From: a virus | DNA length: 64,000 bases | Reading direction: 5' to 3' (one strand) | Virus record (IMG/VR): IMGVR_UViG_3300032268_000986 | Location: 234,259-298,258 of that record | In this document: in pieces, positions 1 to 64,000 of the stretch | How the letters are laid out: each line of letters starts with the position of its first letter | How positions within the stretch are numbered: position 1 is the stretch's first letter | Notes under the pieces: generated by a model | What the model was told of the DNA's origin: nothing | Seen by the model: only the letters and a program-made list of their open reading frames with translations | The model's database searches: none | Translations under genes and position numbers: made by a program

Positions 1-594
1 CTGGATTGATGTTCCAAAATACAAATCCTGTCCTGCCCTGGTTAGTGCGCCGCCATCAGACCGGTCCCAGTCAATTGTTTGATTTCCTTGCTGTTTGACA
101 AATTGCAAGATATCACCGTGGGTGTCGTTGAAATGAGTGAAAAAACACATTTCTTGCGCCAGGCCAAATTGATCATATGCTTCAGTTATGTGCGATTCAG
201 GGGCATGGGCTAAGAAATCATAAACGTTGTTGTACCTCTCCCAGGCCGGATCTGCTATGTTGTTGTAGTATTTTTTCCAGTATTGTGCGCTCCAGTCTTG
301 ATAATAAAATTTATCACCAATCATCATCATGTGATTACGCGGTTGTAGTGGTGGTACAAACACATTTTTTTCATGTGCAGGATACTGCAAATTCACGTTT
401 GGCCTGAGTACTTGTACCCCAAGCTCGTGCAGTTTGTTTGCCAACAACTGTGAGCCATGTTCGGTCTCAATAGCCATTCTTTCAAACAAATCTCTCACAC
501 GGGGCACAGTGATCCAAGCATAGTATTCAGGAGGCAGTGTGCGGCCAACAATGCATGTTTTCAGTGGATCCCAGTCTTGATTCACACTAAGCAT
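1..594 (-). CDS. Amidinotransferase-like protein, partial (3' end outside window)
   Basis: The first 198 codons are present and the C-terminal half, with any catalytic Cys, lies beyond the window edge. The N-terminus MLSVNQDWDPLK-CIVGR has the same spacing as the complete amidinotransferase-like gene at 2100-3014, and both carry the WDPLK..IVG signature of the glycine/inosamine-phosphate amidinotransferase fold. The ATG at 594 overlaps the uvsE stop by 8 nt (ATGCTTAG), which fits translational coupling. By family knowledge the enzyme would move an amidino group between amines. The substrate cannot be told from sequence. Confidence 0.65.
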   Translation of the reverse strand, partial: MLSVNQDWDPLKTCIVGRTLPPEYYAWITVPRVRDLFERMAIETEHGSQLLANKLHELGVQVLRPNVNLQYPAHEKNVFVPPLQPRNHMMMIGDKFYYQDWSAQYWKKYYNNIADPAWERYNNVYDFLAHAPESHITEAYDQFGLAQEMCFFTHFNDTHGDILQFVKQQGNQTIDWDRSDGGALTRAGQDLYFGTSIQ

Positions 595-1618
595 GTTGTT
601 GGTATCGTTGATAAACTTGTTCGCTGGCTAGATTCTTGCCCTTGGCCTCGCACTGGATATCAAAGTCTTCAGCAAACTCCAAGGCCCAATCTGTCACAGC
701 GTCATTCCAGTAAAAGTCGCTGTGTGCTCGTAACTTTTGCTTCTTATAACCTGCATCAAGAAGGGCAGCAAGGTCTGGGAGAACTCGTTGATCATGATTG
801 ACCAAAATATCTTCGCGACTAACTGAGTAGTGAAGAGCAGGACGAACACCACGCCAAGAGTCAATAACCCTTGCCACACGATGATCTTGAGGGGAGATGT
901 ATTCGCCGGAATTGATCCAATGATGGTGTATGTCCAGTACGAGAGCCACATGCTCAGCCACAAGTAAAGTAGTATCAAGTCCATTGCTTATTTCATCATT
1001 TTCAATAGTTATGAGGTTGCGAGCCTCGGGTGTTAATTTACCCAGTGTGCGCAAGAACTTGGCCGGGCCACCTTTGCCCGAAAGATGCACATTGATTTTA
1101 AAACCATGATCATGCCAGGTAGCGCCATAGCCCATCCAACGTGCCATGTCTGCATGATACTCAAATTCTGCAATGCTACGTTCTACAATTTCGTCACTTT
1201 CCGACGCCAGCACACAGAACTGCCCGGGATGGAACGATATGCGCACACCCAGGCGACGAGCAGTCTCGCCAACAGGTGCAAAGATCTGGGCACAGTGCTC
1301 TTGTATTTCTGTGCGTTGCCACCAGCTGATCCAGTCTTTCTCAGTGTAGCCCTGCAACATTTCTGAGCCCAATCGAACCATACGCCGTTCGGGCGGCAGT
1401 GTGCCCACACGCTCGATCATGCGAACGGCTGCGGCAGCATTGTGATTCATGATATCCCATTGGCGTTGTTCAGCTTCGCTTTTGTGCTCGCGAAGCCAGC
1501 GCATAGTGGTTGAACGCCCGTTAAGGTCCCGGTCCTTTGCATTGACCTTCATGCCGCCGCATTCGGACGGGTCATTGAGCCATTTGCAACAGAAGCCAAT
1601 TCGAGTATATGTATTCAT
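587..1618 (-). CDS. uvsE: UV damage endonuclease (UVDE/UvsE family)
   Basis: A 343-aa TIM-barrel UV damage endonuclease, which nicks DNA 5' of UV photoproducts to begin excision repair. The N-terminus MNTYTRIGFCCKWL matches the family's RIGY(C)C start. RISFHPGQF, the ENDE segment and IHHH supply metal-binding His/Glu residues. The reading frame is open further upstream, but ATG 1618 is preferred because the family motif begins five residues later. A TTGACA-N18-TACAAT promoter lies so close that transcription would begin at or one base from this ATG. The stop overlaps the start of the downstream amidinotransferase-like gene. Confidence 0.9.
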   Translation of the reverse strand: MNTYTRIGFCCKWLNDPSECGGMKVNAKDRDLNGRSTTMRWLREHKSEAEQRQWDIMNHNAAAAVRMIERVGTLPPERRMVRLGSEMLQGYTEKDWISWWQRTEIQEHCAQIFAPVGETARRLGVRISFHPGQFCVLASESDEIVERSIAEFEYHADMARWMGYGATWHDHGFKINVHLSGKGGPAKFLRTLGKLTPEARNLITIENDEISNGLDTTLLVAEHVALVLDIHHHWINSGEYISPQDHRVARVIDSWRGVRPALHYSVSREDILVNHDQRVLPDLAALLDAGYKKQKLRAHSDFYWNDAVTDWALEFAEDFDIQCEAKGKNLASEQVYQRYQQHA

Positions 1619-1623
1619 GCTGT

Positions 1624-1653
1624 ATTGTAGCACAGATTTGCAATTATTGTCAA
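1624..1653 (-). promoter_or_regulatory. sigma70-type promoter of uvsE, possibly leaderless
   Basis: On the minus strand TTGACA (1653-1648), an 18-nt spacer and TACAAT (1629-1624). The A of the uvsE ATG (1618) is the sixth base after the -10 box, where a start site would be expected, so no leader with a ribosome binding site is possible from this promoter. Confidence 0.6.
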
Positions 1654-1661
1654 GCCTTGAC

Positions 1662-1668
1662 ATAAATA
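1662..1668 (+). promoter_or_regulatory. T4-late-like motif ATAAATA
   Basis: ATAAATAC lies 21 nt upstream of the plus-strand ORF at 1690. It resembles the T4 late promoter TATAAATA, and similar TAAATA boxes precede many virion-type genes in this window. Activity is inferred. Confidence 0.4.
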
Positions 1669-1689
1669 CTTCATTATAGGACCCCAAGC

Positions 1690-2103
1690 ATGTACGTTAC
1701 TATCAACACCTACAACAACGAAATTGACACTCCAATTTTGGCCAATGACATTGAAACTACATACCTACAAATTTTTGAAAAAAGATTTGAACTTGGTCTA
1801 GTAGACGGCCAAGGTTTTACTTTCATGCAAAAGGATACCGTTGATGATAGTTGGTATTCCCGTGCGGCATGGGCTGCTAGTATAACATCTAACGAAGCAA
1901 TACATGGCAAGAGTCAGATCGGTGACACGGCAAAAGAGTTTGCGGAATCAAGAGTTTATTACTCACAGCGCCGTGCATGGAATACCCAGGAATCAGCTCA
2001 AGCCTATGTGGATTTTATCAATCAATTAAACTCGCCTGCTTGGTCCGCCACGTACGAAGGATTTGACGAGTCAATTCAGAATGATGGGTCAAGTCTGCTT
2101 TAA
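1690..2103 (+). CDS. Hypothetical protein
   Basis: A 137-aa soluble, acidic protein with no family I recognise. It is rich in Asn, Gln, Ser and aromatic residues and has no signal peptide or membrane segment. It stands alone on the plus strand between uvsE and a convergent amidinotransferase-like gene, overlapping the latter's stop by 4 nt. The late-like box 21 nt upstream and the lack of enzyme motifs make a late or virion-associated role possible, but this is only inferred from position. Confidence 0.6.
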   Translation: MYVTINTYNNEIDTPILANDIETTYLQIFEKRFELGLVDGQGFTFMQKDTVDDSWYSRAAWAASITSNEAIHGKSQIGDTAKEFAESRVYYSQRRAWNTQESAQAYVDFINQLNSPAWSATYEGFDESIQNDGSSLL

Positions 2104-3014
2104 TTGCTTCTGACCAAGTCCAAGGTAACACAATGAAATCCTCCGCCCAGTGTTCTGCTGTGGCGGAGTTCCAATGGGACGGTGGTGAAATTCCATTGCT
2201 CCAGTTTACGAATCAGTTCGGCTTGATGTTTGTCCACAATCACAGTGTGCGGGTCAACCACTAACATGTTCATGGCAATCCATTTGGAAGCATAGGGATA
2301 CTGATAAAAGCCCTGAGCCACAACTTCATCAACATAGATCTTGTCCCAGGTTTTGAACACCTGGGGACAGTTGTTTTCATTCACACGGGCAGCATTCAAC
2401 ATCACCAGCCCCTCTCGCAAGGGCACCACAGTTGAGTCAATGTGTACTCCAGCATAGAAATTGCATAACTCAATTTCAACACTGGGAAATACTTTGCACA
2501 ACCAGTTGTAGGCTGCTCGATTTCCGCTGTCTGATTCCAAAAACAGCATTTTGTCACCCAAGCGACAAACATTGGCAGCATCCAGAGTCAATCCTTCGTT
2601 GCGAGGCATAAAATGGTAATGCTCAGCCTGATCCACAATGTCATGATAGCATTGCAGTTCCATGTCTCTGCAGGGATACATCATGGCAGGATCCACAACA
2701 GTGCTGCCATGAATCAGCAGTCGATCTCGTGGACAATAATTGTACATGCCATCATGAGTTTGGAAATTCATGGGAGTTGGACGTTCTACCTTGACACCCA
2801 GGCTCATCAGGGTCGTTGCCAGACCATCCAAATCTTCATTGGCTTCGTCAATGATCCACTGTGGCACTGCACCCGACGGCACCGGTGTTTCTTTCCACGA
2901 AGTTTTTTTACTTTCCTGAGCAAACACTGGGTCATGCCGGGGCCAGTTGGCCCAACTGGCATCGCCGACTACAATCTTTTTTAGAGGATCCCACTCGTTA
3001 AATGTTGAAATCAT
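2100..3014 (-). CDS. Amidinotransferase family protein
   Basis: A 304-aa protein of the amidinotransferase/arginine-deiminase fold. It shows WDPLKKIVVG near the N-terminus, NYCPRD in the middle, a His region (AGVHIDSTVV) and a C-terminal GGGFHC with the likely catalytic Cys. The family transfers an amidino group, usually from arginine, to an amine such as glycine or an inosamine phosphate. ATG 3014 is chosen over 3020 because AGGA lies about 8 nt upstream, it forms an ATGA overlap with the preceding stop, and it aligns with the gene at 1-594. It sits next to a 2OG-oxygenase-like gene and a nucleotide-sugar dehydrogenase, suggesting modification of a small molecule or sugar. Confidence 0.8.
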   Translation of the reverse strand: MISTFNEWDPLKKIVVGDASWANWPRHDPVFAQESKKTSWKETPVPSGAVPQWIIDEANEDLDGLATTLMSLGVKVERPTPMNFQTHDGMYNYCPRDRLLIHGSTVVDPAMMYPCRDMELQCYHDIVDQAEHYHFMPRNEGLTLDAANVCRLGDKMLFLESDSGNRAAYNWLCKVFPSVEIELCNFYAGVHIDSTVVPLREGLVMLNAARVNENNCPQVFKTWDKIYVDEVVAQGFYQYPYASKWIAMNMLVVDPHTVIVDKHQAELIRKLEQWNFTTVPLELRHSRTLGGGFHCVTLDLVRSN

Positions 3015-3541
3015 ATCCATCCTGTTATTTGCAGTGTGTATCTTGGGTCAATGCCCATGTTGGCCGCCAGATGCGGTGTATCGTATGTCCACTCTACCAC
3101 ATCGCCTGCTTGCCACTCAGTCACAGGCACGCCATTGCCTTCAAAGTAGTGTCCGGACCGCCAGTCCTCCAAGAACACAATGGCTCTGTGAATACGATGT
3201 TGTTGTCCCTGTAGCTTGAACAAATCAATATACTTCACATATAGATCCCCATGAGTGGGGAGAATTGTACCTGTGCCCATTCTGTAGTAACTGGTACCAA
3301 TGTCTTTCCACCCTTTTTCCCGGTACAGTTCAACAAACTGATGATTCCAACTGGGCTGGGGACTGCGCATGTCGCACATGTCACCAGTGAATTGATTGGC
3401 ATAACCCAGTGCCAACCAAGCCTGCAGGTTGTCCACATCGTTGAATGTTTCGTTGATGTAGTTGAGACCTTTGAACTCGTCGTCCCAGAACTTGGTGATA
3501 TGGTACTTAGACAGCTCGTGTGTTGCCATAGTGTATGACAT
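3011..3541 (-). CDS. Putative 2OG-Fe(II) oxygenase (double-stranded beta-helix)
   Basis: A 176-aa protein whose C-terminal half shows the order expected of a 2-oxoglutarate/Fe(II) dioxygenase: THGDLY (HxD iron ligands, near residue 97), a distal His in TPHLAANMG and an Arg in RYTLQITGW that could bind 2OG. The spacing resembles aspartyl/asparaginyl beta-hydroxylase-like proteins. An internal ATG at 3529 is an alternative start. It overlaps the end of the nucleotide-sugar dehydrogenase gene and is ATGA-coupled to the amidinotransferase, so the three probably form one operon. Substrate unknown; a cupin without 2OG activity is an alternative. Confidence 0.6.
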   Translation of the reverse strand: MSYTMATHELSKYHITKFWDDEFKGLNYINETFNDVDNLQAWLALGYANQFTGDMCDMRSPQPSWNHQFVELYREKGWKDIGTSYYRMGTGTILPTHGDLYVKYIDLFKLQGQQHRIHRAIVFLEDWRSGHYFEGNGVPVTEWQAGDVVEWTYDTPHLAANMGIDPRYTLQITGWI

Positions 3542-4745
3542 TGACTGTGTTGGTTGATTCTAGTTTGCGCCATGGGTCAACAATTATGCTGCCCGGCAAA
3601 ATGTCACAATATGGTTTTGTGTCTGCTTGCTCGCCGGTGTATTCGTATGTGATTTTACGATTGTGTGCCCATAATATAACACTGGGCCCAGTCAGTTCTG
3701 AAATGACTTCTGTTGCATCATCTGCCAGGGGATCTATGTATCTGACATTGAATCCCAGTTGTTTGACATAGTGCCCAACCAGGGTTGAGTATGATCCAAT
3801 ACAATATTCAACGTCTGGTTTGTATGCTTTGCCGTGTATCACAACAGGCAAATTATATTTCTTGGCTTGTTCAACCAAGAACTTGGCAAGGTTTTCTGCC
3901 TGTACTTCTCTAGCATGCATCACAGTGTCAAACAGATCGTAGCCAATGTTGTATTCCTGTGCCAACCAGCGCAGTGCAATATTGTCACGTGGATGGCAAG
4001 CACCCGCATCGCCCATGCCAGCTGTCATGTACTTGGGCCCCATGATGCGCATGGTGCTTCGAGCCAAGGCATTTGTGACCACGTCAACGTTGATGTTGCC
4101 AATTTTTAATGCAAAGTCCTGGATCATGTTCACAAGACCCACCTTGGCTGAAATAAATGTGTTGTAGAAGATCTTGATGGCTTCGCACTCGTCCCAGGTG
4201 CCAACTTCGTAACGAGGATCATTTTCCATCACTGTTTTGTACAGTTCGATCAGCTCACCTGCGATGCCTGTCAAACTGCCGTCCTCGGTACCAATCATGA
4301 CCATTTCAGGATTGACCATGTCCCATTTTACCGACCCCATGGCAATGAGATATGGGTTGTAAACAAATTCATGTTGTGGATCCAGCAGGGGCACAAACTT
4401 GCGGCGTGTGGTACCCGGCAACACTGTGCTGATCAACACAACTTTTTTGGGCGATGTTGCATACCGGTTGATGTTGTTGATGGCATCAATCACAGCGTCA
4501 TGGCCGAAGTCTCGGGGTTCCATGTGGCTTGACGGCACTGATCCATCATAGCCCTCGGTGTGCGGTGTTGGCACAGCCACAAAGATCCAGTCACTGCTGT
4601 TGACCAATTCTTCAATGCCGCATACTTTGACCAGGTCACTGGTGCGTGGGTAAATATCGTAACCCCAAACTTTGTGCTTTTCTGCCATTACTTCAGCACA
4701 ATCAAGGCCAAGTTTTCCAATACCAATGAATCCAATTTTTTTCAT
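3507..4745 (-). CDS. UDP-glucose/GDP-mannose dehydrogenase family protein
   Basis: A 412-aa NAD-dependent nucleotide-sugar dehydrogenase, the family that oxidises the C6 hydroxyl of UDP- or GDP-hexoses to uronic acids. The N-terminal Rossmann motif is IGFIGIGKLG. VAVPTP and STVLPGTT follow the NAD domain, and the catalytic Cys lies in GACHPRDN, matching the family's GGxCxPKD. The C-terminal domain (IHGKAYKPD onward) is complete. Its start codon lies only 3 bp from that of the divergent gene at 4749. Within the phage it would make a nucleotide-uronate for the glycosyltransferases on both flanks. Confidence 0.85.
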   Translation of the reverse strand: MKKIGFIGIGKLGLDCAEVMAEKHKVWGYDIYPRTSDLVKVCGIEELVNSSDWIFVAVPTPHTEGYDGSVPSSHMEPRDFGHDAVIDAINNINRYATSPKKVVLISTVLPGTTRRKFVPLLDPQHEFVYNPYLIAMGSVKWDMVNPEMVMIGTEDGSLTGIAGELIELYKTVMENDPRYEVGTWDECEAIKIFYNTFISAKVGLVNMIQDFALKIGNINVDVVTNALARSTMRIMGPKYMTAGMGDAGACHPRDNIALRWLAQEYNIGYDLFDTVMHAREVQAENLAKFLVEQAKKYNLPVVIHGKAYKPDVEYCIGSYSTLVGHYVKQLGFNVRYIDPLADDATEVISELTGPSVILWAHNRKITYEYTGEQADTKPYCDILPGSIIVDPWRKLESTNTVNVIHYGNTRAV

Positions 4746-4748
4746 ACT

Positions 4749-6029
4749 ATGAGTGTTCCTTTAGATAGATTATACAATTTCTTGCATGCGGTCAGCGACC
4801 AGGATATAATAATTTATCGCTGGCATGTGCCCGGCTCAAGAAAACTTGAACACTGTACACCCCTGTGCCCATTGCCCCAGGATCGTGTGAAAAAATTCAG
4901 TACCATGCACATGGTCTGTCATGACCAAGAACCCTTGTTTTTTGATCAGTGGGAACCAGCAAAATTACAACCATTGTTCCTGGGGCCTGAGCATAAATCT
5001 GGGCCTCGTGACATACCCAACACACCGTACTCGGTACTGATGAATGCGGTTTCCGGAGAGTTCTTCTTACACGATCGTGTGCTGTTGTTACACAGTGAGC
5101 AGCGCAGCCAAGATCTCGACCAATTTGAAGCCGATGGCGCAGTGGGATGCTACTGGTGGAGTCATGCTGTGATTGCAAGAGACTGGTATCGATATGCCGA
5201 ACTGGATCCAAAATTGCAAGTTGAAAAACAAGCCAAAAAAGATTTCTTAATCTATAACCGTGCATGGGCAGGCACCCGAGAATACCGACTCAAATTTGCC
5301 GAGATGTTGATCAACCATGGTCTTTCCAGTCATTGCCAAATGGGGTTTGCTGCAACTGACGCCGGAGTTGATTATCGCGATCATCAATATCACAACACAG
5401 TATTTGGCATCAATCGCAGTGATCTTGAACAGCATTTTGTTGCCAATCATTCTCCACCTGAATCTTCAGCAGACTATGTGTCACAAGACTATGTGTCAAC
5501 TGGCATAGAAGTTGTGCTAGAAACACTATTCGATGACTCACGTTGGCACTTGACTGAAAAAAGTCTGCGCCCCATAGCCTGCGGGCACCCGTTTATATTG
5601 GCAGCAACTCCAGGCAGCTTGGAATATCTGCGCAGTTACGGGTTCCAAACCTTTGAAGGCATAATTGACGAAAGTTATGACCAAGAATCTGATCCAGTAA
5701 AACGCCTGGAAAAAATCACCAAACTCATGCAAGACATTGCTGGATTACCCACACACGAAAAACATCTTTTGTGGGCACACATGCAAGTACGGGCAGATCA
5801 TAATCGGCGTAGATTTTTCAGCCAGGAATTTCATGATCAAGTAATTGGCGAATTTTGTCAGAATCTCAATACAGCCGTGACGACCATGCAACAGTACGCC
5901 ACGGCTGCACAGTGGCGCAGTTACATGCGTGAATTTGGGCCTGACATCATGTGTGCGCCCGAGGCAGACACTAGACAAGATGTGGTTGGTAAATGGCTAA
6001 GAATTTGGGCAGCACAGCAAGATAAGTAA
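4749..6029 (+). CDS. Putative glycosyltransferase-like protein
   Basis: A 426-aa protein. Near its C-terminal third TEKSLRPIACGHPF, a SLEYLRSYGF segment and the Asp-rich IDESYD resemble the acceptor end of GT10-like and related GT-B enzymes, where TEK.(L/F)(R/K)PI..G.PF is conserved. The rest is not recognised. The open frame extends upstream to 4560 but that part is antisense to the dehydrogenase gene; ATG 4749 is divergent from it by 3 bp. No clear ribosome binding site. It begins a plus-strand operon (4749-8420) of envelope-type genes. Confidence 0.55.
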   Translation: MSVPLDRLYNFLHAVSDQDIIIYRWHVPGSRKLEHCTPLCPLPQDRVKKFSTMHMVCHDQEPLFFDQWEPAKLQPLFLGPEHKSGPRDIPNTPYSVLMNAVSGEFFLHDRVLLLHSEQRSQDLDQFEADGAVGCYWWSHAVIARDWYRYAELDPKLQVEKQAKKDFLIYNRAWAGTREYRLKFAEMLINHGLSSHCQMGFAATDAGVDYRDHQYHNTVFGINRSDLEQHFVANHSPPESSADYVSQDYVSTGIEVVLETLFDDSRWHLTEKSLRPIACGHPFILAATPGSLEYLRSYGFQTFEGIIDESYDQESDPVKRLEKITKLMQDIAGLPTHEKHLLWAHMQVRADHNRRRFFSQEFHDQVIGEFCQNLNTAVTTMQQYATAAQWRSYMREFGPDIMCAPEADTRQDVVGKWLRIWAAQQDK

Positions 6030-6032
6030 TAC

Positions 6033-6797
6033 ATGCAAGCCAAAACTTATAGATCTATCTTTGTCAGCGATGTACACCTGGGCACACGAGACTGCAAGGC
6101 CGAGCAGTTGAACAATTTTCTCAAACACAACACTTGTTTTACACTGTATCTAGTGGGTGACATAATTGATGCTTGGAAAATACAACAAAATCAACTGCGC
6201 TGGAAACAGAGCCACACCAATGTGGTACGAAGAGTGCTGGGTCATGCCAAGCGAGGAACTCGAGTGGTCTACGTGGCCGGCAATCATGATGAATTTTTGC
6301 GTCCCATGATTCCATATGCTGCCAGCTTTGGCAGCATAGAGATATGCAATCAAACCGAACACATAGGTGCTGATGGCAAGCACTACTTGGTCACACACGG
6401 TGACATGTTTGATGGTATCACCAGACTGGCGCCATGGCTGGCATTTCTAGGTGACAAAGCATATGATTTTATTCTTTCCATGAACAGCAGATTCAATTGG
6501 ATAAGACATCGACTGGGATTTGGCTACTGGAGCCTGAGCAAGTTTCTCAAATACCGTGTGAAAAAAGCAGTTGATTTTGTATTCAAGTTTGAAGAAAATC
6601 TAGCAGGCTATTGTAAAAAACGTGGGTTTGACGGAGTGATCTGTGGACACATACATCATGCAGAAATAAAAGAGATCAACGGTGTCATGTACATGAATGA
6701 CGGCGACTGGGTAGAGTCAATGACTGCCTTGGTCGAACATCATGACGGGCAGTGGGAAATCGTTACCTGGACCACAGCACATGATAACAAAACCTAG
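6033..6797 (+). CDS. LpxH-like metallophosphoesterase
   Basis: A 254-aa calcineurin-like phosphoesterase whose motifs match the UDP-2,3-diacylglucosamine hydrolase group: SDVHLG, GDIID, GNHD, THGD and GHIHH, giving a complete dimetal site. In bacteria LpxH removes UMP from UDP-diacyl-GlcN in lipid A synthesis at the inner membrane face. Length is close to that of bacterial LpxH (about 240 aa). It is 3 nt downstream of a glycosyltransferase-like gene and overlaps the next ORF by 17 nt. A general UDP-sugar pyrophosphatase is an alternative. Confidence 0.75.
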   Translation: MQAKTYRSIFVSDVHLGTRDCKAEQLNNFLKHNTCFTLYLVGDIIDAWKIQQNQLRWKQSHTNVVRRVLGHAKRGTRVVYVAGNHDEFLRPMIPYAASFGSIEICNQTEHIGADGKHYLVTHGDMFDGITRLAPWLAFLGDKAYDFILSMNSRFNWIRHRLGFGYWSLSKFLKYRVKKAVDFVFKFEENLAGYCKKRGFDGVICGHIHHAEIKEINGVMYMNDGDWVESMTALVEHHDGQWEIVTWTTAHDNKT

Positions 6798-7428
6798 GAT
6801 AGCAATATTTTTAAATCATCCTGAATGTTCGGCGCACTGTTGTGTTGGCATGTATGAAGCCTTGCATCCACACTATCAAGTTAGATTCTTCAACCGAGAT
6901 CAAATCAATTCTAGATTGTTTAAAAATCTAGACATCATTGCATTTCCCGGGGGCATTGGTGACAGTGACACCTTTGACAAATTGGTAAAACCACGAGCCG
7001 GCTACATCAAGGACTACATCAACAATGGCGGACGTTATCTGGGAATATGCATGGGTGCATACTGGGCCGGGCATCACTACTTGAACCTGCTACATGATGC
7101 AACCGCAGAACAATATATAAAAAGACCCAATGCTGATGTGCGCCGCAGTTTTGGAACAGTTTCCAAGATAACCTGGAAAGAGCAACAAGAACACATGTAC
7201 TTTTATGATGGATGCAGTTTGATTGGCGACGAAAGTCAATTTGACATCATTGCCAGGTATCCAAATCATGACCCCATGGCCATTGTTCAGAATCGCATAG
7301 GTGTGGTTGGCTGTCATCCCGAGTCCTTGCCCAGCTGGTATGACAAGCCACACCTAAAGCCAAATTGGCATAACTATCGACATCATGAATTGTTGTTGAA
7401 CTTTACTAATGAACTGCTAGCAAGATGA
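6781..7428 (+). CDS. BPL_N-type glutamine amidotransferase-like protein
   Basis: A 215-aa class-I glutamine-amidotransferase-like fold. FPGGIGD, the nucleophile elbow GICMGAYWAG and a late GCHPES give a Cys/His/Glu-type triad resembling the N-terminal domain of biotin-protein ligases (BPL_N). Some standalone BPL_N proteins are uncharacterised, so the reaction is unknown. ATG 6781 is chosen because the earlier start at 6742 would overlap the phosphoesterase gene by over 50 nt. Its stop forms an ATGA overlap with the following glycosyltransferase. Confidence 0.65.
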   Translation: MITKPRIAIFLNHPECSAHCCVGMYEALHPHYQVRFFNRDQINSRLFKNLDIIAFPGGIGDSDTFDKLVKPRAGYIKDYINNGGRYLGICMGAYWAGHHYLNLLHDATAEQYIKRPNADVRRSFGTVSKITWKEQQEHMYFYDGCSLIGDESQFDIIARYPNHDPMAIVQNRIGVVGCHPESLPSWYDKPHLKPNWHNYRHHELLLNFTNELLAR

Positions 7429-8420
7429 AAACTGTTTTAATCATAACAGATAACTTACCGGATCAAATAAATGGCGTTGTCACAACATACAAGAATATCG
7501 AGGCGTGTGCGGTTCTGGACGGTTATCGCGTTGTTTACCTTACTCCCGGGGACTTCGGCTACATTGATTGCCCTATGTACCACGAAGTCAAGATTGCCTA
7601 TCCCCGGAACCTGGGCAAGAAGATTGCGGAGATCAGTGCGGATTATATCCATGTCGCCACAGAGGGTCCTTTGGGTTTGTGGGCTAGAAAGTATCTTTCA
7701 AAACATCGTATTAGGCACAATACTGCTTATCATACTAAGTTTCCTGAAGGACTCAAAACTCTTTTAGGCATCCCTGAACACATCACATGGCGCTATGTGC
7801 GTTGGTTTCACAAGCATTCGGGCAAGGTGCTGACCACGACAGATACCATGGTACAAGATCTCAGATCTCATGGGTTTGATGGTGAAGTTATTCCCTGGAC
7901 TCGCGGTGTTGACCGCAAGGTATTCAATGCTCGTCAACGGCACGAATACAGCGACATGACCACCTTGGTATGTGTGAGCCGAGTGAGCAAAGAAAAAAAT
8001 CTTGAAGACTTTTTTGAGCTAGAATATCCCAACTGTCGCAAGATCATGGTGGGCGACGGACCCATGTTGGAAACTTATAAAAAACAATATCCCGATGTTG
8101 AGTTTGTGGGATTCAAGACTGGAATAGATTTGGCCATATACTATGCCAATGCTGATGTATTTGTTTTTCCCAGTCGCTGGGAAACATTTGGATTGGTCAT
8201 GATCGAAGCCATGGCCTGCGGCACTCCAGTGGCTGCATATCCAGTGACTGGTCCCTTGGATGTGGTTGAGCCCGGAGTCACTGGGTTCATGGATCAGCAC
8301 CTGGCATCAGCAGTGCATCGATGCATGGGGCTTGATCGATCCAGGGTATTGCAAGGCAGCCAACGCTGGTCATGGGATCGTGCCTGGGAGATTTTTAGAG
8401 ATAACCTAGTCAGCCCTTGA
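7425..8420 (+). CDS. Glycosyltransferase family 4 protein
   Basis: A 331-aa GT-B glycosyltransferase. The N-terminus has the Rossmann start and glycine-rich loop (DNLPDQINGVVTTY). The C-terminal domain has VSRVSKEKN, MVGDGPM and the nucleotide-binding end FPSRWETFGLVMIEAMACG with the family's E-x7-E. It resembles the SQD2/MgtA-like alpha-mannosyl/sulfoquinovosyl branch of GT4. It is the last gene of the plus-strand operon, ATGA-coupled to the amidotransferase-like gene. The acceptor is unknown; a surface glycan or lipid is most likely. Confidence 0.85.
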   Translation: MKTVLIITDNLPDQINGVVTTYKNIEACAVLDGYRVVYLTPGDFGYIDCPMYHEVKIAYPRNLGKKIAEISADYIHVATEGPLGLWARKYLSKHRIRHNTAYHTKFPEGLKTLLGIPEHITWRYVRWFHKHSGKVLTTTDTMVQDLRSHGFDGEVIPWTRGVDRKVFNARQRHEYSDMTTLVCVSRVSKEKNLEDFFELEYPNCRKIMVGDGPMLETYKKQYPDVEFVGFKTGIDLAIYYANADVFVFPSRWETFGLVMIEAMACGTPVAAYPVTGPLDVVEPGVTGFMDQHLASAVHRCMGLDRSRVLQGSQRWSWDRAWEIFRDNLVSP

Positions 8421-8763
8421 CAATCACGCCAGTCCAGTCCGGTTCAGGTTCATGCTCTTTGAACTGTTGCACACGTTGCAACATGCTGGAATAAAATGTA
8501 TCCAGCTCACCATTCCAGCGTCCCATTAATCCTTCAATGGCATGTTCGCAATAGGTCCAATGGCGTTGTTTGAAATACTGTATGAGATCTTGGTGTATTT
8601 TCTGGTATGCTTCCAAGGTATCAAATTCGTTCAATGGAACTTTTTCAACCACACAGTATGCAGTCTTGGGCTGATCATCCCCGGGCACAACAAATGTGTC
8701 CAGTTCCAACACAGTAAAACTGTCGGGTAGTTCTTTTAAAGAGTCTCCAAAAATAATGTGCAT
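8410..8763 (-). CDS. Hypothetical protein
   Basis: A 117-aa protein without a recognised family. It is soluble and acidic, with VLELDTFVVPG and a C-terminal EPEPDWTGVIVKG. ATG 8763 is preferred because AAGGAA sits about 5 nt upstream. Its 3' end overlaps the convergent GT4 gene by 11 nt, and its start is divergent from the phosphoesterase gene at 8788. Confidence 0.6.
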   Translation of the reverse strand: MHIIFGDSLKELPDSFTVLELDTFVVPGDDQPKTAYCVVEKVPLNEFDTLEAYQKIHQDLIQYFKQRHWTYCEHAIEGLMGRWNGELDTFYSSMLQRVQQFKEHEPEPDWTGVIVKG

Positions 8764-8787
8764 ACAATTTCCTTTTAAATATGTATC

Positions 8788-9579
8788 ATGCAACTAGCGT
8801 TTGATTTAATTTCTGACTTACACATTGACACATGGCCCACAGAGTTTTCCTGGTCTGAGCAGGCCACCAGTCCTATCTGTGTGGTGGCTGGTGATGTTTG
8901 TACTGATCGTGCCCAACTGGTAACGGTACTCAAGCATCTGGGACAGTGTTATCAAGCAGTGTTCTATATTGATGGCAACAGCGAGCATCGTGATTATCTT
9001 GACAACCTAGGTGCCAGTTATAATGACCTTGCCCGGCAAATTCGACGTATCCCAAATGTGGTTTACCTGCAGGACAATGTGATTGTGATTGATGGCGTTG
9101 CAATTTTAGGCACCAATGGTTGGTGGGGATTTGACTTTGACTTGTCCATAGACCCTGAGCAATCTGAACTCTGGTACCGAGAGCGTCACCAGTTGAACCC
9201 TGCTGATACTCTTGCCATACGAAAAATGAGCAATACCGATGCCACGTACATGATCAACAGTGTCAGCAGATTGCAAACACACGCCGATGTCAAACACATT
9301 GTCATGGTCACTCACACTGTGCCTGATCCTGCATTGATAGCACACGACATTGATCTTGACGGTAGCATGAGATTCAATGTCATGGGCAATCGGTTCATGA
9401 TGCAGGCGCTGGCCGCTGACACTGAGAAAAAAATACACACCTGGTGCTTTGGACACTATCATGGATCAGTGGATCAGACCCGGGCCAATGTTAGATTTGT
9501 CAACAACTGTCGGGGTCGAGGTGACACAGACTATTCTCAATATGTGTACCACCCTCGACGCATTGTGATCAACTATTAA
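8788..9579 (+). CDS. Calcineurin-like metallophosphoesterase
   Basis: A 263-aa metallophosphoesterase with a full motif set: SDLHID, AGDV, GNSEH (in place of GNHE/D), a late THTVP and FGHYHG. These residues coordinate two metal ions for phosphomonoester or phosphodiester hydrolysis. It is not closely similar to the LpxH-like gene at 6033. Such phage proteins are usually uncharacterised; the substrate could be a nucleotide or nucleic acid. It overlaps the convergent clpS stop by 4 nt. Confidence 0.75.
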   Translation: MQLAFDLISDLHIDTWPTEFSWSEQATSPICVVAGDVCTDRAQLVTVLKHLGQCYQAVFYIDGNSEHRDYLDNLGASYNDLARQIRRIPNVVYLQDNVIVIDGVAILGTNGWWGFDFDLSIDPEQSELWYRERHQLNPADTLAIRKMSNTDATYMINSVSRLQTHADVKHIVMVTHTVPDPALIAHDIDLDGSMRFNVMGNRFMMQALAADTEKKIHTWCFGHYHGSVDQTRANVRFVNNCRGRGDTDYSQYVYHPRRIVINY

Positions 9580-9884
9580 TTTTCTTCAGGTTCTAGTTTG
9601 ATTTGCAAAGGATAACTTTGCGAGCGAGCACTTATTGTAACTTCAATACCTTTTTGTTCAGCCAGTTCGTATGGTAACACCGCTACCACAGCCGAACCAG
9701 CTTCATGGATATCCACAGTGATACGTTCAGCAGTTTCTGCGTTGTAGTTGAAATATTCAATCAGACTTTCAATCACAAATTCCATAGTGGTTTGATTGTC
9801 ATTGATATACACCACACGATACATTGGAGGCTCCTTGATATCCGTGGCAGGTTTAATTTTAATAACTGAGTCAGTTTGTGGCAT
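9576..9884 (-). CDS. clpS: ClpS-like N-end rule adaptor
   Basis: A 102-aa protein matching ClpS: a flexible N-terminal tail, then YINDNQTTMEFVIESL, which aligns with the bacterial VNDDxTPMEFV segment, and a C-terminal VTISARSQSYPL region. ClpS binds N-degron substrates and delivers them to ClpAP. ATG 9884 has AAGGA 6 nt upstream. It is downstream of hsp20 in a minus-strand block with bS21 and clpX. No clpA or clpP is seen here, so it would act with host Clp complexes. Confidence 0.85.
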   Translation of the reverse strand: MPQTDSVIKIKPATDIKEPPMYRVVYINDNQTTMEFVIESLIEYFNYNAETAERITVDIHEAGSAVVAVLPYELAEQKGIEVTISARSQSYPLQIKLEPEEN

Positions 9885-9899
9885 TTTTTGTCCTTGTTG

Positions 9900-9924
9900 C
9901 AGTGGCAGCACTGTGCTGCCACTG
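9900..9924. repeat. Perfect inverted repeat between hsp20 and clpS
   Basis: An 11-bp perfect stem (CAGTGGCAGCA / TGCTGCCACTG) with a 3-nt loop. There is no T-run on the minus strand, so it is more likely an RNA processing or stability hairpin than an intrinsic terminator. Confidence 0.6.
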
Positions 9925-9930
9925 TATTTA
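9925..9930 (-). promoter_or_regulatory. T4-late-like TAAATA motif upstream of clpS
   Basis: Minus-strand GTAAATACAG sits between hsp20 and clpS, 40 nt before the clpS ATG and directly before the hairpin at 9900-9924. Inferred late promoter by similarity to other TAAATA boxes in the window. Confidence 0.35.
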
Positions 9931-9940
9931 CACAATTATA

Positions 9941-10393
9941 TTAGGCTGTGTATGTGATAGCAATGGCCTTTGGCTTGGCTTCCTCAGGAACTTCACGTTT
10001 TAAGTGAACACTCAAGATACCAAGTTCAAGATGTGCATTGGTGATTTCCACATGATCTGCCAACTGAAATTCTCTACGGAAATCTCTGTTGCTGATGCCT
10101 TTGTGCAAGTAGTTTGGCACAATCTTTTCGCTGTCAGGCTGATATTCTTTGCCTTCAATGATCAAGAACTTTTTGTCCTTGGTAACTGAAAGATTGTCAA
10201 GTCCAAATCCGGCCACCGCAAGACTTATCATGTACTCATCTTCATTGATTTGTACAATGTTGTAGGGTGGATAGTTTGTTGAGCTTTGCTGAGCACTCAC
10301 ACGCATGAGTTCATCAAACATGTTATCAAAACCGATACCAAATTTGGTGAGTGTGGGAATGTCGAAAGATCGAAGGGTGAGAGTTTTTGTCAT
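9941..10393 (-). CDS. Small heat shock protein (Hsp20/IbpA family)
   Basis: A 150-aa alpha-crystallin-domain protein. The core runs roughly from residue 42 (PPYNIVQINEDEYMISLAVAGF) to about 135, ending in LELGILSVHLKRE, the family's GVL/I-type beta-strand end. Length equals bacterial IbpA/HspA. It holds unfolded proteins as an ATP-independent chaperone and has been seen in T4-like cyanophages. AGGAG lies upstream of ATG 10393. Confidence 0.9.
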   Translation of the reverse strand: MTKTLTLRSFDIPTLTKFGIGFDNMFDELMRVSAQQSSTNYPPYNIVQINEDEYMISLAVAGFGLDNLSVTKDKKFLIIEGKEYQPDSEKIVPNYLHKGISNRDFRREFQLADHVEITNAHLELGILSVHLKREVPEEAKPKAIAITYTA

Positions 10394-10518
10394 TTGTTTT
10401 CTCCTTTATTAAGCAAGATGACTTTGATGTAGCCCCACCATGGGCACTACATGTTTATTTATTATACACGAAAAAAAAAACTATATTTTGTTATTTAGGT
10501 CAAACTAAATGTTTGTTA
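10394..10518. other. Intergenic region between bS21 and hsp20
   Basis: 125 nt without a gene. On the minus strand it holds an A/T-rich stretch with a T10 run, then TATAATAAATAAAC (10466-10453, a -10 or late-like box), then a hairpin made of ATGTAG and CTACAT arms (10452-10427) just before the hsp20 ribosome binding site. Together these could terminate the clpX-bS21 transcript and start hsp20. Confidence 0.45.
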
Positions 10519-10743
10519 TTAGAACAATTTTTTAGGAAGCTCTTGCTCGCGTAGTTTTCGCTGCCAGCGTTTTTTTGCAGCAGCGGCCTTGAGTTTGCGT
10601 TCAGTAGTGGGCTTGACGTAGCATTCACGGCTGCGCAAATCATCCAGCAGTCCCGATGTTTGAATTTTTTTCTTGAACTTGCGCAGGGCCTTGTCTACGT
10701 TGCCATCTTGCACCAGTACTGATCTACCGTGTAATTTAGTCAT
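10519..10743 (-). CDS. rpsU: Ribosomal protein bS21 homolog
   Basis: A 74-aa basic protein matching bacterial bS21: VDKALRKFKKKIQTSGLL, then CYVKPTTERK and a Lys/Arg/Ala tail. bS21 sits on the 30S platform near the anti-Shine-Dalgarno region and is loosely bound, so a phage copy could exchange onto host ribosomes and bias initiation. bS21 homologs are known from other phages. It overlaps the clpX stop by 8 nt and so is probably co-expressed with it. Confidence 0.9.
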   Translation of the reverse strand: MTKLHGRSVLVQDGNVDKALRKFKKKIQTSGLLDDLRSRECYVKPTTERKLKAAAAKKRWQRKLREQELPKKLF

Positions 10744-11938
10744 TTGTTGTGTTGAGTGCGCAGGGATTGTTGATCAAGTCAGTACCAATATTGACTTGTT
10801 CAATCCCTTGCTCACGATATTTAACCAAATTGAACATATGAGGCAACAGCACTCGCTCAAGTTCGCTGTGCAGACCACGAGCTCCTGTACGGCTGGTCAT
10901 GGTTCGTTTTGCAATGACCTCTAGTGCAGGGACATCAAAATTTAATTCAACTTTGTCTTGGGCAAACAACCAACGATATTGTGAAACATAGTTGTGTTTT
11001 ACATCAGTGAGAATCTTTATAAGATCGTCCTGTGTGAGTTCTTGCAGGGCCACCCAACTGGGAAAACGTCCCACAAACTCAGGAATCATGCCAAACTTGA
11101 TCAAATCTTCAGGTGTGGTCTGTGTCAAAGTTGCTTGTTCTGTGTGCTTGGTTAGATCAGCCGCAAACCCAATTGAAGTGCCCTTGACTCGATTCTTGAC
11201 CACAGTGTCCAAGCCTACAAATGCGCCGCCGGCAATGAACAAGATGTTTGTGGTGTCAATTTCAACCATGTCGCCCGATGGGTGTTTGCGATTACCAGTG
11301 GGAGTTACTCTGCACTTGGTGCCTTCCACCAGCTTGAGCAGGGCCTGTTGCACACCTTCCCCTGACACATCTCGAGTGATACTGGCACTCTCGCTGCGCC
11401 GACTGATCTTGTCAATTTCGTCAATGAACACAATACCGCGTTGTGTTTTTTCTACGTCGCCGCCGGCAGCGGCAAACAGTCGACTGATCAAACTTTCAAC
11501 GTCGTCGCCCACGTACCCTGCTTCTGTGAGGCTGGTGGCATCGGCGATCACAAACGGAACGTCAAGGTAACGAGCCACACTGCGAGCCAGCAGTGTTTTG
11601 CCTGACCCAGTGGGGCCCAGCATGAGAATATTGCATTTTTCAATCTCAGTGTCAGATTTCAAATTGTTAATGCGTTTGTAGTGGTTGACAATGGCCACTG
11701 CCAATACCTGCTTGGCCTGGTCTTGACCGATAACATATTGGTCAAGATGTGCTTTAATACGAATTGGATCCAGCGTGGGTTCAGAACTGGTCGCTGGCAA
11801 TACATCATCAGTCAGCAATGAACCGCAGAGGTCTACACACTCGTTGCAAATTGCAACAGTGTCGCCAACAATGAGTTTGGTCACTGCATCTTTGTGTTTG
11901 CCACAAAAACTACAGGTATCAGGTATGTCTTTTTTCAT
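10736..11938 (-). CDS. clpX: ClpX ATPase
   Basis: A 400-aa, full-length ClpX-type unfoldase, close to the bacterial length of about 420. It has the N-terminal zinc domain (C9, C12, C31, C34), Walker A GPTGSGKT (108-115), pore loop GYVG (141-144), Walker B FIDEID (171-176), a GNRKHP loop matching the RKH substrate loop, and a C-terminal AAA+ small domain with TGARGL. ClpX feeds substrates to ClpP. No clpP is present in the window. It overlaps the upstream membrane-protein stop (ATGA) and the downstream bS21 start. Confidence 0.95.
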   Translation of the reverse strand: MKKDIPDTCSFCGKHKDAVTKLIVGDTVAICNECVDLCGSLLTDDVLPATSSEPTLDPIRIKAHLDQYVIGQDQAKQVLAVAIVNHYKRINNLKSDTEIEKCNILMLGPTGSGKTLLARSVARYLDVPFVIADATSLTEAGYVGDDVESLISRLFAAAGGDVEKTQRGIVFIDEIDKISRRSESASITRDVSGEGVQQALLKLVEGTKCRVTPTGNRKHPSGDMVEIDTTNILFIAGGAFVGLDTVVKNRVKGTSIGFAADLTKHTEQATLTQTTPEDLIKFGMIPEFVGRFPSWVALQELTQDDLIKILTDVKHNYVSQYRWLFAQDKVELNFDVPALEVIAKRTMTSRTGARGLHSELERVLLPHMFNLVKYREQGIEQVNIGTDLINNPCALNTTND

Positions 11939-13338
11939 TCGGTATGATGATTGTTAGATTTAGATTCCAGGCGTTGCGCAATTTGTTCTTGCTCACTCTC
12001 ACTCAGGAAATCAGGATCGTATTGCCCTTCAGCCAGCAATGAGATCAAGTGATCAATGTATGCAGTATCGTAAGTATAACTGTCAGCTATGGTTTTGTCA
12101 ACTTCAATCCACTCATCACCATTGTGTTTGAACACACGATTAGGGATTGAATCAGTTCTAATATAAGTATCACCGCGAACAGCGTCCTGTGGAAACTCTG
12201 CGCCAAACCCAGTCTTGGAAGTGGGCTCAATTAATTTCATCCAAGGCAACTCATCTATTTCTCCCAGTCTGTGTCGGAATCTTTGTCCCTTGAGTGTGAG
12301 ATGTGGGTTGAGCTCTTTCCATTTTTTAATGGCAGCTTTTTCTGTTGGGGTTGTATCGTGATGATCGTCGGGCTCTTCTTCAGCATCTTGAGTTGGTTGC
12401 TGAGGCTGGTGGACCATGGGAGTTAAATTTTCAAAATGCACAAATGGTTTGTTTAGATATGGGTGTTGTTCCAGTATAGATTTTTCTTCAACTGCCACTT
12501 CTGGAACCACCGGCGTTGGGGTAACAGTACAATCTTCTTCAGTGGGCGATTTTTCGACGTCTGGTTCCTGGCGTTTTTTATTTTCTCGTGCCCACTTCAT
12601 GCTTTCAGTTGAAGCCAACACCATCATGATGGCCAGGGGATCAAACACTATCACCAGCAAAATAATAACCCAACGCACTGCTCGTTCCAGCAAGTTGGCA
12701 TCAGGGTCGTCGCCGTAAATCAAGGCCGCAATGTATTTTATTGGACCTACTTCGGCTTCCACCTTACGTATTTCCGCTCGTATGGGTGCGGCTTCTTCAT
12801 TGAGAGCACCAATGAGTTTTTGGTTGGCTTCAATGCTCTTGGCTAAAGCAGTCCTGTCACGGGCCTGGGCTCGACGAATAGCATTAGATTTAGTGGCACC
12901 TTCTTCTGTTGTGCTCCTGGCCATGACTTGATCAACAGCCTCATCCATTTGGCGAAGTTGCCGGCGATCAGCTTCGATATTCTCTCGTGCTGTTTTGATC
13001 TTTTCATCATAAACTGCAATTTTGCTCTGCACATCACCGCTTATTATGTCCTGGTCCAAGTGGGCCTTGCTCAAGAAACCAAAAATACCCATGGAGGTAA
13101 TCACCATGAGCATAGCCACTGCTGGCACAAGATACAGTTTCATAGCCAGGCGGCACTGGTTCCAGTACTCATGCAGCCACACAGTTACCACTACCTTGGC
13201 AACCTCTAACATACCGCCCATGACAATGATGGGAATGACTGCTGATGCAAAAATTGCAGTCAAACCAATAATGCTGTACCAGGCAGCAATGGCGCTGAGA
13301 CTCAGCGCCACCAGTAAGGTTATTATACTAAGGAGCAT
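11935..13338 (-). CDS. Membrane protein with coiled coil
   Basis: A 467-aa protein with hydrophobic segments near residues 1-22, 28-50, 68-90 and 222-245, separated by a long charged helical region (about 95-200) likely to form a coiled coil. The C-terminal 200 residues are soluble, acidic and rich in Pro, Glu and His. Not recognised. The layout suggests an inner-membrane sensor or scaffold with its tail in the cytoplasm. It is ATGA-coupled to clpX, which may mean a link with proteolysis, but this is inferred from position only. Confidence 0.6.
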   Translation of the reverse strand: MLLSIITLLVALSLSAIAAWYSIIGLTAIFASAVIPIIVMGGMLEVAKVVVTVWLHEYWNQCRLAMKLYLVPAVAMLMVITSMGIFGFLSKAHLDQDIISGDVQSKIAVYDEKIKTARENIEADRRQLRQMDEAVDQVMARSTTEEGATKSNAIRRAQARDRTALAKSIEANQKLIGALNEEAAPIRAEIRKVEAEVGPIKYIAALIYGDDPDANLLERAVRWVIILLVIVFDPLAIMMVLASTESMKWARENKKRQEPDVEKSPTEEDCTVTPTPVVPEVAVEEKSILEQHPYLNKPFVHFENLTPMVHQPQQPTQDAEEEPDDHHDTTPTEKAAIKKWKELNPHLTLKGQRFRHRLGEIDELPWMKLIEPTSKTGFGAEFPQDAVRGDTYIRTDSIPNRVFKHNGDEWIEVDKTIADSYTYDTAYIDHLISLLAEGQYDPDFLSESEQEQIAQRLESKSNNHHTE

Positions 13339-13342
13339 GCAT

Positions 13343-13666
13343 TTATTTATTGTTAGTTTCGGTCAGCATCACTGCATACTTTAGACTGCACCAGGTGCCA
13401 AACGTGGGATCTGGCACTTCAAACCACACTCGAATTGTTTCTTTTTTCCAGTTGTTGTCTAGTCTACGTTTCACATGCGGTTGTCCGCGCCAGCCAGTTT
13501 TACCAAACATGGCATTGGCTTCGCGAATGATGTTGTACCAGGATTTTACTCCTGCCCTACCCACCGCAATATTGAACCAAATACGGTGCATGACCGGGGG
13601 CGTTAATTTAAGAGGGCTGAGAGGCTCAGACATACTCAACGTAGAGGTTTGAACTTCAACAGACAT
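13343..13666 (-). CDS. Hypothetical protein
   Basis: A 107-aa basic, Trp-rich protein, unrecognised. AAAGGA precedes ATG 13666 by 5-6 nt. It is the first gene behind the perfect sigma70 promoter at 13855-13883, with a structured leader of about 180 nt between them, so it is likely either regulated by that RNA or merely downstream of an independent ncRNA. Confidence 0.55.
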   Translation of the reverse strand: MSVEVQTSTLSMSEPLSPLKLTPPVMHRIWFNIAVGRAGVKSWYNIIREANAMFGKTGWRGQPHVKRRLDNNWKKETIRVWFEVPDPTFGTWCSLKYAVMLTETNNK

Positions 13667-13848
13667 AGAGTCCTTTCACTGTTTGTGTCCTTAATGAGCA
13701 TACACCGGACCAGTGCCCGGTTTTGGCCGAAACCAAGGACAGTGCCTCATCCTATGTGATTTACATCTACATGCCACGGAACCAGCGGGCCCGGGTTGTC
13801 GACTCACCCCGCCAGGTCCATTAGATAACACGATTTCCCCGATCATGC
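13667..13848 (-). ncRNA. Candidate structured leader or small RNA
   Basis: A gene-free stretch of about 180 nt, noticeably more GC-rich than its surroundings. On the minus strand it folds well by eye. GGACCTGGCGGG pairs with CCCGCTGGTTCC with one mismatch and two G-U pairs. TGTCCTT pairs with AAGGACA, enclosing small hairpins such as TTGG-N6-CCAA and CCGG-N8-CCGG. The segment starts about 7 nt after a consensus promoter. No tRNA cloverleaf, known riboswitch core or intrinsic terminator was recognised. It could be a 5' leader of the gene at 13343 or a separate small RNA. Confidence 0.5.
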
Positions 13849-13854
13849 CATGTA

Positions 13855-13883
13855 ATTATACACACAGATCAGTGAAGTGTCAA
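13855..13883 (-). promoter_or_regulatory. Perfect-consensus sigma70 promoter
   Basis: Minus-strand TTGACA (13883-13878), a 17-nt spacer and TATAAT (13860-13855). Every consensus base is present. It would start RNA near 13848 and read into the structured segment, which makes it one of the strongest predicted host-type promoters in the window. Confidence 0.8.
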
Positions 13884-13899
13884 TTGATTTGGAAACTTA

Positions 13900-14361
13900 T
13901 TAAGTTTTAGAGTTCTTGCGTGTCATTTCACACACCAGCAAGAATTTGTTGTAGGCTTCTTGCACAGCTGGGTGAGTCATGAGTTTGGCAGCTTCTTTTT
14001 GAAGCGCCGTTACACCTGCTTCCACAACGTCATGAGTGCTTGCACCGTTCAAAGTGCAAAGTTCATCGCCAAACTCTTTGGCCAGTTGGTGCCATGCACG
14101 TTGTTGACCCAGTGTGAGCGGAGTTCTCTGTGGGCGCAGTTCGCTGGCCTTGCGCATGGCTTCACACATGGCATCTTCGGCCACACGTCCAGCCGCAATC
14201 ATGGCAGCATAATTGGGATCAATATGGTAACGACGACTCTGTCCGCCGGGGTAGCACATCACAAGATGTGTACCTTGAGAGAAACTGTCCAAGTACTCAC
14301 TGTCGTACTCACTCACAGGCACATACCTGCGGCCACGTTTTTCATAATAGATCTTTTTCAT
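13900..14361 (-). CDS. Hypothetical protein
   Basis: A 153-aa protein. The N-terminus is basic (MKKIYYEKRGRRYVPVSEY) and the middle is helical. I do not recognise a family. It starts with an overlap (ATGA) of the preceding ORF and is the last gene of the ligase operon before the structured region. Confidence 0.6.
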   Translation of the reverse strand: MKKIYYEKRGRRYVPVSEYDSEYLDSFSQGTHLVMCYPGGQSRRYHIDPNYAAMIAAGRVAEDAMCEAMRKASELRPQRTPLTLGQQRAWHQLAKEFGDELCTLNGASTHDVVEAGVTALQKEAAKLMTHPAVQEAYNKFLLVCEMTRKNSKT

Positions 14362-14804
14362 CGATATTCTTTATCCAATTTAACATTGGTCAACCCTGCT
14401 AGAGTTTGAAATTGATCCCAGGCCGCTTTCACAGCGGGTCGAGTTTCAAGTTCAGAATCCGGCAACACCGTTTCCAACCAGATTTCGCGTCGACGGCTTG
14501 GATGCGCACCAAACTTGCGAGGCTGATGTAGCTTGCCAGTTTCCCACAGCTCAATGCTGACACTACGAAATCGATCTTCGTCTTCAAAACCGTAGCTTTC
14601 CCATTCAGGATTACTACCGCTGAAAAATCCACGCATGCTCTGCATGCCAGAGCCGCCGCCGTAACCTTGCCAAATTCCTTGCCACTGCTCGTCATCACGT
14701 GGGTCAAAATCTGTACGAGTAATCAACACCAACACATCAGAGATGTCTACCTTGCCGTCCACAATATCGCGCACACACCGACTGTAACTGAGACCAATTT
14801 TCAT
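14358..14804 (-). CDS. Hypothetical protein
   Basis: A 148-aa protein with a MKIGLSYSRCVRDIVDGKVDI start, a Gly/Ser-rich region (YGGGSGMQS) and a basic stretch. Its architecture recalls conserved uncharacterised phage proteins, but no function can be given. It lies between a 76-aa ORF and the 153-aa ORF in the ligase operon. Confidence 0.6.
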   Translation of the reverse strand: MKIGLSYSRCVRDIVDGKVDISDVLVLITRTDFDPRDDEQWQGIWQGYGGGSGMQSMRGFFSGSNPEWESYGFEDEDRFRSVSIELWETGKLHQPRKFGAHPSRRREIWLETVLPDSELETRPAVKAAWDQFQTLAGLTNVKLDKEYR

Positions 14805-14807
14805 TTT

Positions 14808-15038
14808 TTATCCGCCAAAGTACTTGATCACAGCGTCCAGATGGTGAACCATGATTTCGTTATCAACTACATCTTCAGGGTGTAGCCAGTATCCGTCGGG
14901 ATTGGCTTCTGTGCGAGGATTTTTCTTCCACATCCGAAGTTCTTCTTTAAGATAGTTTCGTTGTTCTTTCAGTGTGAGCACAGTGATTCGATCCGCGGCT
15001 TCACCGTCTAGTGTGATGGGGCCAACACGTTTGCTCAT
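14808..15038 (-). CDS. Small hypothetical protein
   Basis: A 76-aa charged protein (LKEQRNYLKEELRMWKKN helix, then a Pro/Asp segment and a C-terminal His-rich helix). Unrecognised. It overlaps the ligase stop (ATGA), so it is translationally coupled to the ligase. Confidence 0.55.
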   Translation of the reverse strand: MSKRVGPITLDGEAADRITVLTLKEQRNYLKEELRMWKKNPRTEANPDGYWLHPEDVVDNEIMVHHLDAVIKYFGG

Positions 15039-16408
15039 ACTTTTTCTCCTGCGTCAAAATCACGGAATCTCAAGAACCTGGGGAATCGGAGACTGTACGA
15101 TCCGTCTTGGTTTTGAGTAACTGCGTCCGCTTGGACTTCAACCAAGTGACCAAGTAAGTCATCCCTATTGGCCCAATACTCATCACGAAGAGCATCACTA
15201 AAGCCAGTACCAACATTAACACGAATTCTACGGTCATTGTCTTCTCCTTCACAAATTATAGCACCAAGACGATTTAAATTCCTACCGGTGCCAGGTTCAA
15301 ATCCCACAATGGTCAAATCAACACTAATAGTGGGTTTCCATTTCATCCACGAATCACTGCGTTTGCAGATGTAGGGTGCATCCATGCTTTTAATCATGAT
15401 GCCTTCAAAACCTTCGGCCACTGCATCTTCGGCAAAACGTTGCATGATATCATGTCCCTGGGCAGTGTCCAGGTCCACGTCCAGGCCCGTCATGGCACGT
15501 AGACAATCAGTTTCCAACAACCGATCTCGAGCAGATTCAATCCACTCAACACGCTTGTATTGTTGCATGTTGCAGTGACCTTCTTTGAAAGCATCCAAGG
15601 GCAATACATCAAAAATATGATATACCATGTTGTCGGTCTTGGCATCCGATTTGCGATGTGCCTGCTTCATGAGTTTCTGGAAGCTCTCGCCCACAATCTC
15701 ACCGTCCAGTACAAAATGACCACCGGTGCCACGGCCGTATTGAAAGGCCCGGCGGTTGTCTAAAATGGCCTGTGCAATCTGCGGAAAGTTTTCAAACTCT
15801 TTACCATTGCGACTGTACAGTGTGCAAGTATTACCAGAAACCACGGCCAGCACACGCACACCATCCAGCTTGACTTCCAGCCGCTTGATACCCCGGAGTT
15901 TTTTGGGTTGATCAGCAGAGTCCTGGGCCAGCTGGCAAGTAAACACCGGAATCTTCCAGGTGGTGTTGCCCAGTACTTTGTTCAAGGTCTTTTCTGAGAT
16001 GCCACAGCGCAGGTCCTTGATCAGCACACGACGAGCCAACATGTTCCACTCTTCGGAGTCAAACTGCTGGCTCATTTGCTCAATGGCTTCTCTAGCACGA
16101 TTGCCTGTGATTGATCTGGTGCGCAGGCCTTCTAACATGGCCCAGAACTGCGTCCAAGGATTGTCACGGCCAGTCAGGTTCTCAGTCTCTGGCACTTGCC
16201 TGATGCCAAACACATAGAATGGATTGTAGGCTTGATAACAGTTGAACAAGAAACACTGTGCATCGGCACTGCCCAACTTTGCGGCCATGAGTGCTTTTTC
16301 AATCACTTTCTCTTTGTGAATGCGACTGTCTGAACTTTCGAGATCGCGTATCCATCCTGCGGCCATTATGGCATCAAACCTTGAGTGGCTGTAATCAGTT
16401 TCATTCAT
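15035..16408 (-). CDS. ATP-dependent DNA ligase
   Basis: A 457-aa ligase similar in size to T4 gp30. Adenylation motif I is EVKLDGVR with nucleophile K180. DGEIVG matches motif III, EGFEGIMIK motif IV and WMKWKP motif V, followed by an OB-fold with FRFLRFRDFD at the end. The N-terminal 150 residues correspond to the DNA-binding domain. It seals nicks during replication and repair using ATP. First large gene of a minus-strand operon ending near 13900. Confidence 0.92.
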   Translation of the reverse strand: MNETDYSHSRFDAIMAAGWIRDLESSDSRIHKEKVIEKALMAAKLGSADAQCFLFNCYQAYNPFYVFGIRQVPETENLTGRDNPWTQFWAMLEGLRTRSITGNRAREAIEQMSQQFDSEEWNMLARRVLIKDLRCGISEKTLNKVLGNTTWKIPVFTCQLAQDSADQPKKLRGIKRLEVKLDGVRVLAVVSGNTCTLYSRNGKEFENFPQIAQAILDNRRAFQYGRGTGGHFVLDGEIVGESFQKLMKQAHRKSDAKTDNMVYHIFDVLPLDAFKEGHCNMQQYKRVEWIESARDRLLETDCLRAMTGLDVDLDTAQGHDIMQRFAEDAVAEGFEGIMIKSMDAPYICKRSDSWMKWKPTISVDLTIVGFEPGTGRNLNRLGAIICEGEDNDRRIRVNVGTGFSDALRDEYWANRDDLLGHLVEVQADAVTQNQDGSYSLRFPRFLRFRDFDAGEKV

Positions 16409-16420
16409 ATACTTAATGCC

Positions 16421-16846
16421 TTACCACGATGAGTTATAGAATACTTTCAAGCCCAGGAACATTTCTGCACGAGCTTCTTGAATGAACTTCAAGTCATTTT
16501 TGTAGTAGTGCTGGTCAGAATTGTCGCCAAAGAAGAATCCCGACGTTGCTGGCAGTTGACGTTTTTTTACTGCGTACTCTAGCGCATCCAAGTCCTCGGC
16601 GGTGAGCTCGAATTCAATGCCGTTGAAGTTGTTCACATCACGTAGTTCATTGCCTTCACGAGCCAACCATAATCGGGCCATCCAGCCGTGCAGGTTGGGA
16701 TGTTTACGCCAGTAGGCAATCTCACGTGGCCGGTTCACGTTGGGATTACGATGCTCTTTGAGATTCTCGTCCCACTCTGCACCTTCATAAAATTCATCTT
16801 GTTGGCCTGCCTTGGCGGCCACGTATGCGTACATGTCAAGTCCCAT
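16421..16846 (-). CDS. Conserved hypothetical protein
   Basis: A 141-aa protein beginning MGLDMYAYV, with the segment HPNLHGWMARLW. I associate this start and the HGWM motif with a common uncharacterised family in phages and bacteria. No catalytic function is evident. AAGGTA is upstream of the ATG. It sits 12 nt upstream of the ligase gene. Confidence 0.6.
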   Translation of the reverse strand: MGLDMYAYVAAKAGQQDEFYEGAEWDENLKEHRNPNVNRPREIAYWRKHPNLHGWMARLWLAREGNELRDVNNFNGIEFELTAEDLDALEYAVKKRQLPATSGFFFGDNSDQHYYKNDLKFIQEARAEMFLGLKVFYNSSW

Positions 16847-16857
16847 GTTCTTACCTT

Positions 16858-16995
16858 TTAGAAATGTAAAGGATTGCGTTTACGAAGGTGTGCCAGTGCG
16901 GCCTCTTTGCTGTCAAATCGACCCGAGATGGGTGTTTGATGTGCGCCACGCACAATGTACCAACCACCCAACACGGCATTGTATACCACTTTCAT
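16858..16995 (-). CDS. Small 45-aa protein
   Basis: A short ORF read directly: it begins MKVVYNAVLGGWYIVRG and contains SGRFDSKEAALAHLRKRNP. Its ATG overlaps the upstream TAA (TAATG), a typical coupled arrangement, and it fills exactly the gap between two genes. The sequence resembles a tiny beta-beta-alpha fold; function unknown. Confidence 0.55.
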   Translation of the reverse strand: MKVVYNAVLGGWYIVRGAHQTPISGRFDSKEAALAHLRKRNPLHF

Positions 16996-17267
16996 TATAC
17001 TGCCTCCAACATGTTAGCAGGCACACGCCACAACATGCCACCGTCTTTGACTGTGACATACTTGATGGCCACTTTGGTCACAGTACCAGTCACAGCCAGG
17101 CCACGTTTGATGCTGTAAAACTTCACAGCATCGCCTGCTTTGAAAGTTCGAATTTTGGTTTTGCGAAGTTGCTCGCGAGCATACTGTACCGCATTGGTGA
17201 TACTGGTGAGTTCATCGTTGGTAAAGTTACCAAACATGATTGCAGAGTTAATGTCTTTGATGTTCAT
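16995..17267 (-). CDS. Conserved small phage protein, KOW/SH3-like C-terminus
   Basis: A 90-aa protein. The N-terminal helix (FTNDELTSITNAVQYAREQL) is followed by a basic beta-rich half, KAGDAVKFYSIKRG...VTGTVTKVAIKYVTVKD, ending WRVPANMLE. The beta-rich part looks like an SH3/KOW-type nucleic-acid-binding barrel, and I recall similar proteins in T4-like cyanophages. ATG 17267 has GGAG 8 nt upstream, better than the GTG at 17270. It is driven by the early promoter at 17299-17327. Confidence 0.65.
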   Translation of the reverse strand: MNIKDINSAIMFGNFTNDELTSITNAVQYAREQLRKTKIRTFKAGDAVKFYSIKRGLAVTGTVTKVAIKYVTVKDGGMLWRVPANMLEAV

Positions 17268-17298
17268 CACAGGCTCCTTTTTGTTACACTATGCCTAT

Positions 17299-17327
17299 AT
17301 TATAGCAAATTGTGAATAATTGGTCAA
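17299..17327 (-). promoter_or_regulatory. Early promoter cassette, copy 1
   Basis: Minus-strand TTGACC (17327-17322), 17-nt spacer, TATAAT (17304-17299), followed by an AAAAAGGAGCC leader before the ATG at 17267. One of six near-identical cassettes in the window. Confidence 0.8.
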
Positions 17328-17333
17328 CCGTTT

Positions 17334-17723
17334 TTATACAGGTTGGCCTGCTACCAGTTTACGGATACGGTGGCCCATATCCTCTGGCGTGTCGCCTTTG
17401 CCTGTTAACATGTAGGCACCGTACTCGACCATGTCGGCACTTTTGAACTCTAGGTCGATGCCCAGGTTCTTGAACACAAGGTTCACTTGCTTTAGTGTTT
17501 CTTCCACAGTGCGATGAACAATTTCTTCATGGCCGGGGTCAACTTCGTCATCGTCGTAGCCGACTGTATCTGTCAGCACGTTACGAAAAGCCATTTGGTC
17601 GTCCATGATACAGAACTTGCCAAAGGCCTTGTTCAGGGTTTCGTCGCCAAAGTCCTCAATGTACTCACCAATTTCGTTAGTGTCAATGTCGTTAAGGTTT
17701 TCTTGTTTTGTGTATGTACGCAT
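17334..17723 (-). CDS. Acidic hypothetical protein
   Basis: A 129-aa strongly acidic protein (repeated Asp/Glu, for example YDDDEVDPGHEEIV). Unrecognised. Small acidic early proteins of phages often bind host enzymes, but nothing here identifies a target. AAAAAGGAGCCC leads into ATG 17723, and an early promoter cassette lies upstream at 17755-17783. Confidence 0.6.
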   Translation of the reverse strand: MRTYTKQENLNDIDTNEIGEYIEDFGDETLNKAFGKFCIMDDQMAFRNVLTDTVGYDDDEVDPGHEEIVHRTVEETLKQVNLVFKNLGIDLEFKSADMVEYGAYMLTGKGDTPEDMGHRIRKLVAGQPV

Positions 17724-17754
17724 TTCTGGGCTCCTTTTTGTTAAACTATGCTAT

Positions 17755-17783
17755 ATTATAGCAAATTGGCAATTATTGGTCAA
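17755..17783 (-). promoter_or_regulatory. Early promoter cassette, copy 2
   Basis: Minus-strand TTGACC (17783-17778), 17-nt spacer, TATAAT (17760-17755). The flanking GCTATAATATAG is shared with copies 1 and 5. It reads into the 129-aa acidic protein. Confidence 0.8.
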
Positions 17784-17799
17784 CCAGCATTTTGTACTA

Positions 17800-18204
17800 C
17801 TAAAGTAGTACAGCATTCAGCAGTTGATCTGTGGGCACACCATGCACTTGGTATCCTTCCATGACAGTGTCATAGTAGTGCTGGCTGGGCAAGGCCGGAT
17901 CATTGCCGGGTTGCATGCGATACACCCAGGCCAGCATTTGTCGGTCTTGTAGACAAATTGTGGCCTGCACACGATCGTAGTACCATGGATAGCCTTCCAG
18001 TCTGTCCAGGGCCTGCAGATGATACTGATCAATTCGCCAGGCCACGCCCTCAACATGGCTGTGCTCACAAGGTACCACGTCGGCATGATGTGCAAACCTA
18101 AACGAGTGCCCCAGTAACTGTGCTGGTCCCAGACTCAATGCACCACGGCAACGGTGATGCATTTCCTCTCTATTGGTGTTCATTCCATATGCAAAATATA
18201 TCAT
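17800..18204 (-). CDS. Gamma-glutamylcyclotransferase (AIG2)-like protein
   Basis: A 134-aa protein with the GGCT/AIG2 fold. The N-terminus MIYFAYGMNTN matches the family's YGSN-type substrate loop, and ALDRLEGYPWYYDR matches the conserved E/D region followed by Y-x-R. In bacteria such proteins cleave gamma-glutamyl-amines or remain uncharacterised. The start must be ATG 18204 because the fold needs that segment. The -10 box of the promoter ends 7 nt before this ATG, so the mRNA is probably leaderless. Confidence 0.75.
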   Translation of the reverse strand: MIYFAYGMNTNREEMHHRCRGALSLGPAQLLGHSFRFAHHADVVPCEHSHVEGVAWRIDQYHLQALDRLEGYPWYYDRVQATICLQDRQMLAWVYRMQPGNDPALPSQHYYDTVMEGYQVHGVPTDQLLNAVLL

Positions 18205-18210
18205 ACAAGT

Positions 18211-18239
18211 ATTATAAGATAAAATGAATATTTGGTCAA
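18211..18239 (-). promoter_or_regulatory. Early promoter cassette, copy 3 (probably leaderless)
   Basis: Minus-strand TTGACC (18239-18234), 17-nt spacer, TATAAT (18216-18211). The predicted start site coincides with the A of the GGCT-like ATG at 18204. Confidence 0.75.
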
Positions 18240-18246
18240 CCATGAG

Positions 18247-18269
18247 AAACCCTGCACAGGGCAGGGTTT
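18247..18269. terminator. Hairpin, likely terminator after the outer-membrane gene
   Basis: A perfect 9-bp stem (AAACCCTGC / GCAGGGTTT) with a 5-nt loop. Short T-runs flank it on both strands (plus GTTTTG, minus GTTTCTC), so it may end transcripts from either side. It lies between the stop at 18304 and promoter copy 3. Confidence 0.55.
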
Positions 18270-18303
18270 TGTTGTGAAATTACAACAGTATTAGAACTTG
18301 TGT

Positions 18304-18855
18304 TTAGAAACTACGTGTGTAAAATAATCCAACAATGTTTTGATCGCTGTCGCCACGCTGTCTGTCAAATCTCATGCCAACTGCATCCTGCTTTGTTAGT
18401 GCATAGCTTGCACTTACGCGAGCGGTGTGTGTTTGATCGTTATTTGTTTCTGGATCAAAGGATGAACGATAGCGATATCCAACTCGGGTATTGAATGGGC
18501 CAATTGGCATGGTTATGCCAGGTTCAACTACCCAGTAACTGGTGTTGCCTTTGGTACTGAATCTTTCACCAACTGCGCCACGAACATATCCTTTTACACT
18601 GCCAAAGAGTGGAGCACTATAGGCCAGGCCGCTTTCGACGCGGGTGGTTATTGTCATAGCAGCGGTGTCGGCTTGTGTTTGACCGATGACAACATCGCCA
18701 GCAAGACTTTTGCTAAAGTCATGTTTGTAAGCCATTCGGTACACAGTAGCGTCAGACGAGTTAATGCCTTGAACGTTTCGTGTCTCTAAAGAAATACTGT
18801 CAGCCGCAGCCACAGTGGAAATGGCCAAGGCCAAGATTGCAAAGATTTTCTTCAT
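18304..18855 (-). CDS. Predicted outer-membrane beta-barrel protein
   Basis: A 183-aa protein with a clear signal peptide (MKKIFAILALAISTVAAADS; cleavage near AAA/DS). The mature part alternates polar and aromatic residues in strand-like segments (GYVRGAVGERF, TRVGYRYRSSF, ARVSASYAL) and ends GLFYTRSF, the terminal Phe that BAM recognises in Gram-negative porins. It should form an 8-10 strand barrel in the host outer membrane. AAGGAG precedes ATG 18855, and it has its own TTGACT-N17-TATACT promoter. Role unknown; blocking superinfection is a reasonable guess. Confidence 0.7.
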   Translation of the reverse strand: MKKIFAILALAISTVAAADSISLETRNVQGINSSDATVYRMAYKHDFSKSLAGDVVIGQTQADTAAMTITTRVESGLAYSAPLFGSVKGYVRGAVGERFSTKGNTSYWVVEPGITMPIGPFNTRVGYRYRSSFDPETNNDQTHTARVSASYALTKQDAVGMRFDRQRGDSDQNIVGLFYTRSF

Positions 18856-18885
18856 GTAATTCTCCTTTGATAATGAAGTGTGTCT

Positions 18886-18914
18886 AGTATACAAGATTTG
18901 TACACAAGAGTCAA
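18886..18914 (-). promoter_or_regulatory. Promoter of the outer-membrane protein gene
   Basis: Minus-strand TTGACT (18914-18909), 17-nt spacer, TATACT (18891-18886). The next gene begins at 18855 after a normal leader with a ribosome binding site. Confidence 0.7.
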
Positions 18915-18919
18915 GCTGA

Positions 18920-18936
18920 GTTGATATTATATCAAC
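18920..18936. promoter_or_regulatory. 17-bp palindrome upstream of the -35 box
   Basis: GTTGATAT-T-ATATCAAC, a perfect inverted repeat with 8-bp arms, 5 nt upstream of the -35 box at 18914. It could be an operator. It also lies just after the stop at 18938 and might instead be an RNA hairpin, but there is no T-run. Confidence 0.4.
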
Positions 18937-18937
18937 A

Positions 18938-20947
18938 TCAACATTGAACCAGGTTTACCGCACTGGGCGGTGTTATTTCGGCATCTGACGGAATTGCCAG
19001 AGCCGCAGTGCCAATGCCGGCAGCATCAAGCCGAACTTGATTCTGTGCCTGGCGTAATGACCCTACCAGAGCTTGTCCAGCCAAGATTGTGGTATCAGCA
19101 ATTTCAGACAAGAACTGGTTTGGGCCACCGGCAACAGTCTGTGGACCGTATGTAGCTAGGTTTTGCACCAGGGCCAACACACTGGTTTTTTCACCAGATT
19201 GTAGATTGAAGTAATCAATTGAGGCCTGTGTTTGATATGCTTTTTCAGAACTCAATCTAGCAGCCATGTCATTAAAACAGGTGTTAAGGCTTGCCACTTG
19301 TGTGGGATAGCTTGAGACTACTGTGGCAATTTGACCAGTAGCAGTGGCAATAAGTGATTGCATGGCAGCATCGGATGCCGCGGTCTGCATGCTGTTGTAG
19401 GTGGCAGTGAGTGCAGTCAATGCTCCAGCTGTGATAAGACTTTGCATCACCGCAGTGGCACTGACCAAACACTCGGTATGCGTAAGTCCCAGTGCAGTGC
19501 CCAGCACATCGTTGTTGTTGATGGTGCCGTTGGCACCTGATCCAGTGGCCACCGAGTTGGCAAAATAACTGGTAACTGATGCATCCACCGGTGTGGTTTG
19601 TGCTTCAATCAAGGGCAGGTCACACATGGTGTTCAAGCCTCCCAGGGTAGCAGGTGCCCAGTAACTGGTGTTGGTAATGTCCGTGCCTGGCGGAACATCT
19701 TGTTGAGCACGATAGTTAGTGGGTGTTGTTCCAGACACAGCAACCACACTGTTGGCTAGATACTCGTTGACTGAGTTCCAGGTCTGCGGTGTGTTTCCCA
19801 GTATGGTCTCGGCCAGTTCGGGCAACGTGGTGTTGTTGATGTTGCCAATTTGTTGCAGGCTGACCTGTATTGCTTTGTTGGCAGTGGCTGTGGATTGTGG
19901 GATTATTTTACCAAGTGCATCACAGGCATTGTTGACCGGCAAGTTGACTTCCACTGCCGGGGCCACTGCCGATGATACTGATTCAGGACCATTGTAGATT
20001 GGTATGGGCCCGTTGATGGTGGGTGTTTGCAAGGACTGGTAACTCAAGGGAAATACCTTGACTGGATCCAGCAGATCTGCCATGCTGGCAATATTGGGAG
20101 TGGTCACATCAAGAATATCCAGCACTTGTGACAAAGCAGTGTCTTTGACACTGACCATGGCGTTGTAGGCCAGACGCTGAAGTTGATCAAACTCGTTTTG
20201 CGTTAGTCCATTGGGATTGAGCAGGCCATAACGGTTGTCATTGACTAGGTCTGCAATGTTGCTGTCAGTTAGTCCAGTTGCCAGCAATGCAGGTTTGACC
20301 AGGGGCAAGGTGTCTCCACGTATTTTTCCCTGTTGTGAAATTTGTTGCAACAGTCCAGCCGGAGTTCCATACAATTCAAGATTGCTTAGATCCACTAGAT
20401 TGCCCTGACGTGCTAGATCAATGCCAAAGTTTTCAAGATCAGGATTCACACTGTAAATGTTGTTGGTCACAAGATCATTCATGTTGGTAAAGAATGGTCC
20501 AAGATAGCTGTTGGCATTCACTGCTGACTCAATGAAACTGTTGGTGGTTCCAAGATAGCCTTGCACTGCCATGAAGCCCTGTGCAAATTTTCCTATATCA
20601 CCGTCACCAAGGTAGGCATTGCCAGTTTGTTCAATCAGGCCAGTGAAGCCGGCTGGATCAACCACAGGTGTCAGTGTGGTGTAGGCAGCAGGGATACTGT
20701 CGCCCAGGGCAGGGCAGTTGGTGGCGCCCAGACTCTGCAATGACAGCAGGGTGGCAGCAGTGGCGTCGGTGGCATAGGTCTTGGCTGCAAAATTGTCAAT
20801 TGCGGTGCGCAGGTATTGAATAGGTGTTAGACTGTTGAAAGCCAACAATGCCGCTGTCAAGTCAGCAGGAAGTCCGCCAATGCCGGTGTTGTTGAGAAGT
20901 CCAGCGGCTGCTGTGAGTTGAAGTGGTGATGTAACTGATGTTGTCAT
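18938..20947 (-). CDS. Large virion-type structural protein
   Basis: A 669-aa protein rich in Ala, Thr, Asn, Leu and Ser with very few Lys, no signal peptide or enzyme motif. This composition is typical of virion proteins. It is 1 nt downstream of the PAAR gene, which suggests a tail or baseplate part, perhaps a protein injected with or attached to the tail tip. No family recognised. Confidence 0.6.
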   Translation of the reverse strand: MTTSVTSPLQLTAAAGLLNNTGIGGLPADLTAALLAFNSLTPIQYLRTAIDNFAAKTYATDATAATLLSLQSLGATNCPALGDSIPAAYTTLTPVVDPAGFTGLIEQTGNAYLGDGDIGKFAQGFMAVQGYLGTTNSFIESAVNANSYLGPFFTNMNDLVTNNIYSVNPDLENFGIDLARQGNLVDLSNLELYGTPAGLLQQISQQGKIRGDTLPLVKPALLATGLTDSNIADLVNDNRYGLLNPNGLTQNEFDQLQRLAYNAMVSVKDTALSQVLDILDVTTPNIASMADLLDPVKVFPLSYQSLQTPTINGPIPIYNGPESVSSAVAPAVEVNLPVNNACDALGKIIPQSTATANKAIQVSLQQIGNINNTTLPELAETILGNTPQTWNSVNEYLANSVVAVSGTTPTNYRAQQDVPPGTDITNTSYWAPATLGGLNTMCDLPLIEAQTTPVDASVTSYFANSVATGSGANGTINNNDVLGTALGLTHTECLVSATAVMQSLITAGALTALTATYNSMQTAASDAAMQSLIATATGQIATVVSSYPTQVASLNTCFNDMAARLSSEKAYQTQASIDYFNLQSGEKTSVLALVQNLATYGPQTVAGGPNQFLSEIADTTILAGQALVGSLRQAQNQVRLDAAGIGTAALAIPSDAEITPPSAVNLVQC

Positions 20948-20948
20948 G

Positions 20949-21236
20949 TTAGCCTACGTTTACTGTGCCACTGCCAGATGATCTGGCATGACCACATGTG
21001 TCTGAATTGCCGTCCACATTGATGGCAATACCTCCGGCCTTGACTGACCCAACACCACCAGAGGTCACTGCACTGCAATGCACTGGTGGACACCCACGAC
21101 GTCCACAGCAGGGATGCGGTGTCACTGAAGTACCGTCCACAACGACTGGGCGATTGTTGACTCTAACCGAGCCAACTCCGCCGCTGGCCACGCCGCCAGC
21201 ACCGTTGGGATCACCTTGTCGTTGTGCCGCTGGCAT
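20949..21236 (-). CDS. PAAR-domain tail tip protein
   Basis: A 95-aa Gly/Val/Pro-rich protein with the PAAR pattern: AAQRQGDPNGAGGVASGG at the N-terminus, PHPCCGRRGCPPVHC in the middle and a late DTCGHARS, giving His/Cys residues for the metal site at the spike apex. It corresponds to T4 gp5.4, the sharp tip on the central spike. Its neighbour at 18938 is likely another tail component. Confidence 0.85.
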   Translation of the reverse strand: MPAAQRQGDPNGAGGVASGGVGSVRVNNRPVVVDGTSVTPHPCCGRRGCPPVHCSAVTSGGVGSVKAGGIAINVDGNSDTCGHARSSGSGTVNVG

Positions 21237-21237
21237 G

Positions 21238-21546
21238 TTAACCCAGTATCAACTTTTTCTCAGGCACCTTGATGCCGGTCACAGCTTCAATGTATTTCAT
21301 GCGAACTGAATCATCAGTACGAGCATACAGAGCAACACTGTTGCTGTTCAGTGTGATGGTTTCCTGCGGGTCAGAAGTAAACATCGTGGGCACCAGACCC
21401 AGCCCCTGCGGCCCCGGAGCCACGCTGACCGGATCTTCCAGGGTGGCTGTGCTGCCAACGCACGATGTCACCTTGGCCACTAATTCTTCACCAGAGTTTA
21501 ATTTAAAGGTATAAACTTTACCTGTTTCAAGTACAAGTTGCATCAT
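21238..21546 (-). CDS. Small beta-rich hypothetical protein
   Basis: A 102-aa protein beginning MMQLVLETGKVYTFKLNSGEELVAKV, an LSm/SH3-like beta pattern. Unrecognised beyond that. It overlaps the glutaredoxin stop, and its own stop is followed by the PAAR gene, so it bridges the metabolic and tail groups. ATG 21543 is an alternative start. Confidence 0.55.
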   Translation of the reverse strand: MMQLVLETGKVYTFKLNSGEELVAKVTSCVGSTATLEDPVSVAPGPQGLGLVPTMFTSDPQETITLNSNSVALYARTDDSVRMKYIEAVTGIKVPEKKLILG

Positions 21547-21764
21547 GTTAATTTCACTTTCAGTTCGTTAAATCCGCCCACTAACTCTTCGTCAATAAAG
21601 ATCTGTGGCACTGTTCTAGCTGTGGGCACAGCTTCCAACAGTTGTTCTCGAGTCCAGTCACGACTCATGTTGCGTTCTTCAAATTCAATACCTTTTTGTT
21701 TGAGCAGGGCCTTGGCCTGGTCGCAGTAAGGACATTGATCTTTTGACCATACAATTGCTTTCAT
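21543..21764 (-). CDS. Glutaredoxin
   Basis: A 73-aa glutaredoxin with a CPYC active site (11-14), TVPQIFID (the cis-Pro TVP) and GGFNEL. It would reduce disulfides with glutathione and can recycle class I ribonucleotide reductase, whose subunits are encoded just upstream in the same direction. T4 NrdC plays the equivalent role. Confidence 0.93.
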   Translation of the reverse strand: MKAIVWSKDQCPYCDQAKALLKQKGIEFEERNMSRDWTREQLLEAVPTARTVPQIFIDEELVGGFNELKVKLT

Positions 21765-21784
21765 TTAGTTTCCTCGGTTGTTAA

Positions 21785-22870
21785 TTATTGAAACGGTACT
21801 CTTGGGATAGTAATAATACTTGGAAGTGTGTGACTCTTATGGTCGTGTGGCTTGTGCGGCTTGTGCGGTGCGCCGTGAGGTTTGTTGTGTGCTCTCAAAT
21901 CAGCTGACCCCAGGGCTTGGTCATAGTTGACTGCGCCTCTAAAACACCCAACAGCGTATGGAAATTCACGGTTCAAGTGATAGTGATAGATATTCTGCAT
22001 CTTGCCGTCCCACATCACTGGATGAGTGTGTCCATGACATTCGTCCAGTTGGGCATTAGTGACCATTTTGCCATCATCGCCTCTGGGACCATAGATGCCA
22101 AAGCCGTCTAGGGCATAACCAAATAAAGGTGAATGACCTTCTGTGCCTTGATTGGGGAAACACTTCCATGAATAACCATGCAAGTGATATTGTTGAGCAT
22201 AAGGATGACCCCAGCATTGGTCAACTGGCAACACTGAAGCTGGTGGGTACCATGCTGTGTTGCTGGCGTTTGCAATCTCAGCATGCCACACTGTGCCTGT
22301 GAGTGTGACACCAATTGGCAATGCGGCAATGGGATTTGGTTTGGCACTGACCTTGGGATATTTAGGTAGTTGAATATTTAAAACATAGGGACTAACGCCA
22401 ATGGCTGCGGCACTGGAATAGTCTGAACCAGGAATGCCTGTTCTAAAATCGTGTCCACCGGGTGCCACACTGTAATATTTGTAAGCAGGGGTGCCGGGCT
22501 GTACTGGAAAGTCGCCCATTGGGGTATTTGGCAATCCATTGCCCACAAAATAACGATAGTTGGCATCTTCGGTAATGGCAAACACACTGCCTTCCTTGGC
22601 ATAGTCCGTGGCATATTTGGTACCACTCACATATGGCATCTTTGCGATGACCACAGTGTTGTTTGTAGTATCCATCCAAGGCTGTGTGCTTAGTTTAAAT
22701 CTTGTGTTGGCCGGAACTGCCGCAAGAAAATCTGCAGCCATGAACAGTCCATTGCGTTGGGCCTGGTAAGGACTTATGGTTCCGGCGCTTAACAATGTTG
22801 TCGGTGCATCTTGGGCCGCAACCACATGGCTACATAGAGCCAATGCAAATGCTAATAAGATTTTTTTCAT
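21785..22870 (-). CDS. Secreted YHYH-domain protein
   Basis: A 361-aa protein with a signal peptide (MKKILLAFALALCSHVVAAQ). YHLHGYSWKC, DECHGHTHP, IYHYHLNREF and a GCFRG end identify the YHYH domain, which is of unknown function. The tail (KPHGAPHKPHKPHDHKSH) is a His-rich repeat likely to bind metal ions. It should be exported to the periplasm. It is placed between nrdB/PGDYG and glutaredoxin. AAGGAAAC lies before the ATG. Confidence 0.75.
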   Translation of the reverse strand: MKKILLAFALALCSHVVAAQDAPTTLLSAGTISPYQAQRNGLFMAADFLAAVPANTRFKLSTQPWMDTTNNTVVIAKMPYVSGTKYATDYAKEGSVFAITEDANYRYFVGNGLPNTPMGDFPVQPGTPAYKYYSVAPGGHDFRTGIPGSDYSSAAAIGVSPYVLNIQLPKYPKVSAKPNPIAALPIGVTLTGTVWHAEIANASNTAWYPPASVLPVDQCWGHPYAQQYHLHGYSWKCFPNQGTEGHSPLFGYALDGFGIYGPRGDDGKMVTNAQLDECHGHTHPVMWDGKMQNIYHYHLNREFPYAVGCFRGAVNYDQALGSADLRAHNKPHGAPHKPHKPHDHKSHTLPSIITIPRVPFQ

Positions 22871-23281
22871 TTAGTTTCCTTTTGTTGGTATGTGGTATGT
22901 TTTGGCAAAGATGTCTGTTTTAACAACACCGTAATCACCTGGGCCATGACGAACAATATAGTCATTGCCTTTGGTGTATTCTAAGTTGCCCCAGCTGGCT
23001 TTTACCACACCGTCATGGTCAGCCAGTCGAGCTGTTTTCATGATCTTCTTGGGAGTAGCTGTGCCATCACCGTTGTCGTCGTAGTACGCAGAGAACTTGA
23101 TGGGACTCACAGGATACCGCTCGCCCTTGGGGCCTGTGATGATCTTGTGACCCACAGTGTAGTTCACAGGACCTTCTAGGGTGTCTACTGTGCCGTTGTC
23201 TGTGGCAGTTTCATAGCTAATGGGCGTTGGATGCTTGTAGGTTGTAAATCCACCTTGCTTGAACCAGTTGTCGTCAATCAT
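22871..23281 (-). CDS. PGDYG-family protein
   Basis: A 136-aa beta-rich protein with the signature HGPGDYGVVK near residue 111 and a preceding YEKGNDYIV-like segment (YTKGNDYIV). The family is uncharacterised. It overlaps the nrdB stop (ATGA) and is followed at once by the YHYH gene, so it is part of the nrd transcript. Confidence 0.65.
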   Translation of the reverse strand: MIDDNWFKQGGFTTYKHPTPISYETATDNGTVDTLEGPVNYTVGHKIITGPKGERYPVSPIKFSAYYDDNGDGTATPKKIMKTARLADHDGVVKASWGNLEYTKGNDYIVRHGPGDYGVVKTDIFAKTYHIPTKGN

Positions 23282-24378
23282 AAATTAGGCAATTCCTCGT
23301 AGTCAATGGCATCTCCCATGACACCAATAACATAGTTAGTTGATTCGTTTTCCTGGAGCGCAGTTTGTTTCTTGCTGGTGTCCACATGCTTGTTGAACCA
23401 CGGTATGGGTGTGCTTCTGGGTGCTGGTTCTAAATACTTGATACCAATTTCCTTGAGAGCATTGGCTGCTGTATAATCCACAAAGTCACGCAAGATGTTG
23501 GCATTGAGACCAATCACTGGACCATACTTGAACAAGTGGTTGGCCCAGTCTTTTTCTTCACGAATTACATCCAAGTATAACTGATACACTTCTCGCTCAC
23601 ACTCGGCTTTGGCTGCGGCAAAGCGTGGATCTTCTTTTACAACTTGATTGATCAACCACCCTGTCCAGTCCCGGTGCAGGATTTCGTCTTGTAAAATCAA
23701 CTGAATGATGTTGCCATTGCCAATAAAGATACGGTTCTCTACCATGGCCAAGCTGGTGGCAAACGATACCATGAAACGGAATGCTTCCAATGCATAGCTG
23801 GCATTGAGTGCCAACCAAATTGCTCGGATGTGTTCACTCTCTGTGATTAGTTCGCCTGCTTCTTTACGACAGTTGATCACATGCAATGCATCGTAGTAGT
23901 TGCCCACACTGCTTGCCATGTCCACAATCTCTTGTGTGTCGTGAATGGTGTTGAACACATCCTTGGGCACGTTGTAGATGTTACGGATAATATGACTGTA
24001 GCTGCGACTATGAATATTGGTTTCAAAGAAGCTCCAGTTGAACATCAAGGCTTCCAGTTCAGGAATGCCCACCACAGGAGTAAACACCTGTGCTGGTCCA
24101 CGACCTTGCAAACTATCTAGAGCTGTTTGACGCAACAGGTTTGATGTAAAGATGTGTTTCACAGTGTCTGACGCTTCCTTGAAGTCATTGGCATCTTTGG
24201 TCAACGATACTTCTTCTGGCACCCAAAAGAACCCCCGGGCCTCTTGTTCAAATTTCACAAGTTTGTTGTACTTGACTTCTTCAAATCGTTGAATGGTCAC
24301 GGGACCGGCAGGGTCCAAGAACATTTTACGATTGAGATAATCTGTTTTTGTTGATAAATTATATTGTTCTTTGCTCAT
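23278..24378 (-). CDS. nrdB: Ribonucleotide reductase class I beta subunit
   Basis: A 366-aa NrdB, full length for class Ia. The core motif ETNIHSRSYSHIIRN holds a metal-ligand Glu, a His and the radical-forming Tyr; a second ligand helix (ILQDEILHRDW) supplies Glu and His. With NrdA it makes dNTPs from NDPs. The Glu-to-His spacing in the first motif is one residue longer than in the E. coli ETIHSRSY form, which I believe is a natural variant but should be checked. It starts directly after the methyltransferase stop (TAAATG). Confidence 0.93.
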   Translation of the reverse strand: MSKEQYNLSTKTDYLNRKMFLDPAGPVTIQRFEEVKYNKLVKFEQEARGFFWVPEEVSLTKDANDFKEASDTVKHIFTSNLLRQTALDSLQGRGPAQVFTPVVGIPELEALMFNWSFFETNIHSRSYSHIIRNIYNVPKDVFNTIHDTQEIVDMASSVGNYYDALHVINCRKEAGELITESEHIRAIWLALNASYALEAFRFMVSFATSLAMVENRIFIGNGNIIQLILQDEILHRDWTGWLINQVVKEDPRFAAAKAECEREVYQLYLDVIREEKDWANHLFKYGPVIGLNANILRDFVDYTAANALKEIGIKYLEPAPRSTPIPWFNKHVDTSKKQTALQENESTNYVIGVMGDAIDYEELPNL

Positions 24379-25320
24379 TTATGTTTCCAGTGAATACTTA
24401 ATTATGCCGCTGCGAACACTGTGTTCAACAACCAAGTTGTGCTGTGGCTTGACCAAGATAACAGGGTTTTCCCCAGGTCCCCAGTGTCCGGTGTCCAGGT
24501 AAAGTTTGTCTGAATCTTGTTGCATGCCCATGCGAGGCACAACCAACACTGTTTTATCACGCCAGTTGTCAGTGGGTATTTCAAGCACCAACGAACGTGT
24601 GTCTTTGTTCCAGGTCATGACACAGTAACTGGCCACACAGGTGCCTGCTTGTACTGCTCGCATGTATGGAATCCAATTCCAAATAGTGGAAACTTCTCGA
24701 TCAAATTGCATAATGCCATTGGTTAGTTCTATTGGCGGTGTGGGCAAGAACGTACAATCGTATGTTTTACATAATAATTCATTTACTGTGCGCACAAACT
24801 CCGAATCAATATCTACTCCTGGATTGAATATCCTGTTGACTTCTTCTTGTTGTTGTATGCCACATGCAAAACTATCTGGAACTTCTACTGCCCACATTTC
24901 TAAAAAATACTTGCCGGGTAAAAACGTAGATTTTTCATCACGTGGCAAACTATTCCACAATCCTTCCCACCACAAGTTGCCATTCACAGTCTCTGTAAAT
25001 GTAATAGGCGTGGGCTGATAGTTGTGATCATAACGTTCATTGATCAACTCAATTCGATCTGCCAGTTTTAATTGTTTAATAATTTCGCAACCAAGTTGAT
25101 AACGATCATGGTCAATTTCGAATGCACGAATATGTCTGGCACCATGTTTTAGTGCCAACATTGATAACAATCCTGTGCCAAACCCAATGTCGGTACAGTG
25201 TTGATTGGCCACATAACGAGAGAGAATTCTCTCGTAAAATTGATTGCGAACAAAGTCATTGATCATGTTGAGGTTAACACCATCGTGTTGATACCAATCA
25301 ATCTTGTTTAAAAAATCCAT
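24379..25320 (-). CDS. SAM-dependent methyltransferase, PRMT-like
   Basis: A 313-aa class I methyltransferase. Motif I is CTDIGFGTGLLSMLA, followed by an acidic end of the next strand (RAFEID). A later ETVNGNLWWEGLW resembles the double-Glu loop of protein arginine methyltransferases, and the C-terminal half is a PRMT-like beta barrel. Target unknown. ATG 25320 overlaps the stop of the small membrane protein (TAATG) and is preferred over 25359. Confidence 0.65.
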   Translation of the reverse strand: MDFLNKIDWYQHDGVNLNMINDFVRNQFYERILSRYVANQHCTDIGFGTGLLSMLALKHGARHIRAFEIDHDRYQLGCEIIKQLKLADRIELINERYDHNYQPTPITFTETVNGNLWWEGLWNSLPRDEKSTFLPGKYFLEMWAVEVPDSFACGIQQQEEVNRIFNPGVDIDSEFVRTVNELLCKTYDCTFLPTPPIELTNGIMQFDREVSTIWNWIPYMRAVQAGTCVASYCVMTWNKDTRSLVLEIPTDNWRDKTVLVVPRMGMQQDSDKLYLDTGHWGPGENPVILVKPQHNLVVEHSVRSGIIKYSLET

Positions 25321-25511
25321 TACCAGTGCCTTATTGTGTTTGCCATGATAAACAAACATGTGATCACATGCAGTATCACCCAGAATGTTTTTAAAAACAA
25401 TGCTATTCGGGCTTCGCGTAGTGTCAAGATAGGCACATCGGGCCTATCACTGTCAGACTTGCCCATCAAATGACCAGTGGCTCTGGCCCAGATTCGTTCA
25501 ATACTGTTCAT
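25320..25511 (-). CDS. Small single-pass membrane protein
   Basis: A 63-aa protein with a basic N-terminus and one membrane segment (ALFLKTFWVILHVITCLFI, about residues 37-57). ATG 25511 follows the iscA-like stop by 4 nt. Function unknown; its place at the end of the Fe-S genes may be incidental. Confidence 0.55.
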   Translation of the reverse strand: MNSIERIWARATGHLMGKSDSDRPDVPILTLREARIALFLKTFWVILHVITCLFIMANTIRHW

Positions 25512-25515
25512 GTGT

Positions 25516-25836
25516 TTATATTCTAAAACTTTCGCCGCAACCACATCGGTCGCGTTCATTGGGATTGACAAATTCAAATCCTTCGTTTAAACCATTGCGC
25601 ACATAGTCCACTTGCATGCCGTCAAGATACACATGGCTTTTGGGATCCACAAACAGTTTACACTGTGCGGAATCAATACAGATGTCATCGGGGGCAGGAG
25701 TATCTACATATTCTAACACATAAGCCAGGCCCGAGCAACCAGTGGTTCTAACGCCCAGACGTATGCCAAGCCCGCGACCTCGTTTGCTCAGTACTCGTGT
25801 GACCTGAGATTCAGCTGCGGGAGTCAGCGTTATCAT
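25516..25836 (-). CDS. iscA: IscA/HesB A-type Fe-S carrier
   Basis: A 106-aa protein with the three conserved Cys of A-type carriers: TGCSGLAY and a C-terminal RCGCGESF. A-type carriers pass [2Fe-2S] or [4Fe-4S] clusters from the IscU scaffold to apo-proteins. It overlaps the ErpA-like gene (ATGA). The two carriers are distinct rather than a recent duplication. Confidence 0.9.
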
Positions 25837-26144
25837 ACGCCAAAACTGCTGCCGCAGCCACAGGTGGTAGTGGCGTTGGGATTGTTGATAACAAACTGAC
25901 TGCCATTTAGGTCGTCTTTGAAATCTACCATGGCCCCGGCCAGGTACTGCATGCTCATGGCATCGGCTAGAACACCATCAATTTCAAAGTCGTCTTCGTT
26001 TTTGACTTCATCAAATGTGAATCCATACTGGAATCCTGAACATCCACCGCCCTGCACAAACACTCGGACTTTTAGATTGGGATTGTTTTCTTCAACCAAG
26101 AGGTCAGAGATTTTTGATTTTGCTGATTCAGTTATGGTTATCAT
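25833..26144 (-). CDS. erpA: ErpA-like A-type Fe-S carrier
   Basis: A 103-aa carrier with [11 protein letters not shown] and TTCGCGSSF. The FQYGF and [13 protein letters not shown] context is closer to ErpA than to IscA. It overlaps the 3' end of iscU by 17 nt, so the two are translationally linked. Confidence 0.88.
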
Positions 26145-26520
26145 GTTTTTCTCGGTAATCTTTTACAGCCGCCTTTATGGCATCTTCGGCCAGTATTGAG
26201 CAGTGTATCTTCACTGGCGGTAATGCTAGTTCTTCGGCGATTTGGGAGTTTTTGATGGCGCCTGCTTGGTCAAGTGTTTTTCCTTTGACCCATTCTGTAA
26301 CAAGGCTGCTTGACGCAATCGCCGATCCGCAGCCATACGTTTTGAAGCGAGCATCTGTAATAATACCTGTATCATCATCTACCTTTATTTGTAGTTTCAT
26401 AACATCGCCACAGGCTGGAGCACCCACCATGCCGGTGCCTATGTCTGTGTCGTCCTTGCCAAACGATCCCACATTGCGTGGATTCTCATAGTGATCAATA
26501 ACTTTGTTAGAATAAGCCAT
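26128..26520 (-). CDS. iscU: IscU Fe-S scaffold protein
   Basis: A 130-aa, full-length IscU. The N-terminal [18 protein letters not shown] and the three cluster ligands ([20 protein letters not shown], and KIHCS preceded by LPPV) are all intact. LPPVK is the HscA recognition motif. It would assemble clusters using sulfur from host IscS. AAGGAAAT precedes the ATG, and a TATAAT and a GTAAATATG box lie upstream. Confidence 0.95.
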
Positions 26521-26546
26521 GTGATATTTCCTTGTTGATTATAACA

Positions 26547-26552
26547 TATTTA
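26547..26552 (-). promoter_or_regulatory. TAAATA motif upstream of iscU
   Basis: Minus-strand AGTAAATATGTTATAAT, 27 nt before the iscU start, combining a late-like box with a TATAAT. It might serve as a promoter for the Fe-S genes. Inferred. Confidence 0.35.
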
Positions 26553-26565
26553 CTGGGCCAATACA

Positions 26566-27252
26566 TTATTTGGTTATCCAGTCGCACAGTGTTTGTGCAA
26601 TTAATTCATGGCCTAGCTCGTTTGGGTGGCCACAGGTCCGCAAATATGGGTTTGATGGACTGTCTAGATCATCCAAATAGTCTGTCATGTCTTTGTATCC
26701 AAATAGTTGCACACAAGATTTGTGGTATATCCTATCAGTGTTAACACCTGGTAAATTTAGATCAATATCACTCCATCCAACAATGTAATAATCTTGTATT
26801 TTGTACTGTTGACATATTGCCTGCATGCTCAATACGTTTTTGTGTAGATTAAAATCTACCCCAGAAATTGAACTAAAATATTTTGTATAACTCCGAGACG
26901 CTTCATCAGTTTGGCCAGACCTCAAATCAACCACCTTGAACCCAGCAAGGTCCTTGGAAACAGTGATGTGTTTATTTACATCAGGAATGGGACTGTATAA
27001 ATCCAATAGCACACAGTCTCTTGCCGGAGTAGTAATTAAAAAAACTGCCATTGAATTTTCCACATCTACATCGGTGCGCCGAACATAGTCCAGCAGTTGC
27101 AATACTGATCTGCTGTTGCTGGATCCGTTTATACCCAAATTGGTAAAATTGGTAGTGGATAATTTAACAGCCAGGCGTGCTCCAAATGTATCTGTTGGCA
27201 GAACTCCGGCACCTGCGGTCCAGCTGCATCCAAACACTGCCAATGCAGGCAT
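26566..27252 (-). CDS. SGNH-hydrolase-like protein
   Basis: A 228-aa protein with SGNH-type landmarks: GCSWTAG in place of GDS, LGINGSSNSR for the Gly/Asn blocks, and a C-terminal HPNELGHE. The family includes esterases and acetyl-transferring enzymes acting on glycans. Lower GC than its neighbours. ATG 27252 follows the nrdA stop by 2 nt and is better than the 27267 start inside nrdA. Confidence 0.6.
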   Translation of the reverse strand: MPALAVFGCSWTAGAGVLPTDTFGARLAVKLSTTNFTNLGINGSSNSRSVLQLLDYVRRTDVDVENSMAVFLITTPARDCVLLDLYSPIPDVNKHITVSKDLAGFKVVDLRSGQTDEASRSYTKYFSSISGVDFNLHKNVLSMQAICQQYKIQDYYIVGWSDIDLNLPGVNTDRIYHKSCVQLFGYKDMTDYLDDLDSPSNPYLRTCGHPNELGHELIAQTLCDWITK

Positions 27253-27254
27253 GG

Positions 27255-29576
27255 TCACAACTTGCAAGCCTCGCAGTCCTCGACATCATCAAAATCAATT
27301 TGTTCCAATGATGCGGCTACTTCTTCGGGTTTCATTTTACTGCCTGCTTTGTTGATCAAGCTGTAGTAGAATGTTTTCAGTCCCCAGTAGTGGGCTTGCA
27401 TTAAATTTTTAGCAATCAGAGTTGTGGGCACTTTGCGATCAGCCCAGTGTGCTGGGTTGTAAAATGTATTGGTTGATATGCTTTGATCCACATACGCTGC
27501 CAACACGGCTGCTGTTTTCAAGTAGCCGTCACAGTCTTTCTGTGCCCACATCAGTTGATATCGATTCTTGAGTCTTTGATAATCTGGCACCACTTGTGTG
27601 AGTGATCCAGCCTTGCTTTCTTTTACAGAGATTAGACTCATGGGCATTTCAATGCCATTGGTAGAATTGATCACAACTGAACTGGATTCCACCGGTGCAA
27701 TGGCCATTTGGGTGGCATTGCGAACACCATGTTCTTTCATTTGTGCTCTCAACGGTTCCCAATCCAGTTCAGGAGCAAAGTCTGCTAGATCGTTTACACC
27801 CTGAGCTCTTAATTCCCAGGGGAATACACCTTGTCCATATCGTGTTTGGTCACTGCCTTCACAACGGCCACGTTCCCGGGCCAGCTCAACACTGGCTTCG
27901 GTCAAATAGTATGCCTGGTGTTCGGTCCATGTTTTGACATCTTGCAGGGCATCCTTTTCACCGTACTTGAACCCACGTTTGGCATGCCAGTATGACAAAT
28001 TGGTAACCCCAATACCCAAGGGACGAATTTCATCATTGCTTAATTTGGACTGAATGCTTAAAAAGTCTTGATAGTCCAATATATTATTGAGACTACGGTG
28101 TAGGATGCGACAAGCACGGCGCATGTCTTCAGGATTACGAAATGCGCCCCAGTTGATTGAGCCCAAGGTGCAAAGTGCAATACGGCCAGACTCGTCATCC
28201 AAACGTTTAAAAGACTTGGTAGGAAGTAGAATTTCACAGCAGAGGTTACTCTGGTAAATGGTGTGGTACTCAGGATCAAACGGACCTTGCTTCATGACAT
28301 TGTCAATGAACACTAGATAGATACGTCCTGTATCTGTTCTCTCTTTTAATATGCCACCCTTGAACACTTCTTCCGCAGCCATTACTTTCTTTCGAAGTCC
28401 ACCCTGCTTTTCGTATTTGACATACAGTTCTTCAAACAGTGCAGTGTTTGTGTAGAACGCTTCGTACAAATCAGGAACTTCGTTGGGGTCAAAGAAACTT
28501 ATGTTTTCTCGGTTTTTAAATCGTCTCCAGAAGAAAGCACTAAGCACAACCCCATAATCCATATGACGGACTCGGGTTTCTTCGGTTCCTTGGTTGTTTT
28601 TAAGTACAATAAGATCATCAAACTGATGATGCCAAATAGGATAGAATACAGTAGCACTTGCATTACGAATACCTCCCTGTGAACATGATCGTAAATCTCC
28701 GAACCATTTTTTCAGGAAAGGTATCATACCTGTGTGCATAATCTCACCACCACGGATGGGACTACCCAATGGTCGTAGTCGACCAATCTCCAACCCAATG
28801 CCGGCTCGCTTGCTGGCATACTTGGCCATCATTTCCCCGGACGCAAAAATACTGTCCAGATCATCATCCGAGCGAATAAGAACGCAACTACTAAATTGCT
28901 TAGTAGGTGTACCAAGTCCTGCCAGCACCGGCGTGGCCAATGTAAATAATCCGTCACTGGCTGCTGTGTAGTACTCTTTGATGTAGCGCATTCTCGCTGT
29001 GTTCGGTTCTTCTGAGTGAAATACAGTAGCGGCCGCGACCATGTATCTAACTTGTGGAGTTTCATATATTTCCTTTGTGGCACGATTGCGTACCAGATAT
29101 TTTTCAATCAACTGCTCAATGGCTGCATAACTGTATTGTTCATCTTTGTCATGATCAATCATGGCCTCCATCTTGTTCCAGTCTTCTGGTGTGTACCACT
29201 CCAACAACTCGGGAGTGTAAAGACCAATTTCTACATTGCGTTTGACAATCTCGTAAAGATGCGGGGGCTGGTATGAACCATACACATCTTTGCGCAACAT
29301 GCTCAAGCGTTGTTTGCCGGCCACATACTGATAGTTGACATGTCCAACATCAGGATTGGCTTCCACATCAATCAAGTCCACGATGGCACGTAAGGTAATG
29401 CCATCAATTTCACGAGTAGAGATTCCATCGTAAAAATGCATCTGAGCTTTGATTTCGATCATGCTCTGACTCACATCTGCTGTGCCCTTGCACACCTTGG
29501 CCACTTGATTTTGCCACTTTTCAATATGCAGCAGTTCTCGGCTGCCGTTGCGCTTTTGTACAGAGATTGTTTTCAT
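27255..29576 (-). CDS. nrdA: Ribonucleotide reductase class I alpha subunit
   Basis: A 773-aa NrdA. The N-terminal ATP cone begins with ISVQKRNGSRE. SNLCCEI matches the active-site N-x-C-x-E block and GALCTLGSI-type sequence (IALCTLGSIN) follows. The C-terminus DCEACKL holds the Cys pair re-reduced by glutaredoxin or thioredoxin. Full length, no intein. Pairs with nrdB at 23278 although the iscU-erpA-iscA genes lie between them. Confidence 0.95.
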   Translation of the reverse strand: MKTISVQKRNGSRELLHIEKWQNQVAKVCKGTADVSQSMIEIKAQMHFYDGISTREIDGITLRAIVDLIDVEANPDVGHVNYQYVAGKQRLSMLRKDVYGSYQPPHLYEIVKRNVEIGLYTPELLEWYTPEDWNKMEAMIDHDKDEQYSYAAIEQLIEKYLVRNRATKEIYETPQVRYMVAAATVFHSEEPNTARMRYIKEYYTAASDGLFTLATPVLAGLGTPTKQFSSCVLIRSDDDLDSIFASGEMMAKYASKRAGIGLEIGRLRPLGSPIRGGEIMHTGMIPFLKKWFGDLRSCSQGGIRNASATVFYPIWHHQFDDLIVLKNNQGTEETRVRHMDYGVVLSAFFWRRFKNRENISFFDPNEVPDLYEAFYTNTALFEELYVKYEKQGGLRKKVMAAEEVFKGGILKERTDTGRIYLVFIDNVMKQGPFDPEYHTIYQSNLCCEILLPTKSFKRLDDESGRIALCTLGSINWGAFRNPEDMRRACRILHRSLNNILDYQDFLSIQSKLSNDEIRPLGIGVTNLSYWHAKRGFKYGEKDALQDVKTWTEHQAYYLTEASVELARERGRCEGSDQTRYGQGVFPWELRAQGVNDLADFAPELDWEPLRAQMKEHGVRNATQMAIAPVESSSVVINSTNGIEMPMSLISVKESKAGSLTQVVPDYQRLKNRYQLMWAQKDCDGYLKTAAVLAAYVDQSISTNTFYNPAHWADRKVPTTLIAKNLMQAHYWGLKTFYYSLINKAGSKMKPEEVAASLEQIDFDDVEDCEACKL

Positions 29577-29577
29577 G

Positions 29578-30009
29578 TCAGGTAATTTGCTTTTTTATTA
29601 TTTGTTGTGTCAATCGACACTTGGACCGTTTTGGTTTTAACTTTGAGTTGATATTTACAATCTCGTCTTTATCCCAATTCAGTATATATTTCCCCCCAGA
29701 CACTTGGACTAAATTGTCCGATCCTACTTCGATAAGTTCAGCATCTTGAATGTCTGGTTGGTCTAATATACTAATAGTATACATGATTCCCAAGCCACGA
29801 GCAATATCACAATAGATGTTGTCGCTCAAAAGTTGCCAGGGATCTGGCCAGGTGGACTGGTCATCCCAGTGCAGATGATACGGAACCCAGGGAGTTTGGA
29901 ACCACCAGGCGTTGATGCGCTGCAAAGCAGTTTCAACATCCACGGTGGCGACTTGTTGTCGTAGTTGGACCCAAGAGTCCAACCTCTGTTCAAATGTTCG
30001 AGGCCACAT
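29578..30009 (-). CDS. Hypothetical protein
   Basis: A 143-aa Trp-rich protein (WWFQTPWVPYHLHWDD) with a basic C-terminus. Unrecognised. It overlaps the tail-fibre stop (TGATG) and so is translated after it; a small virion or fibre-assembly role is possible from position only. Confidence 0.55.
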   Translation of the reverse strand: MWPRTFEQRLDSWVQLRQQVATVDVETALQRINAWWFQTPWVPYHLHWDDQSTWPDPWQLLSDNIYCDIARGLGIMYTISILDQPDIQDAELIEVGSDNLVQVSGGKYILNWDKDEIVNINSKLKPKRSKCRLTQQIIKKQIT

Positions 30010-31841
30010 CAGGCAAGGTGTGTAACGCTGAAATGTATAGTGCCATTGACACCAGTTGAAGAAGCCGTGTAACTCACTGTGATATCACCACCAGCCGAGG
30101 CTTCAGCTGGTGTAAGTGTAATGCCAGTGCTGTCATTTTCTTGATAGTCGTCGGTGTAGCTAAACCCACCTGATGCATCGCTTTTGCCGCGCACCACAAT
30201 CAGCGTACCAGTTCGAACATCTACATCACGCAAGATGGTGTAGTCCATTTTGAATGCTTGGACCTGTGCAGCAGTTGATGTGTCAACCACAAACAAACTG
30301 GCAGTGCTGTTGTCAGTCAATGCGTCTCGCAGGCCAGCTTCACGCACATAGGTTCCCAGACTCATTTGATTGGCAATGGTCAAACTGCTGACACCACCTG
30401 GAGTGTAGGTCACAGCCGGAGTGTTGTTCATGCCCAGAGCAATTGCTGTGGTATTGTTGGTCTCCACACGAGGATAGTATGAGCCACCGCGTAGACACTG
30501 TGCTGTGGTACGTGCAAACAGGTCACCAATGCTGGCACAGGTGTCACTGTTGATATCAATCACTGGAGTATAGGCCAATGTGTTGCCGTTGAAATGGTTG
30601 CCCACATCATAAAACGCATTATATGCCGACATGTTCATGCCTGCGGTGTCAAACACAATGCCCTCGTTGTACACATTGTCAAATGTACAGTGCATGACAC
30701 GAACGCCAGTGGGTCCACCATTGACCAAGGTAGAGTCGCCCAGTACCACACCTTGATACAGAGTGTCAAAATAACTGCTGGAAATCACACAGCCCACAAT
30801 TTGTTCGTCAGTGTCAACTGCATAAGTTGCTCCGCCAAACCAGCAGTTGTCAAAATTGATCTGTGTGCAAGGCAGTGACACACTGCCTGAAAAACGAATA
30901 CAGCTTAGATCTTCTGTCTGTGTGTTGCCATCACTGACCGCAAATGGACCTTCAAATCGTGCAGAACTAAATTTGACTTGGCTGGCTTTTTCAATCAAGC
31001 CCACGTTGTGGGACACTGCCGAGTCAGTACCTGATTCAGTGGTGGCAAATGCCATGTTGACAATTTCAATGTCTCTTGGCGGTGTGGCCCCATTGGTGGC
31101 AATGTTGGCTCCAGTTTGTTGCAAACTGTCAGCGGTGTTAAACACATAGTTGGGCAGGGCTTCTTCAGTCCAGTATGGTTGACTGCTGGGAGATATATCA
31201 CCAATGTTGGTATTGGGCGGCACAGCAATGTTGGCTCGATAATATTCACCAGTAGCAGTGTAGTACACTAGAGTACCAGCCGGCCAAGCCGCGGCAAAAT
31301 TCCAATCAGCCACTGTGAACAGTATCTTGGTGCTGTCGGCACCTTCGCCGTATAAAAATGCAAATGGAGGAATATTGATTGTGTCTGTGACAATGTATGT
31401 GCCAGCTGGAAAGAACAAGCCACGTCGAATTTGCGGGTTGATTTCTCGGCAGTACAGTTGATAAAGTGCGCGGTTAATGGCCGCAGTCACATCGGTCACA
31501 CCGTCACCGGTGGCACCAAAGTCTGTGATCACTGCAAAGCTGTCTAGGCGTTGCTGTATGCTTTGAGTAACAGGAACACCAACTGATGCACCGGTTTGAA
31601 CACTGTAGCCTGCGGCAGCACCTTGATAGGTATAGCCCGTGGTGAAATTTAAGATGTCTGAATATTCAGTGAGAATTTCAGTGTTGCCAACCACTGGCGA
31701 ACCCTCTTCCAGGGTACCGTTGCCAATGAACAGTCTGCGTTCGTCCACGGCCCAGCCCATTTCAGCTGGTGCCAGTGGTTGTGGCAAGTCGGTGTAAAGA
31801 CCCTTGCGCTGGGTGATTCTAGAAATTTGTACTATTGCCAC
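30009..31841 (-). CDS. Tail fibre/spike protein with right-handed beta-helix
   Basis: A 610-aa protein. The N-terminal 50 residues (QRKGLYTDLPQPLAPAEMGW...RRLFIGNG) match the common tail-fibre attachment domain (MTD-N-like). VITDFGATGDGVTD (105-118) opens a pectate-lyase-type beta-helix that runs to about residue 480, followed by a beta-rich end. It probably binds or degrades host surface glycan. A TAAATA box 24 nt upstream of the ATG suggests late expression. Confidence 0.8.
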   Translation of the reverse strand: MAIVQISRITQRKGLYTDLPQPLAPAEMGWAVDERRLFIGNGTLEEGSPVVGNTEILTEYSDILNFTTGYTYQGAAAGYSVQTGASVGVPVTQSIQQRLDSFAVITDFGATGDGVTDVTAAINRALYQLYCREINPQIRRGLFFPAGTYIVTDTINIPPFAFLYGEGADSTKILFTVADWNFAAAWPAGTLVYYTATGEYYRANIAVPPNTNIGDISPSSQPYWTEEALPNYVFNTADSLQQTGANIATNGATPPRDIEIVNMAFATTESGTDSAVSHNVGLIEKASQVKFSSARFEGPFAVSDGNTQTEDLSCIRFSGSVSLPCTQINFDNCWFGGATYAVDTDEQIVGCVISSSYFDTLYQGVVLGDSTLVNGGPTGVRVMHCTFDNVYNEGIVFDTAGMNMSAYNAFYDVGNHFNGNTLAYTPVIDINSDTCASIGDLFARTTAQCLRGGSYYPRVETNNTTAIALGMNNTPAVTYTPGGVSSLTIANQMSLGTYVREAGLRDALTDNSTASLFVVDTSTAAQVQAFKMDYTILRDVDVRTGTLIVVRGKSDASGGFSYTDDYQENDSTGITLTPAEASAGGDITVSYTASSTGVNGTIHFSVTHLA

Positions 31842-31865
31842 AGTTGTAATCCTTGAGTGATCACA

Positions 31866-31871
31866 TATTTA
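31866..31871 (-). promoter_or_regulatory. T4-late-like motif upstream of the tail fibre
   Basis: Minus-strand GCTAAATATGTG, 24 nt before ATG 31841, overlapping the stop codon of the nuclease gene. Its neighbourhood is exactly where a late promoter is expected. Confidence 0.5.
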
Positions 31872-32579
31872 GCGTGTGAGATAGTACAGCTCGACTCGTT
31901 TCAACCACTCATTGTTCCAGTACGCAAACTCGTCGCCTTGGATCACGAATTCCAAGTACTGTGGTGTGCTGTAGCTGCCATCATCCTGTAATTTGGGCTG
32001 TACAGCCATTAATATCACGCCAGTGTTGATTTCGGTGCCGTGCATCTCGTTGTGGGCCGCGGCATAGGCTGCTAACTGAATAAAATAGTCATCAATGTAC
32101 TCACGCTTTTTGACCTTGTTGCTCTGCTTGAAATCCATGATAGCAGGCTGGCCTTTCCACAGCCCAACACAGTCTGTGGTACCTGCATATAACCCACTGT
32201 AATATACAGGAACTTCTGTGCCCCAGAATTCATCCACATGACACAGCCCTTTGAGAATGATTTCTGCTGCCATGAACCATGATGGATGTGCAAATGGGTT
32301 GCCGGGCAAGGGTTTCATGTCTTCTTGAAGAATGTAATGCTCAAGATAGGCATGCATGCGAGTGCCACGATTGGCAGCTTCTGTGGTGATTTCTTGTGCT
32401 CGCTGTTCGCCCACGGCCTTTCTCCAATTGGCCAGGGCTTCGCGAGCTTCACGAGGTTTTGTTTTGTCCAGTATGGTAGTGACACTGGGAACATTGCTGC
32501 CATTGGGCAAACAGTAATGACGTTTACCCTCAATTGTGGTTCTGGTCAGTGGCTGGTAGTCATAGCGTGGAGTAATCAT
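31869..32579 (-). CDS. PD-(D/E)XK nuclease (RecB/Cas4/MGME1-like)
   Basis: A 236-aa nuclease. SVTTILDKTKP and the RGTRMHAYLEHYI helix (R-G-x-x-H-x-x-x-E) are followed by DCVGLW...AIMDFKQSNK, where D and DxK form the PD-(D/E)XK core, and QLAAYAAA matches motif QxxxY. Such enzymes process DNA ends in phage recombination or degrade host DNA. ATG 32579 is chosen; a GTG at 32630 would add 17 residues. Confidence 0.8.
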   Translation of the reverse strand: MITPRYDYQPLTRTTIEGKRHYCLPNGSNVPSVTTILDKTKPREAREALANWRKAVGEQRAQEITTEAANRGTRMHAYLEHYILQEDMKPLPGNPFAHPSWFMAAEIILKGLCHVDEFWGTEVPVYYSGLYAGTTDCVGLWKGQPAIMDFKQSNKVKKREYIDDYFIQLAAYAAAHNEMHGTEINTGVILMAVQPKLQDDGSYSTPQYLEFVIQGDEFAYWNNEWLKRVELYYLTR

Positions 32580-32645
32580 TGTGTTAGTTTTCGATCTTGT
32601 AGATAGTTTATTGGGTTGAGGTTTCTCCACAATGGATAATTCAAC

Positions 32646-32674
32646 AGTTTAACACAAAATTGTCAGTGTGTCAA
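32646..32674 (-). promoter_or_regulatory. sigma70-like promoter of the nuclease gene
   Basis: Minus-strand TTGACA (32674-32669), 17-nt spacer, TAAACT (32651-32646). It overlaps the end of the radical-SAM gene and reads into the nuclease gene. Confidence 0.55.
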
Positions 32675-33957
32675 CCGCGAACTTGGTAATATGATTCTTG
32701 GTCAGATTCGGACAACAGATCCCACAACCTTGAATTGTAATCTTTCATTTCAATTCGAGTACGGTTGTCAAAATCTGCTGCCATGGTGAGATATTCATTC
32801 CACAAACGGTTATTGTCCGGACTATCACCCAAGCAAAATGCATGCAGTCCTTCGATAAAAGTTCTAAATGTGTTCCATCCTGGATTGTCTGACGCCTGTG
32901 CAATTTGCAATGCACGATTGCATCTTTGGGCTAGTTCAAGTCGACATCGTTTTGGCATGACTTCCACGGCTGCATATTCGGGCCAGTGCAAATACATGAT
33001 GCTAAAGTCTGGTTGTTGGTTGTGAGTTTTACCCCATTGATCCCAGTATTCAGCAATGCTGTCAATGTAAAACACATTACTCACGCTGATAACCAAATTG
33101 ATGTTGAAATCAAATTGACCCGGATTGGCCTTTTTCAGATCCAGAGCTTGTTGTACAGTGCGTTCTATTCTTTCAAAACGTGCTGGCCAACGCACATAGT
33201 GATAGTTTTCCCCAACACTGTCAATGCTGAAGTTCAAGAACACTCGACGAAATTTAGGAATAGCATCCACAAACATTTGATTGATACTGGTGCCATTGGT
33301 CGTGGCACTGAGGATCACTCGTTGTGAAAAGTCTTCGCCTAGACTGTCCAAGAACTCCATTAGTCGATCCAGTCCAGGCTGTATCATGGATTCTCCGCCA
33401 GTCAAATTGATTTCAACAAATCGGTACGTGTTCAACACATCCACTAGATACTGTTTAACAGTTGACCATATCACAGGATCATCGGTGATGTCCTGAACAA
33501 AATGATCCAGTGCTGGCTGTTTTAATACATCGGCTAGTAGGCTGCTGAATTCTGGTTGGCAACTTCGGCAAGCAAGATTACAAAGATTACTGAATTTGAT
33601 AGTGACTCTGTTGGAGTCAGTTTGAGGAGAAAATTCTAAATTACTGCTGAGTGTATTAACTGAATCTCGCATGCGCTCTGACACACTGTTGTGCTGTTCG
33701 CTGTGAACACATACATGACACTGACTGTTGGTTTTTTGATCCAGTACATCTTGCTTGATCTCTTGAAACAATTCTGAGAAAGGGCGACCAAATTCCAAAT
33801 CATTTTCGCGCCAATTGCAACAGGGAATTGCTCGCATGCCACGACTGCCTTGCAGTAAGAAAAGATTCTGAAATGGCTTTGCGCAGGCGCTGGGATTCTG
33901 CTTGAGCCAAACTATTTTTTGGTCGTATAAGGATGCGGGGTCGTTGTTGATTGCCAT
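32671..33957 (-). CDS. Radical SAM protein, twitch type (first copy)
   Basis: A 428-aa radical-SAM enzyme. SNLCNLACRSC gives the CxxxCxxC [4Fe-4S] site and INLTGGESMIQP is the GGE motif. Preceding Cys (PCCNW, QCHVCVH) may bind a second cluster, as in twitch/SPASM-type proteins. No substrate is known; peptide modification is common in the family. It may depend on the phage's own Fe-S assembly genes. A second related gene is at 48296. Confidence 0.75.
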   Translation of the reverse strand: MAINNDPASLYDQKIVWLKQNPSACAKPFQNLFLLQGSRGMRAIPCCNWRENDLEFGRPFSELFQEIKQDVLDQKTNSQCHVCVHSEQHNSVSERMRDSVNTLSSNLEFSPQTDSNRVTIKFSNLCNLACRSCQPEFSSLLADVLKQPALDHFVQDITDDPVIWSTVKQYLVDVLNTYRFVEINLTGGESMIQPGLDRLMEFLDSLGEDFSQRVILSATTNGTSINQMFVDAIPKFRRVFLNFSIDSVGENYHYVRWPARFERIERTVQQALDLKKANPGQFDFNINLVISVSNVFYIDSIAEYWDQWGKTHNQQPDFSIMYLHWPEYAAVEVMPKRCRLELAQRCNRALQIAQASDNPGWNTFRTFIEGLHAFCLGDSPDNNRLWNEYLTMAADFDNRTRIEMKDYNSRLWDLLSESDQESYYQVRG

Positions 33958-33972
33958 GCCATGATTTATGTG

Positions 33973-34335
33973 TTAACCGGGACTGCGGTCTTTTTTCATG
34001 GCCGATTTGGCAGCTGTGGCCACAATGTCTTGTGCTTTGTTAACTGGCATTTCTGTAGGAGCTGGTTCGCCCGAAGACTTAAATGTGATTGTGGTTGCAC
34101 CAGGTTCCATGGGATTCAGCACCTGACTCAAGGGAGGTTGTCCCACTAGATCAGCCACGTTGTCCTGGCTGACATCTATGTCCAGGCTCTGTGCTAGATT
34201 GATAAAAGCGGCAACACTGATTTGTTTTTTGGCGCCGGTATCTTCGGCACGCCCATCAAGAAACTGCACCAGGCCCAACAATTGCTCAGGATCAGGTGTG
34301 GCCCCTGGAAAGTCTGCAACTTCAAATATTTTCAT
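33973..34335 (-). CDS. Hypothetical virion-region protein
   Basis: A 120-aa protein starting MKIFEVADFPG and ending in a basic tail (SAMKKDRSPG), with Pro/Ala-rich segments. Unrecognised. It overlaps the core-like protein at 34335 by 1 nt and is likely part of the same late group. Confidence 0.5.
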   Translation of the reverse strand: MKIFEVADFPGATPDPEQLLGLVQFLDGRAEDTGAKKQISVAAFINLAQSLDIDVSQDNVADLVGQPPLSQVLNPMEPGATTITFKSSGEPAPTEMPVNKAQDIVATAAKSAMKKDRSPG

Positions 34336-35255
34336 CAGCGACGAGCGCGACCTAGGCCTGCGCCACCTGCAGGTTCTTCAGCGTCCATGTCTGCGCCAGC
34401 ATCGGCAGCAGCAGCGTCAAGATCATCCATGCCAGGTTCAGCACCGGCTTCGGCACCAGCAACACCGGCAGCAGCCATGTCACCGGCAGCAGCGTCAACA
34501 CCAGCGGCAGCAGCCGCCATGTCACCAGCCATGGCACCTGCAGGTGCTTGCCCAGTAACTACGCCTAGAGCAGCATCAAGTTGTTGCTTGGCACCTTGAA
34601 TATTTTGCAACATTCCAGTGAGAGCCGCAGTGGCGTCAGAGTTGAATTGTGCTGCTTGATCAACACCAATTTGGTTCTTGATCGAGTCGACTAGGGCAGG
34701 CAGTTCTTTGAACTGTAATTCACTGACATCTTCCAGCATGCCTTGCATTTTGTCCACCATGTCTTGAGCAGCCAAGACAACTTGAGCTTGTTGAACTTCA
34801 CTTTCTTTCAGCATGCGGTATGCATTGCGCAAACGACTTTCAGCTTTCATGAGAGCAGCACCGGCTACCATTTTTTGTTCATCAGGATTCAGTGTTTGGC
34901 CAGCAGCTGATTTTTTAAGAGCAGCAGCCAATTTGGGGTCTTTGACCTTGGCCACGGCCTGTGCAGGATCTGTTTGCTGTGCTTGTTGTCCAGGTGGGAT
35001 TGGCAGGTCTTCTGATAACCTAGTTATCAATGCTTGTTCCATCATGACCAATTGCAGATATTGAGGATTTTGTTCGCTGGTGTGGCGAGCACTGCTCTTG
35101 CGAGCTTCGCCAAGAATACCACGTACCTTGGTCAACATGGCACGAGTTTGACCAGTGGTGAGACGGTCAAACTTGATGTTGTTACCAAAGTAACTTTCAA
35201 ATACTTTAGCTATTTGCTTTGCTGGCTTGGGAGCCGAGAGTTCTTGCAGTTTCAT
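34335..35255 (-). CDS. Ala/Gly-rich virion core or scaffold-like protein
   Basis: A 306-aa protein. The first 220 residues are helical (MKLQELSAPKPAKQIAKVF). The last 80 are low complexity, with repeated AGDMAAA and DLDAAAADAG, ending GAGLGRARR. Helical, soluble and low in Cys/Trp, it looks like a prohead core or scaffold component. Inferred only from composition and neighbours. Its start overlaps the upstream gene by 50 nt. A TAAATA box lies 23 nt upstream. Confidence 0.5.
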   Translation of the reverse strand: MKLQELSAPKPAKQIAKVFESYFGNNIKFDRLTTGQTRAMLTKVRGILGEARKSSARHTSEQNPQYLQLVMMEQALITRLSEDLPIPPGQQAQQTDPAQAVAKVKDPKLAAALKKSAAGQTLNPDEQKMVAGAALMKAESRLRNAYRMLKESEVQQAQVVLAAQDMVDKMQGMLEDVSELQFKELPALVDSIKNQIGVDQAAQFNSDATAALTGMLQNIQGAKQQLDAALGVVTGQAPAGAMAGDMAAAAAGVDAAAGDMAAAGVAGAEAGAEPGMDDLDAAAADAGADMDAEEPAGGAGLGRARR

Positions 35256-35703
35256 TATTGAATCCTCTAATTTGCAGGTATTTAGCCTGATTTATACATT
35301 TTTCCAATTCAGTATTTACATAACGTAGTCGCTGAATCTTGGGCTCTAGCTTGGTTGTCACTGTTTCTTTAAACTCAGTGTCACGGCTGCGATCACGCAG
35401 AGTCATGCGACAGTGCAGGTCATTGACCAATCCTTGACGTCGCTGATCCAATTGTTGTATTTCTCGAGCTAGATTGTATTTTTTAAACTTGTCAGCTGTA
35501 CACCAACTCATTGCAGTGCGTTGATTACTGAATTTGCCATGATCTTGATCTGGTGTAGAAACTGTGACAGATTCACGAGTTTGATGTATTACATAAACAC
35601 CAAATGCCACTACAGTACCGTTGCCATTGTCAACCACCATGTGCTGTATGTTTCGACGCAGTTCACGGTCAGCAAATCGTTCTAGCTTTTCTGTTGGGGT
35701 CAT
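35206..35703 (-). CDS. Hypothetical protein, coiled-coil C-terminus
   Basis: A 165-aa protein. The N-terminal half is beta-rich (HMVVDNGNGTVVAFGVYVIHQ) and the second half is a long basic helix (EIQQLDQRRQGLVNDLH, TTKLEPKIQRLRYVNTELEK). Unrecognised. It overlaps the 34335-35255 gene by 50 nt and the next upstream gene by 4 nt. Confidence 0.5.
   Translation of the reverse strand: MTPTEKLERFADRELRRNIQHMVVDNGNGTVVAFGVYVIHQTRESVTVSTPDQDHGKFSNQRTAMSWCTADKFKKYNLAREIQQLDQRRQGLVNDLHCRMTLRDRSRDTEFKETVTTKLEPKIQRLRYVNTELEKCINQAKYLQIRGFNNETARTLGSQASKANS
35279..35284 (-). promoter_or_regulatory. T4-late-like TAAATA motif
   Basis: Minus-strand GCTAAATACCTGC, 23 nt before ATG 35255 and inside the coding end of the 165-aa gene. 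Confidence 0.45.
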
Positions 35704-35963
35704 TTCAAAACATATTGTTGCAGCATCCAGGCCACGGCAGCAAGCAAACTACCAATGATAGCTACTCCCCAGCCAATGATCTGATCATTGCGTTTGCTGG
35801 ACATTGAGTCTATTTTTGTGCCAATGCCGTCGAGATTTTCTTTGACTTCGTTTACTGAGAACTCCACAACTCCCAGTTTGTGCTCCAGCATTTTATAACG
35901 TTCGGCGCACAGCTCAACATGAGCCTCCAAACTGTGTTTTTCAATTTCTGTGGTTTCAGACAT
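35700..35963 (-). CDS. Small membrane protein, XhlA-like layout
   Basis: An 87-aa protein: a helical, charged N-terminal part (HKLGVVEFSVNEVKENLDGI) and one C-terminal membrane segment (IIGWGVAIIGSLLAAVAWML, 62-81). This layout recalls the XhlA/holin-associated family, so a role in lysis is possible. No lysozyme is seen nearby, which weakens that idea. A late-like box is 18 nt upstream. Confidence 0.5.
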   Translation of the reverse strand: MSETTEIEKHSLEAHVELCAERYKMLEHKLGVVEFSVNEVKENLDGIGTKIDSMSSKRNDQIIGWGVAIIGSLLAAVAWMLQQYVLK

Positions 35964-36399
35964 GAGAATTCTCCATTGCTGTATTTACCAATTCAAACCA
36001 AATGTTTTGTGTTTGTCCCTGGATAATCAAGCAAGGGTCAATGCCGTATTCTTCATCTAGATTGATGATCATGGGCACACGGTCACAATCATGTTTGAGA
36101 CCAGCCAAGGGATCATCACTGTCTGACAATCCGTAAACACCTTCAGATTCTGTGATAAAAGTAAATTCCCAGGTTCCGGCGTCACACACAGGATTGGATA
36201 ACTCAAACGGTTGTGTTCTCAAACCAATGATTTGCAATAGTGTTTCCCAGTTGCGTTGTTGATTGCGACTCTTGTTCCAGTCATGTTGATTGCGCACCCA
36301 CTGTCCAGCATGATCTTGAAACGGCATGGCTGTGGCTTTGAAATGTCCAGTGACACCGGTGCGGCTGCAATCAAAAAGGGTACGACACAATATTTTCAT
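35956..36399 (-). CDS. Hypothetical protein
   Basis: A 147-aa protein beginning MKILCRTLFDCSRTGVTGHF, with NWETLLQIIGLRTQP in the middle. I recall similar proteins in other T4-like phage genomes but no function. A GTTAAATACTGG motif is 8 nt upstream, which would give an almost leaderless late transcript. Confidence 0.5.
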   Translation of the reverse strand: MKILCRTLFDCSRTGVTGHFKATAMPFQDHAGQWVRNQHDWNKSRNQQRNWETLLQIIGLRTQPFELSNPVCDAGTWEFTFITESEGVYGLSDSDDPLAGLKHDCDRVPMIINLDEEYGIDPCLIIQGQTQNIWFELVNTAMENSHV

Positions 36400-36407
36400 T
36401 CTGCCAG

Positions 36408-36413
36408 TATTTA
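36408..36413 (-). promoter_or_regulatory. T4-late-like TAAATA motif
   Basis: Minus-strand GTTAAATACTGG just before ATG 36399 and downstream of the terminator at 36421-36448. Confidence 0.4.
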
Positions 36414-36420
36414 ACGGTCA

Positions 36421-36448
36421 AAGAAAAGCCCTGGAATATTCCAGGGCT
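36421..36448 (-). terminator. Intrinsic terminator after the 132-aa virion protein
   Basis: A perfect 22-nt palindrome, AGCCCTGGAAT/ATTCCAGGGCT (36427-36448), followed on the minus strand by TTTTCTTTG. A strong Rho-independent terminator; it separates two late units. Confidence 0.75.
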
Positions 36449-36466
36449 GTTCGGTACTAGCGCGGA

Positions 36467-36865
36467 TTAAACGTTAGTGAAAGTAGCTGAGCCAGCAACG
36501 TTGGCAGTTGGGATACCAATAGCAGCGTTGGCTGTTTGAGCAGCAGCAACTAGAGTAGCTGTGGTGTATGCGCCTGTTGGGAACAGAGCGATATTCAACA
36601 CAGTAGGAGCACTGGGAGTAACTTGATACATTGCCACAGTAGCAGTTTGTTGAACTGCTTGGATAACGTTGGCGATATAGCCGTTAACACCACCTTGAGC
36701 AATCAGAGTAGCGTTGGCGGTCAAGCTGAAAAATTCCAGCTTTGGACCAGCTGGTTGTACTGGACCGTTGGCAGCAATGTTGCTGGTTGGAGCCAAGGGA
36801 CCGTTTTGTACGTCCAATGCAAATACTGGTTGTGCATCACCATTAACACGAGTAAAATAAGCCAT
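36467..36865 (-). CDS. Small virion-type protein
   Basis: A 132-aa protein rich in Ala, Thr, Asn, Val and Pro, almost without Cys, Lys or Arg (ANATLIAQGGVNGYIANVIQAVQQTATVAMY region). This resembles highly expressed head-decoration or tail proteins. It is a single-gene unit, with a late-like box and AAAGGAAA upstream and a strong terminator just downstream, as expected for an abundant virion protein. Confidence 0.55.
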   Translation of the reverse strand: MAYFTRVNGDAQPVFALDVQNGPLAPTSNIAANGPVQPAGPKLEFFSLTANATLIAQGGVNGYIANVIQAVQQTATVAMYQVTPSAPTVLNIALFPTGAYTTATLVAAAQTANAAIGIPTANVAGSATFTNV

Positions 36866-36909
36866 GATAAAATTTCCTTTAAGTTTATAGGCGTTTAAGC
36901 CCTACACTT

Positions 36910-36915
36910 ATTTAG
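36910..36915 (-). promoter_or_regulatory. T4-late-like TAAATA motif
   Basis: Minus-strand ACTAAATAAGTG in the gap 36866-36935, 45 nt before ATG 36865. The rest of that gap holds only the AAAGGAAA ribosome binding site. Confidence 0.5.
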
Positions 36916-36935
36916 TCATTTGGTAAAAATCATGC

Positions 36936-38861
36936 CTATTGAGGGTTGTTTCGGGCACGATTTCTAGCTGTGAAATCAAAGCGGTTCACAGCCTTGGCAT
37001 AGCCGCTGGGGGTGGCCATGACCCAACCTTCATTGCCCGGACTCTGTCGATCCAGCTGTTGTAGCACATCCATTTTGAGATCATGCAACAACAAGAACAG
37101 TGTAAACGCCGCTGCCATGCCTTCGGTGTTGGAACTGGGGCTCTTGAGATATTCAATAATATTGGCGAATTTTCTAGGGCTGACCTTGCTCTGCAGCCAC
37201 TTGCCAAACTCGCCCAGGAGATTTTCAAAGTGTCCAGTTCCAATTCTGTAGTTGATATAGTCCACACACAACTTGGCCAAGTCAGTGATCTGCTGTGATC
37301 GTAATTCTGCAGGATTAAACAAGGTGTCAATTGCAGCACCTTGAGTGCTCAACAGTGATTTGATTTCTTTGATCAACGGTTTGTCGGGCGTGATTTCATT
37401 GCCGTATATGGGTTCAATCAACAACAGGCCTGGAACATCCGCAAACTTCACACCACTGAGTGGTTGTCGAGCATCACCTTGATCTGCATACATGCTGTGC
37501 ATGGCAATGCCCACTGTGCTGGCTCCAATGCGCTGACCCAAGGAACTTTGAGCTGGAATTCTGTACTCAACAGTGTTGGGTTGGAACACATAGTTGCCCG
37601 ACACTTCGGGTGGGGTGTCCATGTACAACAGGTCGCCTTTGGCATAGCCCCGGAAGTTGGCAGGAGTTGCTGCTTCCAGCATGGGCCACAGTGTGGCATA
37701 CAGCTGAATCAATTCCCGACGATCACCTGATCTCATGTTCATGAATTGTGCCAGTTGATCTACGCTGGTGGCAAGTCCGTCATAGCCCTTGGCTTCAAAT
37801 CCTGATCCGTCAGTGAGCACAAACTCGCCTGTGCTGGGTTTGCGCCCAAATATGATAGCAGGCTTGCCGTCCCACTTCACTGTGGTGGTGCCGCCGGGGT
37901 TGGCAGCCGCTGCATCAATGATGGACAGAGCTTCGCGCACACCCTGTGACCCTTTACGGAACACCAAATCTTCCAAGTGTTCAATGCCCTTGGCTCTGCC
38001 GCCTACACCGGCAGCTTCTGCTTCGTACAAACGATAGGGATCAGCAGAAACCGGAGCTTCGACTATGGCCTGCATGCCTTGATTCACAATGCGGTCACGC
38101 AAGCGGGCCAGGAAATTCACATCATTCTCTTTGACCACTTCAGGTTCGCTGGCACCCTCTCTCTGAAGGTATTCACGAAAATCTGCCAGCTTGGCATCAC
38201 GCTGGGGATCAGCCGACAGAGCATTGTAAATGGTTTCTACGTTTTTTAAACTTTTACGGTCATGCCCTTTGCCCAACAGCACTGATGCCACATAGTCGGG
38301 ATCCAGACCATGGTTGACCAGTTGATTGGTTGCACGACTAAACATGCCATTGGCGCCGACCTTGAGTCCCAGACTCTTGGCCACGGAACTTACAAGTACA
38401 TTGCGCATGACACCCTTGTAGGCAGAATCTGTGCCACCGCCATAGTAGTATGTGCCCCAGTCCACGTTGGGGAAAAACATAAAGTCTGTTTGCACAAAGC
38501 CTTGATCAGGGTCACCGTTGATGGGAGTTTTGAAATGTACTTCGCCGGCTTTTTTCACCCACTCACGCGGATCCTGTCCCTGACTGGTGACAAACTGTGT
38601 TAGCTTGGCGGCAACGGCTTCCTTGGAGGCTTCGTTGGTGTCAATGGCAATGTCAAGATCGCCCGACGATTCTTTTTTGCCGGTGCTGCCCAACCAGCGG
38701 CTGGGATATCCTGTGTCAGTGTCCTCTGGCCCCGACAGGTCCATGTTCAACACTGATTCCAACCACTGAATGGTTCCAGGAATGTCGGCCTGGTTGATTC
38801 TCTGGGTCAGTGGTAGGCCCATTTTGTCTTTGAATACGTTGCCACCTTCAAATACGTTCAT
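36936..38861 (-). CDS. Pol-beta-type nucleotidyltransferase fused to KxDG ligase-like domain
   Basis: A 641-aa protein with two apparent catalytic parts. N-terminal: GST (58-60) then GDLDIAID with D68 and D70, and a third acidic residue in VQTDFMFF (D126), the GS...DxD...D signature of Pol-beta-superfamily nucleotidyltransferases. C-terminal: TTVKWDGKPAIIFGR, with K329-W-D-G resembling motif I of ATP-dependent ligases and RNA ligases, and an EYRIPA/LLIEPIY region. Both domains are inferred from motifs. RNA or tRNA end repair is one possibility. ATGA-coupled to its upstream neighbour. Confidence 0.55.
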   Translation of the reverse strand: MNVFEGGNVFKDKMGLPLTQRINQADIPGTIQWLESVLNMDLSGPEDTDTGYPSRWLGSTGKKESSGDLDIAIDTNEASKEAVAAKLTQFVTSQGQDPREWVKKAGEVHFKTPINGDPDQGFVQTDFMFFPNVDWGTYYYGGGTDSAYKGVMRNVLVSSVAKSLGLKVGANGMFSRATNQLVNHGLDPDYVASVLLGKGHDRKSLKNVETIYNALSADPQRDAKLADFREYLQREGASEPEVVKENDVNFLARLRDRIVNQGMQAIVEAPVSADPYRLYEAEAAGVGGRAKGIEHLEDLVFRKGSQGVREALSIIDAAAANPGGTTTVKWDGKPAIIFGRKPSTGEFVLTDGSGFEAKGYDGLATSVDQLAQFMNMRSGDRRELIQLYATLWPMLEAATPANFRGYAKGDLLYMDTPPEVSGNYVFQPNTVEYRIPAQSSLGQRIGASTVGIAMHSMYADQGDARQPLSGVKFADVPGLLLIEPIYGNEITPDKPLIKEIKSLLSTQGAAIDTLFNPAELRSQQITDLAKLCVDYINYRIGTGHFENLLGEFGKWLQSKVSPRKFANIIEYLKSPSSNTEGMAAAFTLFLLLHDLKMDVLQQLDRQSPGNEGWVMATPSGYAKAVNRFDFTARNRARNNPQ

Positions 38862-39709
38862 AGTAACTTTGCTGCTTTCAAAAGACTGTCCACCATGGGA
38901 GAACCTGTGCTGGTGATATTTAATTTTTGTCCTGACTGTTTTACCTCGGCATTGAGCTTCATGAGTCCGGCAGCATCAACTCCCATGGCCTGCATGGCAG
39001 CATTGAGTTGAGGATCTGCGGCTGGGTTGGTTGCGGCGGCTCTAGTAGAAGCATCACGCTGAAACTGTGCCATGCTTGTGGCTGTGTGCATCAGCCCGGC
39101 TAATTCCTGCCAGGACTTTTGATTTAAATCTTTCAAGGTCTTGGCGGTGTTGCCAGGATCCTTTGCCGTGTTGATCAGCTTGGTAATTGCATTGTCAATT
39201 CGTTGCACAATGTCTCGGGCCATTTGTTGGCCTTTTCCGCCCATGCTGGCAGGATCAACGCTGGCTGCTAGCTTTTTATAATCATTTCCCAGAGCTTTTA
39301 GATCATTGTTGACCATTTTTGTTGCAATGGCAGTTAAATTATTGCCGTCTAATTGACTTATGTCAGTAGTTTTTTCATTGTTCATGGCAGCGGCCAAGGT
39401 CTGATCCCACAGCTGGGCTTTTTCCTGGGCCATTTGCTTGATCAAGGGTGCTGTTGCGCCAGTGGCTGCTTGTTGAGCATAGCCTGGAGCCACAGTGGCA
39501 CCAGCTGTGGCACCACCAATATTGGTGCCTAAATTTTGATTCATGCTCTGCGCTAGAGCCGATGCAACTGGATTCTGCGCTATGCGATCGCCAATCTTAC
39601 CGGCAGCTGATTTCACTTGATTGCCAATCTTGCCAGCAGCTGATTTTATGTTGCTCAAAGATATTGCTTCATTGGTTTGTCGGGGGCGAGTTAGTTCATG
39701 AATCTGCAT
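38858..39709 (-). CDS. Virion/core-like helical protein
   Basis: A 283-aa protein starting MQIHELTRPRQTNEA, a start similar to several core-type proteins in this window. It contains a repeated KSAAGKIG(N/D) motif (residues about 23-42) and is otherwise rich in Ala, Gln, Asn and Gly without enzyme motifs. ATG 39709 overlaps the preceding stop by 14 nt. A virion-internal role is inferred. Confidence 0.5.
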   Translation of the reverse strand: MQIHELTRPRQTNEAISLSNIKSAAGKIGNQVKSAAGKIGDRIAQNPVASALAQSMNQNLGTNIGGATAGATVAPGYAQQAATGATAPLIKQMAQEKAQLWDQTLAAAMNNEKTTDISQLDGNNLTAIATKMVNNDLKALGNDYKKLAASVDPASMGGKGQQMARDIVQRIDNAITKLINTAKDPGNTAKTLKDLNQKSWQELAGLMHTATSMAQFQRDASTRAAATNPAADPQLNAAMQAMGVDAAGLMKLNAEVKQSGQKLNITSTGSPMVDSLLKAAKLL

Positions 39710-39944
39710 GTGTTCTCCGTACTGATCTAGCAAACTTGCCGGTGTCTCGAGTGCGTATTGCATTCAACAATTTACGAGTGAGATTTTCTGCTTGCTCAGG
39801 TGTGTACTCTGCATCAATTTGTTCCAGCAAACGTATAGCAGTCTCGATGAGGGTGCTGGCACGATTTTCGATGATCAATCTACGATCACGCTCAACGTAC
39901 ATGCTATCAAGTTCTTCAAGAATGCTGCGGGTTCTTTTTTGCAT
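39696..39944 (-). CDS. Small helical hypothetical protein
   Basis: An 82-aa charged helical protein (TRSILEELDSMYVERDRRLI). ATG 39944 is preferred over the longer frame to 40025, which would cross the late-like box at 39962. First gene of the minus-strand late group that runs to 36936. Confidence 0.55.
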   Translation of the reverse strand: MQKRTRSILEELDSMYVERDRRLIIENRASTLIETAIRLLEQIDAEYTPEQAENLTRKLLNAIRTRDTGKFARSVRRTHADS

Positions 39945-39961
39945 TATATCAGCCTTTTGAT

Positions 39962-39991
39962 TATTTAGCGCATTGGGGCTAACGATAAATA
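39962..39991. promoter_or_regulatory. Divergent pair of late-like motifs
   Basis: Minus-strand CTAAATAATC (39967-39962 core), 17 nt before ATG 39944, and plus-strand GATAAATATC (39986-39991 core), 21 nt before ATG 40013. Together they form a two-way late promoter between divergent genes. Confidence 0.5.
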
Positions 39992-40012
39992 TCTGCAACA
40001 CAAGGATCTCAA

Positions 40013-40945
40013 ATGACCAGCGCAATCAACCCCAACAACATCGACGGTGCTTATCCCATTGCCGGGCAGCCCAACAACACCCAAGGCATGCGGGACAACT
40101 TCACCGCCACAAAAACCAATTTTCAGTATGCAGCCGACGAAATCACTGACTTGCAGAGCAAGGTTGTGGTTAAATCTGCTCTAACCGGCGGTACTATAGA
40201 CAACAACATGAATGACAACCTCATTTATGCTGTCAAACTCAATGATGTCAGTTACACTTATTTGCAAAATACAGCCACTGCGGGCACAGTCACAATAGAC
40301 TATTCTGCAGGACAATATCAATTCCTTACAACTACAGGCAGCGTTTCCCTGAGTTTTGCCAACTGGCCCGTGGCCGGTGATACTGGCAGCGTGGACATTG
40401 CTGTGAACATCACCAACACTGCTTACACATTGACCCTGCCCTCGGCAGTCAGCCTGGGCACCGCCGGAGTTCAAGGCTACAGCGCAAATGTGATCACATT
40501 TGCTGCCACTGGCACCTATCAGTTCCGTTTCTCCACAGCCGACAGCGGCACCACCATAACCATATTTGATTTGAATCGTCCTTTGTTAGCAGCCGAAGGG
40601 CAAACAATTGGATATCAGGGAGCAGCTGGTACAGGCGGCACAGTAACACAAGCAACCAACAAAGCCACAGGTGTAACGTTAAACAAACCTGTTGGACAAA
40701 TTACCCTAAACAATGCATCGCTAGCGGCTGCCACTACAGTGAATTTTACCTTGACCAATTCCTACATTGGCAACACTGACCTGCTGATAATCAATCAAAC
40801 CAGCACAGCCAACGCAGGCGGTTACTATTTTAATGCAATATGTAATGCGGGCAATGCACAAGTGTCTGTGCGCAATATCATGGCAGCATCAGCAAGTGAT
40901 GCTGTGGTGGTACGTTATGCTGTGGTCAAGGGCGAAATAGCTTAA
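40013..40945 (+). CDS. Virion/fibre-type protein
   Basis: A 310-aa protein rich in Thr, Asn, Ala and Gly. It begins MTSAINPNNIDGAYPIAGQP, and the GMRDNF...TNFQYAADEI segment precedes a long beta-rich region. Low Lys/Cys content and late-like promoter support a virion protein such as a fibre or tail-associated factor. ATG 40013 follows AAGGATCT. Its stop overlaps the convergent helicase stop by 4 nt. Confidence 0.55.
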   Translation: MTSAINPNNIDGAYPIAGQPNNTQGMRDNFTATKTNFQYAADEITDLQSKVVVKSALTGGTIDNNMNDNLIYAVKLNDVSYTYLQNTATAGTVTIDYSAGQYQFLTTTGSVSLSFANWPVAGDTGSVDIAVNITNTAYTLTLPSAVSLGTAGVQGYSANVITFAATGTYQFRFSTADSGTTITIFDLNRPLLAAEGQTIGYQGAAGTGGTVTQATNKATGVTLNKPVGQITLNNASLAAATTVNFTLTNSYIGNTDLLIINQTSTANAGGYYFNAICNAGNAQVSVRNIMAASASDAVVVRYAVVKGEIA

Positions 40946-42384
40946 TTTGATTTGATCTGTCCCAGCAGTTGTTTGAGCTTGGCGCTTTGAACATCTGCTG
41001 TTACTTTAGACCCCTGCTCCCATGCAGGGGTTCCTGTGGCACGTTCCCAAGGCTGGTTGGCGGTTTCTCCCTCAGTAGCACTGCCTTGGGCAGGTTTTGC
41101 ACTACTACGTGCCTTGATTGAATCCATGATTGAACTTTGTGGGCGGTTGGCTTCTTCTCCGCCTTCGTCAGTAATGCGCATTGTTTCAACATTGTACTCC
41201 AGATCAATTTTTTGACCAACGCCGGTCGAGCTTCGAGATTTCATGCACTGTATCTGATACTTGCCACGTTCACGCATGGCGCGACTTGTAAAGATACCAA
41301 ACACATTGTCAGCTGTGTTGATTTTACTGATACCACCCGAAATGTGCGAGTGATCAAATTCAATCTCTTCCACAGCCGATCGATTCAACTGTGACGCTGT
41401 GACCATCAAGATACCCAGCTCTTTGGCCAAGTTACGCAATTCTTCCGATACATACTTGTCTTTGACAAACAAGTCGTTGGGACTGACCTTGGCACTCACA
41501 GGCATCAACAAGTCCAGGTAGTCAATCATCATGAAGTCCACTCGATGCCCAGTCTTGATCTGATATTCTTTCAAGAAACTGCGAATGTCGTTGATGTTGC
41601 TCTGCGCCGGCAAGGCCTTGACTTGATAGCTGCCGGCCTTTTTGCCCACCAGCTTGATCTTGAGTGCTGCTGTTTCTTTTTCTTTGCGAATGTCCTTGGT
41701 TGACATATTGGTCAACATGGCTGCTGTTCTCAAACCTGTGAGCTCTTCACTCAGTTCCAGAGTGATGTATACACCATGCAAGCCCAGTTGTACCCAGTTC
41801 AGGGCAATGTTCATCATCACAAGTGATTTGCCCGAGCCTGATCCGCCGGCAAAGATATTGAGTTCACCACGGCTGAATCCGCCGTACAACAGTCGATCCA
41901 TTTGTGGCCATCCTGTTGATACTTGGCCGCCTGCATCAAAGTACCGGGCAAACATGGCTTCAGGATCAAGCCAAAAATCAGTGCCTAGATCCTTGGTCAA
42001 ACTGATCTGTACAGCATCCTTTATGAGCTTTTCCACTGGATCAAACTCGCCCTTTTCCAGCAAGTCTGCGGCCTTGAGGATTGCACGTTCAAGCTCTTGG
42101 CGCTTGGTAAAGTTTTCAAATTCTTGCAAGAACCACTCGTAGTGTCCTTCATTCAAGTCTGGCACAGCTTCTAGTTTGACCCCGGTGGCCGCCGAGATCT
42201 GTGTGCGTTCAGGCAAGGTCTTGAACTTGTCTGAGTGCTCAAGAATGAACTTGGCGGCTGGACGTAGGCTGCGATCAAAGTTTTCTGGATTGTAGATGTT
42301 TTGAACACGCACATAGCTCTGTGCATCTTCTAGCATCATTTCTAGAAACAGTTTTTGTACTTCAATTCCGAATTCTTTTAACAA
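40942..42384 (-). CDS. Replicative DNA helicase (DnaB/gp41-like)
   Basis: A 480-aa RecA-fold hexameric helicase. Walker A AGGSGSGKS (179-187), an acidic VYITLELSEE block, Walker B MMIDYLDLL and a TASQLNRSA segment (sensor/arginine region) follow the DnaB order. The N-terminal 130 residues are helical. Starts at TTG 42384 with AGGA 7 nt upstream, overlapping the preceding stop. Partners the primase at 43072 in unwinding and priming at the fork. Confidence 0.9.
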   Translation of the reverse strand: MLKEFGIEVQKLFLEMMLEDAQSYVRVQNIYNPENFDRSLRPAAKFILEHSDKFKTLPERTQISAATGVKLEAVPDLNEGHYEWFLQEFENFTKRQELERAILKAADLLEKGEFDPVEKLIKDAVQISLTKDLGTDFWLDPEAMFARYFDAGGQVSTGWPQMDRLLYGGFSRGELNIFAGGSGSGKSLVMMNIALNWVQLGLHGVYITLELSEELTGLRTAAMLTNMSTKDIRKEKETAALKIKLVGKKAGSYQVKALPAQSNINDIRSFLKEYQIKTGHRVDFMMIDYLDLLMPVSAKVSPNDLFVKDKYVSEELRNLAKELGILMVTASQLNRSAVEEIEFDHSHISGGISKINTADNVFGIFTSRAMRERGKYQIQCMKSRSSTGVGQKIDLEYNVETMRITDEGGEEANRPQSSIMDSIKARSSAKPAQGSATEGETANQPWERATGTPAWEQGSKVTADVQSAKLKQLLGQIKSN

Positions 42385-43091
42385 AGTCTATCCTTTATAC
42401 TGGTTTCAAAAAAATAACTGTTTCCAGCAGGTCCGTGATGACCCATCCATCCGTATTGTTTAAAATCTGCAGGCTCGTGCTTGTTTAAGTTTGTGCTATA
42501 GTATGTATTTTCAAACAGTATGCATCGTTTATGTTCTTGGCAATATGGCAACACAAAATCGCTTGGTCCCCATTTGTTTTCAGGATCAAATGGTTTTGAC
42601 AGATTGACAATGAGATAGTTGGCATTTTTTGAATCTAACCAGGTTGTTAATAAAAACAAAGTTCTCAATGTTTGTGTCTCTAGCCAGGAGCGATCGCTGT
42701 GAATAACTAACTGTTTGTCATTTCCGTAATTGTGCTCAGATACCAGTCCATGATGACTAGTTATTTTAAATTTATGGTCATCCCATGTATCAGTGTCAAA
42801 CTTGTAACCAGTGTATTCAGTGTCTTTGAAATTGTCAAATATAGTAATTCTTTCCAAAGGAGGAATACCAATCAAGAATACATCTTTGTCCCAGTTATAT
42901 TGATCTTGCATGCTGATTAACATATGACATACACTGTCAAGACTGTTGCCATCTCTTGAGCAATTCTTAATAGCTGGTATCCCAAGATATTGTGCAGCCA
43001 ATCCCCAGAAACTTTCTTGTGGGGTTACACAGCGATGTGGAGTGGTGTAACTATCACCAAAAACCCAAAGATTATTGTATTCTTTTGACAA
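42378..43091 (-). CDS. SGNH-hydrolase-like protein
   Basis: A 237-aa protein with VFGDSYTTPH at the N-terminus (GDS block), a DGNSLDS segment and a C-terminal GHHGPAGNSYF with a candidate His. It lies between helicase and primase. Start is TTG 43091, with AAGGA 9-10 nt upstream; no ATG is available before the GDS motif. AT-richer than its neighbours. Role unknown. Confidence 0.6.
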   Translation of the reverse strand: MSKEYNNLWVFGDSYTTPHRCVTPQESFWGLAAQYLGIPAIKNCSRDGNSLDSVCHMLISMQDQYNWDKDVFLIGIPPLERITIFDNFKDTEYTGYKFDTDTWDDHKFKITSHHGLVSEHNYGNDKQLVIHSDRSWLETQTLRTLFLLTTWLDSKNANYLIVNLSKPFDPENKWGPSDFVLPYCQEHKRCILFENTYYSTNLNKHEPADFKQYGWMGHHGPAGNSYFFETSIKDRLC

Positions 43092-51706: not shown

Positions 51707-51922
51707 TCATTCTTTTGTGCTGACTGTGGTCTTGAACAAAAAGCCACACAATATTGTCAAGCCCCAGGCCTGCAACCAGCTGACTTCGCCAACACCTGCC
51801 ACAGCACCCACCAAGCACCCGTTCCACAACATGTACACAGGCCAACTCAGCAAGAAACTGATCAATACCAAGGTTGCTAGACCCAACACAACTGCACCAA
51901 CAATCACTGCAATTTTTTCCAT
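51707..51922 (-). CDS. Small membrane protein
   Basis: A 71-aa protein with two membrane segments (about residues 4-30 and 32-62). Holin-like size and shape, but no basic tail or signature supports that. ATG 51922 is 1 nt after the AAA+ stop. Its expression with the ATPase suggests a role in the same early operon. The 53 nt between its stop and the terminator hold a CCTGGGC/GCCCAGG hairpin. Confidence 0.55.
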   Translation of the reverse strand: MEKIAVIVGAVVLGLATLVLISFLLSWPVYMLWNGCLVGAVAGVGEVSWLQAWGLTILCGFLFKTTVSTKE

Positions 51923-51923
51923 T

Positions 51924-52946
51924 TTAGGCACTCTTCATAACAGTGGTTTCTGCCATGCGTTTCCAGTTGCCTGGAAAGCTCTTGCGCAAGTCTGCAATCT
52001 TCAGCGCCATGCGCAGGCTCATCTCACGCAACCGAGCTTGGTTGGTGTTCATGAACTCAATGATGTCGTCCTGTACGCACTCTTCAAAGTCGTAGTCAGC
52101 AAACAACACACCGTCCTTGGCAATCTGCTTGATACGCAGGATCTTGTCACGCATGGTGTCCAAGGTCAAGTCTAGGTAGTGACAGCGTGACTGCAATGCA
52201 TCCAAGTGATCACGAAGTTTCTGGCTCTTCATGCTGTCAAACTTCAAGTTAGTGATAAAGATCACCGAACCCTTGAACTCAAAACTGTCTGGAATGCCTT
52301 CGCGACGCAGAGTGCTGGACTCTGACAACCAGGAAATCTTGCGCTTCTTGCCGGAGTCAAGAGCGCCCTTGAGCAAGTTCAAGCTGACATCGTCAAGCAA
52401 GATTGAGTCACAGTCATCAAACACCACCACACAATTGGTGTCAGAATATTTGTACAAGGTCTGGTACAGGCCAATTGGGGTTGCCGAGCCTTTAACAACT
52501 TCGGCACGGAGTCGCTTGCCAGCCAGCTTGTCCAGCAATGTGGCTTTTTCAATTTCTTGTTCCACACCAAAGCTCTTGCCCACGCCGGGAGGACCTGACA
52601 CAATCATAGCACGGATGTCGCCGTTGACACAGGCCTTGCTCATCTCATGCAAGATGTCAAAACGCTCGCGAATGCGATCCATTGCTTCGTCTTCAGTTTC
52701 CGCTGTTACCACGGGCTTTTTTAATTGTACGGTGTTGTCTTGTATCATGCCGTTAGTATACTCTAGATCTCGAATGCTGTCAACCCGCACTCTTACCACA
52801 TCAAACTCGGCACCAAAATAGCCGTTGCTCTTGACAGTGACGTAGCCGCCTTTGGCTCCAGTTTGGAACCCTTTGACAAGTTCAAAAGTGGCACCTTTTA
52901 CAGGCTGGTTGCGATAAACACCGTTTAAAATACGAATTGCGCTCAT
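51924..52946 (-). CDS. AAA+ ATPase
   Basis: A 340-aa protein. The N-terminal 85 residues are beta-rich. The AAA+ core has Walker A GPPGVGKS, Walker B VVVFDDCDS and a sensor-1-like IFITNLK. Its target is unknown; I recall similar ATPases in T4-like cyanophages. It follows promoter copy 4, with AAGGAGCC before ATG 52946. Confidence 0.75.
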   Translation of the reverse strand: MSAIRILNGVYRNQPVKGATFELVKGFQTGAKGGYVTVKSNGYFGAEFDVVRVRVDSIRDLEYTNGMIQDNTVQLKKPVVTAETEDEAMDRIRERFDILHEMSKACVNGDIRAMIVSGPPGVGKSFGVEQEIEKATLLDKLAGKRLRAEVVKGSATPIGLYQTLYKYSDTNCVVVFDDCDSILLDDVSLNLLKGALDSGKKRKISWLSESSTLRREGIPDSFEFKGSVIFITNLKFDSMKSQKLRDHLDALQSRCHYLDLTLDTMRDKILRIKQIAKDGVLFADYDFEECVQDDIIEFMNTNQARLREMSLRMALKIADLRKSFPGNWKRMAETTVMKSA

Positions 52947-52971
52947 TTGTTGGCTCCTTGTGAGTGCGGGT

Positions 52972-52977
52972 TATTTA
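52972..52977 (-). promoter_or_regulatory. TAAATA motif between early promoter and AAA+ start
   Basis: Minus-strand AGTAAATAACC, 26 nt before ATG 52946. With copy 4 just upstream, the AAA+ gene may be driven both early and late. Confidence 0.3.
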
Positions 52978-52991
52978 CTTACTAAGCTTCT

Positions 52992-53020
52992 ATTATAACA
53001 AATCTGGGTTTATTGGTCAA
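52992..53020 (-). promoter_or_regulatory. Early promoter cassette, copy 4
   Basis: Minus-strand TTGACC (53020-53015), 17-nt spacer, TATAAT is here read as TTATAAT context (52997-52992). It overlaps the last codons of the 60-aa gene upstream and reads into the AAA+ gene. Confidence 0.75.
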
Positions 53021-53192
53021 CCGGAGCAAACATTTTTTGCCCGTGTTGCATAAAAACAACAAACGCTGCCATGGTTTTTTCACTGTAGACCATGCTACCA
53101 TGTCGCTGAATGTCTTGCAAGAGTTCCAAAAATCCCATGCCCAAAAACTCTTGTTCTTTGTTGAGTTGGGCAATTGCTGTGGCTATTTGCAT
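53010..53192 (-). CDS. Small hypothetical early protein
   Basis: A 60-aa helical protein (AQLNKEQEFLGMGFLELLQD). GGAG precedes the ATG. Its last codons (PVDQ-stop) form part of promoter copy 4, so genes and promoters are packed without spare bases. Function unknown. Confidence 0.6.
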   Translation of the reverse strand: MQIATAIAQLNKEQEFLGMGFLELLQDIQRHGSMVYSEKTMAAFVVFMQHGQKMFAPVDQ

Positions 53193-53218
53193 ACTGGCTC
53201 CGTTTTGTTAATCTATGC

Positions 53219-53255
53219 TATATTATAGCAAAATGGCGAATTTTGGTCAACCACT
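53219..53255. repeat. 37-bp direct repeat, copy A (contains promoter copy 5)
   Basis: Identical over 37 nt to 53524-53560. The block includes the -10, spacer and -35 of an early promoter on the minus strand, so the whole promoter was duplicated. Confidence 0.85.
53222..53250 (-). promoter_or_regulatory. Early promoter cassette, copy 5
   Basis: Minus-strand TTGACC (53250-53245), 17-nt spacer, TATAAT (53227-53222), driving the 60-aa gene. Confidence 0.8.
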
Positions 53256-53286
53256 CTAATTGTGGCTTTTTTACAACAAAAATTGC

Positions 53287-53496
53287 TTATTTTTTAAGCA
53301 CTTCGTAGAATTGCAGGTTGATAGCATCCATTTCCTCTTGGGAAACGTAGAAATCTGTGGTGGGATCGTAGTAGGCGCCCTCTTTGTTGTCATAATACAA
53401 CACTCTGCCCGAGAAGTTAAACGGGCCTTCAAGGCCTTTACGCGGTTCATATTTGGTACGCATCATGTCCACTGTGTCAACGACCTTGTAACCCAT
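53287..53496 (-). CDS. Small hypothetical early protein
   Basis: A 69-aa protein (MGYKVVDTVDMMRTKYEPRK start; GRVLYYDNKEGAYYDP middle). ATG 53496 has AAGGAGCC upstream; the longer frame to 53568 would run through promoter copy 6. Unrecognised. Confidence 0.6.
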   Translation of the reverse strand: MGYKVVDTVDMMRTKYEPRKGLEGPFNFSGRVLYYDNKEGAYYDPTTDFYVSQEEMDAINLQFYEVLKK

Positions 53497-53523
53497 TGCT
53501 GGCTCCTTGTTGCTGTCTATGTG

Positions 53524-53560
53524 TATATTATAGCAAAATGGCGAATTTTGGTCAACCACT
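53524..53560. repeat. 37-bp direct repeat, copy B (contains promoter copy 6)
   Basis: Second copy of the 37-nt block at 53219-53255, 305 nt apart. Perfect identity points to recent duplication or conversion. Confidence 0.85.
53527..53555 (-). promoter_or_regulatory. Early promoter cassette, copy 6
   Basis: Minus-strand TTGACC (53555-53550), 17-nt spacer, TATAAT (53532-53527), driving the 69-aa gene. It begins right after the stop of the glycosyltransferase gene at 53559. Confidence 0.8.
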
Positions 53561-54296
53561 ATTTCCACAAGTTTTTTATCAGCGGGTCACTGACTTGATG
53601 TGGCTTGGGAGTTCCGTGAAACACAATGACCGAAGCTTCAGGGTCAATCACAGCACCTGCACCGGGTTTGCTGAATGTGCGTGACGGAAATTGCATGCCA
53701 CCGTCCTGTACCTGCCAGCGATAACTTTGCACATGTTTTTCAGGATAGAAGCGGCGTTTGTTGTGATCAATTACTGCACCAATGTAGTCTTGGTCCCCGG
53801 CATGTCGACGCATGACATCTTCAAGGTTCTCGCCGCGAAACTTTTGCCACACCCAGTCAAACTGAACTGTGTTCCAGTACATGAGACTGCTGTTCATGCC
53901 CGAATACCCAGTGCGTTGTAGATATCTAAAATCACGCAAGGTCCAAAAATAATCAGTATGGCCAGCTGTGGCCCAGGTCATGTCATTGAATACCACAACA
54001 TCTAGGTCTAAATACAACAGAGGTCCTTGCCAGTGCTCACTGTTGAACAACTGCATCTTGTACCACCAGGACTTTTTGGGACCAGACACGCCGGCCCAGT
54101 CTTCTAATATGTGTTTGATCATGTGTGGTGGTACTGATCGGTCATGTTCAGTGTACACATGCATGCGGGCACCACCTGGCAGCTGTCGGTTCAACATGCT
54201 GTGCAGTCGTTCCACATACTGCCAGTCGTATCCTGACCCGTGTATCACACAGGCACACTCGGTTACTCTAGGGCTGGTGCCAATCTTTTTAGCCAT
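53559..54296 (-). CDS. GT-A type glycosyltransferase
   Basis: A 245-aa protein with a GT-A layout: LLYLDLDVVVFND contains the metal-binding DxD, and VIVFHGTPKPHQ near the C-terminus is a conserved His/Pro end. Donor and acceptor are unknown. It overlaps the GT-B-like gene (54263) by 34 nt, and they form a pair. Confidence 0.65.
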   Translation of the reverse strand: MAKKIGTSPRVTECACVIHGSGYDWQYVERLHSMLNRQLPGGARMHVYTEHDRSVPPHMIKHILEDWAGVSGPKKSWWYKMQLFNSEHWQGPLLYLDLDVVVFNDMTWATAGHTDYFWTLRDFRYLQRTGYSGMNSSLMYWNTVQFDWVWQKFRGENLEDVMRRHAGDQDYIGAVIDHNKRRFYPEKHVQSYRWQVQDGGMQFPSRTFSKPGAGAVIDPEASVIVFHGTPKPHQVSDPLIKNLWK

Positions 54297-55111
54297 AAAC
54301 CTTGGGCAATTTCTTCAATGGTGTATTCAGTGTGTGCAATTTCAATCAACCAACGGTCACGATCAACTGTGTAGGGCTGGTTGATGTCTTGAATGGCCAC
54401 GCTGACTGGATGTGCAAGACTGGACACATCCACCATGGGTCTTGCACCTGCCATGGCTGCTTGAACGCCTGGTCCTGAATTGTAGTTCAACACAGCATGA
54501 TAACCATAGTCAATGTTGAAACTGTCGTAGCTGCCGGGGATCTGTCGTGGATACTCAATCTCAGCACCACCGGGCAATAGAGTGATATCCAGGGGGCATC
54601 TGGGGTGTGGTCTTATCACAATGGGTCGGTCTGACACAGCACGTATTTCACGCACACGTTCGGCAATCCAGCGTTCTTGACAAGGAACATTGGCCAATTG
54701 CAGACTTTTTTTGTGTTGTGCGGCCACCAGTATGGCTGGTCGCAAATTGGGGTTGCGTTGCAGTTGCATGCCCAGTTGTCCGGGGCGGTCTGGATCTAGA
54801 TCCTGCTGATGCCCGTAGTAGCCTTCGGCATTGATGTTGTTTACTGCTATTTTCCAAGTTGTGCCCCGTGATATTGCACCAACGTCAACTACTATGACAG
54901 GCCGTCCAGACTCACGATAGTGCTGATAAATGGCTTGATTTCCTGCCATGCGCCCGTTCCACAGCACACTCCAAACAATCACAGCATCAGCACTCATGCC
55001 ACGTTCTTGTGCATGAATACCAGAGGATTTTAAACCAGCCAGTACAGCATCCATGACCGGGCGTGAATTTAATGCACAGTAAGAAGGAAAGTAGGCTACG
55101 GAACGGATCAC
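54263..55111 (-). CDS. GT-B-like protein, paralog 1 of 4
   Basis: A 282-aa protein whose C-terminal half carries PIVIRPHPRCP, then YHAVLNYNSGPGVQAAMAG and an Asp/Arg/Trp tail. The same order (I(V/M)IR ... F/YN/SS ... A..G.P ... W) occurs in three more proteins of this cluster. It resembles capsule/LPS-type glycosyltransferases with HPR motifs. Starts at GTG 55111, 11 bp from the divergent plus-strand ATG. Confidence 0.55.
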   Translation of the reverse strand: MIRSVAYFPSYCALNSRPVMDAVLAGLKSSGIHAQERGMSADAVIVWSVLWNGRMAGNQAIYQHYRESGRPVIVVDVGAISRGTTWKIAVNNINAEGYYGHQQDLDPDRPGQLGMQLQRNPNLRPAILVAAQHKKSLQLANVPCQERWIAERVREIRAVSDRPIVIRPHPRCPLDITLLPGGAEIEYPRQIPGSYDSFNIDYGYHAVLNYNSGPGVQAAMAGARPMVDVSSLAHPVSVAIQDINQPYTVDRDRWLIEIAHTEYTIEEIAQGLWLKRLAPALE

Positions 55112-55117
55112 TAAATA
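55112..55117 (+). promoter_or_regulatory. Late-like TAAATA motif at divergent start
   Basis: CACTAAATATCC only 5 nt before ATG 55123. If used, the transcript would be leaderless. Confidence 0.3.
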
Positions 55118-55122
55118 TCCCT

Positions 55123-55923
55123 ATGAAATATAGTGTAGTTACCACTTTCAACGCAGAAGGTTATGAGAAATACGGGCGCAGAATGATTGAAACATTCATT
55201 CAAAACTGGCCTGCCACTGTGCAGTTGACCGTTTATGCCGAAGGCTGCAGAGTAAATGAAACGGCCGCCAACCTTGAAGTCTGTGACATTGCAGTGGTCA
55301 CTGAACTCACTGCATTCAAGCAACAGTGGCAGGGCGTGGCCCGAGCCAACGGCGATGTCAGTGCTGATCCTGTTAGATCAAAACGTCGGGATGCCGGCAA
55401 AGGATTCAAGTGGGACGCTGTGAGATTTTCACACAAAGTCTACAGTATTTTTCACTGTGCAAAAAATACACACACTGACTGGTTAATTTGGATGGACGCA
55501 GACACTGTGTGTCACAGTCCCGTGACTGAACAGGATCTAACAAGACTATGTCCCGACAATCGAGATCTTTGTTTTCTTGGGCGCCGGGGCAAGTTCAGTG
55601 AGTGCGGACTGTATGCAATGAATCTTGGCAGACCCAATACGAGAGATTTTTTAACTAAATTTCAAAAGTATTATGACGACGCTGAACAAGGAATTTTTAC
55701 TCTAGACGAATGGCATGACAGTTTTGTTTTTGATGCTGTTCGTCGGCAGACTAGTTTATACGAACTAGACTGGAGCAGTCATTTGATCACCGGAGAAGGT
55801 CATCCCTTGATCAATTCAGACTGGGGTGCATATCTAGATCATCTCAAAGGCAAGCGCAAGACCACAGGACGCAGTCCTGCCACAGACTTAAAAGTTCAAC
55901 GAACCGAGGCATACTGGCAATGA
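55123..55923 (+). CDS. GT-A type glycosyltransferase
   Basis: A 266-aa protein: MKYSVVTTFNAEGYEKYGRR start and WLIWMDADTVCHSP with the DxD. A GEGHPLINSDWGAYLDHLKG segment near the end is also typical of such enzymes. The open frame extends upstream to 55063 but that would cover the divergent start. First gene of a plus-strand operon to 58619. Confidence 0.7.
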   Translation: MKYSVVTTFNAEGYEKYGRRMIETFIQNWPATVQLTVYAEGCRVNETAANLEVCDIAVVTELTAFKQQWQGVARANGDVSADPVRSKRRDAGKGFKWDAVRFSHKVYSIFHCAKNTHTDWLIWMDADTVCHSPVTEQDLTRLCPDNRDLCFLGRRGKFSECGLYAMNLGRPNTRDFLTKFQKYYDDAEQGIFTLDEWHDSFVFDAVRRQTSLYELDWSSHLITGEGHPLINSDWGAYLDHLKGKRKTTGRSPATDLKVQRTEAYWQ

Positions 55924-56720
55924 CCTGGATATTTCTCAACAAGAAAAACAGTGACGAGTACATAGAAATGTTTGCTCGTGGATGCAGTGCAGTGCCCACT
56001 GAGTTAGAAACCTGGCAGTACCAAGACAGTGATGCGCCCTTGGTGATCCGAGGCATCATGAAACACAAGATTATCAAACAGTGCTGGGCAGACAACCGAC
56101 CATTCTGGTACATGGATTCCGGCTATGTTGGCAATAGACCCAGTACTCAAAATCCTCATGGTTGGAAACAGTGGCATAGGATAGTGCCCAACAACCTGCA
56201 ACATGGTGCAGTGATCCCAAGGCCTGCTGATCGTTGGCAGCGGCATGACATTGCCATGCCTCGACGTCGGCATGGCAGCAAAATATTACTAGCAGCACCA
56301 GACGAAAAACCCTGTGTGTTTTATGACATCACTCTGTCTGACTGGATTGCACAAACCGTTGCCACAATCAAACAATACACTGACCGAGAAATTGTCATAC
56401 GTGAGCGCAACCCCAATCGCCAGGCACGTGTGGCCAGTGACTTGCAATCAGCACTGATGGATGTGCATGCCGTGGTCACATTTAATTCTATTGCAGCCAC
56501 CGAAAGTGTGCTGGCTGGTGTGCCGGCATTTGCTCTGGCACCGTCAAATGCTGCCATTCCAGTGTCCAACACTGACTTATCCAAAATCAACAACCCATGG
56601 TACCCTGATCGAGATCAAATTCATGATTGGGCGTGCCATTTGGCCTATGGGCAGTTTCACAATTCTGAACTGCAGAATGGCACAGCGCACCGAATACTAC
56701 AGGAGACTCTCAATGCGTGA
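55920..56720 (+). CDS. GT-B-like protein, paralog 2 of 4
   Basis: A 266-aa protein. LVIRGIMKHKIIKQCWADNR, FWYMDSGYVGN, HGSKILLAAP and EIVIRERN line up with the protein at 59558 along almost their whole length. VVTFNSIAATESVLAGVPAF is the conserved donor-site-like block. ATGA-coupled to the GT-A gene before it. Confidence 0.6.
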   Translation: MTWIFLNKKNSDEYIEMFARGCSAVPTELETWQYQDSDAPLVIRGIMKHKIIKQCWADNRPFWYMDSGYVGNRPSTQNPHGWKQWHRIVPNNLQHGAVIPRPADRWQRHDIAMPRRRHGSKILLAAPDEKPCVFYDITLSDWIAQTVATIKQYTDREIVIRERNPNRQARVASDLQSALMDVHAVVTFNSIAATESVLAGVPAFALAPSNAAIPVSNTDLSKINNPWYPDRDQIHDWACHLAYGQFHNSELQNGTAHRILQETLNA

Positions 56721-57363
56721 ACACTATGGCTGGTATTTCCCAGATGTTGACACACACTTTCCACAAATGCTAAAGAAAAGTGTTGATCGCGGTGGCCCCG
56801 CAGAATATCAATTACCTGTGCGCCGTCGCAGTATTGAATTGTGTGCTGGACATGGCACTGCCTTGGACATTGGAGCCAATGTGGGCCTGTGGAGTCGTGA
56901 CCTAGTGGACAACTTTTCCCAGGTGATTGCGTTTGAGCCCGTGGCCATCTTTAGAGAATGTCTGGAACGCAATGTGTCTGGCTCTAACTTTTCTATCAGC
57001 CCCTTGGCTCTGGGAAATCAAGAAACTCAGGCCACCATGATCATCACTCCAGGCAATACTGGACACAGTCACCTGGATCCTGCCAGCATGGGCACCGGTG
57101 ATGTGAAAGTGGTGACTCTTGACAGCTTGAACATACCCAATGTTGACTATGTCAAGATTGACTGCGAAGGGTACGAGTATCGTGTGTTGCAAGGTGCAGA
57201 ACAAACCATTAAAACCTGTCGTCCTGTTGTGGTAGTGGAACAAAAACCGCATGCAGCCTACAGTGATCAATACGCACAGCATGCAGCCGTCGAGTTGCTG
57301 AAATCCTGGGGCATGACCCGGCTGGACCAAGTCAAGGATGACTGGATCATGGGATGGAACTGA
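56713..57363 (+). CDS. FkbM-family methyltransferase
   Basis: A 216-aa SAM methyltransferase. TALDIGANVGLWS is motif I, IAFEP the acidic strand end, and VDYVKIDCEGYEYRVLQGA the FkbM hallmark. FkbM enzymes methylate hydroxyl groups of sugars or polyketides; here a glycan is likely. ATG 56713 overlaps the preceding stop by 8 nt (ATGCGTGA); longer frames are inside that gene. Confidence 0.85.
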   Translation: MREHYGWYFPDVDTHFPQMLKKSVDRGGPAEYQLPVRRRSIELCAGHGTALDIGANVGLWSRDLVDNFSQVIAFEPVAIFRECLERNVSGSNFSISPLALGNQETQATMIITPGNTGHSHLDPASMGTGDVKVVTLDSLNIPNVDYVKIDCEGYEYRVLQGAEQTIKTCRPVVVVEQKPHAAYSDQYAQHAAVELLKSWGMTRLDQVKDDWIMGWN

Positions 57364-57390
57364 TAATAAAATTTTAAAATAGGAAATAGC

Positions 57391-57921
57391 ATGCCATCAA
57401 GTAATAAAGAAGGTAAGTCAGTGATAAGAGAATGGGTTACAGAATTTGGTCCTGACGTAAAAACTGTACTAGATCTTGGAGTCGGGAACGGAACTTATCA
57501 TAGGCTGTATACCAGGAAGTCGCCAGCTCTTAAAGAAGCATACTGGATTGGCGTCGAGGCATGGGAGCCCTATATTCGTGAATTTGATTTGTTAACAAGA
57601 TATAATAAGATTGTCAATGAAGATATTAGAACAGTAGATTTCAACACCTTGGGTCCAATCGATTTAGTGTTTGCAGGTGATGTATTGGAACATATAACCA
57701 AAGAAGAAGCAATTAAAGTAGTTGACAATCTATTAAAGGTTGCTAAGAAAATTATTGTTAGTATTCCTATTGTGCATTTTCCACAAGGCAAAGAAGAAGG
57801 AAATCCCTACGAAGCACATGTAAAGGATGATTGGTCACACACAGAAATGTTGGAAACTTTCCCTCAAATTAAACGATCATGGACCGGTAACATCATTGGA
57901 GTGTACCTATTAGAGTTATGA
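57391..57921 (+). CDS. Class I SAM-dependent methyltransferase
   Basis: A 176-aa protein: VLDLGVGNGTYHRLY is motif I, GVEAWEPY its acidic end, and LVFAGDVLEHITKEEA the common motif IV segment. Target unknown. Visibly lower GC and AT-ending codons compared with its neighbours suggest recent acquisition. TAGGAAA precedes the ATG and it overlaps the next gene by 4 nt. Confidence 0.75.
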   Translation: MPSSNKEGKSVIREWVTEFGPDVKTVLDLGVGNGTYHRLYTRKSPALKEAYWIGVEAWEPYIREFDLLTRYNKIVNEDIRTVDFNTLGPIDLVFAGDVLEHITKEEAIKVVDNLLKVAKKIIVSIPIVHFPQGKEEGNPYEAHVKDDWSHTEMLETFPQIKRSWTGNIIGVYLLEL

Positions 57922-58619
57922 AAGCATACATAATTAGACTGAAAAACAACGCCATGTCTGAGAAATACGCAGACCTTGGTGTTGCCCAGGCTCGCAAGTT
58001 TGGCATTGATGTTGAATACTTTGACGGCATCAACGGATTGGAATATCAACAGCATGTGACTGAATTGGGCATTGCGCCAAGATACAAATTCAAAAAAGGT
58101 CGAGCCGGGGTTTTTGGTTGCTTTCTAAGTCATTACTACCTATGGCAACAGTGTGCAGCAGGTGATCAGCCTTTTTTGATTCTTGAACACGACGGATATT
58201 TTGTCAAGACCTTGCCCAACAACATACTTGACACATTTACAGATGTGCTCAAACTTGATGATCAGGATCCTTATTCCAAGCACTACGACACCACAGTCAC
58301 GTCTCAACTCAATCAACCCGTAGTTGTAAACAAATATCACAACCCGCAAGCCAAGACTGTGAATGACGGATCAGATTTTGTTGACAAAATTGGCACAGGC
58401 AACTACATTCGCGGCGCCTACAGTTACATCATCAAACCACATGCAGCACAACGGCTGATTGGCTGGATCAAACAAAATGGATTTGTTCCTGCCGATCAAC
58501 AGATCGGCGATGCCGTGGTCGATATACAAGTAACCGTGCCCACCATAGCAAGGTTGCACCCTGACTATCACAACCGAATCAAAGAAATGTCTTTGACCGG
58601 GAATCCCGACCTGTTGTGA
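57918..58619 (+). CDS. Glycosyltransferase family 25 (LPS type)
   Basis: A 233-aa protein. MKAYIIRLKNN at the start, GVFGCFLSHYYLWQ and FLILEHDGYF are GT25 hallmarks (GC..SH...W and the ExD metal site). GT25 enzymes add galactose or similar sugars to LPS. Last gene of the plus-strand operon, convergent with 58621. Confidence 0.82.
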   Translation: MKAYIIRLKNNAMSEKYADLGVAQARKFGIDVEYFDGINGLEYQQHVTELGIAPRYKFKKGRAGVFGCFLSHYYLWQQCAAGDQPFLILEHDGYFVKTLPNNILDTFTDVLKLDDQDPYSKHYDTTVTSQLNQPVVVNKYHNPQAKTVNDGSDFVDKIGTGNYIRGAYSYIIKPHAAQRLIGWIKQNGFVPADQQIGDAVVDIQVTVPTIARLHPDYHNRIKEMSLTGNPDLL

Positions 58620-58620
58620 T

Positions 58621-59565
58621 TTATTTTGTGCGATTTATTGTTTTGAGAAAAGGCAAAAACTTCTGATAGATGCTGCCATTACGAGCATCCTCATCGCTCC
58701 AATGTGCAGCCGCTAGATCATACACCCATTGAGTTCGATCAAACACCACCGGAGTGTTGATCTGAGAGATGTCATGGTTGGCCACTGCCCAGCTCACACA
58801 ACTGCTGTCATCCGCAAACACTGGAACTCCGGCCAACACAGCAGCCACACTGGCCGAACTATTGAATACCACCGCGGCATGAGCATGAGAAAGATTGTCT
58901 TTTAGTGTTGCGGACAATGGGTCAAGTACATGCACGTTGAGCTGTCGACGATAATGCCGATTCCTAAAAATTGAAAAATCATCACTGGCATAGGTTCCTG
59001 GATGCGGTCGTATCATAATGGGTAGATCACTGTGTTGCCTTATCTCAGTGATCTTTTGATTGATCCAGGCTGTTGGATCCAGGGACTTCATTGCAAACCC
59101 ACCATCTCGTTGCACACACAACAGTATGTAATTGCCAGACAACTTGGGAGGTGCCATGACAATGTTTAAATCACTGCTGATTCGTTGCCATTGGTCAGGA
59201 CTGCTGTTGTGATTGGCATATTCGGCTTTGTCGTAGAACGGGCCTCCTAGACTGTAGCGCAAGTAACTGCCATGATCATCTAGATACTTGAAACAACTGG
59301 CATCAATACACATGGTATGCCGACCGGTTCGCCGTTGTTCAGCAATGATTTGTTTGCGTAGTTCAATGTTTCGGCCGCCAGTGTTGGTGGTAGCCCAGCC
59401 CAAGATCACAGCCAAGTGACTGGGGGTATACCGATTTTCCCACTCTATTGCAACTGACGCTCCTTGGGCCCGTGCTCCTTCAGCAAAGGCTTCCAGGCAT
59501 GCAATCTTGCGAGTGTGTTTGCGCGGGTTTGCCACCGAGCTGACATAAACAACAACATCAGCCAC
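58621..59565 (-). CDS. GT-B-like protein, paralog 3 of 4
   Basis: A 314-aa protein with AVILGWATTN, YILLCVQRDGG, PIMIRPHPG, AAVVFNSSASVAAVLAGVPVF and a WVYDLAAAHW end, the same block order as the other three. The start is set at GTG 59565 because GGAGA lies about 10 nt upstream and it overlaps the preceding TGA in a GTGGCTGA arrangement; an ATG-started version would overlap by 131 nt. Confidence 0.58.
   Translation of the reverse strand: MADVVVYVSSVANPRKHTRKIACLEAFAEGARAQGASVAIEWENRYTPSHLAVILGWATTNTGGRNIELRKQIIAEQRRTGRHTMCIDASCFKYLDDHGSYLRYSLGGPFYDKAEYANHNSSPDQWQRISSDLNIVMAPPKLSGNYILLCVQRDGGFAMKSLDPTAWINQKITEIRQHSDLPIMIRPHPGTYASDDFSIFRNRHYRRQLNVHVLDPLSATLKDNLSHAHAAVVFNSSASVAAVLAGVPVFADDSSCVSWAVANHDISQINTPVVFDRTQWVYDLAAAHWSDEDARNGSIYQKFLPFLKTINRTK

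Positions 59566-64000: not shown

Follow-up and report, generated by a model that had tools for sequence, protein, structure and literature searches.

What does a perfect promoter transcribe when the next 180 nt or so hold no gene? The question arises in a stretch of 64,000 nt, here called the window, which is part of a 342,865-base IMG/VR virus record and belongs to a giant phage. The locus separates two genes; read on the minus strand, it precedes a small gene for 107 amino acids. A sequence-only reading had seen here a full-consensus TTGACA-N17-TATAAT, and had suggested that what follows may be a phage small RNA or a regulatory leader for that gene. The promoter is as described, with 12 of 12 consensus positions on the minus strand (13883-13855). 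In window coordinates, the promoter and the genes behind it are:

13855-13883, minus strand: sigma70 promoter, with TTGACA (13883-13878), a 17-nt spacer and TATAAT (13860-13855)
13343-13666, minus strand: small gene, 107 amino acids, very basic (pI 10); codons 1-27 are shared with the RNA element
11935-13338, minus strand: gene for a 467-amino-acid membrane protein with weak similarity to DUF4407, the next gene downstream
10736-11938, minus strand: ClpX-like AAA+ ATPase that carries a C4 zinc finger of its own; it follows immediately downstream, in the same orientation

The promoter is kept among relatives: of 73 distinct upstream sequences, 61 show 12 of 12 consensus positions and 8 show 11 of 12, so it is not due to chance. 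The gap from the -10 box to the first base of a helix which we call P0 is 6 nt in 54 of these sequences and 8 nt in 19. We therefore predict that transcription begins with the first paired base or next to it; read off from the promoter position, this would be at about 13848 (G1). The transcript would be made by a strong promoter of host type. Throughout the record there are 35 sites of the form TTGACN-N17-TATAAT, all on the minus strand; the plus strand and a reversed control have none. Copies in the window are found at 17327, 17783 and 18239 (minus strand), with a spacing of exactly 456 nt. Many of the 35 sites also have a common spacer (CAATAATTCCCAATTTGC-like) and some copies are identical, which suggests a repeated family of phage promoters with a conserved spacer.

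Relatives in IMG/VR were first collected by a search with the 107-amino-acid protein, which gave three. L003, whose protein has only 47% identity and which has another gene upstream, still shows a clearly similar leader. A pattern taken from the most conserved part of the RNA gave 15 IMG/VR stretches. A covariance model was built from 12 sequences, and 80 loci were fetched through the 467-amino-acid neighbour gene; the model detected the RNA in 54 of them, in nearly all cases some 350 nt ahead of that gene. A looser second pattern gave 63 IMG/VR stretches, nearly all recognised by the model; the match in L152 was rejected as chance. Downstream of each copy recognised by the model stands the small gene, in sense; the one exception is L138, where the contig ends, and no complete copy recognised in the IMG/VR pattern scan lacks the gene. 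The distance to the 467-amino-acid gene is about 3.5 kb in L085 and L087, where RNA and small gene are still together, so the RNA is linked to the small gene and not to its neighbour. The window's own record has one RNA copy per genome. The 467-amino-acid gene is itself widespread in these phages, with at least 593 IMG/VR relatives, and its protein has distant relatives among cultured phages, for example in the jumbo phages XacN1, RAS14 and SCTP-2.

Rfam 15 gave no match in the window, and none even at E 5 over 13600-13950; loci of a diverged clade (clade 2, described below) only gave Rfam scores far below the gathering thresholds. Neither the RNA nor the small gene has a match in 50,697 records of cultured phages, and ARAGORN detected no tRNA or tmRNA in the window. 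A bacterial home was considered from six pattern matches in GTDB and discarded, as none of them was scored by the RNA model. Three of the six (L169, L170 and L171) are ordinary tRNA genes of CPR (Paceibacteria-type) genomes with GUGGCA...AAGGUUGAGACA, which fit the loose pattern; we take these three matches as chance. Structured RNAs of giant phages have hardly been described, and this one was found neither in Rfam nor in the literature that we searched.

The conserved element has a size of about 265 nt. Its parts, in the window's copy, are as follows:

13588-13848, minus strand: whole conserved RNA element, from G1 (13848, predicted start) to codon 27 of the small gene
13837-13848, minus strand: 5' strand of P0, GCAUGAUCGGGG, transcript nt 1-12, with 12 of 12 pairs to 13599-13588
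13588-13599, minus strand: 3' strand of P0, CCCCGGUCAUGC, within the gene, coding nt 68-79, codons 23-27
13756-13831, minus strand: P1 helix, 13831-13822 with 13769-13756, enclosing P2
13776-13821, minus strand: P2 hairpin, GGACCTGGCGGG with CCCGCTGGTTCC, helices 5 and 6 of the alignment
13697-13775, minus strand: pseudoknot strands, GGCA (13775-13772) with UGCU (13700-13697)
13677-13744, minus strand: P7 helix, CACUG UCCUU (13744-13735) with AAGGA (13692-13688) and CAGUG (13681-13677), alignment helices 8 and 9
13723-13736, minus strand: P4 hairpin, UUGGU-UUCG-GCCAA, alignment helix 10
13705-13720, minus strand: P5 hairpin, CCGGG...UCCGG, alignment helix 11, where the window's copy is offset
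13666-13677, minus strand: Shine-Dalgarno-like GAAAGGA, starting at 13677, then the spacer up to the ATG, which begins at 13666; between P7 and P8
13628-13650, minus strand: P8 hairpin, wholly in the coding region, coding nt 17-39, alignment helix 12

Comparison of the relatives shows a predicted fold in which P1 encloses P2, P7 encloses P4 and P5, and the pseudoknot, P8 and P0 complete the structure. The Shine-Dalgarno sequence and the start codon are enclosed by P0; P7 ends at the Shine-Dalgarno sequence, and the pseudoknot is just upstream. Both stems named from the window alone have their place in it: the first is P2, the second (TGTCCTT with AAGGACA) is a portion of P7, and both vary with compensation in relatives. 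A P3 hairpin (AGGA/UCCU) of our first model clashes with P7 and fails in L003; P7 was put in its place. In clade 1 GAAAGG is conserved. Many unpaired positions are conserved as well, for example UAGGUUG, AAAAC and GUAUGCC.

In P0 the 5' end of the transcript pairs with codons 23-27. Leaving L031 apart, 80 distinct IMG/VR relatives have 12 of 12 pairs in 58 cases, 11 in 21 and 10 in one. The two strands occur in 29 distinct combinations, with a mean of 11.6 pairs versus 9.9 for strands mixed across loci. The place of P0 in the gene is constant in complete relatives: nt 79, or nt 76 where one codon is absent. Its sequence may be much changed, as in L036 (GCAUUGCCUGUG/CACAGGUGAUGC), L039, L029, L054, L060 and L037; codon 25 may be Val, Pro, Ser, Ala, Gly or Ile across relatives, with the pairing kept. 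Predicted single-sequence ensembles give P0 a probability of at least 0.94 in all but one of 16 loci, the exception being L098 with 0.69. In L031, the weakest relative, P0 seemed to be missing, and the model predicted an earlier start there. With the start re-anchored at GCAU after the -10 box, a partner with 12 of 12 pairs appears at coding nt 82; among 45,000 position pairs in its surroundings only two reach 12 of 12.

The structure of the RNA is well supported by covariation, the check in related phages which the sequence-only reading had proposed. The alignment has 44 distinct sequences, and the structure drawn on it has 62 pairs, placed by hand and read partly from these same sequences: 91.2% of the cells are paired, both sides change at 43 pairs and the covariation score is 0.380. 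Shuffles, which ignore relatedness, give 80.1% paired cells, 29.7 pairs with both-side changes and a score of 0.181; none of 500 reaches the observed values. In slid versions of the structure 31-41% of the cells are paired, with 35-41% for shifts of one or two columns. These slid controls, together with the prediction in L031, argue against an artefact. Both-side changes are found in 8 of 9 pairs of P1 (helices 3 and 4), in 4 of 5 pairs of P4 and in all four pairs of the P8 stem (coding nt 17-20 with 36-39), where 97.2% of the cells are paired. The pseudoknot (helix 7), drawn in this alignment as GGCA with UGCC, has 98.9% of its cells paired and is compensatory in L060 and L211.

The segment had been described as strongly structured. 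Folding of that segment by itself is ordinary (z -0.45, 63 of 200 shuffles as good), so strong structure could not be claimed from the window alone and rests on the comparison. Only with the gene's first 79 nt and a few more bases added does the folding stand out (z -2.99, 1 of 200 shuffles as good); the segment had therefore been ended too early, and the element continues to 13588. The other descriptions fared unevenly. A GC content of 0.53, compared with 0.46 for the window, makes the segment GC-rich, but mildly so. It is not the longest gene-free block: the window has seven longer gaps with a cut-off of 60 amino acids for open reading frames on the minus strand, although some of them may hold short or plus-strand genes. 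Two copies of a GCACTG(G)TCC unit are not kept in relatives; the second falls in the P5 hairpin, which reads GGCUGAUACCC in others. We looked in relatives for a loss of the pairing or a coding sequence at this place; the pairing is conserved and the segment is not coding. An open reading frame of 51 amino acids (13691-13846) was discarded as a coding segment: the distance from G1 to the ATG varies from 175 to 196 nt, not in threes, the frame is not kept, and the pattern of changes is compensatory and not codon-like.

The small protein belongs to no PHROG or Pfam family. In its family the pI is 9.3-10.0, and 9.6-11.0 for the core. Its predicted fold is beta-alpha-beta-beta-alpha-beta, with moderate confidence (pLDDT 79); fold searches with it only gave weak ferredoxin-like matches and no reliable relative. 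The beginning of the gene is constrained at synonymous sites: among the closest pairs, synonymous differences per site (pS) are 0.05 in codons 1-27 and 0.35 in the remaining codons; over all pairs the values are 0.29 and 0.65. Some codons are frozen, Leu19 being CTT in 80 of 80 sequences and Thr22 being ACG in 79 of 80.

Clade 2 (L174-L190) has the same plan, with a leader of about 236-256 nt and a later start codon. A motif of about 20 nt, GUAUCNAANNGGAGAYCUCU, homologous to codons 2-8, is untranslated in clade 2, whereas it is coding in clade 1. The 5' end pairs there with the codons just before a conserved histidine (homologous His codon, coding nt 46); most of these helices have three to four internal mismatches, while those of L174, L185 and L189 are near-complete. 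In L182-L184, L188 and L190 the promoter is unlike that of clade 1, with an extended -10 box of TGCTAAAAT type and no clear -35 box, and the RNA starts right after a hairpin similar to an intrinsic terminator. Other relatives (L094, L193-L198, L205 and L208) have no RNA. Their start codon is placed 5-6 nt past the -10 box, so that their mRNA would be leaderless or nearly so, and the conserved core forms the very start of the protein, with no N-terminal tail. A comparison of L211, with the RNA, and L193, without it, shows that the upstream gene end is common to both. Thus the RNA and the N-terminal tail come and go together.

We consider it probable that the RNA is a cis-acting, pseudoknotted leader which controls translation of its mRNA and extends from the first transcribed base to codon 27. 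The expectation of a regulatory leader agrees with this: the element is immediately upstream of the gene, in sense, in every complete relative, and it pairs with its codons. In the predicted anatomy the Shine-Dalgarno sequence and the start codon come to lie in a closed junction made by P0, P7 and P8, and most likely the fold would limit ribosome loading until it is opened. The closed form would hinder or trap initiating ribosomes, something would stabilise or open the fold, and a ligand bound to the conserved core would set the amount of protein. The start region is predicted to be accessible to an intermediate degree rather than closed. No terminator-like site was found in the leader; transcriptional attenuation is therefore unlikely, and terminator-based attenuation was rejected in favour of translational control. 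We also rejected a switch in which UCCUU sequesters the Shine-Dalgarno sequence in competition with AAGGA. It fits the window, but not the relatives: in clade 1 UCCUU varies with its P7 partner, while GAAAGG stays. The ligand is the least certain step: tentatively, the likeliest one would be the small and very basic gene product, which would then repress its own translation. Such autogenous repression, as known for S4, S15 and T4 gp32, would be the most economical reading, with a small molecule as the main rival; we only infer RNA binding by the protein, since the structure searches gave no confident match.

If the core binds a small molecule, the RNA would be a riboswitch controlling translation of the small gene and of the operon behind it. 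A conserved, aptamer-like RNA does lie in cis upstream of a gene; the size, the pseudoknot and the many conserved unpaired positions are typical of aptamers, and with no intrinsic terminator the control would again be translational. As a rule riboswitches control a range of genes for transport or enzymes, but this RNA is tied to one gene with no known metabolic role, has no Rfam riboswitch match even at E 5, and reaches codon 27 with its conserved fold, which is unusual for a riboswitch; we find this rather unlikely. A stable or trans-acting RNA, or part of an RNA-protein particle, whose 3' third happens to share the start of the gene, would explain why the promoter is perfect and why a 12-bp helix joins the ends, protecting and closing the RNA as in many stable RNAs; the motif which is coding in clade 1 and untranslated in clade 2 is also in its favour. 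It is improbable: a gene of the same family follows every complete copy in sense, the start codon and the Shine-Dalgarno sequence are inside the element, no copy was found without the gene, and the window's record has a single copy per genome. A free-standing small RNA, the other early suggestion, is not supported either, because the conserved fold needs codons 1-27. P0 could simply hide the 5' triphosphate from RNase E and RppH and give a long-lived mRNA with no ligand, and it does begin at the predicted start in 73 of 73 sequences (6 or 8 nt after the -10 box); however, a short hairpin would suffice for this, and the pseudoknotted core and P8 are left unexplained, so that we regard it as very improbable. 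That the RNA is an antiterminator of the put kind, acting on the very polymerase that transcribed it, is hardly credible. It would be located directly after the operon promoter, like putL of HK022 (PMC9378689), but its length of about 265 nt and its pseudoknot differ from the two stem-loops in about 70 nt of a put RNA, and antitermination would not require its tie to the codons of a single gene.

Autogenous control of translation can be joined with the other features in a proposal which, as a whole, is still more tentative: a new class of leader, used by uncultured giant phages of a large group, where nt 1-12 of the transcript form a conserved helix with codons 23-27, the fold has written an N-terminal tail of 25 residues, and the small protein controls its own synthesis. 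It would be a clear case of an RNA structure dictating the N-terminus of a protein, the relatives without the RNA having no tail. Natural sequences already supply the helices, a predicted start site and compensatory variants, which makes the proposal directly testable.

Several known systems resemble this RNA. The E. coli operators of the alpha operon (S4) and of rpsO (S15) are also pseudoknotted leaders around a ribosome-binding site: the S4 operator contains the first cistron's ribosome-binding site, and in S15 the pseudoknot embraces the Shine-Dalgarno sequence and the start codon (PMC10931766). In both the repressor is a small RNA-binding protein; here the likeness would extend to repression by the gene product, although that product is no ribosomal protein, the element has about 265 nt with a 12-bp helix from the 5' end to the codons, and there is no sequence or Rfam match. 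The mRNA leader of T4 gene 32 also has a pseudoknot, which is used for translational autocontrol (PMC3014915). It is a small 5' pseudoknot and gp32 binds single-stranded DNA, whereas our element is large, multibranched and extends into the coding region. The put RNAs, with putL of phage HK022 directly after its promoter, are also structured phage RNAs immediately downstream of a promoter (PMC9378689); they act on RNA polymerase with no pairing to a coding region, while here the RNA pairs with codons. Orphan riboswitch candidates share a conserved cis RNA, a pseudoknot, covariation and no known ligand, but here a single uncharacterised phage gene is involved and the fold depends on coding sequence. 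By analogy, the RNA would work most like a pseudoknot operator around the ribosome-binding site, and the 12-bp helix between its 5' end and the codons is the feature which sets it apart.
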